From NCBI RefSeq assembly GCF_001061665.1, contig NZ_JVSP01000016.1, positions 186,001-250,000 of the forward strand: a DNA stretch of 64,000 nucleotides. The letters are read 5' to 3'. The notes under the pieces were generated by a model. That model saw only the letters and a list, made by a program, of their open reading frames with translations, was not told the origin of the DNA and searched no databases. Every line of letters starts with the position of its first letter. The stretch's first letter is position 1. The position numbers and the translations under genes are program-made. Origin of the DNA: Rothia mucilaginosa. GTDB taxonomy: Bacteria > Actinomycetota > Actinomycetes > Actinomycetales > Micrococcaceae. Positions 1 to 64,000 of the stretch are shown piece after piece.

Positions 1-59
1 AATAGGGTTACTTCGACCCTTCATGTGCGGGTTGGCTAGCGTAGGTGATGCGCGCACGG

Positions 60-65
60 TAGCGT
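60..65 (+). promoter_or_regulatory. -10 box TAGCGT, leaderless type
   Basis: The hexamer TAGCGT fits the TANNNT -10 consensus and ends 7 nt before the ATG at 73, so transcription would begin at or next to the start codon. No Shine-Dalgarno sequence precedes the ATG. No good -35 box is visible. Confidence 0.4.
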
Positions 66-72
66 AGAGTCC

Positions 73-1665
73 ATGAGCACGAACCCCGCAAGCACTCCCG
101 AAAATCCCGCCGCACCCGAGACTAAAACTACGCTTGGAGCGGAACCCTCTCGCCCCGAACAGCCAGCCCCCACCGTGCACCGCTACACCGCCCCGGACGC
201 CGACCGCCAGCGCGGCAGCGAGTACGCCGAGGTACTCGCCTACGAGACGCAACAGCGCAAGAACGCCGCCGACCGCCGCATCGGCAGAGGCAAACACCAC
301 ACCGGTCACCACGGAGAACCCGACGGCGGAGGCTCTCTGCCCGGCCCGCACCCCAAGAAACGCCCGAGCAATCGCCACGGCAAACCTTTCGGTCATCGCC
401 TCGACCACGACTGCGGCCTGGACGATACCCGCCGTGCCCTCGCGGACTCCATCGCCAACCGCGCCAGCGATCTCACCGAAATTCTTCGGGCGATCCACGC
501 GCATCCCGAAACCGCCTACCGCGAGCGCTTCGCCTCATCCACGCTCGTCGAGGCAGTCCGCAGCGCGCACCCGGACCTCACCGTCACCCACCCCGCCTTC
601 GGAATCGACACCGCCTTCGCGGTCGAGCTGACCAGCGCCGACTACGACCCCGAAAAGCACCGCACCATTGCGATTCTCTCCGAGTACGACGCGCTACCGG
701 GCATCGGGCACGGCTGTGGCCACAATGTTATCGCCACCGCCGGCCTCGGAGCGTTCCTCGCCCTGACGGATGCGCTCGCGGCCACCCCGGATGCCTTCAG
801 CGGGCGGGTACTCTACTACGGCACTCCCGCCGAGGAGTCCGAAGCCGGCAAGGAGCTCATGGCCCGCGCCGGCGCCTTCGACTCTGTGGATGCCGCAATC
901 ATGGTGCACCCCTACTTCATGGACGTGGCGGACCAGGCGTGGCTGGGCCGCCGCGAATGTCGCGTCACCTACACCGGCGTGAGCGCGCACGCCTCCTCGC
1001 ATCCCTTCATGGGACGCAACGCGCTGGATGCGGCCAGCCTCGCCTACCAGGGGCTCGGCCTGCTGCGCCAGCAGATTCCCGGGTCCGACCGCATCCACGC
1101 GATTATTGACCGCGGGGGAGAAGCACCGAACCTGATTCCCGCCACCGCGAGCCTGCACATTAATATCCGCTCCAAGCACGCCCCCACCCTGCGAGCGCTC
1201 TCGCGCCGGGTTGAGGAGGTGTTGCGCGGTGCCGCCCTCATGGCCGGGGTTTCCGCTGAGGTGACCTGGGATGGCTCGCCCATGACCATGCCCGTGCGCA
1301 CCAACGGGCCGCTACTGAAGCGGTGGGTGGCCTCCCAGCGTGCCGTGGGTCGGCACCCGTACCCGCCCGGGACCGTGAGCGATACCCTGGCGGCCTCTAC
1401 GGATTTCGGTAACGTGAGCCTGCGCGTGCCCGGTATTCATCCGCTCATCGGCATCGCGCCGGAAGGCACCGGCATGCACACCGAGCAGTTCGCGGTCGCG
1501 GCCAATACCCCCGAGGCTGTGGCCGGCGCACTGGATGCAGCCTTCGGCCTGGCGTTTGTGGCGGTGGATTACCTAGTGGATGACGAGCTGGCCCGCGCGG
1601 TGCGCACCCATTTTGAGGAGGCCGGCGGCGCCGTGGATGTGGAGGGCTACTTCGCCGGGCAGTAG
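73..1665 (+). CDS. M20-family amidohydrolase (aminoacylase / AbgB-like)
   Basis: This 530-residue protein is a zinc-dependent M20 amidohydrolase expected to cleave N-acyl amino acids or similar amides in the cytoplasm. The conserved core starts near residue 117. Visible motifs are SEYDALPGIGHGCGHN (about 203-218) with metal-binding His, the catalytic pair in PAEES (about 252-256) and HTEQF (about 470-474). The family is usually about 400 residues, so the first 115 residues are an extension: Pro/Thr/Glu-rich to about residue 68, then His/Gly/Arg-rich and unlike any domain I know. The ATG at 73 has no ribosome binding site but a -10 box 7 nt upstream. Codon-position pattern in about 270-430 suggests a possible compensated frameshift (see findings). 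The substrate is not determined. Confidence 0.85.
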   Translation: MSTNPASTPENPAAPETKTTLGAEPSRPEQPAPTVHRYTAPDADRQRGSEYAEVLAYETQQRKNAADRRIGRGKHHTGHHGEPDGGGSLPGPHPKKRPSNRHGKPFGHRLDHDCGLDDTRRALADSIANRASDLTEILRAIHAHPETAYRERFASSTLVEAVRSAHPDLTVTHPAFGIDTAFAVELTSADYDPEKHRTIAILSEYDALPGIGHGCGHNVIATAGLGAFLALTDALAATPDAFSGRVLYYGTPAEESEAGKELMARAGAFDSVDAAIMVHPYFMDVADQAWLGRRECRVTYTGVSAHASSHPFMGRNALDAASLAYQGLGLLRQQIPGSDRIHAIIDRGGEAPNLIPATASLHINIRSKHAPTLRALSRRVEEVLRGAALMAGVSAEVTWDGSPMTMPVRTNGPLLKRWVASQRAVGRHPYPPGTVSDTLAASTDFGNVSLRVPGIHPLIGIAPEGTGMHTEQFAVAANTPEAVAGALDAAFGLAFVAVDYLVDDELARAVRTHFEEAGGAVDVEGYFAGQ

Positions 1666-1683
1666 TCGCGTGCCGTGGTCTTC

Positions 1684-1709
1684 GGGGCCGTATTGGGGTT
1701 TCCGGCCCC
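1684..1709 (+). terminator. Weak hairpin after the M20 gene
   Basis: GGGGCCG and CGGCCCC form a 7-bp stem around a 12-nt loop just past the stop codon. No T run follows, so it is only a candidate. Confidence 0.4.
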
Positions 1710-2080
1710 CGCGGGTTTGTCGGGGTTCGCGCTCGCACCGCTCGGGGGCAAGATACCCAAGTGACCCAACCGGCAGATGTGAGATTGCTCAAAAGGTCAG
1801 AACCGCATTATTTGGTTTTATGAGCGAAAAACATCCCCGCACGCTCATAAAGTCACCATGACCCATCAGAAAAGACAAATTAACCCCACACAAAACGCAG
1901 ATTCTTCGGCATAATAGAACATAACGAAGCGAGGCACCGGGAAACACCTCACCTCGGCCACACGTGCACCCCGCACTGTGCGCGGTGCAACAGAACCCCG
2001 AGGCACACACCCCGCTTCGCCATCCCGCGAGAAAACACTCGCACAGCACAGATAACTCTCACGAAAGAGGGCATACAGCA
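1710..2080 (+). other. ldh upstream region
   Basis: About 370 bases without a convincing gene. The part 1780-1920 is distinctly AT-rich and holds a -10-like CATAAT at 1911-1916, so the ldh promoter probably lies here with an untranslated leader of up to about 160 nt. I could not recognise a Rex or other operator. Confidence 0.4.
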
Positions 2081-3040
2081 ATGAACGGTGTCAACACCCC
2101 CACCAAGCTCGGCGTCATCGGTGCAGGCGGCGTCGGTAGCGCAACCGCATATGCAGCAATGGTTCGCGGTTCCGCCGATGAAATCGTCCTGTACGACATC
2201 GACGGCAAGCGCGCTCACGCAGAGGCACTCGACATCGCCCACGGCGCAATGTTCGCTCACGAGGCAACCGTCACCGGCGGCGACGATATCGAGCTGCTGC
2301 GCGATTGCGACATGATTATCATCACCGCAGGTGCCCGCCAGAAGCCGGGCCAGCCCCGCCTCGAACTGGCCGGCGCAAACGTTGCCATCCTCGAGAAGCT
2401 GCTGCCGAACGTGCTTTCCGTGGCCCCCAACGCCATCATCATGCTCGTCACCAACCCCTGCGACGTGCTGACCGTCGTGACCCAGAAGATTACCGGCCTG
2501 CCCGCCAACCGTGTGCTCTCCTCCGGTACCGTGCTCGACTCCTCCCGTCTGCGCTGGCTGATCGCAAACAAGGCCGGCGTCTCCATCAAGAGCGTTCACG
2601 CGAACGTCGTTGGTGAGCACGGCGACTCCGAGTTCCCCGTCTGGTCCGCAGCCAACATCGGCATGGTCCCCCTGACCGAGTGGGAGCAGGACGGCAAGCA
2701 GCTCTTCACCGAAGAGGTCCGCACCGAGCTGGCCACCGAGGCTATGCGCGCAGCCTACAAGGTTATCGAGGGTAAGGGCTCCACCAACTACGCCATCGGT
2801 ATCTCCGGTGCACGTATCGCCGAGGCATTCCTCGGCGGCCAGAACGCAGTGCTGCCCGTCTCCACCACCATCGCAGGCGAGCTCTACGGCTTCAAGGACG
2901 TTGCACTGTCCCTGCCCACCATCGTCAACCGCGAGGGTATCCAGCGCGTTCTGCCGGTTCCCATGAACGAGGCTGAGATGGCACAGCTGAAGGCATCCGC
3001 TGAGGCAATCCGCGCCTCGGCCGCATCGCTGGGCTTCTAA
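2081..3040 (+). CDS. ldh: L-lactate dehydrogenase
   Basis: This cytoplasmic NAD-dependent enzyme interconverts pyruvate and L-lactate at the end of fermentation. It has 319 residues, the usual length. The Rossmann motif GAGGVG is at residues 14-19. The active-site loop reads ARQKPGQPR (85-93); Gln87 at the specificity position marks a lactate rather than a malate dehydrogenase. NPCDVL is at 125-130, substrate Arg in LDSSRLR near 156, and the catalytic His180 in GEHGDSE. The ATG at 2081 is chosen because GAAAGAGG lies just upstream and because the N-terminal fold begins directly after it; the open frame reaches back to 1964 without homology. It appears to be a single-gene unit closed by the hairpin at 3070-3115. 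Confidence 0.95.
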   Translation: MNGVNTPTKLGVIGAGGVGSATAYAAMVRGSADEIVLYDIDGKRAHAEALDIAHGAMFAHEATVTGGDDIELLRDCDMIIITAGARQKPGQPRLELAGANVAILEKLLPNVLSVAPNAIIMLVTNPCDVLTVVTQKITGLPANRVLSSGTVLDSSRLRWLIANKAGVSIKSVHANVVGEHGDSEFPVWSAANIGMVPLTEWEQDGKQLFTEEVRTELATEAMRAAYKVIEGKGSTNYAIGISGARIAEAFLGGQNAVLPVSTTIAGELYGFKDVALSLPTIVNREGIQRVLPVPMNEAEMAQLKASAEAIRASAASLGF

Positions 3041-3069
3041 CAGCTAGACCCGGGGCCATCGCCCCATGA

Positions 3070-3115
3070 GAGCCCGCCGCATCCGTCACAGTACATGACC
3101 GGATGCGGCGGGCTC
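3070..3115 (+). terminator. ldh terminator hairpin
   Basis: A perfect 16-bp stem (3070-3085 with 3100-3115) around a 14-nt loop lies 29 nt past the ldh stop. It lacks a T run, as is common in high-GC actinobacteria. Confidence 0.8.
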
Positions 3116-3171
3116 AGTCTATGGGGTCGTAACGTATGACGGGCGAAAACACGCCACGCTCCCGTAGGTAG

Positions 3172-3177
3172 TAGAAT
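3172..3177 (+). promoter_or_regulatory. -10 box TAGAAT, leaderless type
   Basis: TAGAAT ends 7 nt before the ATG at 3185, placing the transcription start at the start codon. Confidence 0.5.
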
Positions 3178-3184
3178 AAAGAGC

Positions 3185-3463
3185 ATGAGCACTGATCCTC
3201 GCACTGAACTCACCCGCCTCCTCGACGCGCTGGAGGCCCACCTGTCCGCCGTGATTGAACGCAACGGCGAGCACGACCCCGCCATCGATGAGGCCTACGT
3301 AGAAATTGCCAACGCCTTCGAGGCTTACGAAGACGCCCTCTTCGAGGCCTACGAAGAGGTCACCCCCCTGAGCGTGTACGGTGATGACGAGGAAGACGAT
3401 CTCGAGGAAATCCTCGACGACGAAGACGACATCGACGACGACGATATCGAGTACGAGGACTAA
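3185..3463 (+). CDS. Small highly acidic protein
   Basis: A 92-residue protein with a helical N-terminal half (residues 5-60, rich in Leu, Glu and Ala) and a C-terminal tail (67-92) that is almost wholly Asp and Glu. Similar acidic proteins sit upstream of recO in other Micrococcaceae and are sometimes labelled primosomal protein, a name I recall but cannot support from this sequence. The tail could mimic nucleic acid or bind basic proteins; that is inference. It starts at an ATG with a -10 box 7 nt upstream and lies 216 nt before recO on the same strand. Confidence 0.75.
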   Translation: MSTDPRTELTRLLDALEAHLSAVIERNGEHDPAIDEAYVEIANAFEAYEDALFEAYEEVTPLSVYGDDEEDDLEEILDDEDDIDDDDIEYED

Positions 3464-3679
3464 TACACCTCACCATACGTTCCGACCCCTGATCGCCACC
3501 CCCACGCGGGGTGATGCGGCAGGGGTCGAACCGTACCCGGTGCACCCGCATGCGGCGCGACGGACACCGCAGATACCGCAGCCGCAGATGTCGCACGCAC
3601 CCCGCGGGGGAACCACCGCGCACCCGTCAGAACCCGCAGAACGACAGCCAGCGAACAACTCTCGAGAACGGAGACACCC

Positions 3680-4552
3680 GTGAGCGAACCCCGCACCTGG
3701 CGCGATGCCGCCCTCATCCTCCGCACTCAAAAACTCGGCGAAACCGACCGCATCATCATCATGCTCACCCGCGACGGCGGAATCACCCACGCCGTCGCCA
3801 AGGCCGTGCGCAAACCCACCTCCAAGTTCGGCGGACGACTCGAACCGTTCATGCACACCGACCTTTCCTTCAGCCGCGGCCGCACCAACCTGCACACCAT
3901 CACCCAGGCCGCAACCCTGCACGCCTACACCGGCCCCATCATGGCCGACTACGCCGCGTACACCTGCGCCTCCACCATCGCCGAACTCGCCGAAGACCTC
4001 ACCCAAAACAACGCCGGAACCACCGAACTGTACACGCTCACCCACGGGGCATTCGCAACCCTAGCCCACGCGCAGCACACCCCCCAGCGCGTGCTCACCC
4101 GCTACCTGGCCCGCGCCATGGACCGCTCCGGCTGGCCCCTCATCGGCGAGCGATGCACCCGATGCGGCACCCCACTTACGCCCGAAGCCACGGCTCGGGA
4201 GGGCACGGCGGAAGCCCCGGGCCGATACCTTGCCTTCCACACCGCCCACACCTACGGCCAGTACACCGTCCTCTGCCCGAAGTGCGCCCCCGCCACCGAT
4301 GCGCCCCTCACCGCTCTCACGGCCGAAGACCTGGCCTACGCGCTCGCCGCCGCCAGCCCCAACCCGAGCGCCTGGGAAACCATCGACGCCGCACCCCGCG
4401 GAACCGCCGATAAAATCCTCAAACTCTACCTCGCCACCACCCAAAATCTGCTGGAGCACCCTCTCAAAACCCTCGGGGCGCTCGAGGCGGAAACCCCCCG
4501 CAAAATAAACCCCGAAGCGCCCGCCCATGCGCGCCGTGCCACGGTAAAATAG
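3680..4552 (+). CDS. recO: DNA repair protein RecO
   Basis: RecO helps RecR load RecA on SSB-coated single-stranded DNA during recombinational gap repair. The 290-residue protein has the N-terminal OB fold (RDAALILRTQKLGETDRII, then GGRLEPF near residue 50) and, in the C-terminal helical domain, a zinc site CTRCG...CPKC around residues 158-198. The start is GTG, preceded by CGGAG. uppS follows 82 nt downstream on the same strand, the arrangement also found in mycobacteria, so the two may be co-transcribed. Confidence 0.92.
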   Translation: MSEPRTWRDAALILRTQKLGETDRIIIMLTRDGGITHAVAKAVRKPTSKFGGRLEPFMHTDLSFSRGRTNLHTITQAATLHAYTGPIMADYAAYTCASTIAELAEDLTQNNAGTTELYTLTHGAFATLAHAQHTPQRVLTRYLARAMDRSGWPLIGERCTRCGTPLTPEATAREGTAEAPGRYLAFHTAHTYGQYTVLCPKCAPATDAPLTALTAEDLAYALAAASPNPSAWETIDAAPRGTADKILKLYLATTQNLLEHPLKTLGALEAETPRKINPEAPAHARRATVK

Positions 4553-4634
4553 CTAACAGCACGCCAGGTTTATATCTGGCGCATATCTAGGCAAACGACC
4601 CCGGGGGAGAACCCGCCAGGGAAGAAAGGCACAC

Positions 4635-5423
4635 ATGGCACGCACCCAGCCCGTACCCCCGCCCCCGCACCCCACCGGGGCAACCCCGCCTCCCATCCCG
4701 AAGAAGTTCATCCCCCAGCACGTCGCCGTCGTCATGGACGGCAACGGGCGCTGGGCCAACGAACGCGGCCTGCCCCGCACCGAGGGCCACCGCGCCGGCG
4801 AGGCCGCCCTGCTGGATGTCGTCGCGGGCGCCATCGAAATGGGCATCCCGTACGTGACCGCCTACGCCTTCTCCACCGAAAACTGGAAGCGCTCACCCAG
4901 CGAGGTTGCGTTCATCATGCGTTTCTCCACCGAGGTGCTGCAGCGCCAGCTGGCAACCCTCAAGACCTGGGGTGTGCGCATCCGCTGGGCCGGTCGCCGA
5001 CCCAAGCTATGGAAGAGCGTCATCGAAGAGCTCGAGCTCTGCGAGCGCGAAACCATCGACAACACCGTCTGCACCCTCACCATGTGCGTGAACTACGGCG
5101 GCCGCGCAGAAATCGCCGACGCGGCCGCAGCCATCGCGGCAGACGCAGCCGCGGGCAAGCTCAAGCCCGGCAGCATCACCGAAAAGACCATCCAAAAGTA
5201 CCTGGACGAACCTGACCTGCCCGACGTTGACCTGTTCCTGCGTTCCTCCGGTGAGCAGCGCATCTCAAACTTCCTGCTCTGGCAGAGCGCCTACGCCGAG
5301 TTCGTCTTCATGAACGTGCTCTGGCCCGACGTCGACCGCCGCACCCTCTGGGAAGCCGTCGAAGAGTACGCGCGCCGCGACCGCCGCTACGGGGGCGCAG
5401 TCGACGCCATCGCCGCCGAGTAG
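4635..5423 (+). CDS. uppS: Isoprenyl transferase (polyprenyl diphosphate synthase, UppS type)
   Basis: This cis-prenyltransferase adds isopentenyl units to an allylic diphosphate to make the long polyprenyl carrier lipid used for peptidoglycan and other wall glycans. Its 262 residues contain the diagnostic MDGNGRWA (about 33-40, with the catalytic Asp), the FSTENWKRS segment near 80 and [19 protein letters not shown] near 204-222. The N-terminus is Pro-rich for 25 residues. GGGAAGAAAGG precedes the ATG. Its position directly after recO matches the long-chain (decaprenyl) enzyme of mycobacteria rather than the Z-farnesyl enzyme. UppP at 36885 recycles the product. Confidence 0.92.
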
Positions 5424-5515
5424 GCCGACCACTAAGCCCAGGCGTTAGCGCCCTAACGCGACGACCCGGTTCGCCGCCCACAAACCACCCACACCTCCAA
5501 CACTAGGGAGAACAA

Positions 5516-6604
<1,089 letters not shown>

Positions 6605-6670
6605 AAGGTTTGCAGGCGGGAGCGTTATGCTTCCCGGCGCGCTGACATGGCGTGTTGACTTGGCGTGCTG

Positions 6671-6720
6671 AAAGGGGGCACCGTTCTCTACCCGTAGGGG
6701 GTGGATGCGGTGCCCCTTTT
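6671..6720 (+). terminator. pyrD terminator
   Basis: A 13-bp stem (6671-6683 with 6708-6720, one G-T pair) ends in TTTT. It separates the housekeeping block from the AT-rich gene that follows. Confidence 0.85.
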
Positions 6721-6723
6721 GTG

Positions 6724-7068
6724 TGCGCCCTCTATTCCGCCGAAAAACCAGTTGTACTTTAGTGAAATGGTGCCCAAAGGCACCGGAAAATAGTTCTCTC
6801 TCCATGCTGACCTGTCATCGACAGTTCATCGAGAAGCTGCATACACTCCTGGCGTAAAACAATCGAGGTTGCCGACAGATGAACTAGCGGTTTCGTAGCC
6901 TTGAATTAAATGTTAAAAAAGTTTTCTCGACAGAGAAAGTATAGCCATATCATATCAGGAGCGCATATAATTGATGCAGATATTATCAAAGGACAAGGAG
7001 GTTTTATAAGGCTAAAATTCGTGATTAGATTAAACTTATTTTGATTTTTGAGACAAAAGGAAACAATT
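6724..7068 (+). other. AT-rich leader region of the orphan gene
   Basis: No gene is visible. From 6900 onward the DNA is very AT-rich, unlike the surroundings. TATAAT occurs at 6966-6971 and could be the -10 of the orphan gene. A strong ribosome-binding-like AAGGAGG at about 6995-7000 has no start codon at usable spacing. A short CTGTC-ATC-GACAG palindrome lies at 6812-6824. Confidence 0.4.
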
Positions 7069-8226
7069 ATGTGTTTTAAAGATTCTAAGTTGACCACAAA
7101 TGCTGCTAAGAAGGACATCGTCTACTGGTCATTGGAAAAGCTAGACGATCTTCTGATTCCCGATGAGAAGCAGTATTGGGATAAATCGGCAGGCGCATCT
7201 TTATCTGCCTCTCCTACTAGTGTTGGTGTTAGTGCTAATGCTAGTGTTAATTCAAAAAAAGGAAAAATGTCACTCCGCGAAAAACTGACCGAAGCTGGTA
7301 AATTCCTCAAGAAGCAGAATAATCTGTGTTATGAAGATAATCCGCAAGCTCATTCCTACCTGCTCATTCGTTTGGTAGCTTCCGCCGGGACAATGTGGCC
7401 TTGGAGCGGGTATAAGGAAGGAATGGAAAATACTGCCTGGTGGGTAGGCGAAGGTAAAGATGTCACAGTGCTGGCTTATGGAAGTTTGAAGAATCTTCGG
7501 CAGGGGAGAGATCCAGATCCAGAACGTAAGTCAGAGTCTGATACGAGTACCTGGTACCCGTCTGTTATCACAACGGGCTATGACCTGATCAACGGTATCA
7601 AAGTTAACAGCGGTGAAGAAGAAGTGCCTGAAGGACTTGAAGTTCGAGCTCCGCTTGAGGAATGTTTTAATGGCGGTCTATTTGCAAGAGACGCACCTCC
7701 ACTTGAAGGCCCTGGCATCTACGAAATGCTCCTTCGAGTTGATGGCGTGGATAAGGATACTCACAAGAGCGGGGCCGTATCTAAAAAGCCTATTGTGTAT
7801 GGTAGTCCTATATGGGTAGCGCGAGCTTTAACACCTGCTCCTGGTGTGTATAAGTTGCACCAAGAACAACACCCTAACCCTGTAGGTATTCGGATTCAAG
7901 ATATGACGTACGAGATGACGGGATATGCTCCTGGAGAAGGTTTGAAGGGGAATCTGAAGGGGAGCGAAATAGCTGGTAGCGGGCTCGATGCATACGGTGT
8001 CTGGGATGGAAAATCATGGATTAAGACTTACTGGGGCCGGGGTATTTATAGGATGGCTATCGATAATTCTGCAGATGTTCCTGAAACTCCACAAGGCTCT
8101 CCTAGCCTTACGGACGCGGTTAGCCTTGGTATTCCATTGAACTTGCGGAAGAAATTCTTCAAACGCTGGGAATGGGATAAAGCCCCTCTCCCATCGCGAG
8201 AACCGATTCCGGTGATTATAGGTTAG
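7069..8226 (+). CDS. Orphan protein of foreign composition, possibly DUF7019-like N-terminus
   Basis: A 385-residue soluble protein with no motif that gives a function. The N-terminal half (KDIVYWSLEKLDDLL near 15-29, a Ser/Ala/Val low-complexity stretch near 42-60, AWWVGEGKDVTVLAYGSLKNL near 124-144) weakly recalls actinobacterial DUF7019 / SAVMC3_10250-type proteins; this is a tentative resemblance from memory. The C-terminal half (about 185-385) is unfamiliar. No signal peptide or membrane segment is seen. ATG 7069 is preferred over TTG 7048 because AAAAGGA lies 6 nt upstream of the ATG. Codon use is much more AT-rich than in the neighbours, which suggests transfer. It stands alone between two terminators. 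Confidence 0.75.
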   Translation: MCFKDSKLTTNAAKKDIVYWSLEKLDDLLIPDEKQYWDKSAGASLSASPTSVGVSANASVNSKKGKMSLREKLTEAGKFLKKQNNLCYEDNPQAHSYLLIRLVASAGTMWPWSGYKEGMENTAWWVGEGKDVTVLAYGSLKNLRQGRDPDPERKSESDTSTWYPSVITTGYDLINGIKVNSGEEEVPEGLEVRAPLEECFNGGLFARDAPPLEGPGIYEMLLRVDGVDKDTHKSGAVSKKPIVYGSPIWVARALTPAPGVYKLHQEQHPNPVGIRIQDMTYEMTGYAPGEGLKGNLKGSEIAGSGLDAYGVWDGKSWIKTYWGRGIYRMAIDNSADVPETPQGSPSLTDAVSLGIPLNLRKKFFKRWEWDKAPLPSREPIPVIIG

Positions 8227-8296
8227 GCGCAGGGGCGCCCTAGTGCCGAAATCCCACCACCTCTTCCAGGTTTGTACGTAAATTTTTTATGCCAAT

Positions 8297-8354
8297 AAGC
8301 TGCGCGTTTGCCCAGATAACCACCACTGGTGGCTCTGGTAGGTGCGCGGCTTTT
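8297..8354 (+). terminator. Terminator of the orphan gene
   Basis: Outer arms 8297-8305 and 8344-8352 pair over 9 bp with one wobble, and an inner CCACC-A-CTGGTGG element extends the hairpin. TTTT follows directly. Confidence 0.7.
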
Positions 8355-8416
8355 CGGCTTTTAAAGGAATCGGAGTAAATTTCGCTTCTCGTGTGGGGCC
8401 CTTTCTACGCTAATCT

Positions 8417-8486
8417 GCTCAGAAGCCACATGTGTTTCGAAAAGCTACCAAATAGTAGCTTCTCGAAACACATGTGGCTTCTGAGC
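8417..8486 (+). repeat. Long palindromic repeat, copy 1
   Basis: Two 32-nt arms (8417-8448 and 8455-8486) pair with a single A-C mismatch around a 6-nt loop. The 25-nt core is shared with copy 2 at 9265-9327, in the same orientation and with the mismatch at the same place, so the copies are related rather than independent hairpins. The loops differ. Confidence 0.9.
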
Positions 8487-8574
8487 GTTTAAGATGTCTG
8501 CTCGCGCATAATGGAGATAAGCGGGAGACCCTGCTCTATAACGATGTGCACTACAACGATGTGGAGGACCACCC

Positions 8575-9231
8575 ATGACCCCCAACGCGCTGAACCGCCG
8601 CTCAATACTGACCGGAGGCTCGCTCCTCGGCCTCAGCACCCTACTTGCCGCCTGCATGCCGCACGACATCACAACTGCTGGAGACGGATCCACCGCCTCC
8701 AGCACACCTGCCACCAACAGTAGCTCAAGCAACAGCGCCGGCAACAACGCTAGCAACGGCGAATACCGCAAAGCAGACGCCAAAGGCCCCGCCCAGAACG
8801 TCCCCAAACCCAACGCCCCCGAAGACGGCTACCGGGCAAAGACCCCCGAGGGCATCCTCAAAACCATGGATGCCTGGAACCAGTGGGCCAACTACGGCGT
8901 CCAAACCGGCGACTACAGCAAAGCCCGCGAATTCCTCTCCACCTCAAACGACGGAGAACTCAAAATCTACCGCGAAATAGAAGCACTCTACCAGCGCGGC
9001 GGATGGGTCATCGACGGCATCGAACACTTCGAACCCGAAGGCATACCCTGGAGCGACGACGGCCAAACCTACTACCTGAAAACCAGCCACGAATGGGACA
9101 AACACACCGAGGTGGAACCCGACGGCCGCCAAGAAACCTGGAGTAGCGACAAGGAAGAAGAAATCTACATCTTCGCCCTCGAACACCGCGATGGCAGGTG
9201 GCAGATCCTCTACTCCCGAATCGAAGCCTAA
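8575..9231 (+). CDS. Lipoprotein, DUF6318-like, with twin-arginine signal
   Basis: A 218-residue exported lipoprotein of unknown role. The signal has RR at residues 8-9, a hydrophobic stretch and the lipobox LAAC with Cys27, suggesting Tat export and membrane anchoring. A Ser/Thr/Asn-rich linker spans about 35-62. The domain beginning at APEDGYRAKTPEGILKT (about 81) and including a Trp/Tyr-rich helix and GGWVIDG resembles DUF6318 of actinobacterial lipoproteins. GGAGGA precedes the ATG. The gene is bracketed by two related palindromic repeats about 90 bases before and 34 bases after it, so it may form a cassette with them. Confidence 0.8.
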   Translation: MTPNALNRRSILTGGSLLGLSTLLAACMPHDITTAGDGSTASSTPATNSSSSNSAGNNASNGEYRKADAKGPAQNVPKPNAPEDGYRAKTPEGILKTMDAWNQWANYGVQTGDYSKAREFLSTSNDGELKIYREIEALYQRGGWVIDGIEHFEPEGIPWSDDGQTYYLKTSHEWDKHTEVEPDGRQETWSSDKEEEIYIFALEHRDGRWQILYSRIEA

Positions 9232-9264
9232 CCGTACCGGCGTCTAGCCGCAATACATTCGCCT

Positions 9265-9327
9265 AGAAGCCACATGTGTTTCGAAAAGCCACCAAAGAAG
9301 TTGCTTCTCGAAACACATGTGGCTTCT
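9265..9327 (+). repeat. Long palindromic repeat, copy 2
   Basis: Arms 9265-9289 and 9303-9327 pair over 25 nt with one A-C mismatch around a 13-nt loop. The arms are identical to the core of copy 1 at 8417-8486. It lies 33 nt past the lipoprotein stop and could also act as a terminator. Confidence 0.9.
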
Positions 9328-9348
9328 CGCGCAAGAACATAAAAATTA

Positions 9349-9381
9349 GGGGAGAGGCCTGAACCTTCAGGACCTCTCCCC
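9349..9381. terminator. Bidirectional terminator between convergent genes
   Basis: Arms 9349-9362 and 9367-9381 form a 14-bp stem with one bulged A and a 4-nt loop. A-rich sequence lies on the left side, giving a T-rich tail for minus-strand transcripts. It serves the DUF3043 gene on the minus strand and perhaps the lipoprotein gene. Confidence 0.75.
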
Positions 9382-9404
9382 AAGCACCTATAAGGCACTA
9401 ACGA

Positions 9405-10064
9405 TTAGCGCGGGTACTCGCCGTACTTCACCATCGGAACCGGACGGCGCCAACGACGAACCATCATCACACGGTTAAAGGTGTACATACCACCACCGCG
9501 CTGAACCTCGCCAAATTTAGCAATCAGCTTCTTCTTCAGACCACGCCACAGAATGAAATAATCAATCACCCACAGCAGTATCGCGGCATACATCGCGTAC
9601 ACAGAACCGTAATAAATCGAAACGCCAACCTCGGACGACCCCGAAACACCCTGACCGATCCAGCCGCCAACCAGCAGAACCAACAGAACAATCAGCATGA
9701 AATCGCCCAGGTTACGGCGCGCATCCACGTAATCACGGATGTAACGACGCTGCGGACCCTGATCCACAAGAGGCAAGAAACGCTGATCACCGCCACGCAA
9801 CGCCTCATTCTGACGAGCACGAAGCTTAGCGTTATCCTCACGCTCACGACGACGAAGCTCAGCACGCGCCTCACGATCATTCGCAAGCGCATGATCACCG
9901 CCGCCCACCAAAGGCTTACGACGAGCCGCCTCCCGCTCCTTACGCGAAGGAGTCGGACGGCCCTTCTTCGGGGTAAACTTCGGATCAACCGGAGCCTGCG
10001 GCTCCTCTACAACCTGCGGCTGAGCAGCTTCAGTCTCAGCCTTCTTATTCTTACGACCAAACAC
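9405..10064 (-). CDS. DUF3043 membrane protein
   Basis: A 219-residue actinobacterial membrane protein of unknown function. It begins VFGRKNKK, typical of the family, followed by a charged region (about 10-110) and the conserved RRYIRDYVDARRN near 120. Two transmembrane helices follow (about 135-155 and 168-190), then a basic cytoplasmic tail. The start is GTG at 10064: the family motif begins there and TATGAT lies 6 nt upstream, so the transcript is probably leaderless. The open frame extends further upstream only in unrelated sequence. It is divergent from the dipeptidase gene across 136 bp. Confidence 0.85.
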   Translation of the reverse strand: MFGRKNKKAETEAAQPQVVEEPQAPVDPKFTPKKGRPTPSRKEREAARRKPLVGGGDHALANDREARAELRRREREDNAKLRARQNEALRGGDQRFLPLVDQGPQRRYIRDYVDARRNLGDFMLIVLLVLLVGGWIGQGVSGSSEVGVSIYYGSVYAMYAAILLWVIDYFILWRGLKKKLIAKFGEVQRGGGMYTFNRVMMVRRWRRPVPMVKYGEYPR

Positions 10065-10070
10065 CCTCCC

Positions 10071-10076
10071 ATCATA
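10071..10076 (-). promoter_or_regulatory. -10 box TATGAT, leaderless type
   Basis: On the minus strand TATGAT is followed by 6 nt and then the GTG of the DUF3043 gene at 10064. Confidence 0.6.
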
Positions 10077-10188
10077 CCCGACACACACAGATACACCCCC
10101 TCCACAACAAAACCACGTCAGAGCCTGAAACACCACAGCCCCACCCCACCGCAAGACCCCGAATAACACACCCCCACACCCCGCGATG

Positions 10189-10194
10189 TAAGGT
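10189..10194 (+). promoter_or_regulatory. -10 box TAAGGT, leaderless type
   Basis: TAAGGT fits TANNNT and is followed by 6 nt and the ATG at 10201; no ribosome binding site is needed for such a transcript. Confidence 0.45.
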
Positions 10195-10200
10195 AGAAAC

Positions 10201-11595
10201 ATGACTACTGAATTCACCCACCACAGCGCCCTCAACGACGCAATCAACGAACGATTCGAAGCCACCCTACAAACCCTCACCGACCTCGTCGCCATTCCCT
10301 CCATCGCCTGGGAATCCCACGACCTCACCCAGGTCGACCGCAGTGCAGAAGCAGTCGCCGCACTCGCCCGCAAGGCAGGCTTCGACAACGCACGCATCGA
10401 ACGCGCCACCTACACCACCGCCGACGGCACCGAAAAGCAGGGCATGCCCGCCGTCATCGCCCAGCGCCCCGCCGCCGAAGGCTACCCGACCATCCTGCTC
10501 TACGCCCACCACGACGTACAGCCCGCCGGCAACCTCGACCTCTGGGACACCGAACCCTTCGTCGCCACCCGCAAGGGCGACCGCCTCTACGGCCGCGGCG
10601 CAGCAGACGACAAAGCAGGCATCCTCGTACACCTCGCCGCGCTCGCAGCCATCAACGAAACCCTCGGCGATGACTTCAAACTCGGCGTGAAACTCTTCAT
10701 CGAAGGCGAAGAAGAAGCAGGCTCACCCTCCTTCGTCTCCTTCCTCAACACCTACCGCGACGAACTATCCGCCGACTACATCATCGTCGCAGACTCCGCC
10801 AACTGGCGCGCCGGCGTACCCGCACTCACCACCAGCCTGCGCGGCGTCGCATCCGGCGACATCGAAGTACGCGTCGGCAGCCACGCCATCCACTCCGGCA
10901 TGTTCGGCGGCCCCATGCTCGACGCACACACCCTCATGGCACAGCTCCTCGCAACCCTGCACGACGCCACCGGTGCCGTAGCCGTCGAAGGCCTACACCG
11001 AGCCCCCGAACCCGAACTCGAATACGCCGAAGCAGACTTCCGCAACGACTCCGGAATCCTCGACTCAGTACCCCTTGCAGGCACCGGAACCGTCGCCTCC
11101 CGCCTGTGGACCCAGCCGGCCATCTCCGTCATCGGCATGGACATCCCCAGCATCGCAACCTCCTCCAACACCCTGGCAGTCCTCTCCCGAGCACGCATCA
11201 GCACCCGCCTAGCACCCGGCGACACCCCCGAAAACGCACACCGCGCACTCGCCGAGCACATCAAGGCCCACGCACCCCACGGCGCCGAGGTCAGCTACAC
11301 CGCCGTGGATTCCGGCATGCCCTTCTCGACCGAGGTGGACGCAGACGGTGCGCAGACCGCCCTCGACGCAATGCGCGCCGCCTGGGACCTGGAACCCGTA
11401 CAGACCGGCATGGGCGGCTCCATTCCGTTCATCGCCGACCTGAAGCAGACCTTCCCGCAGGCACAGATTCTGGTCACCGGTGTGGAAGACCCCGACACCC
11501 GCGCCCACAGCGCCAACGAGTCCCTCTACATCCCGGACTTCAAGAACGCAATCCTTGCGGAGGCGCTACTGCTCAGCGCACTCGGCGCTCGCTAA
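10201..11595 (+). CDS. M20 family dipeptidase / metallopeptidase
   Basis: A 464-residue cytoplasmic dinuclear-zinc peptidase of the M20 family, likely hydrolysing dipeptides. Metal and catalytic residues are visible in YAHHDVQPAG (101-110), GRGAADDKAG (131-140) and EGEEEAGSPS (168-177); a late His in THSANESLYI-type sequence (ARAHSANES region near 435) completes the site. The lid domain occupies roughly residues 200-350. It differs from the M20 amidohydrolase at position 73, which belongs to the aminoacylase branch. A strong hairpin at 11662-11705 ends the unit. Confidence 0.88.
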   Translation: MTTEFTHHSALNDAINERFEATLQTLTDLVAIPSIAWESHDLTQVDRSAEAVAALARKAGFDNARIERATYTTADGTEKQGMPAVIAQRPAAEGYPTILLYAHHDVQPAGNLDLWDTEPFVATRKGDRLYGRGAADDKAGILVHLAALAAINETLGDDFKLGVKLFIEGEEEAGSPSFVSFLNTYRDELSADYIIVADSANWRAGVPALTTSLRGVASGDIEVRVGSHAIHSGMFGGPMLDAHTLMAQLLATLHDATGAVAVEGLHRAPEPELEYAEADFRNDSGILDSVPLAGTGTVASRLWTQPAISVIGMDIPSIATSSNTLAVLSRARISTRLAPGDTPENAHRALAEHIKAHAPHGAEVSYTAVDSGMPFSTEVDADGAQTALDAMRAAWDLEPVQTGMGGSIPFIADLKQTFPQAQILVTGVEDPDTRAHSANESLYIPDFKNAILAEALLLSALGAR

Positions 11596-11661
11596 ACGCG
11601 CTCGCTGACCAGCACCCACTCGGTTAGAAAGTTTCAGGAAGCGCGGGGGAGAAACATCCAC

Positions 11662-11705
11662 AAAAAGTGGGGGAGAAAGGTCACAAACCCCAACCCCCAC
11701 TTTTT
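11662..11705 (+). terminator. Dipeptidase terminator
   Basis: A perfect 12-bp stem (11662-11673 with 11694-11705), AAAAAGTGGGGG paired to its complement, ends in TTTTT. Confidence 0.85.
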
Positions 11706-11886
11706 CGGTATCCTAGAAGCAGAATTATTTGTCAAGCCCCCACACCAACACTCACGCCCCCGGCGAACTATGCACACCCTAGGTTGTACATCAAACACCC
11801 GGGCGCGTATCGTGAAGGCTAAAACACCCACACGCGGCGCACACGCGGCGCACACGGGCAACCAACAAAACAAAAGGACAACACCA

Positions 11887-12240
11887 ATGAGTGCAACCAC
11901 CATCGAACTGCCGACCCACGGCGTCAACCTCACCGAAGTAGCACAGACCAAGGTCCGCACCCTCCTCGAACAGGAAGGCCGCACCGACCTGCGCCTGCGC
12001 ATCGCCGTCCAGCCCGGCGGCTGCTCCGGCCTCATCTACCAGCTCTACTTCGACGAGCGCGTCCTCGACGGCGACGCAGTCCGCGACTTCGACGGCGTAG
12101 AGGTCATCGTCGATAAGATGAGCGCACCCTACCTCGACGGCTCCACCATCGACTTCGAAGACACCATCGAAAAGCAGGGCTTCTCCATCGACAACCCCAA
12201 CGCAGCAGGCTCCTGCGCATGCGGTGACTCCTTCCACTAA
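11887..12240 (+). CDS. erpA: HesB/IscA-type iron-sulfur carrier (ErpA-like)
   Basis: An A-type carrier that passes Fe-S clusters from the assembly machinery to target proteins. Its 117 residues include the three conserved cysteines: Cys46 in GGCSG and Cys110, Cys112 in SCACGDSF. The start at 11887 is set by AAAAGGA just upstream and by family length; the open frame from 11770 adds a non-homologous stretch. It is followed by a strong terminator whose T tract overlaps the trpD promoter. The exact subtype (ErpA versus IscA) cannot be settled here. Confidence 0.88.
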   Translation: MSATTIELPTHGVNLTEVAQTKVRTLLEQEGRTDLRLRIAVQPGGCSGLIYQLYFDERVLDGDAVRDFDGVEVIVDKMSAPYLDGSTIDFEDTIEKQGFSIDNPNAAGSCACGDSFH

Positions 12241-12289
12241 ACCGAAGACACCCCGGCGCTAAGCACCACCAAGGTACATCACGCCTAGT

Positions 12290-12342
12290 AAACCCCCGTC
12301 TCGCATACTGCACCCAACCGTGCAGATACGCGACGGGGGTTT
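12290..12342 (+). terminator. erpA terminator
   Basis: Arms 12290-12300 and 12332-12342 pair over 11 bp (AAACCCCCGTC with its complement), with an inner TGCAC/GTGCA stem, and run into TTTT. Confidence 0.85.
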
Positions 12343-12348
12343 TACACT
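12343..12348 (+). promoter_or_regulatory. -10 box TACACT of trpD, leaderless type
   Basis: TACACT begins directly after the erpA terminator stem and ends 6 nt before the trpD ATG. Terminator and promoter are packed edge to edge. Confidence 0.55.
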
Positions 12349-12354
12349 TAAAAC

Positions 12355-13428
12355 ATGACTACGCACGAAATCACCTGGAAATACATCCTCAACCAGCTCA
12401 TCAAACACCAAAACCTCACCGACACCGAAGTCGCCTGGGCCATGGACCAAATCATGACCGGCCAAACCGAACAGCCGATCCTCGCGTCCTTCCTCACCGC
12501 ACTACACTCCAAGGGCGAAACCCCCGAAGAGCTCGGCGCTCTCGCAGCCGGCATGATCGCCAAAGCCGAGACCGTCGACATCGACCCCCACGCCGTAGAC
12601 ATCGTCGGCACCGGCGGCGACCAGCAAAACACCGTCAACATCTCCACCATGGCCGCCCTCGTCATCGCAGGCACCGGCGCCACCGTTGTCAAGCACGGCA
12701 ACCGCGCCTCCACCTCCAAATCCGGCTCCGCAGACGTCCTCGAAGCCCTCGGAATCCGCCTCGACATGCCCATTCCCGCCGTCGCCGAGTGCGCTCGCGA
12801 GACCGGCATCACGTTCCTGTTTGCCATGACCTTCCACCCGGCCATGCGCCACGTGGGCCCGACCCGCCGCCTGCTGGGTATTCCGACCGCGTTCAACTAC
12901 CTGGGCCCCATGACCAACCCGGCCCGCGTGAAGTCCTCGGCAATTGGCGTGGCAAACCCGGTCATGGCTGAGAAGATGGCTCACGTCTTCGCCGAGCGCG
13001 GCGATCACGCCCTGATTTTCCGTGGTGATGACGGCCTGGATGAGCTGACCATCGCCACCACGAGCCGCCTGTGGGAGGCCGTAGACGGCGAACTGACCGA
13101 GTACCGTTTTGACCCGACCGAGTACGGTCTGCAGAACGCACCACTGGAGCAGTTGCGTGGCGGCGACGCCGAGTACAACGCGGGCGTTTTCCGTGCAATT
13201 TTGGCGGGGGAGGGCGAGGCCCCGAAGAGCCCGCTGCGCGCCATTCACGACGCTGTGGTGATGAACGCTGCCGCTGGCCTGGTCGCGTACCGCCCGACCA
13301 ACGGCGAAAGCTTTGAGACCCGCTTCACGCAGGCTTTGGCTGATGCACGCGAATCTATTGCATCCGGTGCAGCAGAGCGTGTGCTCAATGCCTGGGTAGA
13401 GTTCAGCGAGAAGCATGCGGAGGACTAG
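12355..13428 (+). CDS. trpD: Anthranilate phosphoribosyltransferase
   Basis: TrpD transfers the phosphoribosyl group of PRPP to anthranilate in tryptophan synthesis. The 357-residue protein shows the PRPP-binding GTGGD (85-89), the anthranilate/PRPP loop KHGNRASTSKSGSADVLE (from 113) and the helical N-terminal domain. No other trp gene is in the window, so trpD stands alone, as in other actinobacteria. The mRNA is probably leaderless. A terminator lies at 13545-13598. Confidence 0.95.
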   Translation: MTTHEITWKYILNQLIKHQNLTDTEVAWAMDQIMTGQTEQPILASFLTALHSKGETPEELGALAAGMIAKAETVDIDPHAVDIVGTGGDQQNTVNISTMAALVIAGTGATVVKHGNRASTSKSGSADVLEALGIRLDMPIPAVAECARETGITFLFAMTFHPAMRHVGPTRRLLGIPTAFNYLGPMTNPARVKSSAIGVANPVMAEKMAHVFAERGDHALIFRGDDGLDELTIATTSRLWEAVDGELTEYRFDPTEYGLQNAPLEQLRGGDAEYNAGVFRAILAGEGEAPKSPLRAIHDAVVMNAAAGLVAYRPTNGESFETRFTQALADARESIASGAAERVLNAWVEFSEKHAED

Positions 13429-13513
13429 AGAATCAGTAGCCAGAGGTGAGAGCCTCAGAGGCTGATTTCAAGAAGCCGGGCTGAGAAGAGCTAGGAGCTC
13501 TGGAGGTCGAAAG

Positions 13514-13535
13514 CTCTAGAAATCCTCTAGAAATC
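13514..13535 (+). repeat. 11-bp tandem duplication
   Basis: CTCTAGAAATC occurs twice back to back between trpD and its terminator. No role is apparent. Confidence 0.6.
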
Positions 13536-13544
13536 GATAGATAG

Positions 13545-13598
13545 CAGGCACCCGAGACGAACAGAGTGCACCGAAGGGTGCGGGGTCTCGGGTGCCTG
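13545..13598 (+). terminator. trpD terminator
   Basis: A perfect 14-bp stem (13545-13558 with 13585-13598) encloses a second small hairpin GCACC-GAA-GGGTGC. Confidence 0.8.
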
Positions 13599-14066
13599 TC
13601 GTTTACCGGGATGCGCCGCAGGGCGTGAACGGTCAGGCGTTCGAACGCATAGCTGCTGCGGATTGAGGAAGCTGAAGCGCGCGGAGTTCAGAGCAGTGGA
13701 CGAGAACAGCGTAGTCGCACCACGAGGAGCACGGGCTCAATTTGCATCGGTCAGAGCGTGCCAGCCAGAGCGTAGAAAGCACCGGTGAGCATCCGGTGGG
13801 GTAGTGAAAAATAGGTCTACTTTACATAATGTATATTATCGGCTTTTTAGGGAGATTGATGAATACTCGATTCTGCCTTGTTGAACGCCGTCTTAACACT
13901 CGATGTATTCACCCGCATTTTCCGTCATAACCCATCCCCGCAGGCGCCCCACCTGACATAATGGGCGTAGGCCGCCGAGACATTGATGACTCAGAACCCG
14001 GTACGTCCGAGACGTGTTGAGTTCACACCCGCGCGGCACACATTCCGAAACTCCGAAGGAGGAAAC
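13599..14066 (+). other. Intergenic region before nfeD
   Basis: About 470 bases without a supported gene. A sharply AT-rich patch at 13806-13855 includes ATAAT-GTAT-ATTAT, a near-perfect small palindrome that could be a promoter or operator. I see nothing else. Confidence 0.35.
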
Positions 14067-14516
14067 ATGGATTGGCTCTTCGAGACACCCTGGACGCTCT
14101 GGGTTGTTCTCGCCCTCGCCTTCGCCGTTATTGAGATGCTCAGCCTCGACCTGTTCTTTCTCATGCTGGCGATCAGTGCAGGCATTACCGCGGCAATATC
14201 GCCCTTCGTGGATAACATGCTCATCCGAACCGTTATTTTCGTAGTGATCTGCCTGATTCTGGTTCTTGGCCTGCGCCCGCCGCTACTCAAGAAGCTCAAT
14301 CGGTCGGCCGGTAACACCGCCACCAATGTCGAGGCGCTCATCGGGTCTGAGGTGCGCATCACTCAAGATGTTACTAGTGAAAGCGGTTTGGTTGTACTGG
14401 CTGGCGATACGTGGACGGCGCGTACCGTATCCGGAACGCTACCCGCGGGAAGCCTCGCGAAGGTCAGGTCCATTGATGGTGCCACCGCAATCGTAGAGCC
14501 TCTCCCCCACAGCTAA
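14067..14516 (+). CDS. NfeD-like membrane protein
   Basis: A 149-residue NfeD-family protein. Three hydrophobic helices fill about residues 8-75 and an OB-fold domain the C-terminal part (about 85-147; ALIGSEVRI...GDTWTARTVSG). Short NfeD proteins work with SPFH proteins in membrane microdomains; the SPFH gene follows 79 nt downstream. ATG 14067 is chosen because AAGGAGG lies 4 nt before it and MDWLFETPWTLW begins the first helix; an upstream TTG at 13983 has no such support. Confidence 0.88.
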   Translation: MDWLFETPWTLWVVLALAFAVIEMLSLDLFFLMLAISAGITAAISPFVDNMLIRTVIFVVICLILVLGLRPPLLKKLNRSAGNTATNVEALIGSEVRITQDVTSESGLVVLAGDTWTARTVSGTLPAGSLAKVRSIDGATAIVEPLPHS

Positions 14517-14595
14517 TACCCACCTGAATACCGGCTCTAGAAGCAGATTCAGATACTCAAAAACACGCCATATAACACACCGATAAGGAGAAATA

Positions 14596-15576
14596 ATGCC
14601 TATCAGCCTTATTCTGACGGTCCTACTCATCATCTTCGTGCTGACGATGCTGGCCAAGACCGTGCGCGTCATTCCGCAGGGACGAGCCGGCATCGTCGAA
14701 CGACTGGGTAAGTTCCGCGCCGTTCTCAAGCCCGGCCTGCACATCGTCATCCCCGTGGTTGACCGCGTGCTACCCCTCATCGACCTGCGCGAACAGGTGG
14801 TTTCCTTCCCCTCGCAGTCCGTGATTACCGAAGATAACCTCGTGGTCGGCATCGACACCGTCGTGTACTTCCAGGTCACCGACCCCCAGGCCGCAACCTA
14901 CGAAATCACCAACTACATTCGCGCCGTGGACGAGCTGACCAGCGCAACCCTGCGTAACGTCGTTGGCGGCCTGAACCTGGAGCAGACCCTCACCTCCCGC
15001 GATCAGATTAACGCGGAGCTGCGCGGCGTGCTCGACTCCACCACCGGCCGCTGGGGCCTGCGCGTCTCCCGCGTGGATATCAAGGAAATTCAGCCTCCGG
15101 TGTCCATCCAGGACTCCATGGAGAAGCAGATGCGCGCTGAGCGTGACCGCCGCGCAGCAATCCTCACCGCAGAAGGCCAGAAGCAGTCTGACATTCTGAC
15201 CGCCGAGGGTGAATCCCGCGCCGCCATCCTGCGTGCTGAGGGTGAAAAGCAGGCACAGATTCTGCGTGCAGAGGGCGACGCACAGTCCGCCATCCTGCGC
15301 GCAAATGGCGAGGCCGAGGCCGTGCAGAAGGTCTTCGCCGCCATCCACGAGGCCAACCCCAGCCAGCAGCTTCTCACCTACCAGTACCTGCAGACCCTGC
15401 CCAAGCTCGCCGAAGGCGACGCCAACAAGCTCTGGTTCATCCCGACCGAGCTCGGCGATGCACTGCGCGGCCTCGGCAACGCATTCGGCACCCTGCCCGC
15501 ATCCGACCTTGCGGATGCACCCGCAAAGTCCTCCGCCCCGAAGGCCGAGGGTCAGAGCTACGGCATCAACAGCTAG
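14596..15576 (+). CDS. SPFH-domain protein (paraslipin / QmcA type)
   Basis: A 326-residue stomatin-like membrane scaffold. Residues 1-22 form the N-terminal membrane anchor, the SPFH domain runs to about 190 (IPQGRAGIVERLGKFRAVLKPGL near 28-50, VSFPSQSVITEDNLVVGID near 75-93), and a coiled coil follows at about 170-255 with repeated units of the type ILTAEG/ILRAEG. The C-terminus is Ala/Pro-rich. AAGGAGA precedes the ATG. Coupling with the preceding nfeD gene supports a joint role in organising membrane proteins. Confidence 0.9.
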   Translation: MPISLILTVLLIIFVLTMLAKTVRVIPQGRAGIVERLGKFRAVLKPGLHIVIPVVDRVLPLIDLREQVVSFPSQSVITEDNLVVGIDTVVYFQVTDPQAATYEITNYIRAVDELTSATLRNVVGGLNLEQTLTSRDQINAELRGVLDSTTGRWGLRVSRVDIKEIQPPVSIQDSMEKQMRAERDRRAAILTAEGQKQSDILTAEGESRAAILRAEGEKQAQILRAEGDAQSAILRANGEAEAVQKVFAAIHEANPSQQLLTYQYLQTLPKLAEGDANKLWFIPTELGDALRGLGNAFGTLPASDLADAPAKSSAPKAEGQSYGINS

Positions 15577-15740
15577 CAGGCACCTAAAAAATTCATAGGG
15601 TTCAACCCCTGCACAGTGGGCGGGCGGAGACTATTACCGATATAATGGATGTTTTGTAAACGTTCGAGGGAATAGCTCTCCCCCGCCCAACGTTATACCT
15701 GAAGCGCCGCCCGGCGCACACGACGGACACTGGAGGAAAA

Positions 15741-16079
15741 ATGAGCGATCGTAGCCTGCGCGGTATGCGCCTGGGTTCCCAGTCGATGGAAACCGAATCG
15801 AACGTGCAGCCGGCACCCCGCCAGCGCGTCGAGTACCGCACCGCAGACGGTGACCGTGTTTTCGTGACTTTCGCGGCCGAGGCAGAGATTCCCCCGGTCT
15901 GGACCGCAAAGTCCGGCAAGGAGGCATTCCTGGTCAACGGTGATTCCACCGCCAACGCCGAGGATGAGAAGCCTGCACGTACCCACTGGGACATGCTCAT
16001 GGAGCGTCGCAGCATTGAAGAGCTGGAGAAGACCCTGGAGGAGCGCCTGGAGTACTACCGCAACCACTTCGCGGTCTAA
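15741..16079 (+). CDS. rbpA: RNA polymerase-binding protein RbpA
   Basis: RbpA is an actinobacterial activator that binds sigma factor and core polymerase and stabilises open promoter complexes. The 112-residue protein matches throughout: DRSLRGMRLGSQSMETE at the N-terminus, the beta core (RVEYRTADGDRVFVTFAAEAEIPPVW), and the sigma-interaction domain THWDMLMERRSIEELEKTLEERLEYYR. It has no cysteine, so it cannot bind zinc as the Streptomyces protein does. GGAGG lies before the ATG and a strong terminator follows. Confidence 0.95.
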   Translation: MSDRSLRGMRLGSQSMETESNVQPAPRQRVEYRTADGDRVFVTFAAEAEIPPVWTAKSGKEAFLVNGDSTANAEDEKPARTHWDMLMERRSIEELEKTLEERLEYYRNHFAV

Positions 16080-16098
16080 GGAACGTCTAGATACGTTA

Positions 16099-16142
16099 GG
16101 GGGCCTTTCAGCGGCATGTGAGCCGCCGAAAGGCCCCTTTTG
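16099..16142 (+). terminator. rbpA terminator
   Basis: A 10-bp outer stem (GGGGCCTTTC with GAAAGGCCCC) and an inner GCGGC/GCCGC stem end in TTTT at 16138-16141. Confidence 0.88.
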
Positions 16143-16213
16143 TGTACCCCGGATGCCTTCCTGCCCGTTCATGTGCGAGAGGCGTTAGGGGCTCTCAGAG
16201 GATTCCAACAGAA

Positions 16214-16258
16214 AGGGGCCGGGGCGGATGCTCGTAATGCGCATCCGCCCCGGCCCCT
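16214..16258 (-). terminator. ppm1 terminator
   Basis: A perfect 18-bp GC-rich stem (16214-16231 with 16241-16258) lies 28 nt past the stop of the minus-strand gene and would also block transcripts from the left. Confidence 0.85.
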
Positions 16259-16285
16259 CATATGAGGTTGGGTTATGACCCGGGA

Positions 16286-17023
16286 CTACTTCTTGCCCAG
16301 GGCCTTCTTCAGCTTCTCCGCGTGGCTCTTCAGGCCCCAGCGGGTCACCTTCGACATCGAATCGAAGATGATGTTGCCGTCCATCTTCGAAGCGCCCACC
16401 TCGCGCTCAACGAAGGTAATGGGCACCTCGACAATCTTCAGGCCGGCCTGCTCCGAACGCCACGCCAAATCCACCTGGAACACGTAGCCCTTCGAGTCAA
16501 TACCGTCAAGGTTCAGGCGCTGCAGAGCCTCACGGCGGTACGCACGGAAACCAGCGGTAATGTCCTTGATGGAAGTGCCCAGCACCATGCGGGTGTACAG
16601 GTTAGCGCCGCGCGAGAGAATCTGGCGGTGAACCGGCCAGTTCTTGGTCTTGCCGCCGGGCACGTAACGCGAACCAATAGCCAGGTCAGCGCCCGCCTCA
16701 ACGGCGCGCACCAGGGAGGGCAGCTGCTCGGGCTGGTGGGAGCAGTCAGCGTCCATCTCAATCAGAATCTCGTAGCCTGCCTCAAGACCCCAGTCAAAGC
16801 CCGCCAGGTAGGCGCCGCCCAGGCCGTCCTTAACGGTGCGGTGCAGAACGTGAATCTGAGGGTCCTTTGCCGAGAGCTCATCAGCGATCTGGCCGGTGCC
16901 ATCGGGGCTGTTATCATCCACCACGAGAATATCTACCTCGGGAGCTGCCTTGCGAAGACGCTCCACCACAACCGGTAGGTTCTCCTTTTCGTTATACGTC
17001 GGGATGACAGTCAGAACGCGCAT
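16286..17023 (-). CDS. ppm1: Polyprenol monophosphomannose synthase (Ppm1/DPM1 type)
   Basis: A GT-A fold (GT2) enzyme that transfers mannose from GDP-mannose to polyprenyl phosphate, giving the donor for lipoglycans and protein mannosylation. The 245-residue protein starts [12 protein letters not shown] and has [11 protein letters not shown] (Asp36-Asp37) and [10 protein letters not shown] (DAD 91-93) for donor and metal binding. It lacks the acyltransferase or membrane domain fused in some homologues. GAGAG precedes the ATG. rbpA faces it across a shared terminator region; ppm1 next to rbpA is a common actinobacterial arrangement. Confidence 0.9.
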
Positions 17024-17158
17024 AATACTCTCTCACGTGTGCATATAAAACGGGCAGTGTAGATTCCCAGTATACCGGTTAACTATGTGAGCGACGGTGC
17101 GCAATGGGGCATCTGGGCATTTCATTTCCTGTAAAAGGTGGTGGACTAGCCGAAAAAA

Positions 17159-18367
17159 TCATTTACTTTCAGTGTAAATAGACTCAAGAATGGGTAGGGG
17201 CGAGTCGTCGTCCAGGACCGGAAGCAGCGGAATCCGGGCGCGCGGATCGGTGCTCCACGAGGCAACGCGCGAATCCGGAGCCTGAACCATCAGCGCCTCC
17301 ACACGCCAGCGCGTTACGAAGGCCGGGGTATCCGGTGCCAGCTGGCCCATAAACGGGTTCTCCTCATGCGCCAGACGGTACACGCCGCGGGTCAGCGCCG
17401 CAAACGCGCTACGCGCAGACACGCCGTGCTCATCGTTCACCAGCGCGCGCACCAGGGCCCACGCACCCGGCGCAAACAGCTGGGTATCGGAACCCAACGC
17501 AATCGAGGTGCCCGCAGCGTTCGCGCGGCGCGCAACCGAAGCCACCGACTCCTGGCCCTCTCCCCCGGCGGCCAACGTGGCCAGCGCCTGCACAGCCTCA
17601 TCGTCCTCGTCAGACTCCGGCTCGCACACGCTCAAACCCAGGTGCACGCGGCCCTCGGCCAGCTTCTGCAACCACTCATCGCTAATGGGATCCTGAGCCG
17701 TGCTGTACGCCGCGTCCAGGCGAATCGGAAGCCACGGGCGCTCCCCGCGAATCGACAGGGCGGCCTCTGCGGCGGCGGCAAAACCTTCGGAAGCGTCAAT
17801 CGACAGAACCAGCGCGGCATCCTCGGCCACCTGGGCGTAGCGCTCCGCCAGCCCCGCGGGAACGTGGATGCCCGTCAACGACAGACCCGGTAGCGCGCGC
17901 GGGCCCTCGGTCAGCGGACGCAGCGCCTTAATCGCGCTCACCAGCTCCTCAAGGTCGACGCCCGCCCGCTCACGGCCCTTAACCCGCGGGCCCGAAGCAT
18001 CAAGAATCAGACGGATATCCGCCGGGCCGTGCTCCTCGATGTTGTGGCGCAGGGCCGACACCAGATCCGCCGCGTCATCCATGGAAGCCAGCAGGGTGTG
18101 GGTGTGGTAACCCACGGCGCGGTAGACGTCCAGGTACTCGAGAATCTCGACGGGCTCCTTACCGCCCACCGGCGCCAGGGCGCGAGCAAAAGCGGGAGTC
18201 AGCAGGGCCCCATCGAGCTCCACCACCTCGGTGGACTCATCGGCAATCGAATGAGCACCCGCATCAGAACCAACCCAGCGAACGACGCCGTCCTCCGTCA
18301 AAAGAGCCGTGGCATAGGGGTCGACGGGGCTGTACACGCTACCGTCCACAAAAATACGGGTAGACAT
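17159..18367 (-). CDS. Amidohydrolase-like protein, metal site degraded
   Basis: A 402-residue protein with the architecture of the YtcJ-type amidohydrolase superfamily: an N-terminal beta sandwich (MSTRIFVDGSVYSPVDPYATALLTEDG start), a barrel, and a late LGSDTQLFAPGAW (about 300). In active members the strand after the first domain reads TPGFVDxHxH; here it reads LTPAFARALAPVGG (about 55-68), so the two metal-binding His are missing. It may be catalytically dead or have a changed role. ATG 18367 is preferred because AAAGGA precedes it. It lies upstream of ppm1, the usual neighbourhood for this family in Micrococcaceae. Confidence 0.75.
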   Translation of the reverse strand: MSTRIFVDGSVYSPVDPYATALLTEDGVVRWVGSDAGAHSIADESTEVVELDGALLTPAFARALAPVGGKEPVEILEYLDVYRAVGYHTHTLLASMDDAADLVSALRHNIEEHGPADIRLILDASGPRVKGRERAGVDLEELVSAIKALRPLTEGPRALPGLSLTGIHVPAGLAERYAQVAEDAALVLSIDASEGFAAAAEAALSIRGERPWLPIRLDAAYSTAQDPISDEWLQKLAEGRVHLGLSVCEPESDEDDEAVQALATLAAGGEGQESVASVARRANAAGTSIALGSDTQLFAPGAWALVRALVNDEHGVSARSAFAALTRGVYRLAHEENPFMGQLAPDTPAFVTRWRVEALMVQAPDSRVASWSTDPRARIPLLPVLDDDSPLPILESIYTESK

Positions 18368-18470
18368 TAGAATCCTTTCGCCATTGAGGTGCACTGAAAG
18401 CGCGCAGGAGGGCGGGCACTTCAATTGTGCTCGCGCAGCTCAGCTGAGCGTCTCATTTGAGTATAGAAGC

Positions 18471-18536
18471 ACCCCCGCTGCCTGCGATAGTTCGTGCGCC
18501 CTTAGATGATGCAGAACGAAACGCAGTAGCGGGGGT
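18471..18536 (-). terminator. helY terminator
   Basis: ACCCCCGCT (18471-18479) pairs with AGCGGGGGT (18528-18536) and CTGCG with CGCAG inside. It lies about 65 nt past the stop of the helicase gene. Confidence 0.6.
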
Positions 18537-18602
18537 AGTGGCCCGAGCTGGTCGGGCGCGGTGTAGCACTATGTACGGTGTAGCACTCTGTGAAGGCGCG
18601 GG

Positions 18603-21600
18603 TTAGACGTCGAGTGCGACCACGCCGCGGCGTACCGCCTCGATGGCCTCCTCGCAGCGAGCGCGGATGACCGGGTCCAGGGAGCGGATGTGCGCGATCT
18701 GGTCCAGGGCGTCCAGTACCTGCTTGGCCCAGCGTACGAAGTCGCCGGCGGCGAGGCCGGTGTCTTCGATGGCTTTTGCGAGGTGGGCGCCGTTTGCCCA
18801 GGCGTACATGGGTTCGACCAGGCCGAAGTCGCAGGCGGGGGTTAGGTCGACCTTGAACTGTTCTTCTGAAGCGTTGAGGTCGGCGAGGCGCTGCGTGATG
18901 GTGGCGATGGGTGCGCGCAGGGAGGGGTGCGGGTAGTGCGCCAGGTACTCTACCGCGTCGCGTTTGCCCTGGTAGGTCAGTGCGGCGACGGTTGCGGCGA
19001 TGGCGGCGGGCTCCAGTCCGTCGAGGAAGTGCGCGTCTAGGCACAGGGCGGTGAGTAGGTCGCGTTCGCCGTAGATGCGGCGTAGGGCCTGGCCGCCGGT
19101 GGTTAGCGACAGTTCGCCGTTTTCGGTGCGTTCGACGTAGCCGTAGCTTTCCAGCAGGCGTGCGATGCGGTTGAAGACCTGGGCGATTGTGTTGGTGCGG
19201 CGGGCGATTTGGCGGCGCAACCCTTCGGTTTCGGAGTTGAGTTTCTGCCAGCGTTCGGCCCAGCGCATGTGGTTTGCGCGGTCGGAGCAGCCGTGGCACG
19301 GGTGGTTGCGTAGCTGAGCCTGTAGAGCCTCCAGCTGTGCGTCAATGCTGTTCTGACGAGCAGGGATGTTCTGCTGTGCGAGCGCACGCGGGGCGCGGCC
19401 GTCGTAGAGTGCCTGACGCATGCGGCTTGCGGTGTCGCGGCGTTCCTTGGGGGTTTTGAGGCTCAGGCGCTTGGGGATTTTGATGCGTGAGACCGGTTCG
19501 ATGGCGCCTTCGAAGTCGCGGGTTGAGGCGGTGCGCTGGTGCGCGTCCTCGGTGACGATGCCGATGCGGGGGTCGGCGTGCGAGTCGGAGCGGGTGATGA
19601 CGACCGCGTAGCCGCGGGAGCGGCCGTGCGGGATGTAGATGATGTCGCCGGGCAACAGCTGCTGGATGCTGTGGTGTGCCTGCGCGCGGGCGTGGCGTTC
19701 GTTGCTCTTGGAGGCTTTCTTCTCCAGTTCGGCGATTTGGCGGCTGAGCTGGATGTATTCGGTGAAGTCGCCGAGGTGGCATGCCATTGCTTCGCGGTAG
19801 CCTTCCAGGGCGTTTTCGTTTTTGCGTACGCGGGAGGCGATGCCCACGACCGACTTGTCGGCCTGGAACTGTGCGAAGGAGGATTCGAGGATTTTGCGGG
19901 TGCGTTCGGCGCCGTAGGAGGCGATGAGGTTTGCCGCCATGTTGTAGGTGGGGCGGAATGAGGAGTTCAGCGGGTAGGTGCGGGTTGAGGCGAGGGTTGC
20001 CACGTGTTCCGGGGACAGGCCGGGGCGCCATATGACGACCGCGTGGCCTTCGATGTCGATGCCGCGGCGGCCGGCGCGTCCGGTCAGCTGGGTGTATTCG
20101 CCGGGGGTGATGTCCACGTGGGATTCGCCGTTGTACTTGGTGAGCTTTTCCAGGATGACGGTGCGTGCGGGCATGTTGATGCCCAGCGCGAGGGTTTCGG
20201 TGGCGAAGACCAGCTTGACCAGGCCCTGGGTGAAGAGAGCCTCCACGACCTCCTTGAAGAGGGGTAGCAGGCCAGCGTGGTGTGCCGCGATACCGCGAAT
20301 CAGCCCGTCGCGCCATTCGTAGTAGCCGAGGGTGTTCAGGTCGCGGGTGTCCAGGTGTGCCGTGGCCTCCGCAATGTAGGCGCGGATGGTCTGCTGCTGT
20401 TCGGGGGTGGTGAGCGTAATGTCGGCTGCCACGCACTGGCTGACCGCGCCGTCGCATCCGGCGCGGGAGAAGATGAAGCAGATGGCGGGCAGTAGACCCT
20501 GCTTGTCGAGGGCGCGGACCATTTCGGGGCGGGTGATGCGCTGGGGGCGCAGCGGTGCCTGTTCGCCGCGCTCACCGTCTGAGTAGCGGCGCGTGCGGTC
20601 TGAGCGGCCGCGCTCGCCGCTGCTGAAGGTTTCGTTGAGCCAGCCTTCGCGGCGGTGGCGGAAGCGTTCACGCTTGCCGCCGTAGCGGCCGCGTCCCGGG
20701 CCGGAACGGAAGCCGGGGCGTAGTGCCTTCAGCTGCGGGTTCAGGCGCAGGCCGGCCAGCAGAGGGTTGGCGCCCGCCTCTACGGATGCGCCGCGCTGCT
20801 TGGCCTTCTGCGTCTTCTTTGCCTGTTTGCGGGAGAGCTGCTCCTCCGGCTCCTGGTTTTTGCCGTTTTTGCCGTGTGCCGAGTTGTCCTCGGGCACGAA
20901 GAGGTCTACCACGCGGTGGCCGACCATCATGTGCTGCCACAGGGGCACCGGGCGGTGCTCGGAGACGATGACGTCCGTGCCGCCGCGCACCGTGTCCAGC
21001 CAGGCTCCGAACTCCTCGACGTTCGACACCGTAGCCGACAGGGAGATGACGTTCACGTGCTCGGGAAGGTGAATAATCGCCTCTTCCCACACCGCGCCGC
21101 GGAAACGGTCCGCCAGGTAGTGCACCTCGTCCATGACCACGTACCCCAGGCCGTTCAGGGTGGTGGAGTTGGCGTAGAGCATGTTGCGCAGCACCTCGGT
21201 GGTCATCACGACCACGGGGGCTTCGGTGTTGATGCTCGTGTCGCCGGTCAGCAGGCCCACGTAGTCCTCGCCGTACGCGCGCACGAAATCGTGGTACTTC
21301 TGGTTGCTCAGCGCCTTGATCGGGGTCGTGTAGAACGCCTTCATGCCGCGGCGTAGCGCCAGGTAGATGCCGAACTCGCCCACGATGGTCTTACCCGCGC
21401 CCGTGGGGGCGGCCACGAGGACGGAGCGGTCCGCCTCCACCGCGGCACACGCCTGACGCTGAAAGTCGTCCAGCGGGAAATCCAAGGAGGCCTCAAACGC
21501 GCCCAGGGCGCTCTTGGCGTATGCGGAGCGTTCGCGGGATGCGGCGTACGCGGCGGCGTAGTCGGTGCCGGGGTGCTCGTCAGAGGGGTGTGCGTCGGAT

Positions 21601-21626
21601 GCGTGCTGTGCGTGGTGCTTAGTCAT
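18603..21626 (-). CDS. helY: Ski2-like DEVH-box helicase HelY
   Basis: A 1007-residue ATP-dependent RNA helicase of the Ski2/Mtr4 class. Walker A APTGAGKT is at 73-80, the DEVH box at 166-169, SAT at 197-199, LALGINMPART near 479-488 and motif VI QLTGRAGRRG at 513-522; the C-terminal half holds the winged-helix and ratchet-type domains. Between the two RecA domains, about 245-365 is a long Lys/Arg/Gly-rich insertion with RGR, RYGGKRERFRHRR and GERG elements. ATG 21626 is chosen because family similarity begins there and TACACT lies 9 nt upstream. HelY next to tatC/tatA and paf genes is conserved in actinobacteria. Confidence 0.92.
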   Translation of the reverse strand: MTKHHAQHASDAHPSDEHPGTDYAAAYAASRERSAYAKSALGAFEASLDFPLDDFQRQACAAVEADRSVLVAAPTGAGKTIVGEFGIYLALRRGMKAFYTTPIKALSNQKYHDFVRAYGEDYVGLLTGDTSINTEAPVVVMTTEVLRNMLYANSTTLNGLGYVVMDEVHYLADRFRGAVWEEAIIHLPEHVNVISLSATVSNVEEFGAWLDTVRGGTDVIVSEHRPVPLWQHMMVGHRVVDLFVPEDNSAHGKNGKNQEPEEQLSRKQAKKTQKAKQRGASVEAGANPLLAGLRLNPQLKALRPGFRSGPGRGRYGGKRERFRHRREGWLNETFSSGERGRSDRTRRYSDGERGEQAPLRPQRITRPEMVRALDKQGLLPAICFIFSRAGCDGAVSQCVAADITLTTPEQQQTIRAYIAEATAHLDTRDLNTLGYYEWRDGLIRGIAAHHAGLLPLFKEVVEALFTQGLVKLVFATETLALGINMPARTVILEKLTKYNGESHVDITPGEYTQLTGRAGRRGIDIEGHAVVIWRPGLSPEHVATLASTRTYPLNSSFRPTYNMAANLIASYGAERTRKILESSFAQFQADKSVVGIASRVRKNENALEGYREAMACHLGDFTEYIQLSRQIAELEKKASKSNERHARAQAHHSIQQLLPGDIIYIPHGRSRGYAVVITRSDSHADPRIGIVTEDAHQRTASTRDFEGAIEPVSRIKIPKRLSLKTPKERRDTASRMRQALYDGRAPRALAQQNIPARQNSIDAQLEALQAQLRNHPCHGCSDRANHMRWAERWQKLNSETEGLRRQIARRTNTIAQVFNRIARLLESYGYVERTENGELSLTTGGQALRRIYGERDLLTALCLDAHFLDGLEPAAIAATVAALTYQGKRDAVEYLAHYPHPSLRAPIATITQRLADLNASEEQFKVDLTPACDFGLVEPMYAWANGAHLAKAIEDTGLAAGDFVRWAKQVLDALDQIAHIRSLDPVIRARCEEAIEAVRRGVVALDV

Positions 21627-21831
21627 GGTACATCCAGTGTAGCGGCTGGCCTGCCGGCGCTCGGCTCGAAGCGGCGGCTTCCGGCCGATATCAGGTACGG
21701 GCGAACACATAGGTGAAAACACGTGGCACGCGGCGGCTCGAGCCCGACCGCGAGCGCATCCGGCGCGTCTTCTGAGCCTTGAAATCTTGGGCCTTGAAAT
21801 CTTCCGGTCGGTGCGTGCTGGCGGGTACGCG

Positions 21832-21873
21832 GAAAGGGCGGGGCGCAGAGGTGAATCTGTGCCCCGCCCTTTC
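21832..21873 (-). terminator. tatC terminator
   Basis: A perfect 13-bp stem GAAAGGGCGGGGC with its complement (21832-21844, 21861-21873) plus an inner GCAGA/TCTGT stem lies 38 nt past tatC. Confidence 0.85.
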
Positions 21874-21910
21874 AGCGAGTACCCGTGATGTGGTGTTCCG
21901 TCAGGAACGT

Positions 21911-22792
21911 TTAGGAGGTTTTTTCTTCGTCGAAGTAGCCCATCTTGGCCAGGTCTTCGGCGCTGGTTGCGGTGTTCAGGGTTGCTTCGTCTGCGCCCTG
22001 CGCCAGCTTGGCGAGCTTGCGGTCGCGGCGCTTGTCGTTGAACATGCAGATGCCGATGGCCGCGAAGAAGAAGATGAGCAGCGGCGCCATGAGGACGAAC
22101 ATCATCATGATGTCACTACCGGGTGCGGTCAGTGCCGCGATGACTGCGACGAGGACGACGACCCAGCGCCAGGACTTCAGGATGGTCTTGCCTCGGATCA
22201 GGCCGAGCATGTTGATGCCGACGAGAATGACGGGGATGATGAAGGCGCAGGAGAAGGTGACGACGAACTTCAGGATGAAGGAGATGTACACGCCGGCGTC
22301 AATGTAGTTACTTTCGTTGACGGGGGTGAACTTCAGCAGTGCGTAGACGACGCCGGGGAGGGTGAAGTACGAGATGGCCACACCGCAGCCGAAGGCGAAG
22401 ATGGCTGCGGTGAGGAAACCCGCGAGGTACTTCTTTTCCTTGGTGTGTAGCGCCGGTAGCAGGAATCGCAGCGCCTGGTAGAGCCAGACGGGGGACGCAA
22501 TCACCATGCCGATGTACATACCAACTTTGAGCAGCTGGTCGAAGGGGGATGCAACGCTACCGTAGTTCAGGTTGGCGTTGCGGCCGGTTTCTGCGTTGAT
22601 CTGCTGCAGGGGTGCGGAGATCATTTCGATGAAGGGCTGGTAGAGGAAGACCGTGCCGATGATGGCCGCGATGATGGTCGCGATGGCCGCCTTGATGAAG
22701 CGGTCGCGAAATTCGCGTAGGTGTTCCTTGAGTTCCATGCGCGCTTCAGGGTTGAGTTTGCGGTTGCGCACGTCCTGGTCGGGTGTTGCCAC
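21911..22792 (-). CDS. tatC: Sec-independent translocase subunit TatC
   Basis: TatC is the multi-spanning receptor that recognises twin-arginine signal peptides of folded proteins. The 293-residue protein has the conserved MELKEHLREFRDRFIKAA start (about 19-36), six predicted membrane helices up to about residue 245, and a charged cytoplasmic tail. tatA lies 120 nt upstream on the same strand with a hairpin between them, which may make TatA more abundant than TatC. Confidence 0.95.
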   Translation of the reverse strand: MATPDQDVRNRKLNPEARMELKEHLREFRDRFIKAAIATIIAAIIGTVFLYQPFIEMISAPLQQINAETGRNANLNYGSVASPFDQLLKVGMYIGMVIASPVWLYQALRFLLPALHTKEKKYLAGFLTAAIFAFGCGVAISYFTLPGVVYALLKFTPVNESNYIDAGVYISFILKFVVTFSCAFIIPVILVGINMLGLIRGKTILKSWRWVVVLVAVIAALTAPGSDIMMMFVLMAPLLIFFFAAIGICMFNDKRRDRKLAKLAQGADEATLNTATSAEDLAKMGYFDEEKTS

Positions 22793-22852
22793 GGGGTGTC
22801 CTCTGGGTGTCTGTGCCTATGGTTGGCTGAGGGGTTTGGGGGCGGTGCCGCA

Positions 22853-22886
22853 AAACCCGTGCCGGCCGGTGGGCGGGCACGGGTTT
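22853..22886 (-). terminator. tatA-tatC intercistronic hairpin
   Basis: An 11-bp perfect stem (22853-22863 with 22876-22886) between tatA and tatC. It could stop part of the transcripts after tatA or protect their 3' end. Confidence 0.7.
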
Positions 22887-22912
22887 GGGGCGTGGTGTGT
22901 TGAGACCGTTGG

Positions 22913-23164
22913 TTACTTGGTTTCGGTCTTACCGTTGTCTACGACCTCGCCGGTGACGACCTCTTCACCGTTCTCTGCCTTGGTGGCGTCCTTCTTGGGG
23001 TCGCTCTTGGCGTCGTTCTTGAGGCCTTCGACCTCGGTCTTGAAGATGCGCATGGACTGGCCGAGGCTACGTGCCATGCCGGGGAGCTTGGGGGCGCCGA
23101 AGAGCAGGACGACGAGGAGGATAACGACAATGATGGTTGCCGGGTGGCTGAAAATCTGGCCCAT
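22913..23164 (-). CDS. tatA: Sec-independent translocase subunit TatA
   Basis: TatA polymerises to form the conducting element of the twin-arginine exporter. The 83-residue protein has one membrane helix (about 8-23), the FGAPKLP hinge, an amphipathic helix (MARSLGQSMRIFKTEV, about 30-45) and a charged tail. AGAAAGG precedes the ATG. It follows the 112-residue membrane protein gene by 15 nt and precedes tatC. Confidence 0.95.
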   Translation of the reverse strand: MGQIFSHPATIIVVILLVVLLFGAPKLPGMARSLGQSMRIFKTEVEGLKNDAKSDPKKDATKAENGEEVVTGEVVDNGKTETK

Positions 23165-23179
23165 GATGTGCCTTTCTGG

Positions 23180-23518
23180 TTAGAGCAGGTCTCCGATGTT
23201 TTGAGGTTGGCCGAGTCGATCTCGTCGGGAGACCCGTCGCTTGATCCGCTCAGACCTGCGTGTCTGTTTGCCTTGTTCGTAGTTATTGTATGCCTCGGTG
23301 ATGGGTGTGAATACCCCGAGGGTGGTGTCTCGCGGGAGTTTTCGAGTGGCGTTTGCTTGCGCGGTGTCGAATTGTCCCTCGATTGACTCGACCCAGGTAA
23401 CGGTTTCGTCGAGTAGCGTGAAACCGCGAGTGAGTGCTTTGTAGGTGAACCATGCCAAGTAGAGGAGCGAGCAGATGATGAGCGCGCCCCATAGCAAAAT
23501 CCAGAACCACCAAGACAT
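23180..23518 (-). CDS. Small single-span membrane protein
   Basis: A 112-residue protein with one N-terminal membrane helix (about residues 3-25, Trp-rich start MSWWFW) and a charged cytoplasmic region (ETVTWVESIEGQFD near 42, then a basic segment RRSERIKRRVSRRDR near 86-100). I do not recognise a family. ATG 23518 is preferred over 23527 because TATAAT lies 7 nt before it. It is the first gene of a likely operon with tatA and tatC, so it may affect envelope or export functions; that is inference. Confidence 0.75.
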   Translation of the reverse strand: MSWWFWILLWGALIICSLLYLAWFTYKALTRGFTLLDETVTWVESIEGQFDTAQANATRKLPRDTTLGVFTPITEAYNNYEQGKQTRRSERIKRRVSRRDRLGQPQNIGDLL

Positions 23519-23525
23519 GGGAACC

Positions 23526-23531
23526 ATTATA
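23526..23531 (-). promoter_or_regulatory. -10 box TATAAT, leaderless type
   Basis: A perfect consensus TATAAT on the minus strand, 7 nt before the ATG at 23518. It probably drives the membrane protein-tatA-tatC unit. Confidence 0.65.
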
Positions 23532-23611
23532 CAAGTTTTGAGGTGTTGTTTTGGTGGGGTGTTGATGTGTTCTGGGGGTTTTAGTCGTGTTTTTGCGGAT
23601 GGGTGTAGGGT

Positions 23612-25924
23612 CTAGTTTTCTCTGGGCGAAGCGGGGTTGGCGTTGGCGAGGGCGGTGAGGTGCTCGAGGAGGGCGGCGCGCAGGTGCGCGGGCCCGGTGA
23701 TTTCGAGGGATCCGCGGTGTGCAATGACGGTGTCGATGATGTTCTTATCCCCGGCGCCAGCGATGTTGTTGTAGTGCACGCGGACGTGGGTGGTTTTGGT
23801 GCCTTTTCGGGCGTGCTCGGCGCTGCGGCGCTTGTAGGTTGCGGTGAGGTTTTCGAGGGTTTCGCCGCCGGGGGTGTGGTCGGTGGGGTGGATGCGCAGA
23901 TCGACGCTGGGGTTGGTGGTGGTTTTGTGCTGCTTGGCGTGCCAGTCGTTGACGGTGCTGTCGTGGTTGGGGCCGATGTAGTGCGGCTGTGCTTCGCCTG
24001 CGGGCGCGTAGCTGCTGATGCGGGTGAGGCGGAAGTTGCGCCAGAAGACAGGTTCGACGGGGGTGGGCTCGGCGCTGGTGGAATTGGTGGAGGCGCTCTC
24101 CCCCGCCGCGCTCGCGGGCTTCACGTTCTCAGCGGCAGGGCTCTCAGACAGCGTAGCGAGGTGGCGTGCCTCGCTGGCGCGGCACCACGCGTGCAGGTAG
24201 AGGCGGTCGCGGTGCAGGGTGAGCGCCACCGGGTCGACGACGCGTTCCGCATCGCGGGTGCCGTAGGTGATGGTGAGGGCGCGTCCGCTGGCGAGGGCGG
24301 CGCGCGCCTCCTGCAGCCGGGGGTCCTCGGGTGCGAAGAGCAGGTGCTTCGCGTAGTCGGTGGTGCGCGGGTAGGCCTCCGCGAGCGCGGCGAGGATCGC
24401 GGCCGGTCGCGGGTCGCCCGAGTACATCAGGTCGGCTGCGGAGAGCGTGAAGACGAGGATGGCCAGCTCGGTGTCGGTGAGGCGGGTGTAGTTGAGCAGG
24501 GTGAGGGATGCGGCGCCATCGCTGAATTCGGGGAGCAGGTTGAGACGGGCGGGGTTGGCTGCGTCGGGATCCTTAGCCTCAGAGTAGAAGGGTACCTCGT
24601 CGAATTCGTCGTAGATGGCGTTGATAATTTTGTCGAGCTTGGCTGCGTTGTTGTTGTCGACGCGGTAGAGGGGGTTGAGCTTGTTGAGGGGCATGGGCGT
24701 CTCGCCGTGGACGTCGGCCCAGCGGTCGGCGCGGTGCAGCGCGAGGATGAGGTCGTCGAGATCGTCGAGGGCGTCGTTGCGGGAACGCTGGGTTGTGGGG
24801 AACCACTTGGCGGGGGTTTCGGGTTCGCCGGTGTGCAGGGCGATGAGCTCACGCAAAAGTTCCCGCTGGGCGGCGTGGCTGTCCTGCTGGCGGCCGGTCA
24901 GGGTCTTGCCGGATGCGGGGTTCGCGTCGTGGTGCGGCTGGATGAGCCAGCCGGCGCAGGTGGCGTCGATGGCGCTGTCTACGGCGCCATAGGAGGGCAC
25001 GGTGAAGGGTGCGGCGGGGTCCTCGGCACCGGGGTTGGGGTCGAGGACGGCGAGGGTCTCTTCGTAGCCGCTGATTTTCTTGAGGCGGGTGCGGGCCTCG
25101 TAGGCGGGGTTGATGGGTGCGGGGTCGATGCTTGAGAACACGTCGAGGCTTCGGATGCGGTCGGTGCGGTAAGTGTAGGTCTTGCGCTCTTCGGGGGTTT
25201 TGTCGCCGAGGGGAAAGTGCGCGACGAGATACCAGGAGCCGTAGCTGTAGATGAGGCCGGCAACGCTGACCTTCTCGTAGGTTTTGATGTCTCCACCGCT
25301 GCCCTGATAAGTGAAGTTGAGGGTCTTGCGCTGCGCGTAGGCGGTGAAGAGCTCGTAGAGGTGCGGGTCGTCGCTGAAGTGCAGGCGCTGGATGTGCTCG
25401 CGGTAGGCGTGCAGGTCGCGGGCGCGCTGCTTGACGGTTTTGGTGAGGGGCGGCTGGTTGTCCCGTTTGATCTCTTCGATTCGGGTGACGTTAGCCGCGG
25501 TGAGCGCCTCGTCGGTGAGGTGCTCGCTCGTGAGCGCAATCTTGCGCAGGATGCGGTAGGCCTCGTCCTGCAGTTCGGTACCTTCCCAGCCGCGCAGCTC
25601 GGCGTTGAGGAGGCGGAATTCTTCGGCGGTGGGGTTCCACGCGGTCAGCGAGTCGGGGGCTTCTGCGTTGAGGCGGTAGCGTCCGGAGGTGTCGGTGGTG
25701 AAGTGGGTGATGCGCGCGCCGGCGTCGCGCAGGGTCTGCTTGGCGCGTTCGAAGGCGCGTTCGCTCGCCTCGGAGAGCGCGGCCCCCGGGGCGGAGGTCT
25801 TGATGCCCAGGAGGCTGAGGAACTCGTCGCGGCTGATGCCGTTGCGGCGGGTGGCTTCGTCGGGCGCCTCGGCGACGGTGGCGAGGCGGTTCAGGGTCAT
25901 GAAAAGCTGAGCTGCGGTGGACAT
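23612..25924 (-). CDS. pafBC: PafBC fused WYL-domain transcription regulator
   Basis: PafB and PafC form the actinobacterial DNA-damage activator that works independently of LexA/RecA. Here both are in one 770-residue chain: a helix-turn-helix (about 1-85), a first WYL domain with Trp231-Tyr232-Leu233, a second helical/HTH part from about 340, and a second WYL-like domain with RLYLHAW and RNFRLTRISS. A Ser/Thr/Glu/Pro-rich insertion lies within the second WYL region. Natural fusion is known in Arthrobacter. ATG 25924 is set by family start and by TATGAT 6 nt upstream. It stands between the FKBP genes and tatA as part of the paf-tat-helY neighbourhood. Confidence 0.9.
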   Translation of the reverse strand: MSTAAQLFMTLNRLATVAEAPDEATRRNGISRDEFLSLLGIKTSAPGAALSEASERAFERAKQTLRDAGARITHFTTDTSGRYRLNAEAPDSLTAWNPTAEEFRLLNAELRGWEGTELQDEAYRILRKIALTSEHLTDEALTAANVTRIEEIKRDNQPPLTKTVKQRARDLHAYREHIQRLHFSDDPHLYELFTAYAQRKTLNFTYQGSGGDIKTYEKVSVAGLIYSYGSWYLVAHFPLGDKTPEERKTYTYRTDRIRSLDVFSSIDPAPINPAYEARTRLKKISGYEETLAVLDPNPGAEDPAAPFTVPSYGAVDSAIDATCAGWLIQPHHDANPASGKTLTGRQQDSHAAQRELLRELIALHTGEPETPAKWFPTTQRSRNDALDDLDDLILALHRADRWADVHGETPMPLNKLNPLYRVDNNNAAKLDKIINAIYDEFDEVPFYSEAKDPDAANPARLNLLPEFSDGAASLTLLNYTRLTDTELAILVFTLSAADLMYSGDPRPAAILAALAEAYPRTTDYAKHLLFAPEDPRLQEARAALASGRALTITYGTRDAERVVDPVALTLHRDRLYLHAWCRASEARHLATLSESPAAENVKPASAAGESASTNSTSAEPTPVEPVFWRNFRLTRISSYAPAGEAQPHYIGPNHDSTVNDWHAKQHKTTTNPSVDLRIHPTDHTPGGETLENLTATYKRRSAEHARKGTKTTHVRVHYNNIAGAGDKNIIDTVIAHRGSLEITGPAHLRAALLEHLTALANANPASPREN

Positions 25925-25930
25925 GGTTCC

Positions 25931-25936
25931 ATCATA
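25931..25936 (-). promoter_or_regulatory. -10 box TATGAT of pafBC, leaderless type
   Basis: TATGAT on the minus strand is followed by 6 nt and the ATG at 25924. Confidence 0.6.
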
Positions 25937-26069
25937 CCGTCTGTGTTCCGCGGCACTCGTTGAGCGTGCGGGAAGGTTACGGGAGGGATACGGAAGAGCC
26001 GTAGGAAGGGCGAGCCGGTATAGAAAGTCCACCGGCACGCGCCATCAACACGCATCCCCGGTGCGCAAA

Positions 26070-26110
26070 AGCCCGGCGCCTCTCCCACAATCGGGAGAAA
26101 GCACCGGGCT
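26070..26110 (-). terminator. FKBP gene terminator
   Basis: AGCCCGG/CCGGGCT (26070-26076 with 26104-26110) and TCTCCC/GGGAGA form a two-part stem; on the minus strand TTTT follows. Confidence 0.75.
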
Positions 26111-26151
26111 ACGCGTCTTTTACGCAAGAAGCGTGAGAACCTGGCTAGTCC

Positions 26152-26547
26152 TTAGCGAACGTCGAGCAGGTCCACCACGAAAATCAGGGACTCGCCGGGC
26201 TTAATGACCGAACCCGCGCCGCGGTCACCGTAGGCCATGTCGGCGGGAATCTCCAGGCGACGACGGCCGCCGACCTTCATGCCGAGCAGACCTTCATCCC
26301 AGCCGCGGATAACCTGGCCAACGCCAACCTGGAAGGGCAGCGGCTCGCCGCGGTTCCAGGAAGCGTCGAACTCCTCGCCGGTAGAGAAGGCCACGCCGAC
26401 GTAGTGGGTGAGCACGCGGGAACCGGGAACGACCTCGGCGCCGGTGCCCTCAATCAGGTCGGTGATGACCAGCTCGGTGGGGGCGTCGCCCTCGGGGAAA
26501 TCGATTTCGGGCTTTTCGCGGTCGAGCTTACGCTGGCCGAAAGACAT
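26152..26547 (-). CDS. FKBP-type peptidyl-prolyl isomerase
   Basis: A 131-residue cytoplasmic FKBP domain that catalyses cis-trans isomerisation of prolyl bonds. The single domain shows VLTHYVGVAFSTGEEFDASW, GVGQVIRGWDEGLLGMKVGGRRRLEIP and AYGDRGAG, the standard active-site aromatic and Ile positions. The start at 26547 is fixed by AAAGGAG 7 nt upstream. It lies after the lipoprotein FKBP gene with a strong hairpin between them. Confidence 0.92.
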   Translation of the reverse strand: MSFGQRKLDREKPEIDFPEGDAPTELVITDLIEGTGAEVVPGSRVLTHYVGVAFSTGEEFDASWNRGEPLPFQVGVGQVIRGWDEGLLGMKVGGRRRLEIPADMAYGDRGAGSVIKPGESLIFVVDLLDVR

Positions 26548-26592
26548 GGTGGTCTCCTTTGATTGATTCGAAGTGATTCGAAATGGTGGGGT

Positions 26593-26627
26593 GCGCTCGC
26601 CGCCCATCTCATGTGGGCGGCGAGCGC
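26593..26627 (-). terminator. Hairpin between the two FKBP genes
   Basis: A perfect 14-bp stem GCGCTCGCCGCCCA with its complement (26593-26606, 26614-26627) around a 7-nt loop, about 30 nt past the upstream FKBP gene. Confidence 0.8.
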
Positions 26628-26656
26628 GGTTGAAAACGTGGGTAGCGTTCCCGGGT

Positions 26657-27715
26657 TTACTGCGCGGTAGCCGAGGGCGCCGGGGTTGCGGTGGCCGCAT
26701 CCGTGGAGGCGCCCGAAGCCGATGCGGAGGCGGCGGCGGCGGAAGCGGCCTGAGCCCGTTGCAGGGTCTGCGGGTTCTCCTCGGCGCCCAGGATATCCAC
26801 GACGAACACGAGGGTGCCGGTCGGGGTGGAACCGTTGGCGGACTCGTTGCCGTACGCCTGGTCTGCCGGGATAATCAGCTCAACGCGGGAGCCGACCTTC
26901 TTGCCGGTCAGGCCGGCGGTCCAGCCCTTAATAACGCCCTGCAGGGACAGCGCCGCGGGGATCTTCTCGTAGTTGCCGTCGAAGACCTTGCCGTCGGAGT
27001 ACTGCACACCGAGGTAGCGCACGTAGATGGTGTCGGTAGCCTTCACCTCGGGGCCGGTGCCCTCGATGAGGGTCTTAGCGGTCAGCTCGGTGACGTCCTG
27101 CTTGGTGTCGGGCAGCTTGATTTCAGCCTTGCCGGTGGACTCGTCCAGGGTGAAGGAGGGCAGGGACGGGTCGGCGGGCTGAGCGGTGCCGGTGGCGTAC
27201 TTGGGTAGCTTAGCCTTGACGGTGTACACCTCAACGTTGGTTGCGGTACCCGGGGACGCGGTCGAGGCGGTGGGCGTGCCGGAGGCGGTGCGCTGCTGCA
27301 GGATGTTGGTGCTGTAGGAGAAGGAGCCGCCAACCTTGATCTCCTTGAGCTTCTCGTACACCTCGGGGGCTGCCTGCTTGAGCTGGTCGTTGATGGGCAG
27401 CAGAATCGGTTCGCTGGAGTAGGTGGAACCGGCCACCTTGCCGTTAGCACCGTTGAACACGGCCGCCTCGACGAGCACGAAATCGCCATCGTTAATGGAG
27501 TCGCCGTTACCGGTCTCAATCACGTGCGCGGTGGGGGTGGATGCGGCGAAGGGGGTCGCGAAGGACACCTCGGGCTCCGCGGTGGCGCTCTTGAGGGTGT
27601 ACTTGACGCCGGAGAGGTCATCGTTGGGACCGGCCTTGGGGGCGCAGGCGCTGAGAGCGAGCGCAAGGGCGACGCCTCCGACGCCGATATAGGTTAGGGG
27701 TGAGCGTTTGGTCAT
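26657..27715 (-). CDS. FKBP-type isomerase lipoprotein
   Basis: A 352-residue exported lipoprotein isomerase. The signal peptide ends in the lipobox LSAC with Cys24. Residues about 55-180 form a first, degenerate FKBP-like domain lacking the active-site pattern; about 195-300 is a standard FKBP domain (VRYLGVQYSDGKVFDGNY, GVIKGWTAGLTGKKVGSRVELIIPADQAYG). The tail is Ala/Ser-rich. AGAGGA precedes the ATG. It probably folds secreted proteins at the outer face of the membrane. Confidence 0.9.
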   Translation of the reverse strand: MTKRSPLTYIGVGGVALALALSACAPKAGPNDDLSGVKYTLKSATAEPEVSFATPFAASTPTAHVIETGNGDSINDGDFVLVEAAVFNGANGKVAGSTYSSEPILLPINDQLKQAAPEVYEKLKEIKVGGSFSYSTNILQQRTASGTPTASTASPGTATNVEVYTVKAKLPKYATGTAQPADPSLPSFTLDESTGKAEIKLPDTKQDVTELTAKTLIEGTGPEVKATDTIYVRYLGVQYSDGKVFDGNYEKIPAALSLQGVIKGWTAGLTGKKVGSRVELIIPADQAYGNESANGSTPTGTLVFVVDILGAEENPQTLQRAQAASAAAASASASGASTDAATATPAPSATAQ

Positions 27716-27871
27716 GATATATCCTCTGGTCGTGTGCGCGCCGGATAATGCGCGCGCCTTCAGAATAGTTTACAGGTACGGGGTCTGGGCGGTCTCATGC
27801 TACCGTCCGCGGCTGTGGGCAGGCTGTGCGCGGACGGAGTATCCGCAGGGTTGAAGCGTGTCTGCGAGGTT

Positions 27872-27899
27872 GGGGGCGTTCGCCGGAGCAAACGCCCCC
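27872..27899 (-). terminator. pafA terminator
   Basis: GGGGGCGTT/AACGCCCCC form a 9-bp stem (27872-27880 with 27891-27899) about 55 nt past the pafA stop. Confidence 0.7.
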
Positions 27900-27929
27900 T
27901 CACGTATTTCCCGAGCAGAGTTCGTCTGG

Positions 27930-27957
27930 CAGGGCTTGCCTAGCAGGGCTTGCCTAG
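27930..27957 (-). repeat. 14-bp tandem repeat over the pafA stop codon
   Basis: CAGGGCTTGCCTAG occurs twice in tandem, followed by a partial third copy. The pafA TAG stop (27954-27956) lies inside it, so repeat slippage could change the C-terminus. Confidence 0.75.
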
Positions 27958-29426
27958 CAGGGCGGCGGGAAAGCCGCCTCGCGGTGCTGACGCGCCTTGC
28001 CTTCCAGCAGGGTCAGTACCTCCTGCAGGCCCTCGCTGTCGGTCGCGAACGGGTCCTTGCACACCAGCGTGTGCTGCGGGTACGCGTTGAGCTTCAGATG
28101 CACCCAATCGACGGTGAACTGCTCCCCCGCCGCAACCGCCGCGTTAATGAAGCGCGAGCGCTGGGTGGCGCGGGTTGCCGGTGGCTCGGTCTTCGCGGCC
28201 TCTGCGGCGCCCTCGGGCAGGATGCGCTTGACCGCACCGCGGCGAACCAGGGCGTGGAAGACGCTACGGTCCGGATCGATGTCGTGGTACGCCAAATCCA
28301 ACTGGCGGATGCGGGGGCTCGCATAATCGGCAGGCTGGCCGGCCGCGCGGGCACGGGCAATGTACGCATCCAGCAGCTTCTTCTTGATGGCCCAGTCGAT
28401 TTCGGTGTCGATGCCGCTGTAGTCGCCGGATTCGATAGCATCCAGGGTGCGCTGCCACAGGTCCAGGGCGTATTCCACGTGGTGGTGATGCGCGCCGTAC
28501 TGCTGCACGTACTGGCGTGCCGCATCCAGGTAGTGACGCTGAACGCTCAACGCCGTGTAGTGCTTACCGTCCGTGGTTTCGAAGGTTGCGGTGCCGGTCA
28601 GATCGTGGCTGATAGCGCGCAGAGCCGCCGGAACAGACACAATATCCAGGCTCGTGACCGGGAAGCGATCCTCGAGCATGCGCAGCACCAGGTCGGTGCT
28701 GGCAATCTTCAGCAGCACGGTCGGCTCGGCCATGTTCGAGTCGCCGTTGATGACGTGCATGCGACGGAACTTCGAGGCGTCGGCGTGCGGCTCGTCACGG
28801 GTGTTAATGAGCGGGCGAGCGCGGGAGGTTGAGGTCGATGCCGCCTCCCAGATGTGGTCGGCACGCTGGGAGAACGAGTACGAGGGCACGCCCGTGCTGG
28901 AGGCCGGGTCGGTCGAACCGGGCATCGGGCCGCCATTCGGGTGGGTCTTACCGGCGCCGACCAGAATCTGGCGGGTCACCAGGAACGGCACGAGCTGCTT
29001 AATCAGGTCGTTGAACTGCAGTTTGCGGCTAATCAGGTAGTTCTCGTGGCTGCCGTAGGAGTTGCCCGCCGAATCCACGTTGTTCTTGAACAGGTACAGT
29101 TCGCCGTCAAGGGGGCGGCCCTCGGAACCTGCGAGCAGGCGCTTGCGGGCGGTGCGCGCCAGGTCGGCGAAGAGCAGCTCGCCGGCGCGTTCCTGTGCGA
29201 GCAGCTCGTCGATGCTGCTACATTCGGCGGAGGCGTATTCGGGGTGCGAGCCGACGTCCAGGTAGAGGCGGCCGCCGTTGGGCAGGAAGACGTTCGTCGA
29301 ACGCCACTGGTCCAGTACGGGCTTGAAGAGGGCGGCGGCGGATTCTTCGATGCTCAGCCGGCCCATGCCGTGCGGGACGTAGCTGAGCCCGAATTCGCTC
29401 TCAATGCCGAAAATGCGGTGTTCCAT
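27954..29426 (-). CDS. pafA: Pup--protein ligase PafA
   Basis: PafA uses ATP to join the C-terminal Glu of Pup to lysines of target proteins. The 490-residue protein has the nucleotide-binding IFGIESEFGL (Glu9), the catalytic Asp57 in LYLDVGSHPEY, NVDSAGNSYGSHENYL, NTRDEPHAD and a C-terminal Pup-binding domain. It starts 29 nt after pup, so the two genes are surely co-transcribed. In mycobacteria prcB and prcA stand between pup and pafA; here there is no room for them. The extreme C-terminus ends in PPPC next to a short tandem repeat. Confidence 0.95.
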   Translation of the reverse strand: MEHRIFGIESEFGLSYVPHGMGRLSIEESAAALFKPVLDQWRSTNVFLPNGGRLYLDVGSHPEYASAECSSIDELLAQERAGELLFADLARTARKRLLAGSEGRPLDGELYLFKNNVDSAGNSYGSHENYLISRKLQFNDLIKQLVPFLVTRQILVGAGKTHPNGGPMPGSTDPASSTGVPSYSFSQRADHIWEAASTSTSRARPLINTRDEPHADASKFRRMHVINGDSNMAEPTVLLKIASTDLVLRMLEDRFPVTSLDIVSVPAALRAISHDLTGTATFETTDGKHYTALSVQRHYLDAARQYVQQYGAHHHHVEYALDLWQRTLDAIESGDYSGIDTEIDWAIKKKLLDAYIARARAAGQPADYASPRIRQLDLAYHDIDPDRSVFHALVRRGAVKRILPEGAAEAAKTEPPATRATQRSRFINAAVAAGEQFTVDWVHLKLNAYPQHTLVCKDPFATDSEGLQEVLTLLEGKARQHREAAFPPPC

Positions 29427-29455
29427 GATGATGACCCGGCGCGCAGGTGCGTCGG

Positions 29456-29650
29456 TTACTCGCCGCCCTTCTGGACGAAGCCGGTCACGAAGTCCTCGGC
29501 GTTCTCGGCCAGCAGGCCATCGATTTCGTCGAGCAGGTCGTCAACCTCGCTCACGTCAGAAACCACGTGGGAGGCGGCGAGGGTCAGTTCCTGCTCCTGC
29601 TCGGCGGCGGTGGTTTCGGTCTGCTGCGCGTTAATGCGTTCGCGGCTCAT
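29456..29650 (-). CDS. pup: Prokaryotic ubiquitin-like protein Pup
   Basis: Pup is the small disordered protein tag attached by PafA. The 64-residue protein has the central coiled region (VSDVSEVDDLLDEIDGLL) and the conserved tail NAEDFVTGFVQKGGE. It ends in Glu rather than Gln, so it can be ligated without prior deamidation by Dop. GGAGAG precedes the ATG. It lies between dop and pafA. Confidence 0.95.
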   Translation of the reverse strand: MSRERINAQQTETTAAEQEQELTLAASHVVSDVSEVDDLLDEIDGLLAENAEDFVTGFVQKGGE

Positions 29651-29851
29651 GGTTCTCTCCTTGAGGTTGGTTAGGTTAGTTAGTTTGGTTAGTTGGGTTT
29701 GGTTAGTCGGTCTGTGGCGGAGGCGGTGGTGCCGGTCGGCGCGGGTTGCGTTCCCGCGCCGGATGCACCGGATGCACCGCCTCAGTGGGTTTTGTGGTTT
29801 TCACCCTTCCGAATGGGGGTATCAGCCCCGGGACGGAATGTGAGTTCATGT

Positions 29852-29890
29852 GGGTTTGGGGCTGAAACGCCCCGCGTCGGGCCCAAACCC
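29852..29890 (-). terminator. dop terminator
   Basis: GGGTTTGGG/CCCAAACCC (29852-29860 with 29882-29890) forms a 9-bp stem just past the dop stop. A GGTTAG-rich stretch at about 29655-29710 lies between here and pup. Confidence 0.6.
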
Positions 29891-29907
29891 CGACACTGCC
29901 CCGCGCC

Positions 29908-31734
29908 CTAGCGCAGGCCGTTCAGCAGCGCATCCGAGTGGTTTGCCTCCTCCAGCAGCGGCTCCACCTCGGCGGCACCGTAGCGGGTCGGCTCCATCAT
30001 CGTAAAGCGAGTCAGCTCCTTCGAATAGCGGCCACGGCACGAAACCGTATCCCAGTTAATACCCAGAATCTCCTCGGGCCAGCGGGACATCAGCGTGCCG
30101 CGCAAAAACGCGCGAGTCTCACGCGGCGGCTCAGACACCGCACGCTCCACCTGCTCCGCAGAGAACAGCGTGCGCATGCGCCCGCGCGCCACCAGACGAT
30201 GGTACAGGCTCTTCGACGGATCAATATCAGCGTACTGCAAATCCAGCGCCTTCAGCTTCGGGTTCGCGTAATCCACGCCCTTCTCAACGTAGCCGCGCAC
30301 CAGCGCGTACTTCGCCACCCAATCCAGGCGGTCCGCCAGCGAGAGCGGGTTGGTCTCCAGGGCGTCCAGCACCTCGCCCCACAGGTCGAGAATCTGCGCG
30401 GTCGCCGAATCCACACCCGCCGGGTTCGACTCCTCGTGCGCGCGGGACGCCTCGTAGTAGGCGCGCTGAATCTGCAGGGCGCTCGCCGAATCGCTCGTCG
30501 ACACCGGGTTCGGCAAGGTCGCCGAAGAAGGAGCCAGCGGCAGCTGCGCCGACAGCGACAGGTCGTGGCTGACCGCGTGCATCGCCGCCACCGGGTCGGA
30601 CAGGCGCACACCCGGCAGCACCGGGTGCTGCTCGCTGTGCGACTCAATCAGGTTCATGACCAGCGCCGCAGTGCCGAACTTCAACAGGTTCGAGTAGTGC
30701 GAGAGGTTCGCATCCGCCGGAATCACGTGCAGGCGGCGGTACTTCGACTCGTCCGCGTGCGGCTCGTCGCGCGTGTTCACAATCGGGCGGCGAATCGTGG
30801 TCTCTAGACCAATCGTGCGCTCAAAGAAATCGGCGCGCGAACTAATCTGGAAGCCAGGAACCTCACCGTGCGTGCCGATACCCACGCGGCCCGCACCCGT
30901 GAAAATCGCGCGCGTGGCGAAGAACGGCAGGAGCGCATCCGCCACCTGCTCGAACGGAACCTCGCGGCTAATCAGGTAGTTCTCGTGCGCGCCGTAGGAC
31001 TGACCCTTCGAATCGGTGTTGTTCTTGTACAGCTTCACCTGCGGCAGGTCCTCGGCGTGCTTGCCCAGCTCCACGAGCGCCTGGTAGGCCAGCGCGTCAC
31101 CGGCGGCATCGTACAGCACCGCGTCGGCGGGGGTCAGAACCTCGGGCGACGAATACTCCGGATGCGCGTGGTCCACGTACAGGCGCGCACCGTTGGGCAG
31201 GATCGCGTTCATCGTCACGCGGTCCCAATCCAGACGCTCCGGGAAACCACCGCGGCCGTGCACGCCGGCGAGCGCATCCAGGGCGCTGCGCGGCTCGGCG
31301 GGTTCGCCCGGTGCCTGCACGCCCGCCTCGCGCATAATCTCCAGGGCGATGTCCTGGCTGGTCAGCTCGGTGCGGGTGTGGGTCATCTGGCTCGAGTGCG
31401 CGGTGGAGGCGTCCTGCACCCGGCCGAAGGCGTCGCGCAGGGGCGACTCGGACTCCCCCAGCCACTGGCCCTCGGGTGCAGCGGGGGCGCTGGGTTCGGT
31501 CGAGTAGTTCTCGGCTTGGCGGGCCTCCTCGGCGACGAGCTCGGCGGCCAGGGCGCGGCGTTGCAGCTGCTCGCGGAAGGCCTCGCCGCGGCGGAAGGCG
31601 AGCTTGGCGTAGGTGTTGACCACCAGTGCGGACAGCACGGTCGGGTTGGTGCCCGGCGCGGAGGGTGCGATGACGCCGTATTCGGTTTCGGCGCCCATGA
31701 TGCGGTGCACGCCGTAGCTGGGTGTGGAGTTCAT
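29908..31734 (-). CDS. dop: Depupylase/deamidase Dop with enlarged N-terminal loops
   Basis: Dop removes Pup from substrates and, where Pup ends in Gln, deamidates it. The 608-residue chain shows IMGAETEYGV (Glu16 for nucleotide), LYVDHAHPEYSS (catalytic Asp188), NNTDSKGQSYGAHENYL and NTRDEPHAD. Usual length is about 500: extra sequence sits at about residues 50-90 and in the Dop-specific loop (about 104-170). Since this Pup already ends in GGE, depupylation is probably the main activity. GGAGAA precedes the ATG; the gene follows arc by 121 nt. Confidence 0.95.
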   Translation of the reverse strand: MNSTPSYGVHRIMGAETEYGVIAPSAPGTNPTVLSALVVNTYAKLAFRRGEAFREQLQRRALAAELVAEEARQAENYSTEPSAPAAPEGQWLGESESPLRDAFGRVQDASTAHSSQMTHTRTELTSQDIALEIMREAGVQAPGEPAEPRSALDALAGVHGRGGFPERLDWDRVTMNAILPNGARLYVDHAHPEYSSPEVLTPADAVLYDAAGDALAYQALVELGKHAEDLPQVKLYKNNTDSKGQSYGAHENYLISREVPFEQVADALLPFFATRAIFTGAGRVGIGTHGEVPGFQISSRADFFERTIGLETTIRRPIVNTRDEPHADESKYRRLHVIPADANLSHYSNLLKFGTAALVMNLIESHSEQHPVLPGVRLSDPVAAMHAVSHDLSLSAQLPLAPSSATLPNPVSTSDSASALQIQRAYYEASRAHEESNPAGVDSATAQILDLWGEVLDALETNPLSLADRLDWVAKYALVRGYVEKGVDYANPKLKALDLQYADIDPSKSLYHRLVARGRMRTLFSAEQVERAVSEPPRETRAFLRGTLMSRWPEEILGINWDTVSCRGRYSKELTRFTMMEPTRYGAAEVEPLLEEANHSDALLNGLR

Positions 31735-31855
31735 GGGGTTCTCCTGAAGGGTTCCTATATAAATTCTGGACCTGCGGTAATGCCGGTCGTGTCGCGGGAT
31801 AAGCGCTCGGTGAGTGCCGGATGAGCGCGACCCGGCTCATGCTTGTAAAGGCGGT

Positions 31856-33712
31856 TTAGCGGGCCGGTTCCACCGACACGAGGCGGCCGCGCACACCGGC
31901 GACGGTGAGCGCATCCTCGATATCGGGCAGAGGCGGCAAATCCACCTGGTCCTCAAACTCGGCGCGCACCGCCTCCAGCAGGTGGCGGGTACCGATACCC
32001 ACACCGGCCGCGCCGTTTACCTCGGCCGCACCGGAAGCACCGGCGGCGGTCAGCGCCTGCAGCTGCTCCTTAATTGCGGCCTTCTTCGCGCGGTCCACAA
32101 TATTGCGAATCACCGCACCCGAGGCGAAGTCGCCGCGGTAGAGCGTGTGCGTGGAGAGGTGGCCGGTCGCGGCGTTCGAAGAGCCCACAATCATGGAGGA
32201 ATCCACGGTCGCCACGGCGTACGCGGTGGAGGGGGTACGCGCGTACAGCTGGCCCGTTGCGGCGGCAATCATCGAGGTCAGGGCGGCGCGGACGGATCCG
32301 GCGGCGGCCACCTCCGCGGCGTCTAGCGGCAGGTCCTCGGTCAGGTACAGGCCGAAGATTTCGGCGGCACCGGCGGCGTCCGGGCGGTTAATGCGAATCT
32401 TCAGGTCCAGGCGGCCAGGGCGCATCACGGCGGCGTCGATGAGGTCCTCACGGTTGGTCGCGCCAATCACGATGACGTTCTGTAGCGACTCCACGCCGTC
32501 GATTTCGGCCAGCAGCTGCGGCACGATGGTCGTCTCAATATCGGAGGAACGGCCCGAACCGCGCATGCGGAACAGCGACTCCATCTCGTCGAAGAACACG
32601 ACGACCGGGTGACCGGCCTCGGCCTTCTCGCGGGCGGCCACGAAAATATCGCGAATCTGGCGCTCGGTTTCGCCCACGAACTTATCGAGCAGCTCGGGGC
32701 CCTTAATGTTCAGGAAGTAGCCGCGGGTATTCGACCCCGGGTTCAGCGCGGCGGCGCGGGCGGCCAGGGAGTTCGCCACGGCCTTAGCAATCATGGTCTT
32801 ACCATTACCGGGAGGGCCGTAGAGCAGAATACCCTTGGGCGGTGCCAGGTGGTAGCGCTCGAAAATCTCGGGGTGCAGGTAGGGCAGCTCCACCGCGTCG
32901 CGAATCTGCTCGATCTGCGCGCCCAGGCCACCGATCTGGCTGTAGGTGACGTCCGGGATTTCCTCAAGCACGAGCTCCTGCGAGCGGGAGGCGGGCACCT
33001 GCGAGGTAATCATGCGGGTGCGCGTATCGAGGGTCACCGCGTCGCCGGTGCGCAACTGCTCAACATCCAGGGAACCGGCCACGCGCGCCACCTGCTGGGC
33101 GCCCGAGGAGGTATCGACCAGCACGCGCTCGCCGTCGAGCACCTCGCGCACGGTCACCACGTCGCCAAAGGGCTCGGTGTCCAGGGCGACCACGGCCTCG
33201 GACTTGTCGTTGAGGAGCACCGTCATGCCGGGGGTGAGGGTGGACAGGTCAATCAGCGGGGACACCGGAATACGCATGAGGCGGCCGCCAACCTGCACGT
33301 CCAGGTAGGTGTCAATCTCGGCGGGGGTCTTATCGTCGGCAACCTGCTCGTAGGTCATGGTCTGGCCCTCGTGCACGGCCATCACAATCGCCGAGTTCAG
33401 CGGCGGCATGACGTTCTGCGAGAGGGAGGCGCGCAGGCGCTCCACCTGGTAGCGCATGCTGGTGATGGCCTCGACGAGCTTGCGGTTCTTCTCCCCCGCG
33501 CCGCGAATCTGTCGGCTCATATTATCGCGGGTTGCCTCGGCGGCGGTGAGGCGACGCAGCACGGCGTCGTACTCCTGCGCGCTGACCGGCTGGGAACCGG
33601 GCAGGGAGGTCGAACCGAACGCGGCGGAGTAGTGCGGTGCGGCGGATGCGGCACTGTGTGCGGTGCCGTGCTGCGGGGTTCCGTTGCGGTCTGCGGATTC
33701 GTGGGGGGTCAC
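31856..33712 (-). CDS. arc: AAA ATPase ARC (Mpa) lacking the proteasome-docking tail
   Basis: ARC/Mpa is the hexameric ATPase that binds Pup through its coiled coil and unfolds pupylated proteins. The 618-residue protein has a disordered start, coiled coil at about 45-98, two OB domains (about 100-245), Walker A GPPGNGKT at 299-306 and Walker B FFDEME at 373-378. In proteasome-bearing species it ends in a GQYL-like motif that docks on the 20S ring; here it ends SVEPAR. The start is GTG with AGGAGAG upstream. It leads the arc-dop-pup-pafA series. Confidence 0.95.
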   Translation of the reverse strand: MTPHESADRNGTPQHGTAHSAASAAPHYSAAFGSTSLPGSQPVSAQEYDAVLRRLTAAEATRDNMSRQIRGAGEKNRKLVEAITSMRYQVERLRASLSQNVMPPLNSAIVMAVHEGQTMTYEQVADDKTPAEIDTYLDVQVGGRLMRIPVSPLIDLSTLTPGMTVLLNDKSEAVVALDTEPFGDVVTVREVLDGERVLVDTSSGAQQVARVAGSLDVEQLRTGDAVTLDTRTRMITSQVPASRSQELVLEEIPDVTYSQIGGLGAQIEQIRDAVELPYLHPEIFERYHLAPPKGILLYGPPGNGKTMIAKAVANSLAARAAALNPGSNTRGYFLNIKGPELLDKFVGETERQIRDIFVAAREKAEAGHPVVVFFDEMESLFRMRGSGRSSDIETTIVPQLLAEIDGVESLQNVIVIGATNREDLIDAAVMRPGRLDLKIRINRPDAAGAAEIFGLYLTEDLPLDAAEVAAAGSVRAALTSMIAAATGQLYARTPSTAYAVATVDSSMIVGSSNAATGHLSTHTLYRGDFASGAVIRNIVDRAKKAAIKEQLQALTAAGASGAAEVNGAAGVGIGTRHLLEAVRAEFEDQVDLPPLPDIEDALTVAGVRGRLVSVEPAR

Positions 33713-34038
33713 GGTCTCTCCTATGCGTGTCCGGGCGGGTCGGGTTGTTGCTGGCGGGCCCTTCGGCTGCCTCGATGCGCGGGCTCCGTCAGGGCCGCGC
33801 CGAGGACGGGGTTGGTACTTTCAGTCTATCGAGAACGCGCGGCTCGGCCGGGGTTCGGGGCGCCAAATTCTCTGCGGGCTCACATGCTGACCCGGCAGTT
33901 CTCAGCTATTCCCCGCTCATCCCGGCGGTTTTAGATTTTTCCGGCGGGTCGGGGCGCATGCCCCGGCGTTTCAATGTTCAGAGGGTTGGCCGGGGGCGGC
34001 GTGCGCGGCGGCTCGAGAACAAAACCTGCGGGCGCTCC
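33713..34038 (-). other. Spacer between trmI and arc
   Basis: About 325 GC-rich bases without a supported gene. The arc promoter should lie in this part; I could not single out a -10 box. Confidence 0.3.
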
Positions 34039-34070
34039 GCGGGGGCACCGGCTGATACCCGTGCCCCCGC
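34039..34070 (-). terminator. trmI terminator
   Basis: GCGGGGGCAC and GTGCCCCCGC form a perfect 10-bp stem with a 12-nt loop just after the trmI stop. Confidence 0.75.
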
Positions 34071-34083
34071 GTGCCCGTATGAA

Positions 34084-35196
34084 TTATTCAGCGGCCTCGG
34101 CGTCCTGCGCGGCCTCAGTGCTCTGCGTAGCCTCGGCGGTCTTCTCAGGCTCCAGGCCGTTTTGCGCGGTACCGTTTTGTTCCAGCGCAATCTCGTTCGC
34201 GCGGGCGGCGTGCGCGGCAAGGTTCTTCGCATCGCGGGCTGCGCGGCGAATCTTCTTGTCGGTCACCTCGCGCTCACCCACGTTCATGGGAATCCACGCG
34301 TTCATATCCTCTTCAGAGAAGTCAGTCTTGGAGGCGCGACGCTTCGGCGCCAGGCGCACCGCACCGTCAGCCAGGCGGCGAGCCACAATCAGGAACGCGG
34401 TGTGTGCAACCATGCGGTGGTCGGGGCGGACCGCCAGGCCCTCCACGTGCCAGCCGCGCACAATGGTCTCGTCGCACTCGGGTTCGGTGAAGCGGCCGTC
34501 CAGGCGCATGCCCTCAACCAGGCGGGACATCTGGGTCACGGTCGCAACGTAGCAGATGAGCACGCCGCCGGGTGCGAGCGCCTCCGCAACAGCGTCCAGG
34601 CATTCCCAGGGTGCGAGCATGTCGAGTACGACGCGGTCGACGCTGCCGGGCTCTTCGACCTGCGGCAGGGTGTCCTGCAGGTCGCCGATGCTCAGCTTCC
34701 ACGCCGGGTGGGGGCCACCGAACATGGTCTCAATGTTGCCGCGGGCGACGTCGGCGAACTCTTCACGACGCTCGAAGGAGTGCACGCATCCGTAGTCGCC
34801 GACCGCACGCAGCAGGGCGATGGACAGTGCACCGGAGCCAACGCCGGCCTCAACGACGCGCGCGCCGGGGAAGATGTCTGCCTTGACGATGATCTGGGCG
34901 GCGTCCTTGGGGTAGACGACGGCCGCGCCGCGCGGCATGGAGAGCACGAAGTCTTTGTAGAGGGGGCGCAGCGCCTGGTAGAGGATGCCGTGGGTGTTGG
35001 CGATGACGGTGCCTTCGGGTGCGCCGATGAGGTCGTCGTGCTTGAGGAAGCCCTTGTGAGAGTGGTATTCGCCGCCTTCGGCGAGGGTGATGGTGGTGAT
35101 GCGGCCGCGTTCGTCAGTGATTTGGACGCGCTCGCCGGGGCGGAAGGGGCCGCGGCGGTTGATTGCGCCGGTGGGGGTGGGGGTGCCGCTGCTCAC
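34084..35196 (-). CDS. trmI: tRNA (adenine-58-N1)-methyltransferase TrmI
   Basis: TrmI methylates N1 of A58 in the tRNA T-loop using S-adenosylmethionine. The 370-residue protein has an N-terminal beta domain (to about 75), the SAM motif VVEAGVGSGALS (114-125), VLDMLAPWE near 190 and an added charged Ala/Glu-rich tail after about 335. The start is GTG preceded by GAGGAGA. trmI upstream of arc is conserved in actinobacteria. Confidence 0.93.
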   Translation of the reverse strand: MSSGTPTPTGAINRRGPFRPGERVQITDERGRITTITLAEGGEYHSHKGFLKHDDLIGAPEGTVIANTHGILYQALRPLYKDFVLSMPRGAAVVYPKDAAQIIVKADIFPGARVVEAGVGSGALSIALLRAVGDYGCVHSFERREEFADVARGNIETMFGGPHPAWKLSIGDLQDTLPQVEEPGSVDRVVLDMLAPWECLDAVAEALAPGGVLICYVATVTQMSRLVEGMRLDGRFTEPECDETIVRGWHVEGLAVRPDHRMVAHTAFLIVARRLADGAVRLAPKRRASKTDFSEEDMNAWIPMNVGEREVTDKKIRRAARDAKNLAAHAARANEIALEQNGTAQNGLEPEKTAEATQSTEAAQDAEAAE

Positions 35197-35332
35197 GGGG
35201 TGGTTCTCCTCGGGTGGGTCTGTGCTGACGGGCTGGGTCCTCTCGGCGGGGAGAGCGTTTCCAGCAAAAAATCTCTACCCATTCTACCGGAGGTTACGGC
35301 GTGCACGGAGTGAACACAGAAAAGCGCGAGGG

Positions 35333-35363
35333 GCGGCGCCACGGCCGTATGCCGTAGCGCCGC
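35333..35363 (-). terminator. mshC terminator
   Basis: A 13-bp stem with one wobble (35333-35345 with 35351-35363) and a 5-nt loop lies past the mshC stop. Confidence 0.75.
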
Positions 35364-35409
35364 TCCCCCGCGCTGTCTCGTCCTAGCCGGGCGTTGCTAT
35401 AGAAGCCGT

Positions 35410-36726
35410 TTAGAGGACCACGCCCAGGCGTGCCGCCAGGATGTCACGCACCAGCGCGCCACCGCCGACGGTGGTGTCCGCCAGAGCCTTCACGGCCCAC
35501 GCATCCACGGCAGCCAGTGCCGCCGGTGCGTTCAGGTCCTCGCTGAGCGCCTCACGCACAGCGGCCAGCAGCTCAACCGCTGCCTCATCGGTGACGCCTT
35601 CGGAACCCTCGCGGCCTTCAGCCACCGACACCGCGTGGCGGTAGGTGTCCAGGCGGGCCTTCGCGTGCTCCAGCAGCTCATCAGTCCAGAACCAGTCCGA
35701 ACGGTAGTGCTGACCCATAATCGCCAGGCGAATCGCGTTCGCGTCCTCACCGGCGGCGCGCAGGCGCGAAACCAGCACCAGGTTGCCGCGGGACTTGCTC
35801 ATCTTGTGGCCGTCCAAACCGACCATGCCGGTGTGCGCGTAATGCTTCGCGTGCGGGCGTGCAGACACAGCCCACGAATGGCCCGCGCCCAGGTCGTGGT
35901 GCGGGAAGGTCAGGTCGTTACCGCCGGCCTGAACGGTCAGCGAACCGTCCACGAACTGGCGGGCAATCATCGTGCACTCGATGTGCCAGCCCGGGCGGCC
36001 CGCGCCCAGCTCGCCGGCGTCCCAGCTCGGCTCGCCCTCGCGCTTGACGCGCCACAGCAGCGGATCCAGCGCATCACGCTTGCCGGGGCGGTTCGGGTCG
36101 CCGCCGCGCTCAGCAAAAATCTCGAGCATTTCGTCGCGGCTCAGGTGCGATACCTCGCCCGGTGCCCACGAGTAGCCCTCGGCGTTGGCCGGTAGCGCGC
36201 GCACGGCCTGCAGGTCCAGGTACACGTCACCGGCGGGCTGCTCAACGCCCTGCTCATCGGTGTAGCCGGGCACGCGGTACGCCAGGCCGCGGCGGTACAG
36301 GTCCTCAATCAGCGGGAACAGCCACTCGATAGACTCCACAACGCCCACGTAGTGAGCCGGCGGAATCACGTTCAGCGCCTTCATGTCGGTGCGGAACAGC
36401 TCGGTCTGGTCCTCAGCCAGCTCACGCCAATCAACGTTCGTCGCGGTCGCACGCTCAAGCAGCGGGTCGTCCACGTCGGTCACGTTCTGCACGTAGGTGA
36501 CCGGCACGCCCGCATCCAGCCAGGCGCGGTGCAGCAGGTCAAAAGCCACATAGGTGGAGGCGTGACCCATATGCGTCGCGTCGTACGGGGTGATACCGCA
36601 AACGTACAGGCTCGCCGCCTTGTCCTCCTGAACCTGAACAATCTCACCGGCAGAAGTATCAAAAATACGCGGCAACGCGGCCTGACCGGGCAGAGTCACA
36701 GAGGCGGGGGCATCCCAAGCTCGCAT
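35410..36726 (-). CDS. mshC: Cysteine:GlcN-Ins ligase MshC
   Basis: MshC joins cysteine to glucosaminyl-inositol with ATP in mycothiol synthesis, the actinobacterial low-mass thiol. The 438-residue protein is a cysteinyl-tRNA synthetase relative: zinc/active-site [14 protein letters not shown] (Cys43, HMGH 52-55), HIECT, and [10 protein letters not shown] late in the barrel. The ERGGDP and WHIEC segments and the short C-terminus separate it from CysS. ATG 36726 follows GAAAGGA; an upstream open extension has no support. uppP lies upstream across a terminator. Confidence 0.93.
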
Positions 36727-36825
36727 GGGTTTCCTTTCTGTAAAAACGCCCACAACCGGTGGACGCGCCACACCCGCCGCCCAACCTCAGGGCATGCGGA
36801 TGCCAAAAAATCTACTCCAATAAGA

Positions 36826-36858
36826 ATACCCGCCCGTGAGAAACTCACGGACGGGTAT
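36826..36858 (-). terminator. uppP terminator
   Basis: ATACCCG-C-CCGTGAG pairs with CTCACGG-A-CGGGTAT: two 7-bp stems split by one mismatch, 3-nt loop. On the minus strand TATTCTTATT follows. Confidence 0.8.
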
Positions 36859-36884
36859 GTCATATCACGCTGAGGGCTAAAGCC

Positions 36885-37733
36885 TTAGAAGGCCGAAGAA
36901 GTTGCGTTTAGCACGCCGGTACCCAGACCAACAAAAATCAGGATACCCAGGGCGATGCGGTACCAGATGAAGATGCCGTAAGACTTCGACGACACGTACT
37001 TCAGGAACCAGCCAATCATCAGGTAGCCCACCACAAACGCGACCAGAGTAGCCACAATCGTTGAAGGAATACCGTAGAAGCCGGTGGCCTCCTCGCCGGT
37101 GACCACCTTGAAGGTCTTGTACAGACCGGACATGAACACGGCGGGCATGGCCAGAAGGAACGAGTAACGCGCCGCAGCCTCACGGGTGTAGCCCATGAAC
37201 AGACCCGCGGTAATCGTACCGCCCGAACGGGAAACACCCGGGATCAGTGCCAGCGCCTGCGCGCAACCGTACAGCAGGCCGTGACGGAACGTCAGGTCCT
37301 TCAGCTCACGCTGCTCGCGGCCAAAACGGTCCGCAAGACCCAGGAACACGGCGAACACAATCAGCATGGTCGCCACAATCCACAGGCTACGGAACTGGGT
37401 GTCAATGTAGTCTTCCAGCAGCAGACCCAGAACGCCGATGGGCAGGGAGCCAATAATAATCAGCCAACCCATGCGGGCGTCCGGATCGTTACGCGGCACG
37501 CGGCCGGCAAGAGCACCAAACCACGCCTTCACAATGCGCACAATATCGCGCCAGAAGAAGATCAGAACCGCGGTCTCAGTGCCCAGCTGGGTGATCGCGG
37601 TGAACGCGGCACCCGGGTCGGCCTTCTCCGGCAGAATCTGGCCAACAATGTTCAGATGCGCCGATGACGAAATCGGCAGAAACTCTGTCAGGCCCTGAAC
37701 GAAGCCCAAAATAATCGCTTGAATCCATTCCAC
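36885..37733 (-). CDS. uppP: Undecaprenyl-diphosphatase UppP (BacA type)
   Basis: UppP removes a phosphate from C55 or longer polyprenyl diphosphate, recycling the wall carrier and giving bacitracin tolerance. The 282-residue membrane protein has eight hydrophobic segments, [15 protein letters not shown] (about 11-25) with the catalytic Glu/Ser and [13 protein letters not shown] with the catalytic Arg. The GTG at 37733 is chosen because family similarity starts with [16 protein letters not shown] lies 7 nt and GAAGG 3 nt upstream. Confidence 0.93.
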
Positions 37734-37740
37734 GCCTTCA

Positions 37741-37746
37741 AGGATA
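37741..37746 (-). promoter_or_regulatory. -10 box TATCCT of uppP
   Basis: On the minus strand TATCCT ends 7 nt before the uppP GTG, again the leaderless arrangement; a weak GAAGG in between leaves a leadered start possible. Confidence 0.35.
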
Positions 37747-37761
37747 CAGCAGGGGTACGGC

Positions 37762-37812
37762 GACGGGGCGGTCCGCGGAGGGTGATATATCACCTCCGCA
37801 AACCGCCCCGTC
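37762..37812 (-). terminator. leuA terminator
   Basis: GACGGGGCGGT pairs with ACCGCCCCGTC (37762-37772 with 37802-37812), with an inner GCGGAG/CTCCGC stem and a GTGATATATCAC palindrome. Confidence 0.85.
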
Positions 37813-37897
37813 CACACCGCGGAACGCCGCCGAGCGAGTCAAACGCGCCTATCCGCGCCGGACGCGCTCCCCCGCCCTCGCGGAAAACTCGTGTAGC

Positions 37898-39721
<1,824 letters not shown>

Positions 39722-39771
39722 TCATCAAGGCGGTGCATCGTATCGATGCTGGTGAGATGCCGCGTCAAAAA

Positions 39772-39813
39772 GCCGGAACGGTCGCGGCAGGTTCTAGCGT
39801 GCCCCGTTCCGGC
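39772..39813 (-). terminator. leuA attenuator
   Basis: GCCGGAACGG and CCGTTCCGGC form a perfect 10-bp stem; on the minus strand TTTTT follows. The 5' arm overlaps leader codons 22-25 and the leader stop lies in the loop, so a ribosome stalled at the Leu codons would keep the stem from forming. Confidence 0.8.
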
Positions 39814-39877
39814 GAATAAGCAGCAGGTTTACTGCGGTGCGGTGCGCGCCGCTCATGCTCTCACCGTAAGTGGTCAT
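39794..39877 (-). CDS. leuL: leuA leader peptide
   Basis: A 27-residue open frame with start ATG at 39877 and TAG stop at 39794-39796. It contains Leu-Leu-Leu-Ile at residues 18-21 (codons CTG CTG CTT ATT), the sensor run of a leucine attenuator. GGAGG sits immediately before the ATG, and TAGCGT lies 6 nt upstream, so the transcript may start at the ATG. A shorter start at residue 8 is also possible. The intrinsic terminator at 39772-39813 overlaps its end and leuA follows at 39637. Confidence 0.8.
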   Translation of the reverse strand: MTTYGESMSGAHRTAVNLLLIRRNGAR

Positions 39878-39883
39878 GCCTCC

Positions 39884-39889
39884 ACGCTA
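39884..39889 (-). promoter_or_regulatory. -10 box TAGCGT of leuL-leuA
   Basis: TAGCGT on the minus strand, 6 nt before the leader peptide ATG. Confidence 0.4.
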
Positions 39890-39995
39890 TCACAGCCCGC
39901 GAAAGATTACCGCCGGCGCGGCCGGGCCCGTCCATCATCTGGAAGAACACGAGGTCGACGACTACGCCCGCACGCGGTCATACGCCCGGGCATAC

Positions 39996-40039
39996 GAAAG
40001 GGGGCGCACCCACCGCAATGGCGGATGCGCCCCCCTTTC
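39996..40039 (-). terminator. LCP gene terminator
   Basis: GAAAGGGGGCGCA pairs with TGCGCCCCCTTTC (one extra C) around an inner CCGC/GCGG hairpin, about 35 nt past the stop. Confidence 0.82.
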
Positions 40040-40073
40040 ACTCACCGGAGACAACCCCGTAGGGTACGAACCC

Positions 40074-41504
40074 CTAGAAGGCGAAGGCGGTCTGGCACTT
40101 GTTCTGGTCGGCGGTCTGGCCGCTCGCGTTACCCGCGATGGCCGCCTCCTGCTTCTCCATAGCCTCGCCCGAGGGGAAGTCGGTACCGATCGTCACCGAC
40201 ACGCCCTGAACCTCTTCGGTTGCCACCACGCGGGTGACGTTCAGCTTGCCGGCAATCTCCTGGGCCTCAGCCTCGTAACCGGTCGAGTAGAACACCGTGG
40301 TGAAGTTCGTCGGAGTAGCCGAAGTACCCGGAGTAACATTCGTGTAGCCCAAACCCTCAATCACCGAGGCGATCGTGGCGGAACGGCCCTCCAGGCCGGT
40401 CGCGTTGTACACGCTCACCGGTGCCTCACGATTCAGCTGAACCGCCGGGGCGGATTCTGCGGGCTTTTCCTCTTCCTTCAGCGACTTGTCATCGCGCAGA
40501 CGCTGGAAGACATTATTGGCCGCTTCGGAAACCTGCAGTCGGTTCGAGTCCTGGGCCCACGGCTCGGTCGGCACGGTCGCGAACACCACGTTCGACAGGT
40601 CCACACCACCGAGGGTTGCGCCCACACCAATCAGGGTGCCGATATTGCCCAGGCCCTTGTCAACGGTCACGTTCTGGGTAATCGCCTCGGCGATACTTGC
40701 CAGGCGGCCCGGGTTCGACAGGGTTCCTTCGCTCTTGACCTTGCGCAGCAGCGAGGCCATAAAGCCCTGCTGAGCCTGAATACGACCGATATCGGAACCA
40801 TCCGAGAAGCCGTGACGGCTACGCAGGAACGCAAGAGCCTGCTCACCCTCAACGGTGGAAGTACCCGCGGGAAGCTTCAGGCCGCTGTACTCGTCATCAA
40901 TCGGAGCGTCCACACAAACCTGAACGCCGCCAACAACCTTCGACAACTCCTTCACAGCGTTGAAGTCAACCAGCATAAAGTGGTCGATGTTCACACCGGT
41001 CAGCTTGCTAATGGTCGCCACGGTGCAGCCCGCACCGCCGCGAGAGAGCGACTCGTTGATCTGAACGTTATCCTCGGCCGGGTAGACGGTGCCGTTATCC
41101 GGGTCGGTGCACTGCGGTACCGAAACCATTAGGTCGCGGGGGAAGGACAGCACGCTCACGTTCTTGCGGTCCTTGCTAATCTGCAGGAGCATCATGACGT
41201 CCGCGCGAGCCTCAGAATTGCGGTCCTCCTCGTCACCGTAGGCGCCGTTATTGCCTTTGCGGGTGTCGGAGCCGATGATGAGGATGTCCAGCGCGCCGTT
41301 CTCCAGGCCGTCCTTATAGTTACTGATGTTCAGCTCCTGCGTGTGCAGGTTATTGCGCATACGCAGGGCGAATACGCCGCCGAAGCCAACAACGATGACG
41401 AGCATGCAGGCCGTCAGCAGGGCAATCCAGCGATTACGTTTCGAGGTCATCACCGAGGTGCGCATATGGCGCCCGGTGCTTCGTAGGCGAGGTGCCTGGG
41501 GCAT
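40074..41504 (-). CDS. LytR-CpsA-Psr (LCP) family cell-wall transferase
   Basis: LCP proteins transfer glycopolymers from polyprenyl diphosphate carriers to peptidoglycan outside the membrane. The 476-residue protein has a basic N-terminus, one membrane helix (about 25-46), the LCP domain (ILIIGSDTRKG near 73, SFPRDLMVSVP near 118, then a run of conserved Arg near FLRSRHGFSDGSDIGRIQAQQ) and a C-terminal LytR_C domain (VSVYNATGLEG near 365). ATG 41504 has GAAAGAG upstream; starts at residues 14 or 19 of this frame are alternatives. Confidence 0.88.
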   Translation of the reverse strand: MPQAPRLRSTGRHMRTSVMTSKRNRWIALLTACMLVIVVGFGGVFALRMRNNLHTQELNISNYKDGLENGALDILIIGSDTRKGNNGAYGDEEDRNSEARADVMMLLQISKDRKNVSVLSFPRDLMVSVPQCTDPDNGTVYPAEDNVQINESLSRGGAGCTVATISKLTGVNIDHFMLVDFNAVKELSKVVGGVQVCVDAPIDDEYSGLKLPAGTSTVEGEQALAFLRSRHGFSDGSDIGRIQAQQGFMASLLRKVKSEGTLSNPGRLASIAEAITQNVTVDKGLGNIGTLIGVGATLGGVDLSNVVFATVPTEPWAQDSNRLQVSEAANNVFQRLRDDKSLKEEEKPAESAPAVQLNREAPVSVYNATGLEGRSATIASVIEGLGYTNVTPGTSATPTNFTTVFYSTGYEAEAQEIAGKLNVTRVVATEEVQGVSVTIGTDFPSGEAMEKQEAAIAGNASGQTADQNKCQTAFAF

Positions 41505-41587
41505 ACCTATTCTCTTTCTGCCGGTGAGCAAGTATTTTCTCAGAGTAACATTCTTCGCTATGAGCGCCGAAAAGAAAAGGGGCGCAC

Positions 41588-41629
41588 GTCACCCGAAAGA
41601 CGCGGACTAGGCGGCGTTCTCCGGGTGAC
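41588..41629 (-). terminator. era terminator
   Basis: GTCACCCG/CGGGTGAC form an 8-bp stem with a 26-nt loop; on the minus strand a CCCCTTTTCTTTT tail follows. Confidence 0.55.
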
Positions 41630-41652
41630 CGACCCCCTCTCGGGCGGCTGGC

Positions 41653-42798
41653 CTAGAAGCCCAGACGGTTCAGGGCGCGGGGGTCAGACTGCCACTCCTT
41701 AGCAACCTTCACGTGGATGTTCAGGTACACGCGGGTGCCGAGCATTGCCTCAATCTGCTCGCGGGCCTTCGTACCAATCTTGCGCAGGTTCGAGCCGCCC
41801 TTACCGATGATGATGTACTTCTGCGACTCACGCTCCACGTACAGGTTCACGTGCACGTCCAGCAGCGGGTTATCCGCCGGGCGGCCCTCACGGAATTCCA
41901 TCTCCTCAACGGTCACGGCAATCGAGTGGGGCAGCTCCTCGCGGGCACCCTCCAGGGCGGCCTCGCGCACCAGCTCGGCGATGAGGGTTGCCTCGGGCTC
42001 ATCGGTCAGCTCACCCTCCGGGTACAGCGGCGGGGAGAGCGGAACGTACTGCGCCAGCAGGTCGGCGACCGCATCCACCTGGAAATGCTGAATCGCGGAC
42101 ACCGGGATGATGGCCGCCCAGCCGCCCTTGCCGTCTACGGGCATCGGCTCGGAGATTTCGCCGGCGCGGCGCTGTGCTGCCGGGCCGGAGCCCTTCGCGA
42201 AGGGGGTCGAGGCGTTCTTACCTCCTTTGCCGCCCTTCTTCTGGGCGCGGTGGGCCGCACGCTTCTCGCGCTGTGCACGCTCGGCGCTCATGATCTCCTC
42301 GCCGAGGGCCTCGACGGCCAGCAGCTGTTCGCGCAGCTCGTCGGAGTTCACGGTATCGGCCTTGGTCACAATCGCGACGACCGGCTTGTTGCTCGAAGCC
42401 ACCAGCTGCGAGGCGATGTAGCGGTCACCCGGGCCGATCTTCTCGTTTGCCGGAATGCAGAAGCCCAGCACATCCACCTGCGAGAGGGTGCCGGCCACCA
42501 GGTCGTTCAGGCGCTCACCCAGCAGAGTGCGGGGGCGGTGAATACCCGGGGTGTCCACCAGAATCAGCTGGTACTCGTCCTTGTGCACAATACCGCGAAT
42601 CGTGTGGCGGGTCGTCTGCGGACGGTTCGAGGTGATAGCCACCTTCTGGCCAACCATAGCGTTCGTCAGAGTGGACTTACCCGCATTCGGACGGCCCACC
42701 AGCGACGCGAAACCCGAACGGAAATCCTTCGGGTAGGTCGGCAGCGGGGTGCTCAAGTCCAGAGTGCTCAAATCGAGCGGGGTGTACTCCTGGTCCAT
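41653..42798 (-). CDS. era: GTPase Era
   Basis: Era binds 16S rRNA and helps mature the small ribosomal subunit. The 381-residue protein has G1 GRPNAGKST (35-43), the DTPG of G3, TKAD of G4 and a KH domain with IIIGKGGSNLRKIG. Between G4 and G5 there is an insertion of about 70 residues with a basic Lys/Gly segment (RAHRAQKKGGKGGK type), so the protein is longer than the usual 300. ATG 42798 follows AAGGAGA. It ends the rsmE-phoH-ybeY-corC-era series. Confidence 0.93.
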   Translation of the reverse strand: MDQEYTPLDLSTLDLSTPLPTYPKDFRSGFASLVGRPNAGKSTLTNAMVGQKVAITSNRPQTTRHTIRGIVHKDEYQLILVDTPGIHRPRTLLGERLNDLVAGTLSQVDVLGFCIPANEKIGPGDRYIASQLVASSNKPVVAIVTKADTVNSDELREQLLAVEALGEEIMSAERAQREKRAAHRAQKKGGKGGKNASTPFAKGSGPAAQRRAGEISEPMPVDGKGGWAAIIPVSAIQHFQVDAVADLLAQYVPLSPPLYPEGELTDEPEATLIAELVREAALEGAREELPHSIAVTVEEMEFREGRPADNPLLDVHVNLYVERESQKYIIIGKGGSNLRKIGTKAREQIEAMLGTRVYLNIHVKVAKEWQSDPRALNRLGF

Positions 42799-42924
42799 TG
42801 TGTTTCTCCTTATCAAACCCCGTGCGGGGTGTGTGGGGTGTCAGCCTCATCTGCCTGCGCCTTCGGGGCGGCGGCGGGCTGGCTCAAAGGGTGTATGGGA
42901 TGATGCGGTATCTACGTTCGATAT

Positions 42925-44379
42925 TTAGCGGTTGCCGTGCTTGTCGGTGGCAGGTTCAGCCTCTGCGGTATCTCCCGGAAGGTTCGGATGCGCATGCGGC
43001 TCAGCCACAGCGGGCGGCTCGGTATCCACGGTGAGAAGGTCAGCAACCTCAGCAGAATGAGCCTCTGAGGAACCCTCAGCGTTCTCCTGCTCATCACGAG
43101 GCGGCTCGTACCAGGCCTGCAGCATATCCACCTGGTGGCGGCGGCCCGACGAACCAATCGCACGAATATGAATACCGTCAATCTCAATCTCAGAACCAAC
43201 AATCGGTACCATACCCAGGTGCTTGGCGAGCAGGCCGCCGACCGTGTCGACGTCCTCATCCTCCAGGTCGATACCGAAAATCTCGCCGAGCTCATCAATA
43301 CCCAGACGAGCCGACAGACGGAACGTGCCGTCATCGTTCAGCGTGTACTCGGGGCGCTCGTGGTCGTACTCGTCAGAGATATCGCCGACCAGCTCCTCAA
43401 TCAGGTCCTCCAGAGTAACCAGACCGGCGGTTCCGCCGTACTCATCAACCACAATCGCTACGTGCGTGGACTCGCGCTGCATATCGCGCAGCAGGTCCAT
43501 GGCGCGCTTCGTCTCGGGTTCGAATCGGGCCGGGCGCATGATCTCCACCAGGGTCGGCATGGGGGTACCCTCGGGGGCCTCGGAGTGCAGAATGTAGGTG
43601 CGCATCGAATCCTTGAGGTAGAGAATACCCAGGATCTCGTCGCTCGAATCGCCAATCACCGGCATGCGGGAGTAGCCCGAACGCAGGAACAGGCTCAGCG
43701 CCTCGCGCAGCGGCACGTCGCGACCCACGGTGAGCATATCGGTGCGGGGCACCATGAGCGAGCGGATGCGCAGGTCGTCCATCTCGAACACGGACTGCAC
43801 CATCTGCGCCTCGTCGTCCTCGATGGTCTCGGCGTCGGAGGCTCGCTCCAAGAACTCGCGCAGCTCCTCTTCCTCGAACACGCCAGCGGGGGCCTCTGCC
43901 TCGCGGGCCGGGGCGATGCGCGTCGCGAGGTGATCGAGCAGGCCGGTCACGGGGGTCAGCAGCTTCGACAGGTAATGCACCGGGCGGGCCAGCATGCGAA
44001 TCGACGAAACCGGGCGGTTGCGCCCCGCGGAGCGCGCCAGCACGTGTAGCACCGGGTAGCCGACGAAGGCAACCAACACGAGGGTCAGGAACGCCGCGAG
44101 GACCTGAACGCCCACGAGCTCCAGCCAGAAAGTCATGGTTGCTAGCACCGCGGCCGCCGCCGCGATGAGGCGGGTCAGGCGTAGCGGGTGCGTGTACACC
44201 TCGGAGTCACCGTTGAGGGTGCGCTGCAGAACGTGTGCGCCGAGCGTGCCGGGATGCGCCTCCACGGCTTCTTCCGCCTCGTTGTGTGGCAGGTACGTGA
44301 ATGCGGTTTCGGCAATTGCGGCCACCACCGTGAAGCTGAGCGCCACGACAGCCAGCAGAATCGAGATGAAAATACCCAT
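42925..44379 (-). CDS. CorC/HlyC-like membrane protein with CBS pair
   Basis: A 484-residue membrane protein of the DUF21-CBS-CorC class, linked in relatives to magnesium or cobalt transport. The first 120 residues hold membrane helices, followed by two CBS domains (about 200-330; SLMVPRTDMLTV, YSRMPVIGDSSDEILGILYLKD, VDEYGGTAGLVTLEDLIEELVG) and a CorC_HlyC domain (about 345-425), then an acidic disordered tail. It starts 9 nt after ybeY, so they are co-translated or co-transcribed. Confidence 0.9.
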   Translation of the reverse strand: MGIFISILLAVVALSFTVVAAIAETAFTYLPHNEAEEAVEAHPGTLGAHVLQRTLNGDSEVYTHPLRLTRLIAAAAAVLATMTFWLELVGVQVLAAFLTLVLVAFVGYPVLHVLARSAGRNRPVSSIRMLARPVHYLSKLLTPVTGLLDHLATRIAPAREAEAPAGVFEEEELREFLERASDAETIEDDEAQMVQSVFEMDDLRIRSLMVPRTDMLTVGRDVPLREALSLFLRSGYSRMPVIGDSSDEILGILYLKDSMRTYILHSEAPEGTPMPTLVEIMRPARFEPETKRAMDLLRDMQRESTHVAIVVDEYGGTAGLVTLEDLIEELVGDISDEYDHERPEYTLNDDGTFRLSARLGIDELGEIFGIDLEDEDVDTVGGLLAKHLGMVPIVGSEIEIDGIHIRAIGSSGRRHQVDMLQAWYEPPRDEQENAEGSSEAHSAEVADLLTVDTEPPAVAEPHAHPNLPGDTAEAEPATDKHGNR

Positions 44380-44388
44380 GCCGCTCCC

Positions 44389-44910
44389 CTAGTGTCGAGT
44401 TTCGACCGGTGCGGGTCGGCCCAGGAACTCTTCGAGAATCGAACGCTGAATACCGAACATTTCGGCTTCCTCTTCGGCGGTTCCGTGGTCGTAGCCGAGG
44501 CAGTGCAGAATACCGTGGGTGGTGAGCAGGCACAGCTCATCCAGGGTGCTGTGGCCCGCATCCGCGCCCTGACGTGCGGCAACGGGCGGGCAGAGGATGA
44601 TGTCGCCGAGCATGCCACTGGAGGGGTTTTCGGGGGTTCCCGGTTCCAGCTCGTCCATGGGGAAGCTCATCACGTCGGTGGGGCCGGGCAGGTCCATCCA
44701 CTCGATGTGCACGCGCTCCATCTCGTCTTCGTTCACGATGGCGATGGACAGGTAGGTGTCATCGGCAAGGTGCATGCGCTTGAAAGCGTGCTCGACGAGG
44801 CGGGTGAGCACCTCGGTGTCTACCGCATCGAAGGATTCGCGGACGAACGCGTCGGTTGCCGGGTCAGCACCGGTTGCGGGTTCTTCACAGTCGAATTCGA
44901 TCTCTGCCAC
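44389..44910 (-). CDS. ybeY: Endoribonuclease YbeY
   Basis: YbeY is a zinc-dependent RNase that processes the 16S rRNA 3' end and takes part in ribosome quality control. The 173-residue protein has the zinc motif HGILHCLGYDH with three His, and TDVMSFPMDE upstream. Its start lies 3 nt after the phoH stop; the phoH-ybeY-corC-era order is widely conserved. Confidence 0.93.
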   Translation of the reverse strand: MAEIEFDCEEPATGADPATDAFVRESFDAVDTEVLTRLVEHAFKRMHLADDTYLSIAIVNEDEMERVHIEWMDLPGPTDVMSFPMDELEPGTPENPSSGMLGDIILCPPVAARQGADAGHSTLDELCLLTTHGILHCLGYDHGTAEEEAEMFGIQRSILEEFLGRPAPVETRH

Positions 44911-44913
44911 CGT

Positions 44914-46041
<1,128 letters not shown>

Positions 46042-46123
46042 ATGGGCTCCTTGGCTAGTGATGTATTTACAAGTATAGATGTGCGTGATGCGTCACGGCC
46101 CGGCCGGGTTTAGCGGCGGCGCT

Positions 46124-46891
46124 CTACCAGCGGCCCAGCACCACGTTCAGGGTGCACATGGCGGCGGACCCGGCGGTGGAAGAACGCAGTACCTCGTCGC
46201 CCAGCAGCGCCAGGTGCGCGCCGGCCTCGGTGAAGAGCTGCACCTCGCGGTCGCTGATGCCGCCCTCGGGGCCGACGAGCAGGTAGATTTCTTCGGGCAA
46301 GTTCTCTGCCTCTACAAGCTTGCGTGCCAGGGCGCTCAGGCGTTCGGTGGCCTGTTCGTGCAGGATGAACACAGCAGAACCCTGCCCGATGACCTCCTCG
46401 ATGAGCTCCACCAGGTCGGTGGTGCTGTACAGGTCGTACACCTCGGGAATGAGCGCGCGGCGGGACTGCTTCGCGGCGGCGGTCACTGTGTTTTGCCACT
46501 TGGTGTGCGCCTTGGCGGCGCGTTCTCCCTTCCAGCGCACAATCGAACGGTCCGCGCTCCACGGCAGCACACCGTACACGCCCAGCTCGGTGGCGGTTTC
46601 GATGGCGAGCAGGTCGCGACCGTCCTTCGCGAGCGCCTGCACCAAGTAGATGGAGGGCACGCTGCGTTCTTCGCGGAGCTGCTCCACGCGCACGATGACG
46701 CCGCGGTCGGTCAGGGAGTGCACGGTGCCCACGGCTCGGCGGCCGGTGCCGTCACCCAGGTCGATGCTCTCCCCCACTTCCATGCGCTTGACGAGGGCGT
46801 GCTTGCCCTCGGGGCCGTCCAGCTCGAAGGATGCGCCGGGGGTGAGGGTCTCGTACTCTTCGGCGCTGATGTAGAAGATGGGGGCGCTCAT
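46124..46891 (-). CDS. rsmE: 16S rRNA (uracil-1498-N3)-methyltransferase RsmE
   Basis: RsmE methylates U1498 of 16S rRNA in the assembled small subunit. The 255-residue SPOUT-fold protein has an N-terminal PUA-like domain and the knot region LLVGPEGGISDREVQLF and LGDEVLRSSTAGSAA. AAGGAG precedes the ATG. It lies between dnaJ and phoH as in many actinobacteria. Confidence 0.93.
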   Translation of the reverse strand: MSAPIFYISAEEYETLTPGASFELDGPEGKHALVKRMEVGESIDLGDGTGRRAVGTVHSLTDRGVIVRVEQLREERSVPSIYLVQALAKDGRDLLAIETATELGVYGVLPWSADRSIVRWKGERAAKAHTKWQNTVTAAAKQSRRALIPEVYDLYSTTDLVELIEEVIGQGSAVFILHEQATERLSALARKLVEAENLPEEIYLLVGPEGGISDREVQLFTEAGAHLALLGDEVLRSSTAGSAAMCTLNVVLGRW

Positions 46892-46989
46892 GGTGCTCCT
46901 TGGGTTCGGCGGTGCTTTGTGCGGGCGGTGCGGTTCGACGCGGCTGCGAGGCGCGGTCGCCGTCTCGGGGCCGTCCCCGCATAAACACG

Positions 46990-47035
46990 GCGGATGCGGC
47001 GCCCACCGGAAAGGCCCGGCGGGTACCGCATCCGC
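46990..47035 (-). terminator. dnaJ terminator
   Basis: GCGGATGCGG pairs with CCGCATCCGC (46990-46999 with 47026-47035) over 10 bp, with GC-rich inner pairing. Confidence 0.75.
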
Positions 47036-47044
47036 TACAGAGAT

Positions 47045-48181
47045 TTACTTGAACTGATCCTTCAGGCGGGAGAACAGGCCACCGCGCTGCTTGACCTGCG
47101 AGCCTTCGTTCAGCGGCTCGTTGCGCAGGGCCGCGAACTGGCGCAGCAGCTCGCGCTGTTCCTCGGTCAGGTCGGTCGGGGTCGTCACCTGAACGCGCAC
47201 GAGCAGGTCGCCGCGGCGTTCGGTGCCGAGTACGGTTGCGCCCAGGCCGTTGAGGGTAATCGTGTCGCCGCTCTGGGTGCCGGCGGGGATGCTGACTTCC
47301 TGGTCGCCGTCGAAGGTCTTCAGCGGAATGACGGTGCCCAGTGCCGCCGCGGCCATGGGGATGTTCACGGTGGTGACCAAGTTGTCGCCCTCGCGGCTGA
47401 AGTACTTGTCGCGCTTGACGTTCAGGTCGACGTACAGGTCGCCGTTGGGGCCACCGTGCAGGCCGGCCTCACCCTTGCCGCGCAGGCGGATGCGTGCCTG
47501 GTCGTGCACGCCGGCGGGAATCGTGAAGGTCAGCGGCACGTCTTCGCGCACGCGGCCCTGGCCGTGACATTCGGGGCAGGGGGTTTTGATGACGGTGCCA
47601 TAGCCGTGGCAGTCGGGACATTCGACCTGCTGCATGACGGTGCCGAGGATGGACTGTACGCGGCGCTGCATGTAGCCGTGGCCGGCGCAGGTGGTGCAGG
47701 TTTCGGGCTGGGTGCCCTCGGCGGTACCTTCGCCGTTGCAGGACTTGCAGGTCACGGCGGAGCGGCGCTCGATGGTCTTCTCGACGCCGAACACGGCGTC
47801 CTGCAGGCTGATGGAGACGGTAATCAGGTCGTCCTGGCCCTGACGCACGCGGGATGCGGGGCCGCGGGCACCTGCCGCGCCGCCGGTGAACATGTTCAGC
47901 AGGTCTTCGAAACCGCCGAAGCCGCTGAATCCGCCGCCCGGGTAGCCGCCGCCTCCGGGGTAGCCTGCGCGGCCCTGTTCGTCGCCGGTGGTGTCATAGT
48001 TGCGGCGCTTTTCGGGGTCGGAGAGCACCTCGTAGGCGAGGGTGACGCGCTTGAATTCTTCGGCTGCGTCCTCGGAGGGGTTCACGTCCGGGTGCAGCTG
48101 GCGTGCCTTTTTGCGGTAGGCCTTCTTGATTTCTTCGGGGCTGGCGTCGTTCGATACGCCGAGAGTCTCGTAGTGGCTCAT
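47045..48181 (-). CDS. dnaJ: Chaperone DnaJ (DnaJ2 type)
   Basis: DnaJ delivers unfolded clients to DnaK and stimulates its ATPase. The 378-residue protein has the J domain with HPD (about 34-36), a Gly/Tyr-rich linker (about 75-100), four CxxCxGxG zinc repeats (about 140-210) and the C-terminal domain. hrcA, which usually lies directly upstream, is absent, and I find no CIRCE inverted repeat before the start. Confidence 0.94.
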
Positions 48182-48440
48182 GTGTCTGTGTTCCTGTTCC
48201 TCTCAAGATGGTGACGGCGCTCGATGAGTGCGCCGCCAACATAGTCGTATCAATTCTATGGGATAGTGTACGCGAGCCGATACAATGGCTAGGCTGAAAG
48301 GGGCCGCTCCCGCTATCCGCTTAATCCCCGGGGCGCCTGCGGCCCGGCGGCGGTTATTGGGCGCGGCGTTTACTGCGCATCCGGCGCCGTCTTCCCGCCC
48401 ACCTAACCGGTCGTGTCCGCACCATCCGAAGGAGAATACC

Positions 48441-49310
48441 TTGAGTACCCACCACTCCCCCTACGGCTGGGGCGCGCAGGATCTGAACGCAGACCGCCTG
48501 AGCCGCAAGGCCCCGCCCGCGCGCAAGGTTCCCCTGCAGCGGGGTTTGCTCATCGAGAGCGTGGACGGTTGGGTGGGTGAGGTGGTGCGCGCCGAACGCA
48601 TCGGCGGTGCTATCTTCTTTGGTCTGGAGGACGCCAAGGGCCGCGTGAAGAATTACCCGCTCGGCACCGGCTACCTGATTGAGGGTGAGCCCGTTGAAAT
48701 CATCGCTCCGGCACCGGCGAAGGCGCCCAAGCGCACGATTTCTCGGTCGGGTTCCATCGCCGTGAAGAACGCCCCCGCGCGGGTGGCGCGTGCCTCCCGC
48801 ATCTGGGTTGAGGGTCTGCACGATGCCGAGCTGGTGGAGAAGGTTTGGGGCCACGACCTGCGCGTTGAGGGCATCGTGGTGGAGCCGCTGCACGGTGTGG
48901 ACGACCTGGCCGGCGCGGTGCGCGAGTTTGCCCCGGGCCCGGGCCGCCGCCTGGGCATCCTGGTGGATCACCTCATTGAGGGCACGAAGGAACAGCGCAT
49001 CGTTGCGGAGGCGCTGGCCGTTCCGGGTGCGGCGGGGCACGTGAAGATTGTGGGCCACCCGTTCATCGATATTTGGCAGGCGGTCAAGCCCTCGGTCCTG
49101 GGCCTGAAGGCCTGGCCGCAGGTGCCGCGCGGCGAGGACTTCAAGAAGGGCACGCTGCGCCGCCTGGGCCAGCCGCACGAGACGCAGGCGGATGTGGCGC
49201 AGGCCTGGAAGCACATCCTTTCGCGGGTGGATTCCTACGCCGATTTGGACCCGACCCTGCTGGGGCCGGTGGAGTCGCTCATCGACTTTCTCACCGAGCC
49301 CGGCGCGTAA
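48441..49310 (+). CDS. DUF3097 family protein
   Basis: A 289-residue actinobacterial protein of unknown function, conserved beside dnaJ/hemW. It shows KVPLQRGLLIESVDGWVGEVVR near 27-48, RIWVEGLHDAELVEKVWGHDLR near 117-138, LVDHLIEGTKE and GHPFIDIWQAVKP; the second block resembles a toprim-like or nucleotide-handling fold in outline, which is only an impression. The start is TTG at 48441, set by AAGGAGA 6 nt before it; the frame from 48285 is open but unlike the family. It is divergent from dnaJ. Confidence 0.85.
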   Translation: MSTHHSPYGWGAQDLNADRLSRKAPPARKVPLQRGLLIESVDGWVGEVVRAERIGGAIFFGLEDAKGRVKNYPLGTGYLIEGEPVEIIAPAPAKAPKRTISRSGSIAVKNAPARVARASRIWVEGLHDAELVEKVWGHDLRVEGIVVEPLHGVDDLAGAVREFAPGPGRRLGILVDHLIEGTKEQRIVAEALAVPGAAGHVKIVGHPFIDIWQAVKPSVLGLKAWPQVPRGEDFKKGTLRRLGQPHETQADVAQAWKHILSRVDSYADLDPTLLGPVESLIDFLTEPGA

Positions 49311-49544
49311 CCGCGCTGTGCGGATGTGAGTTTGCTCAGAACCTTGCAATCCAGCGCATTAACCGCCGGCGGGGCTGGCTTGAGGCGGTACAATGGTGGA
49401 GCACCGATGCGGCCGCTCCGTTGAGCCGCGGCGGTGCTTCACTACACTCAAGGGCCGTCACCATCCACACGGTTCGCCCCATTCGGGCGGATTCGCCGTT
49501 CGACGGTGACCACCACAAGATACTTCGATTGAACCAGGATTTTC

Positions 49545-49943
49545 GTGACTAACGACGCACGCCCGACCACCGGGCCTCAGAAAACCCGCAAGATTAGCGT
49601 GATTCAGGACCGTAACCGCGCGACTCTCGCGCATTTCGGGGGGATTCTCGGCATTCTTCCCTCCGCCGCGGTGTTCTACGTGAGCCGCCGTAACGCACCC
49701 TTCGCTGAGCAGGAAGCTTTCGAGGCCATGAACTTCACCCTCGTGCCCTCTCTGCTGATTGTTGTCTGCTTCATCCTGGGCTTTGTGCCCGGCCTGGGTA
49801 ACATTGCCCTGGTGCTGGGGATGCTCGTGTGGCTGTTCATGGCGATTGCTTCGGTACGCGCCGGCATTGAGGTCAACCGCGGTGAGCCGTACAGCTACCG
49901 CGTGAACCCGCGCCTGCTCGACCGCGTGGTGAAGAGCAACTAG
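49545..49943 (+). CDS. DUF4870 (Tic20-like) membrane protein
   Basis: A 132-residue membrane protein with a charged N-terminus, AHFGGILGILPSAAVFYVSRR (about 29-49), FAEQEAFEAMNF and two further hydrophobic helices (about 65-108). These features define the DUF4870 family, whose function is unknown. The start is GTG with a weak CAGGA upstream. It forms a single-gene unit ended by the hairpin at 50031-50060. Confidence 0.88.
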   Translation: MTNDARPTTGPQKTRKISVIQDRNRATLAHFGGILGILPSAAVFYVSRRNAPFAEQEAFEAMNFTLVPSLLIVVCFILGFVPGLGNIALVLGMLVWLFMAIASVRAGIEVNRGEPYSYRVNPRLLDRVVKSN

Positions 49944-50030
49944 GTTAGAGCACCCGGTGAGCAGCTAATGCCGAACCGGTTGCGTTCACGAGCGCTGCAC
50001 CGCATTTTGAATACTTAATTTGAATACTTA

Positions 50031-50060
50031 AGGGGCCCGCACCACTCGGTGCGGGCCCCT
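50031..50060 (+). terminator. DUF4870 gene terminator
   Basis: AGGGGCCCGCACC and its complement form a perfect 13-bp stem with a 4-nt loop (50031-50043, 50048-50060). Confidence 0.85.
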
Positions 50061-50689
50061 ATCGTTTAAGTCTGCGTCTTCGGTGCCCGTCAGCTCCCCT
50101 CGCGAGTCAGCTCTCCCATCGAGTCTGCACGTTGGGCCATTAAGTCAGTTTCGTGCCGCCCGCGAACCGGCGGAGGCTATCGCGGATCCGGGAGAGGCAC
50201 GTAAGGGCACCAAATAACCCCGCTGGAAATCGTCGTTAAACGATCGTGGGCCCCTGTTGCCAGGAGCCCACAACCGTATTCACTCAACTTCAGCAAAGAC
50301 GAGAACACGCTGTTAGACATATACCGTCCTGCCATGAACTATTATGGCACAGCCTAACCTTCAACCACAACTTGAGAAACGCTTTTTGGAGAAAGTTTTT
50401 AGGCCTTGGCGGCGGCTTCCAAAACCCGGTGACTGAACCCTCATAAAAACCCACTAAAAAACCACAGGCCTTTGAGCTAGTCCAGCGAAAATTTCCGAAT
50501 CAAACCCAAAGATTCCACACCAAAACCTACCGATACGCGGCCAAAAATCCCTCAGAAAAAATTTTTAAATTTTTTCTCGCAACATTCGCGCGGCCCGGTG
50601 CAACTCAGAGAATACGCGGGCAGGTAGCCCTTCCTCACCCCACGCGTCTCTCCTCTGGCACACCCGGCGGCACGTGGGTTCGGCGAAAC
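50061..50689. other. Long intergenic region with AT palindrome
   Basis: About 630 bases with no gene I can support; a 66-codon open frame at 50246-50446 has no family signature. There is a GTGGGC...GCCCAC hairpin at 50245-50271 and, at 50554-50577, a perfect 11-bp inverted repeat AGAAAAAATTT/AAATTTTTTCT in an AT-rich patch. A structured RNA is possible but no known class fits. Confidence 0.4.
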
Positions 50690-50734
50690 GAGGCCGCCTC
50701 CCCCCGGGGTAGGTGTCAGAGGGGCGGGCGCCTC
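50690..50734 (-). terminator. Possible hemW terminator
   Basis: GAGGCCGCC and GGCGCCTC can pair imperfectly around a GC-rich inner stem just past the hemW stop. Confidence 0.4.
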
Positions 50735-50746
50735 ATTCCCCGAGCG

Positions 50747-52030
50747 TCAGTCTTCGGCAGCCTCCGAGACCTCCGGCAGCAGCTCGCGCGTCACGGCGTC
50801 ACCGAGCAGGCGGCCCTTGAGGGTGAGGCGCACGTGCGCATCCGGGTCGGGCTCGGCGGAGGCGGTGAGCGCATCCGGTTCGATGAGCCCCTGGGAGACG
50901 AGCCAGCGCAGAGACGCGCCCAACTGCGCCTCGTCGTGCACGGCGAGTAGCTCGCGCATCGCCAGGCCCTCGCGCACACGAATCATGAGCATGATGGTCT
51001 CGAAGGCGCGGGTCGAGGCGTCCAGCACCTCGCGCGCGGCCGCCGGGGACTCCCCCGCACGCACCTTCTGCGCGTACGGCACCGGGTGCTTCACGTTCCA
51101 CCAGCGGGTACCGTTCACGTGCGAGTGCGCGCCGGGACCGATGCCCCACCAGTCCTGGTTGCGCCAGTAAGCGAGGTTGTGGTCGCTGCGGGTGTCCTCA
51201 CTACGCGAGTAGTTGGAGACCTCGTACCACTGGTAGCCGGCTTCGGTGAGCAGCTCCTCGGCGAGCAGGTACATGTCCGCCATGAGGTCTTCATCGGGCA
51301 TGGTGTACTCGCCGCGGCGAATCTGCGCGGCAAGCTTGGTGCCGTCCTCCACAATCAGCGAGTACGCCGAAATGTGGTCGGGCTCGTAGGAGATCGCGGC
51401 GCGAACGCTGCGTTCCCACTGCTGCAGGCTCTCCCCCGGCGAACCGTAAATCAGGTCCACGGACACCTGCAGGCCAACCTCCTTAGCCCAGGCGACGACC
51501 TTCGGCACGTTCGACGGCGTGTGGGTGCGGTCGAGTACCTTCAGCACCTCGGGGACGACGGACTGCATGCCGAAGGATACGCGGGTGAAGCCGCCGTCCT
51601 TGAGGGTCTGCAGGTCCTCGCGGGTGACGGAGTCGGGGTTCGCTTCGGTGGTGACTTCTGCGCCTTCGACGAGGCCGAAGACGTCGATGGCTGTCTGCAG
51701 GATGCGCACGAGGTCGCTGGCGGGCAGTTTGGTGGGGGTGCCGCCTCCGAAGAAGACGGTGTGCATGGGGCGTTTTGCGACGCCGGATGCTTCAAGGGTG
51801 CGGGCGGCGAAGAGGATTTCTGCGATGGCGTCGTCGGCGTAGGTGCCGAGGCCGATGCCGTCGCCGAAGTCTTCGGTGGCGTAGGTGTTGAAGTCGCAGT
51901 AGCCGCAGCGTACAGAGCAGAAGGGGATGTGTACGTAGAGGCTGAAGTCGCGGGTTTCGCATCCTGCCGCGCTGGTGGCGGGGATGCGCCCGTCGCGGGG
52001 TGCGGGGTCGCCGGTGGGCTGGGCGGGCAT
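50747..52030 (-). CDS. hemW: Radical SAM heme chaperone HemW
   Basis: HemW is a radical SAM protein related to HemN that inserts heme into target proteins. The 427-residue protein carries the 4Fe-4S motif CSVRCGYCDF (Cys38, Cys42, Cys45), FFGGGTPTKL, and the C-terminal domain. It lacks the extra N-terminal region of true HemN. ATG 52030 follows CAGGAGG. It is downstream of lepA, the classic lepA-hemW pairing, but hrcA is missing after it. Confidence 0.9.
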   Translation of the reverse strand: MPAQPTGDPAPRDGRIPATSAAGCETRDFSLYVHIPFCSVRCGYCDFNTYATEDFGDGIGLGTYADDAIAEILFAARTLEASGVAKRPMHTVFFGGGTPTKLPASDLVRILQTAIDVFGLVEGAEVTTEANPDSVTREDLQTLKDGGFTRVSFGMQSVVPEVLKVLDRTHTPSNVPKVVAWAKEVGLQVSVDLIYGSPGESLQQWERSVRAAISYEPDHISAYSLIVEDGTKLAAQIRRGEYTMPDEDLMADMYLLAEELLTEAGYQWYEVSNYSRSEDTRSDHNLAYWRNQDWWGIGPGAHSHVNGTRWWNVKHPVPYAQKVRAGESPAAAREVLDASTRAFETIMLMIRVREGLAMRELLAVHDEAQLGASLRWLVSQGLIEPDALTASAEPDPDAHVRLTLKGRLLGDAVTRELLPEVSEAAED

Positions 52031-52135
52031 TCTGCCTCCTGAAACTAGGTGTACGAGTAGTGAATCAAATAGGGGCACCGCGCATGCGGCTACGCGGGTA
52101 GCATCAAGGCGGGCGGCATCAACAGACAGCGTGCA

Positions 52136-52173
52136 GAGAACCCGGCGGTACACGAGGCACCAGCCGGGTTCTC
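52136..52173 (-). terminator. lepA terminator
   Basis: GAGAACCCGGC and its complement form an 11-bp perfect stem (52136-52146, 52163-52173) between lepA and hemW. Confidence 0.8.
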
Positions 52174-52222
52174 CACACAAACAGGTCGGCACACAGCCGG
52201 AAAAGCTACGAAGCGGCGAAGG

Positions 52223-54073
52223 CTACTTCTTCTTTTCCTTCTCCTCGCCCGAAGACAGAGCCGCAATGAAGGCCTCCTGCGGGACCTCCACGCGACCGAC
52301 CATCTTCATGCGCTTCTTGCCTTCCTTCTGCTTCTCCAGCAGCTTACGCTTACGCGAAATATCGCCACCGTAACACTTCGAAAGAACGTCCTTACGCATC
52401 GCGCGGATATTCTCGCGGGCAATAATGCGCGAACCGATAGCCGCCTGAATCGGCACCTCAAACTGCTGGCGAGGAATCAGCTCGCGCAGCTTCGAGGTCA
52501 TCATCAGGCCGTACGAGTACGCCTTATCGCGGTGAGTAATGGCGCTGAACGCATCCACCTTCTCGCCCTGCAGCAGGATGTCGACCTTCACCAGGTCAGC
52601 CTCTTCCTCACCGTCGAACTTCCAGTCCAGCGACGCGTAACCGCGGGTGCGGGACTTCAGCTGATCGAAGAAGTCGAACACAATCTCCGCCAGGGGCAGG
52701 CGGTAACGCATCTCCACGCGGTCCTTGGAGAGGTAATCCATGCCGCCCATCTGGCCGCGGCGGGACTGGCACAGCTCCATGATCGCGCCAATGTACTCGC
52801 TCGGGGCAATAATCGTACACGCCACCATGGGCTCGCGAATCGTCGCGACCTTGCCCTCGGGGAATTCGCTCGGGTTGGTCACGCGCTTAGCGTTGCCGGC
52901 CTCATCCACCACGTCGTAAATAACGTTCGGTGCGGTCGAAATCAGGTCCAGGTTGAACTCGCGTTCCAGGCGTTCACGCACAATCTCCAGGTGCAGCAGA
53001 CCCAGGAAGCCACAGCGGAAACCGAAGCCCAGAGCGGCAGAAGTCTCCGGCTCGTAAATCAGCGCGGCATCGTTGAGCTTCAGCTTATCCAGCGCGTCAC
53101 GCAGCGCCGGGTAGTCCGAACCGTCAATCGGGAACAGGCCAGAGAACACCATCGGCTTGGGATCCTCGTAACCACCCAGGGACTCCTGCGCAGGCTTCGC
53201 GGCGGAGGTGACGGTATCGCCCACACGGGACTGACGGACGTCCTTCACACCGGTGATGAGGTAACCTACCTCGCCCACGCCCAGACCCTTCGAGGGCACG
53301 GGCTCAGGGGAAATCACGCCGATTTCGAGCAGGTCGTGCTCAGTACCGGTGGACATCATCTTAATCTTCTGACGCGGCTGCAGGCTACCGTCCACAACAC
53401 GTACGTAGGTGACCACGCCGCGGTAGGAGTCGTACACCGAGTCAAAAATCATGGCACGGGCCGGGGCGGATGCGTCACCCTGCGGGGCGGGAATCGCCTC
53501 CACAATGCGGTCCAGCAGAGCCTCAACGCCCTCACCGGTCTTACCCGATACGCGCAGAACCTCGTCCGGCTCGCAACCAATCAGGTTCGCCAGCTCCTCA
53601 GCGTACTTATCGGGCTGAGCTGCGGGAAGGTCAATCTTGTTCAGCACCGGGATGATGGTCAGGTCGTTCTCCATCGCCAGGTACAGGTTCGCCAGGGTCT
53701 GAGCCTCAATACCCTGGGCGGCGTCCACGAGCAGAAGCGCACCCTCACACGCGGCCAGGGAGCGGGACACCTCGTAGGTGAAGTCCACGTGGCCGGGGGT
53801 GTCAATCATGTTTAGCGCGTAGGAGGTGCCGTCAACGTCCCAGGGCATGCGCACGGCCTGAGACTTAATGGTGATGCCGCGTTCACGTTCAATGTCCATG
53901 CGGTCCAGGTACTGCGCCTTCATATCGCGCGGGGCAACCACGCCGGTGGCCTGCAGCATGCGGTCCGCGAGGGTGGACTTACCGTGGTCAATGTGGGCGA
54001 TAATGCAGAAGTTGCGAATAATCGCGGGGTCGGTCGCCGCCGGAACGGGCGGGTTCTTCGACATGGGTGCCAA
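52223..54073 (-). CDS. lepA: Elongation factor 4 (LepA)
   Basis: LepA is a ribosome-associated translational GTPase that can back-translocate stalled ribosomes and aids initiation. The 616-residue protein has AHIDHGKST (G1), DTPGHVDF (G3), NKIDLP (G4), the EF-G-like domains and the LepA-specific C-terminus. The TTG at 54073 has AAAGGA at good spacing; the ATG at 54064, three codons later, is the alternative. A 13-residue Glu/Lys-rich end closes the protein. Confidence 0.95.
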
Positions 54074-54100
54074 TCACATCATCCTTTCGAGATGCTGGCT

Positions 54101-54141
54101 GCGGGTATGGGCATAGTTGTCTATCATTTTCCCATACCCGC
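54101..54141 (-). terminator. PAC2 gene terminator
   Basis: GCGGGTATGGG and CCCATACCCGC form a perfect 11-bp stem (54101-54111, 54131-54141) between the PAC2 gene and lepA. Confidence 0.85.
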
Positions 54142-54160
54142 GGCCGATGCGCGAACGGGC

Positions 54161-55183
54161 CTAGCGTTCCGAAGAATCCTCCGCGACTCCCGCACCACCG
54201 TCTGCCGGGTTTTCGGCCTCGGATGCGCCGCTGAGGGAATCCAGGTAGCCCTCAATATCCTCGGCAATCACCTCGCCGGAGACAGTGCGCAGAGTCGAAT
54301 CCATCTTCTGCTCAATCTCACGCACCAGCTCAACCTTCTCGTAGTCCTTCGCCATTTCTTCGGCTAGCTCCGCCTCCCACTCATCAGCGTGGGTGCGCAG
54401 GCGGTCGTACTCCTCAGACTCGACCTTGATACCGAGGATGACCTCCAGCGCCTCGATCAGGCTCACGACCGCGCGCGGGTTCTGCTGGTCAAAGCTCAGA
54501 TACCCCGGGATGCTCATACGCAGCATGACCGAGGAGGACAGGCCGTGCTCGGCGGCGAGCGCAGACATCGCCATCGTCACCGAGGTAGAACCGGTGTAGT
54601 CCTCGTGCAGAATACCGGGGATTGCCGCCAGCTTCTCGTCGTGAGTGGTCAGCGTGTACGGGTACGGGCGGGTGTGCGCCACCTGATCTTCAAAGGTCTC
54701 AACGAAGATGGCGTGATCCACGTGGAGCTTCTTCACGTACTTGAAGAAGCGGGTCATGAACCGCCGCATGCACAGGCTGGGGGCGGGGCCGGTCACCACG
54801 AGCAGGCGCAGGCGGCGCTCCGGGATGGTGACCATGTTGTAGAACATCTTGGGCCACACCAGGACCGTGGATTCGGAGTCGTCGCTGTTCTGCAGCTGCG
54901 GGGCAACGGAACCGTAGTCGTAGAAGTCGTCCATATCGAAGCCGGGGCTCTCATCGCACGGGTCGAACGCGCGGTGAATCACGTCGAGGGCGTCCTCACC
55001 GTTGCCCGGGGGTTCCTTCGCGGAGTTGAAGCCGACCAGCATGACGGTCGTGTAGTTGTCCTCCTCGGAGGATTCGCCCAGGCCCAGCTTGCCGAGCAGT
55101 CCCTTCTTCGCGGACTGTTCTGTGGAGGCGGGCTTGGCGAAAGCGTCAAAGAGTCGGGCGGGCGGGAAGTTCGGCTGGCTCAT
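54161..55183 (-). CDS. PAC2-family protein
   Basis: A 340-residue protein of the PAC2 (proteasome assembly chaperone-like) family that is widespread in actinobacteria; its bacterial role is unknown. The core runs from about 44 to 290 (YTTVMLVGFNSAKEPPGN start, LLVVTGPAPS near 127, TRPYPYTLTTHDEKLAAIPG near 172, ASALAAEHGL-type segment and SIPGYLSF near 225). The C-terminus is acidic and disordered. No sign links it functionally to the Pup genes 23 kb away. It is the last chromosomal gene before the prophage. Confidence 0.85.
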   Translation of the reverse strand: MSQPNFPPARLFDAFAKPASTEQSAKKGLLGKLGLGESSEEDNYTTVMLVGFNSAKEPPGNGEDALDVIHRAFDPCDESPGFDMDDFYDYGSVAPQLQNSDDSESTVLVWPKMFYNMVTIPERRLRLLVVTGPAPSLCMRRFMTRFFKYVKKLHVDHAIFVETFEDQVAHTRPYPYTLTTHDEKLAAIPGILHEDYTGSTSVTMAMSALAAEHGLSSSVMLRMSIPGYLSFDQQNPRAVVSLIEALEVILGIKVESEEYDRLRTHADEWEAELAEEMAKDYEKVELVREIEQKMDSTLRTVSGEVIAEDIEGYLDSLSGASEAENPADGGAGVAEDSSER

Positions 55184-55653
55184 CGTTGTCCTTAGCTCGT
55201 GGTTGGTTCACCGGGTACATGGGGCGTATGGAAAGTTGCCGGTCAACCGTCGGTGGTTGTGTGGTGTGTATCGGCGGCGCTCACTCCCCCGGTGCCGTTC
55301 GTAGCGCTGTGTACGGCGCTACATGCAGGCGCGGGTGGTGTGCGCTACCGCTGATAGTTCCCACTATACGGGCTCCCGCGCGGCCCGCAAGCGGTTTCGT
55401 CACTGGCCGGGCGCCTCCCCGAATCTGTGCGTCATAAAACCACGGCGTGCGGGTATAGCAAAAGGCACCCCGCCACTTAGCAGGATGCCTTTCACAAAAG
55501 TTATGAGGAGTTAGCCGGTGACGCCCCCGACGGTCTTCTAGACCGAAGCATAAAGCCGCGGCCGCCCAAGCATTATTGCCACACGAATAAGTGAGGCTCA
55601 GGGTTACAGAGGAATCGTCTAACTCCTTGAACCCAAGTATACACGATAAAGAA
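55184..55653. other. Chromosome-prophage boundary region
   Basis: About 470 bases without a supported gene. A GTAGCGC/GCGCTAC inverted repeat lies at 55301-55322 and an AAAGGCA/TGCCTTT hairpin at 55461-55492. The attachment site should be here or just right of it, but one end alone does not show it and no tRNA is present. Confidence 0.4.
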
Positions 55654-55694
55654 ACCCCCTGCGTTCCCCTTAGAGGAGGGGGAACACAGGGGGT
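55654..55694 (-). terminator. Prophage late-operon terminator
   Basis: A 16-bp stem with one mismatch (55654-55669 with 55679-55694) followed on the minus strand by a TTTCTTTAT tail. It lies about 125 nt past the holin gene. Confidence 0.85.
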
Positions 55695-55819
55695 CTCTGC
55701 CCTTAAACCAGAGAGGTACTCACGTACCCCGCAAGTTTTAGAAAGCCTTGTTTACCAGACGGGCTAACTTCCTTGATATTCCGCGGAACTCAAGGGGTAA
55801 AACCCTGCCTAGTCGCTAT

Positions 55820-56068
55820 TTACTCGCCACTTTCAATAGAGCCGCCAGGCTCCGCAGATGCATCGCCGGCGGCGGCTTCATACAGGGCCGGGTCAGTGTT
55901 GAAGAACGCGAGCGCAGTCGTGAGGATGGTAGTCACAGCGCCGGTCACGGTGGTCGCCTGTTCATTCGTCCAAACACCGAAAACAACCAGTACCGCAGAC
56001 AGCGCAGGCGCAACGAGATAAATACTCTTACGGAGTGCCGCGCGCTGACGAGGCGTCATGTTACGCAT
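55820..56068 (-). CDS. Phage holin
   Basis: An 82-residue membrane protein with a basic N-terminus (MRNMTPRQRAALRK), two hydrophobic helices (about 15-33 and 38-54) and an acidic tail. Size, topology and position directly after the endolysin mark it as a holin, which opens the membrane at lysis. ATG 56068 has AAGGAG 10 nt upstream and overlaps the end of the endolysin gene by 8 nt. Confidence 0.85.
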   Translation of the reverse strand: MRNMTPRQRAALRKSIYLVAPALSAVLVVFGVWTNEQATTVTGAVTTILTTALAFFNTDPALYEAAAGDASAEPGGSIESGE

Positions 56069-56645
56069 TGTTGTCAATCTCCTTGCCGAGCTCGTCTACT
56101 GCGTTCTGCAGCTTCTCCCAGGATGCACGCAGAGCCGAGACCTCCGCCTTGTCCAGGGGGGCGGGGACATTCTCAACGCCGCGCTCGATCTTGCCCTCCT
56201 TGATTGCGTTGACGCGGTCGATGAGGCGGTCGAGCTGGTCGTACCAGCGGCCGGGGCAGGCAGTATTGAAGAAGTCCTTATGGCCGTGCACGTAGAAGGA
56301 CTTCCCGTAGTAGGTCTCCAGATCAGCGATTACCTGGGCGACGGTCTCGAAGTCTTCGTTGCTCATCTCGGGGCGGCACTCGATACCAATCGAGCGCTGG
56401 TTTGCCGCCCAGTTACCTGCATGCCAGGCGATGTCCTTGATTTCGACGAGCTGGGCGCAGCGGCCTGCCTCCACCACAAAATGGGCGGAGGTGCCGGGGC
56501 CACCGGCAAAGAAATCACACACGTCTTCGAAACGCTGACCGTCATTACCCCAGTGGTGGATGACGATGGTATCGATGTCGTCGATGGTGCGGTTTGCTTC
56601 GGTGAACGAAGTGGCGTTGTATTCGGTGATGTCGGTGTACTGCAC
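56061..56645 (-). CDS. Phage endolysin, N-acetylmuramoyl-L-alanine amidase
   Basis: A 194-residue zinc amidase (PGRP/Amidase_2 fold) that cuts the bond between muramic acid and the stem peptide. Zinc ligands are visible at VIHHWG (His30 or 31), His122 in GHKDFF and Cys130 in TACPG; WHAGNW and SIGIE are typical. The last 60 residues form a helical region rather than a known wall-binding domain. The start is GTG with AAGGAG upstream. Confidence 0.93.
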   Translation of the reverse strand: MQYTDITEYNATSFTEANRTIDDIDTIVIHHWGNDGQRFEDVCDFFAGGPGTSAHFVVEAGRCAQLVEIKDIAWHAGNWAANQRSIGIECRPEMSNEDFETVAQVIADLETYYGKSFYVHGHKDFFNTACPGRWYDQLDRLIDRVNAIKEGKIERGVENVPAPLDKAEVSALRASWEKLQNAVDELGKEIDNNA

Positions 56646-56654
56646 AATGTCTCC

Positions 56655-57980
56655 TTAATTAATGGTGTTGGTGTTGATTTCCAGCTTCACAGCCACGCCC
56701 ATGTCGGTGGCGCGGTGAGGGGTGGGGATGTCGACGGCCATGTTTGAGGTGCCGCTGATGTCGTGTGCCCACTTCTCGATGGCGAAGCCGTAGTGGGGGT
56801 TCTTGCCCTTGTACTCTGCCTGCGCAATGTTTGAGCTTAGGATGAGGTGGTGTGCCCAGTTCGTGACGAAGTAATCCGCCGCCTCCCCTGCCTTTGCCTC
56901 GCCGCTGACGCAGTCGTGCCAGGAGCTGGAGGCGCTGCGGCATCCGGTGACCTGCGAGGAATGCCCAACCAGCACGAAGCCGTGGCCACCATTCTCCTGA
57001 GCAGTGCACGAGGCGAGCATGTTGCGGCCACCGCGGACGAAGAAGCCAGCGCCGGCGGCAGTGAAGCGGTGCATATTAGAGGTGTCCCAGATGCCGCCGG
57101 GGCGCCCCTCTGCCCCGTGAATCGAGCGGCGGTTGTACCAGGACTTGCAACCCATCAGAGTGGTATTGGTCGCGTAAACCTCGAAGCCAGCATTAGTGCC
57201 GCCAGCAATATTCGCGCCCGATACATCGACAGCGTCGAGGATATTGTCTGCTGCACCAATTTCACGGCGGCCAGCCGTCACAGAGGTGATGTGCTCCGGT
57301 GACTTGCCAACCACCACGCCAGCACCCAGAGTGCGGCGGACACGGACATTCCGCAGCTGGCAACCCTGGTCATCCAGACCCAGAACAGCCACACCGAACG
57401 CAACATCCCAGATGAGGACATTCTCGATACGGTGAGCGCCGTCCGGCTCCGGAGGGCTATCACCCAGCTCAGTGTTCAGAAGGATGCCGCCGATATTCGG
57501 GTGCATACCATCCTGGCCAGGGCGCGGGGTCGCCGACGAAACGTGCGACGGGCGAGGGTGAGAAGACTTAATCCACAAATCCGAGACACCCATCAGCAGA
57601 TTGTCCTTGCCGATACGCGGGGTGAGCCAGGTGCCAGCGTGGATAATTGCGGTCTTCTGCTCCGAGCCAGCGCCGGTATCCGCAAAGATGATGGTCGACT
57701 CGCGACCAGCACCCTGCAGATGCACGCCACCCAACAACTCAATGAACGGCGCGGACACCTTATAGCTACCCGCAGGCAGGTGGACGGTGCCGCCGCCAGC
57801 CTCATGGACACGGCGGATAGCCGCGTTAATCACCGCAGTTGAGTCGGTTGCGCCGGTCGGGTCAGCGCCCGCCTCCACCACGTTCACAGTGCGGTGAGCA
57901 GGCACAGGCGCCTGCTGCGGCTGTTTCTGAGCCTCCGCAACCTCTGGTGTCTGCTCGATAACTTCGACAAGATACCTCAT
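56655..57980 (-). CDS. Phage right-handed beta-helix protein (pectate lyase-like)
   Basis: A 441-residue tail-associated protein. After a Gln/Pro-rich N-terminus, the segment VNVVEAGADPTGATDSTAVINAAI (about 32-55) opens the pectate lyase/GH28-like superfamily, followed by GGGTVHLPAGSYKVS and about ten beta-helix turns rich in Gly, Val and Asn. Such proteins are tail spikes that bind or cut surface glycans. AAAAGGAG precedes the ATG. Placed next to the endolysin, it could also be a wall-binding component. Confidence 0.85.
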   Translation of the reverse strand: MRYLVEVIEQTPEVAEAQKQPQQAPVPAHRTVNVVEAGADPTGATDSTAVINAAIRRVHEAGGGTVHLPAGSYKVSAPFIELLGGVHLQGAGRESTIIFADTGAGSEQKTAIIHAGTWLTPRIGKDNLLMGVSDLWIKSSHPRPSHVSSATPRPGQDGMHPNIGGILLNTELGDSPPEPDGAHRIENVLIWDVAFGVAVLGLDDQGCQLRNVRVRRTLGAGVVVGKSPEHITSVTAGRREIGAADNILDAVDVSGANIAGGTNAGFEVYATNTTLMGCKSWYNRRSIHGAEGRPGGIWDTSNMHRFTAAGAGFFVRGGRNMLASCTAQENGGHGFVLVGHSSQVTGCRSASSSWHDCVSGEAKAGEAADYFVTNWAHHLILSSNIAQAEYKGKNPHYGFAIEKWAHDISGTSNMAVDIPTPHRATDMGVAVKLEINTNTIN

Positions 57981-58005
57981 CGTTACTCCTTTTAATTAAG
58001 GAGAA

Positions 58006-58036
58006 GCAGGCACCCCCCGATAGTGGGGGCACCTGC
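58006..58036 (-). terminator. Hairpin between prophage genes
   Basis: GCAGG/CCTGC and CCCCC/GGGGG stems, split by a small internal loop, lie between the coiled-coil protein gene and the beta-helix gene. Confidence 0.45.
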
Positions 58037-58058
58037 CTCAACATTTTGTACCCGCAGG

Positions 58059-58493
58059 CTAGGTAGCCGGCGGATTATTTGCTTGGTCTTGCGCAGCGAG
58101 CTTCGAAGTCCACAGCTCACGACTCACCCATTCCTCCACCTCGCCCGGTAGAGGCGGCGGAGGCGGAGGTGAACCGGAGGCAATATGGGCGTTGAGCCGG
58201 TTGATGTGCGAAATCGCGATGCTCATGACCCACCGTGCCTTGTCTGCGGTAGAGTGTGCCTCTGCCTCGCGTGCGCGAACCTCAGCCTCCAACGCGCGGC
58301 GGGCGCCCGTCTCCTCGCTCAGGTGCTTCTCCAGGTCACCAATGCGGCGCTCCAGAGCCTCGATTAGCACCTTGTTTGATTCGTGCTTGGCCTGCTGCCG
58401 CCCCGTGATGAACGCGAAGACAGCGGGGATTAGGGTACCGAGGATTACGCCACCGAGCGCCCAGACCTCCGGCGGGAAAATATCAGACTTCAC
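58059..58493 (-). CDS. Phage membrane-anchored coiled-coil protein
   Basis: A 144-residue protein with one membrane helix (about 10-30, VWALGGVILGTLIPAVFAFI), a long coiled coil (about 35-85) and a poly-Pro stretch (about 107-115). Small proteins of this layout occur in actinophage lysis regions, possibly as second holins or regulators. The GTG at 58493 has GGAGG upstream and overlaps the end of the previous gene; the frame is open nine codons further up. Confidence 0.7.
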   Translation of the reverse strand: MKSDIFPPEVWALGGVILGTLIPAVFAFITGRQQAKHESNKVLIEALERRIGDLEKHLSEETGARRALEAEVRAREAEAHSTADKARWVMSIAISHINRLNAHIASGSPPPPPPLPGEVEEWVSRELWTSKLAAQDQANNPPAT

Positions 58494-59847
58494 CCTGCCT
58501 CCACGAAGCGACCAGGGCATCCATCGGCGTGCGCATCAGACGATGGCCAGTCTCATTGGGGTGTCCACCATCATCCGTCAGCGCGCCGTGGTCCACTCTG
58601 AAAATTTCTGAGTCCCTCGCGCTCATCACGGTATCGGCGACCTCGACGTACCCTGCCAGGGGGTGCCCCTCCTGCCCTGCACGGAGAGCTCCGCTAGCGC
58701 CGGGGGCGGCTGGCGCCCCGGCTATAAGGGGTGCGCCGTCACGTACCCAGGCGTTGAACGCGCGACGCAAAGGTGCTGACGCGACTGGGGTCTGCCCCTC
58801 CAAGGTCGCCCATTTGTCTGTGGACGTCGAGGACGGCGAGATAGTGGTCTGCCAGATTTTCAGAGCGGGATTCTCCTTCAGCATCCACTTCCAGGTCTCG
58901 ACAGCGTTTGCCATGACCTTTACCTCCGTCCCGCCGGTAGCCTGCGCCAAGTTCAGGTCGTTGAATCCCCACGCCGTGGTCATGTGAGTGAATCCCTCCA
59001 GCGAGGGAATCGTAGACCAGTGGGGACCAGTCCTGCCGCCAGCGGGGAATGAGGAAGCCCATAGACCAATGTTTGCAGACGGGATACCCGCGGACTTAGC
59101 CGCTGCGGAGCTGTACGTGTACTGGTGCGCGATAGATGGGTAGGCGCCAACCTGGGTTCGTGCCGGCGACCCAGATTCAGTGATGGAGTCACCACCAATC
59201 AGCCAGGAGATGGTCGCGGGATCGGCAAGGCCCGTAATTTTGTGCGGCATTGCTGGGCGGTAGCCTGCACCGCCGTCAAATGCACGCGAGTTTGCGATTC
59301 GCGGTGCGCCAGTAGCTACCTGGTTGCCGTCCAGAATTTCCGCGCCGTACCAGCCGCCAGGTGCGGCAGGGTGCGCTAGTCCGTCTGACCGCGCCCCGTA
59401 GTAGGTCAGGACCTCGATGCGGTCCCCTGCTGAGACAGTCAGAGGAATATCGTCCGTGACCAGCTGCGCGGGGCCTGTGAGGGTGGCAGTGGTGGCACCG
59501 CCGAAGGTCGCGACCATTCGGGAGGACGGGTCACCCTGCCGCTGGACTGAAGCCGCTACGTCCATCGTCACACCATCGGGGAGGTTGCCGCCGTAGGTCA
59601 GCTGCAACGCCTTAGCGTTGGCGTAGACATTGTGCTCAGAGAAGTACGTCTTGGGCGTGGCACGGCCGGTATTGACACGGCCGGTGCGCCAGGTGTCGCC
59701 AGCGATGACGCGACGGACAAGCTCTACAGGTTCCGCCGGCTGAGCCGGCTCTGTCTGGATGGAGGTGTCAGGCGGACCAAATACCATCCGTCCGGTAGTG
59801 TCCCACACCCGTAGGCTCACCCCGCCGGTAGTGTAGAGTTCGGTCAC
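58483..59847 (-). CDS. Phage SGNH/GDSL hydrolase
   Basis: A 454-residue protein with an N-terminal beta-rich module (about 1-205) and a C-terminal SGNH esterase domain. IGGDSIT (about 217-223) holds the nucleophile Ser221, WGFNDLN is the block with the Asn, and DDGGHPNETGH carries the Asp-His pair. Tail-linked SGNH enzymes deacetylate surface glycans during adsorption. The GTG start overlaps the stop of the upstream gene (GTGA). Confidence 0.85.
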   Translation of the reverse strand: MTELYTTGGVSLRVWDTTGRMVFGPPDTSIQTEPAQPAEPVELVRRVIAGDTWRTGRVNTGRATPKTYFSEHNVYANAKALQLTYGGNLPDGVTMDVAASVQRQGDPSSRMVATFGGATTATLTGPAQLVTDDIPLTVSAGDRIEVLTYYGARSDGLAHPAAPGGWYGAEILDGNQVATGAPRIANSRAFDGGAGYRPAMPHKITGLADPATISWLIGGDSITESGSPARTQVGAYPSIAHQYTYSSAAAKSAGIPSANIGLWASSFPAGGRTGPHWSTIPSLEGFTHMTTAWGFNDLNLAQATGGTEVKVMANAVETWKWMLKENPALKIWQTTISPSSTSTDKWATLEGQTPVASAPLRRAFNAWVRDGAPLIAGAPAAPGASGALRAGQEGHPLAGYVEVADTVMSARDSEIFRVDHGALTDDGGHPNETGHRLMRTPMDALVASWRQGEV

Positions 59848-60878
59848 TGTGCGGTCACCACCAAATCATCAATGGCAAAGCCAGAGCCGGCGGTAGCCTG
59901 CACGCCCACGGCGCCGGCCAGAAGGTGGGCTGAGTCGGTGCCGGTACGGGTGAATTGGGTGCGGTCATTGGCGGTGCCGGTGAGAGTTAGATTGGCTCCC
60001 TTAAGGGTGAAGGTGAATTTGGTGCCATCGCTTGCCTCGCCGATGGAGACATTCAAGCCGACGATGGTGTTGCCGGCGGTCTTCGAGAGACGCTGCACAC
60101 GCATTAGGTTAGGCATGATATTCAGGATGATTTTACCGTCCGCGGTATCACGCAAAGTGATGTTCGCGGATCCCGTCGTAGGACGTGCCGCGAGGGTGAA
60201 CTCGACCTTCAGGTCAGCCAGACCAGCGGCCAGGGTAGCCGTACCGGCGGCCGCGTCACCTGCCACTGCCTTGCCGCCGGTAACGACCATGCCGGGGGTG
60301 CCCTCCCAGCGAGCCGGGGAGCCGCCAAGCGCGGCAGAGGTCATCTGGCCGACCAGCGAGCCGGATCCAGTGAAGGTATCGGAGGTGAAAATATCACCCG
60401 GGGCCAGGGGCGGGGTAGCCGTGGTGGTCGCCTGAACAGGTGAGCCGGTAGCAATATTGCCGGCACTGTCCTTTACACGGTGCGTGAAACTGTACGCGGT
60501 GGTGGGTGACAGTCCCGCCGCCGTGTAGCTGGGGGAGCTCTGCCAAGGCGACCACGCGCCGGAGCCCACGCGGAAACTGTAGCCTGCGACGGTGCGGTCA
60601 TCACGGGCACCAGACACAGTCAGCATGGCAGAGGTGTTAGAGGGGGTAACCGATAAGGTGCCGGCGGTAGGTGCTGCCGTGTCGGGGGTCTGCGGCTCAG
60701 TGGTCAGTGCGGTCTTTCCCGGGTTCTTGGCTTCCCAGGCGCGAGCTTCTGCCAGGGTCGGAAAAATAGGAATGCCAACCTGAGATACGTTCTTCGCAAT
60801 CATGTCAGCAATTTCAGCCTTCAGTACAGACGGAGCGTGTCCGTCAGGCAGCAGGCCGCGAATAATGTTGTTAGTCAT
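59844..60878 (-). CDS. Phage tail protein with fibronectin type III-like domain
   Basis: A 344-residue protein: a helical N-terminus (ITNNIIRG-type start, to about 60), a fibronectin type III-like domain (about 75-165; TVAGYSFRVGSGAWSPWQ, YTAAGLSPTTAYSF) and a C-terminal jelly-roll/LamG-like part (about 170-344; DTFTGSG... IDDLVV). This suits a receptor-binding or tail-fibre protein. ATG 60878 follows GGAGA and overlaps the upstream stop by 8 nt; the long open frame upstream is only the shadow of the TPEPP repeats. Confidence 0.8.
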   Translation of the reverse strand: MTNNIIRGLLPDGHAPSVLKAEIADMIAKNVSQVGIPIFPTLAEARAWEAKNPGKTALTTEPQTPDTAAPTAGTLSVTPSNTSAMLTVSGARDDRTVAGYSFRVGSGAWSPWQSSPSYTAAGLSPTTAYSFTHRVKDSAGNIATGSPVQATTTATPPLAPGDIFTSDTFTGSGSLVGQMTSAALGGSPARWEGTPGMVVTGGKAVAGDAAAGTATLAAGLADLKVEFTLAARPTTGSANITLRDTADGKIILNIMPNLMRVQRLSKTAGNTIVGLNVSIGEASDGTKFTFTLKGANLTLTGTANDRTQFTRTGTDSAHLLAGAVGVQATAGSGFAIDDLVVTAQ

Positions 60879-61392
60879 TTTTCTCCAATCGGTAAGTTCC
60901 GTTGCTGAGGTTGGTGAGCGCCCACCCCGTGGGGAGGGCGATTTGGTAGGTTCCGTCTGTGGTATGGATGACGGATGCTGAAGCCGGGAGCTCGTATGCC
61001 CCGTCCTCGCCAGTAGTGATGTCGAGGGGCGGCTCAGGAGTAGGCGGCTCAGGAGTAGGCGGCTCAGGAGTAGGCGGCTCAGGAGTAGGCGGCTCAGGAG
61101 TAGGCGGCTCAGGAGTAGGCGGCTCAGGAGTAGGCTCCACACCTACCACAATCACCGGCAAAGAATGACGACGCCCACCAATAATCAACACCGGCTTCCA
61201 CAAACCAGCCGACAACCGCACAGGCTCAACCACTCCATCAACAACCGGAACCTCAACAACGCCAGGAACAAGCACAACTCCCCCACGACGCTCAGCGCTG
61301 CCCTGCCAGATATACCGGACAACACCACACACCGGGGTAGAATCAGCATCCCGCCCAAACGGCAAAGCAACAGTCCCTAAACCAACTCTCAC
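60871..61392 (-). CDS. Phage protein with TPEPP tandem repeats
   Basis: A 173-residue protein in three parts: an N-terminal beta-rich domain (to about 88), a linker of seven TPEPP units (about 89-125), and a short C-terminal domain (about 130-173) ending NGTYRLEKND. The Pro/Glu/Thr linker should be stiff and extended, so the protein could bridge tail base and fibre. The GTG at 61392 overlaps the upstream stop (GTGA) and has GGGAGG upstream. The family is not recognised. Confidence 0.75.
   Translation of the reverse strand: MRVGLGTVALPFGRDADSTPVCGVVRYIWQGSAERRGGVVLVPGVVEVPVVDGVVEPVRLSAGLWKPVLIIGGRRHSLPVIVVGVEPTPEPPTPEPPTPEPPTPEPPTPEPPTPEPPTPEPPLDITTGEDGAYELPASASVIHTTDGTYQIALPTGWALTNLSNGTYRLEKND
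61031..61135 (-). repeat. Seven 15-bp tandem repeats
   Basis: GGCTCAGGAGTAGGC occurs seven times without a mismatch, encoding TPEPP on the minus strand. The unit is a multiple of three, so copy-number change keeps the frame. The lack of any drift suggests recent expansion. Confidence 0.95.
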
Positions 61393-61649
61393 TTGACCAC
61401 CTCCCACTCACCATCAACGCCAGCATGGACATCGACAGGCTCACCCAGACCGTTATGCACAGACCAGGCGCCAGCACCGTCATGAGCCACGAACACCTCA
61501 TCACGCGCCTTCATCTTGCCGTCCAGCTCTGCCAGCTTCGCATCAATCACCATCAACGCCGCACCAGCATCTACAGCCACACGCGCCGGGGAGTCCTCCC
61601 CCGCATACGGGATGCCAGCATGCGGCGTCTTCCCACCAAAATCTGCCAT
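61389..61649 (-). CDS. Small phage protein
   Basis: An 86-residue protein starting ADFGGKTPHAGIPYAGEDSPARV with a helical middle (VAVDAGAALMVIDAKLAELDGKM) and an ending EPVDVHAGVDGEWEVVK. Not recognised; its place between minor tail and fibre-type proteins suggests a baseplate or fibre-attachment part. It starts 2 nt after the minor tail gene stop. Confidence 0.75.
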   Translation of the reverse strand: MADFGGKTPHAGIPYAGEDSPARVAVDAGAALMVIDAKLAELDGKMKARDEVFVAHDGAGAWSVHNGLGEPVDVHAGVDGEWEVVK

Positions 61650-61651
61650 TT

Positions 61652-63871
61652 TTACTGCACCTTTCCAGGCAGCGCCGCGTAGACCTGCCTATACGTTTTG
61701 CCATGGTTAATGTCACGATTCGTAGCGTAAGCCCTCGCCATATCGCCGTAGGTTTTACCCGCTACACCAGAAGTCACAGCCTTTACCTGCAATTCGACAC
61801 TGTAAGTGGGGACCTTGCCTGCCCATGACTCCCTGTACCCGGTGATGAGTGCCTCAACACCCCACCGGCCAGCCTCCAGCGCGACCGTGTCCCCAATCTG
61901 TTTCCGCGGATCCCAGAGCATATCGAGCCCATCGAGGGTGATACGCTCGACACCTAGCTCTTCAGTGAGAGCACCTATGATACGGCGGGCGTCCTCATCA
62001 TGAAGCCACCAGCCGACATCCAACGTGAAAGGCGGCGCACCCGGCGGCGCCTTTCGAACCAGACGCTTCAACGTGTAATCCGTCCACGTGACCAAGGTAC
62101 GGCAGCGGAGAATCGGGACAGGACGTGCACGGTTACCAAAGCGCAGCTCATCTGCTCCCAGCGACGGGGTGCACAGGTAGTACTTTTCCGGGCCACCGCT
62201 AGTCTTCTTCTGCACACGGAGCGTCAACTTTGCAGTACGTTGCCCAAGCTTTTCCAGCCTGCCAGAGATATCCTCATGATTGGTTGCATTACCTGTCCAC
62301 CGATACCCAGGAGGGTCCTCCTGATTCTCGAAGCTGATAGCCCACCAGCTACCAGCCCCATTGTTGAAGTCCTTATAGTCAAAAATATTCTTCTTTGACT
62401 GCGCTACGGGGCGGAAATTAGTGTCTAGACCGAGTACATCGACGTTGTCTGGCCACTGAGCAAAGATTTCTAAATCTTTGTTCGCAGGAATCTCTGTAAG
62501 GTTGTCAGGTTCCCATGCAGTTATCACCGCGTCCACACCATTACCTTGCAAAGTCGGGGTCTTGCCCTTAAGCGTGACGGTAGATCTCACGCCGTCACGG
62601 GCAGTCTTCCAGGACCCACCAAATACACGCTCCGAAACCTGGTCAGTGGCAGTGACAGCTCCGGCCGCAAGACGATCACGTGCCGCCATGTTCAGGCGGC
62701 CTTCTTCATCTACCCAGACGGTAGACAGGGTCGCCTGACACCATGACTCCACAATCGACTCACAGGTGACGTTCTCAAAACCTCGCGTGGCGGGGACACG
62801 TACCTGCTCCAGCGCGGACGGTTGCAGTCGCGGGGTGGGTCGCGCCATCATCCCGACGCGGCGACCACCGTCCAGCCAATCGCGGAGATAATCGACCTTC
62901 ACACCCAGCACCATATTTGCAGTCACCGATGCCACGTCAGCCGACGTAGTGACCCTGGTGGACTCGACCAGCTCCGAATCGGCCTCTGCTGCGGACAGCC
63001 ATCGACGCACACCGCGCGAGTTAAGCTTGACCGCCATGACGGGGCGCTCACCAACTGCTGGCCACGACGACATCGTGCCAGTCGCAGACGACCACCCACC
63101 AAACTTCTTACTCTCCGCATCGTAGCTCACAATGAAACGCGCCCCATCAGTAAAAGTCACCTCTACTGAGGCGTTTACTTTTGCGTTCCAGATGCGGGCG
63201 TAGATCATGACGTCCCTGCCGTTACGCCCAATAGATGAGTCAGCTTCCGTAGTCTGCTTGCTACGTCCCGAGAGCCCGTCAGGGGAGCCGTACTCCGCGC
63301 CGGGCGTGGTCATTTTGCCGACTGCCGCCGCGGCGCCGTACTGGTGGCTATTCTGAACCACAGTATCCTCAGTCACCGGCGGGAGCACACCATAACCTGC
63401 CTGTTCAATCGCCCTGTATGCAACCCATGCGGTGCGACCATAAGACTGCCGCTCAACCATCGGCGGGATACTGATAATCTCCTGCAGGCCAGCCTGCAGG
63501 TTGTCGCTAATCTGAGTGGTCACAGTATCCGAGGTGAGCGAGTACGTAGACGCACCCAGGTAGCCCCAGAATCGCGGGAACTCAAAACCATTTACCATGG
63601 CGATGATACGCACATGGGCACCCTGCGCAGGGACCCACCGAGACTCCCCCACCGGGGCCAGCGGGTGTTCTACCACAGCAGTCTCCGGAGCCCACACAAT
63701 AGAGCCAGTCCGAGAGTAAACATTATCTCCGGCAGCAACCAGAGAGGAAGGCAGACCGCCAGAGGTGTTACCCTCCCACGACGCCGACAAGTGAGGACGC
63801 TCCACGCCATCCACAAAAATGCGGAGCGTCGCGTCAATCACCGGCCCCGGCTCATACTTACCCTTGAGCAT
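61652..63871 (-). CDS. Phage minor tail protein
   Basis: A 739-residue structural protein, beta-rich and without catalytic motifs. The opening IDATLRIFVDGVERPHLSASWEG and the late RIIGALTEELGVERITLDGLDMLWDPRKQIGDTVALE, with GYRESW close to the end, are of the type seen in baseplate/minor tail proteins of Gram-positive siphophages. The ATG has AAGGAGG 7 nt upstream and shares one base with the stop of the preceding gene. Confidence 0.8.
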   Translation of the reverse strand: MLKGKYEPGPVIDATLRIFVDGVERPHLSASWEGNTSGGLPSSLVAAGDNVYSRTGSIVWAPETAVVEHPLAPVGESRWVPAQGAHVRIIAMVNGFEFPRFWGYLGASTYSLTSDTVTTQISDNLQAGLQEIISIPPMVERQSYGRTAWVAYRAIEQAGYGVLPPVTEDTVVQNSHQYGAAAAVGKMTTPGAEYGSPDGLSGRSKQTTEADSSIGRNGRDVMIYARIWNAKVNASVEVTFTDGARFIVSYDAESKKFGGWSSATGTMSSWPAVGERPVMAVKLNSRGVRRWLSAAEADSELVESTRVTTSADVASVTANMVLGVKVDYLRDWLDGGRRVGMMARPTPRLQPSALEQVRVPATRGFENVTCESIVESWCQATLSTVWVDEEGRLNMAARDRLAAGAVTATDQVSERVFGGSWKTARDGVRSTVTLKGKTPTLQGNGVDAVITAWEPDNLTEIPANKDLEIFAQWPDNVDVLGLDTNFRPVAQSKKNIFDYKDFNNGAGSWWAISFENQEDPPGYRWTGNATNHEDISGRLEKLGQRTAKLTLRVQKKTSGGPEKYYLCTPSLGADELRFGNRARPVPILRCRTLVTWTDYTLKRLVRKAPPGAPPFTLDVGWWLHDEDARRIIGALTEELGVERITLDGLDMLWDPRKQIGDTVALEAGRWGVEALITGYRESWAGKVPTYSVELQVKAVTSGVAGKTYGDMARAYATNRDINHGKTYRQVYAALPGKVQ

Positions 63872-64000
63872 CAGCCAACCTCCTTAATCGTGAGCGACAT
63901 CGTGCGCCACGTATCCTGCGTCCAGAACTCGTGCTCCGTGTACGTGGTCGTTGCCTCCTCGACGATTACCGAGTCAGCGCCCGCCCCAACATCCCAGCGC
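63871..64000 (-). CDS. Phage tail protein, C-terminal end only
   Basis: The last 42 codons of a gene that enters from the right window edge. The visible tail includes VIVEEATTTYTEHEFWTQDT and ends TIKEVG. It is translationally coupled to the minor tail gene (TGATG). Its position suggests a distal tail or tail-tip protein; too little is visible for more. Confidence 0.7.
   Translation of the reverse strand, partial: RWDVGAGADSVIVEEATTTYTEHEFWTQDTWRTMSLTIKEVG

Follow-up and report, generated by a model that had tools for sequence, protein, structure and literature searches.

A pupylation locus without a proteasome in Rothia mucilaginosa, and a possible remodelling role for its unfoldase ARC

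The DNA analysed here, called the window, is a 64,000-nucleotide stretch of Rothia mucilaginosa (GCF_001061665.1, contig NZ_JVSP01000016.1, positions 186,001-250,000), and all positions below are counted within it. It contains four genes of a pupylation locus, all on the minus strand. These are arc (31856..33712), which encodes a Mpa/ARC proteasomal-type AAA ATPase of 618 residues (TIGR03689, 598.8 bits against a cut-off of 504.75); dop (29908..31734), which encodes a depupylase/deamidase of 608 residues (TIGR03688, 534.5 bits); pup (29456..29650), 64 residues (PF05639, 62.4 bits; TIGR03687, 62.8 bits); and pafA (27954..29426), which encodes the Pup ligase, 490 residues (TIGR03686, 577.3 bits). 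All four reading frames are open, and each product scores above the cut-off of its curated model. Between pup and pafA, at the position occupied by prcB and prcA in relatives, there are only 29 bases (29427..29455, minus strand), which is too short for a remnant of prcBA; the spacing in relatives with a proteasome is 1.48-1.74 kb. The coordinates and models thus agree with an earlier note on this DNA, which described four intact genes and a 29-base gap.

The neighbours of the locus are the usual ones for pupylation loci. Upstream is a TrmI-type tRNA m1A58 methyltransferase (34084..35196, minus strand; PF14801, PF08704). Downstream is a single 808-residue protein with two WYL stretches (23612..26038, minus strand; PF13280), which we take to be a PafBC-type regulator from its position and general knowledge, and two further reading frames there look FKBP-like by eye. 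No Rfam families or tRNAs were found in or near the locus. The closest public relatives are Rothia, and ARC is about 95% identical in Rothia sp. RSM386.

Profile searches detected the AAA domain and both OB domains in ARC, which can be aligned to Mpa (5kwa and 7px9). PafA and Dop have the carboxylate-amine ligase fold with an intact active-site motif, namely NGxRLYLDVGSHPEYA in PafA (aligned to 4b0t) and NGARLYVDHAHPEYS in Dop (aligned to 4b0r). Pup has the C-terminal GG(Q/E) of a pupylation system: it reads ...VQKGGE, with the GGE codons at 29459-29467, and its 32 C-terminal residues can be aligned to Pup in 3m91. Because Pup already ends in GGE, Dop is retained here for depupylation and not for deamidation, an argument made before for C. 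glutamicum, where Pup also ends in Glu (PMC3511204). The Dop-loop region is enlarged (31195..31674, minus strand), with 160 residues, where the median of relatives is about 103-106. None of the relatives measured exceeds it; two of them, L103 and L104, reach 155 and 145 residues.

The genome was searched for proteasome subunits using PF00227. It comprises 2,236,745 bases (2.24 Mb) in 16 contigs, and is listed as 100% complete. There were no matches anywhere in it. The model does match in the E. coli and B. subtilis controls, and rightly gives no match in C. glutamicum. A proteasome encoded at another place in the genome would have contradicted the earlier note, but none was found. Bpa was found neither in this genome nor in any tail-less genome tested (that is, any whose ARC lacks the C-terminal GQYL). 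Cpa was considered as another 20S-type unfoldase and rejected: only two frames have two AAA matches, of 879 and 856 residues, and by size and order these are judged to be ClpC and ClpB. Neither the 20S core subunits nor the docking motif of a Pup-proteasome system is present in the genome. This is a proteasome-less pupylation locus, in which pup adjoins pafA and there is no prcA or prcB elsewhere, and the likeness to Corynebacterium proposed in the note is supported.

The C-terminus of ARC reads ...GRLVSVEPAR and has no GQYL, as the note had read it. GQYL is also absent in every frame just downstream of the arc stop, which rules out a frameshift hiding the tail. An AlphaFold model of ARC (mean pLDDT 73, so that local detail is moderately confident; about 80 in the last blocks) places the last strand of the β-grasp domain at residues 610-616 (31865..31885, minus strand). 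Model and alignment together show that the protein stops two residues past this strand. Proteasome-bearing relatives have about 20 more residues here, made up of a spacer and GQYL, and in the alignment proteasome-less ARCs end near the last strand or have unrelated, poorly conserved ends.

The second known contact between Mpa and the proteasome is a β-hairpin of the β-grasp domain, where a role has been described for Mpa D504/K505 (PMC8755798). In the window ARC the loop of this hairpin is at residues 505-518 (32159..32200, minus strand; model strands 497-504 and 519-525). In the 14 GQYL Micrococcaceae with a readable hairpin, the hairpin sequence is ANG(D/E)xE; in the window a different, longer loop takes its place. 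This ARC lacks the two proteasome contacts that are known, the acidic hairpin as well as the GQYL tail, and the conclusion that this ARC has no known way of docking on a proteasome is supported.

Among 120 related genomes, 46 have both GQYL and a proteasome, 69 have neither, four have only the proteasome and one has only GQYL. The two states match in 115 of the 120, a table that is descriptive because the genomes share kinship. GQYL is missing in 69/70 proteasome-less genomes. In a sign test on independent pairs, all four informative pairs agree, which is too few for significance. The note had counted Pup-GGE as a third independent feature beside the tail and the gap. The tail and the gap stand, but the third does not: Pup-GGE occurs in 6/70 proteasome-less and 6/57 proteasome-bearing distinct loci, rare to a similar degree in both, and is rejected as a sign that the proteasome is absent. 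Most Rothia have Pup ending in GGQ.

Five Brevibacterium loci (L157, L164, L169, L175 and L178) have a proteasome and an ARC end that resembles D-x-x-L-(L/I) and not GQYL; this is perhaps another docking tail.

In the Micrococcaceae as a whole, the proteasome (PF00227) is present in 106/197 genomes and missing in 91. Pup was found in 196 (the sole miss is a draft that is 82% complete) and is retained in 90 of the 91 proteasome-less genomes; ARC is likewise above its cut-off in 196/197. None of the 13 Rothia genomes has a proteasome. Of 158 genomes sampled evenly across the class, 134 have Pup and 129 a proteasome, and six have Pup without a proteasome. Against this background the Micrococcaceae stand out as a hot spot of proteasome-less pupylation.

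This arrangement is not new. A 2012 review describes actinobacteria that have pupylation genes but no proteasome, in which pup lies directly before pafA, the ATPase is retained without its C-terminal motif, and the enzymes are more variable (PMC3511204). The examples include Micrococcus luteus, Kocuria rhizophila, Bifidobacterium (B. adolescentis) and corynebacteria (PMC3511204, PMC8223512, PMC4254994). The locus arrangement and missing ARC tail are thus already described for relatives, which Rothia joins. The C. glutamicum-type locus shares the order arc-dop-pup-pafA with pup directly before pafA, the absence of prcBA and Bpa, an ARC without the C-terminal motif, and a Pup ending in Glu (PMC3511204, PMC8223512, PMC4254994), although the GGE end of the window Pup is common to only the six of 70 proteasome-less loci noted above. 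The locus in the window differs in its genus, Rothia, and in its enlarged Dop-loop region and enlarged ARC hairpin. The Pup-proteasome loci of Mycobacterium and the GQYL Micrococcaceae have the same four proteins, order and neighbours, but have prcB-prcA between pup and pafA, an ARC/Mpa ending in GQYL, and usually Bpa. Cutibacterium (Propionibacterium) acnes represents another break-up of the system, in which the opposite half was kept, namely prcBA without ARC or Bpa (PMC4254994). In the open-access full texts searched, no paper was found that names Rothia in connection with proteasome-less pupylation, and none that describes a tail-less ARC in genomes with a proteasome.

The order in which tail and proteasome were lost was addressed using a tree of ARC, Dop and PafA with 86 rows. 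Brevibacterium was left out, because long-branch attraction had probably caused it to nest within the family in an earlier tree. GQYL is entirely missing from one clade of 54 rows (SH-aLRT 100). In four rows of this clade, namely G001 and three of genus g21, prcB-prcA still lie between pup and pafA. The Thr-Thr with which mature PrcB begins and the pocket lysine of PrcA are conserved in all four. In a PrcBA tree they lie beside other Micrococcaceae on long branches, for which vertical descent with faster evolution accounts better than recent transfer.

Complete prcB-prcA, an ARC without GQYL and no Bpa are found together at L223 (G001), L238 (G093), L239 (G110) and L240 (G155), where the proteasome is possibly uncoupled from ARC.

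The mean root-to-tip change in ARC is 1.46 in tail-less rows without a proteasome, 1.43 in tail-less rows with one, and 0.64 in the GQYL rows of the family. The change of pace thus goes with the tail and not with the loss of the genes, although most tail-less rows belong to a single clade. The opposite combination is found in G008, where ARC ends in GQYL, yet the pup-pafA gap (L200) is only 272 bases. The gap encodes a fusion of a PrcB start, resembling the propeptide, with the C-terminus of PrcA (58% identity over 43 residues, E 5e-10), and there is a partial Bpa match elsewhere in the genome. Subject to the caveat that G008 is a draft, this looks like a fresh deletion of prcBA, with the prcB-prcA fusion as its fossil, and indicates that loss of prcBA before loss of the tail also occurs. 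On the 86-row tree the proteasome state changes at least seven times; with no regain there would be about 11 or more losses, counted by eye on a tree in which g10, g11 and g13, genera on long branches, are of uncertain deep placement.

These results suggest that uncoupling of ARC can precede loss of the proteasome genes in the clade of the window. For the clade of Rothia and Micrococcus/Citricoccus we lean slightly towards a single loss of the ARC tail while the proteasome was still encoded, after which prcBA would have evolved fast and been deleted several times, surviving in G001 and part of g21. In that case the switch to unfolding without a proteasome would have led to the loss and not followed from it. 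The newer points here are the four genomes that combine a proteasome with a tail-less ARC, and the fossil fusion in G008, and these five genomes are intermediates with which the order of events could be tested.

The features with which ARC would handle substrates are conserved. The pore loop F345-V346-G347 (32672..32680, minus strand), which corresponds to Mpa F341-V342-G343 (PMC8755798), is intact, and V346 and G347 are invariant among 22 ARCs. The Walker and arginine-finger segments are conserved, and the long N-terminal helix (45-100) is kept in the model. Compared with Rothia sp. RSM386, dN/dS is 0.063 for ARC, 0.065 for Dop, 0.066 for PafA and 0.015 for Pup. Purifying selection of this kind shows a machinery in use.

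The reading that we prefer, with a probability of about 0.7, is that the pupylation system works, that its 20S proteasome has been lost, and that PafA, ARC and Dop carry out a reversible cycle of tagging, unfolding and untagging. PafA would attach Pup to substrate lysines directly through its C-terminal Glu, which therefore needs no deamidation. We infer that the coiled coils of ARC then grip the Pup helix, and that ARC threads first the N-terminus of Pup and next the substrate through its pore, which would unfold the tagged protein or dismantle a tagged complex. The unfolded chain would be let go below ARC, because no protease is docked there. Dop would strip off Pup, leaving the substrate free to refold and making the tag available again. 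The output would be reversible remodelling, with release of bound cargo or disassembly of complexes, and not degradation. This is in keeping with the stimulation of depupylation by Mpa in vitro, and with the proposal that C. glutamicum ARC is an unfoldase of pupylated ferritin (PMC3511204, PMC8223512). The function of ARC may have changed in part, as it evolves about twice as fast in the tail-less clade as in its GQYL relatives.

Pup might instead be mainly a non-degradative regulatory tag, affecting activity or localisation, with ARC chiefly presenting substrates to Dop. The effect of Mpa on depupylation in vitro (PMC3511204) would fit this, as would the retention of Dop where Pup-GGE requires no deamidation, and the enlarged Dop-loop region. 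By sequence the two models are hard to tell apart, but the invariant pore loop, the Walker motifs and the arginine-finger region suggest selection for real pulling, and we consider a mainly regulatory tag unlikely. It is also unlikely that ARC now feeds another protease, with Pup still marking proteins for degradation. The best candidate is ClpP1P2, since the genome encodes both ClpP subunits, and a new contact could have arisen in the β-grasp hairpin, which is enlarged in the subgroup of the window. However, no ClpP-binding loop of the IGF/LGF type was found in the ARC sequence, and the C-termini of proteasome-less relatives are variable, with no common replacement motif. Where the note had left ARC either serving another protease or acting as an unfoldase alone, the second half thus fares better. 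ClpP could still degrade unfolded protein released by ARC, which is a point against pure remodelling. That the locus is a decaying remnant, as faster evolution of the Pup enzymes in tail-less lineages might hint, is very improbable, being contradicted by a dN/dS of about 0.06 or lower in all four genes and by the presence of Pup in 90/91 proteasome-less genomes.

For reversible remodelling by ARC, a non-heme ferritin is a plausible candidate substrate by analogy with C. glutamicum, and the window's genome has a non-heme ferritin-like gene (G000:C14:30179-30586). In 18 of 46 proteasome-less genomes, five of them Rothia, PF00210 matches only at Dps-like scores. Eight of the 18 were checked, including all five Rothia, and the best NCBIfam family was Dps in each, at scores slightly below the curated cut-off. 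These genomes without ferritin argue against release of ferritin iron as a universal reason for keeping pupylation, and ferritin is rejected as the general cause.

The locus shows a ubiquitin-like tagging system outliving its protease. With the proteasome lost repeatedly and Pup almost never, the Micrococcaceae are a natural experiment on non-degradative roles of pupylation. Gene spacing also varies among the relatives: in four loci of genus g14, probably Micrococcus (L246, L247, L248 and L262), pup lies 2.8-4.3 kb after arc, compared with the usual distance of about 1.6 kb, with additional sequence between the two genes.
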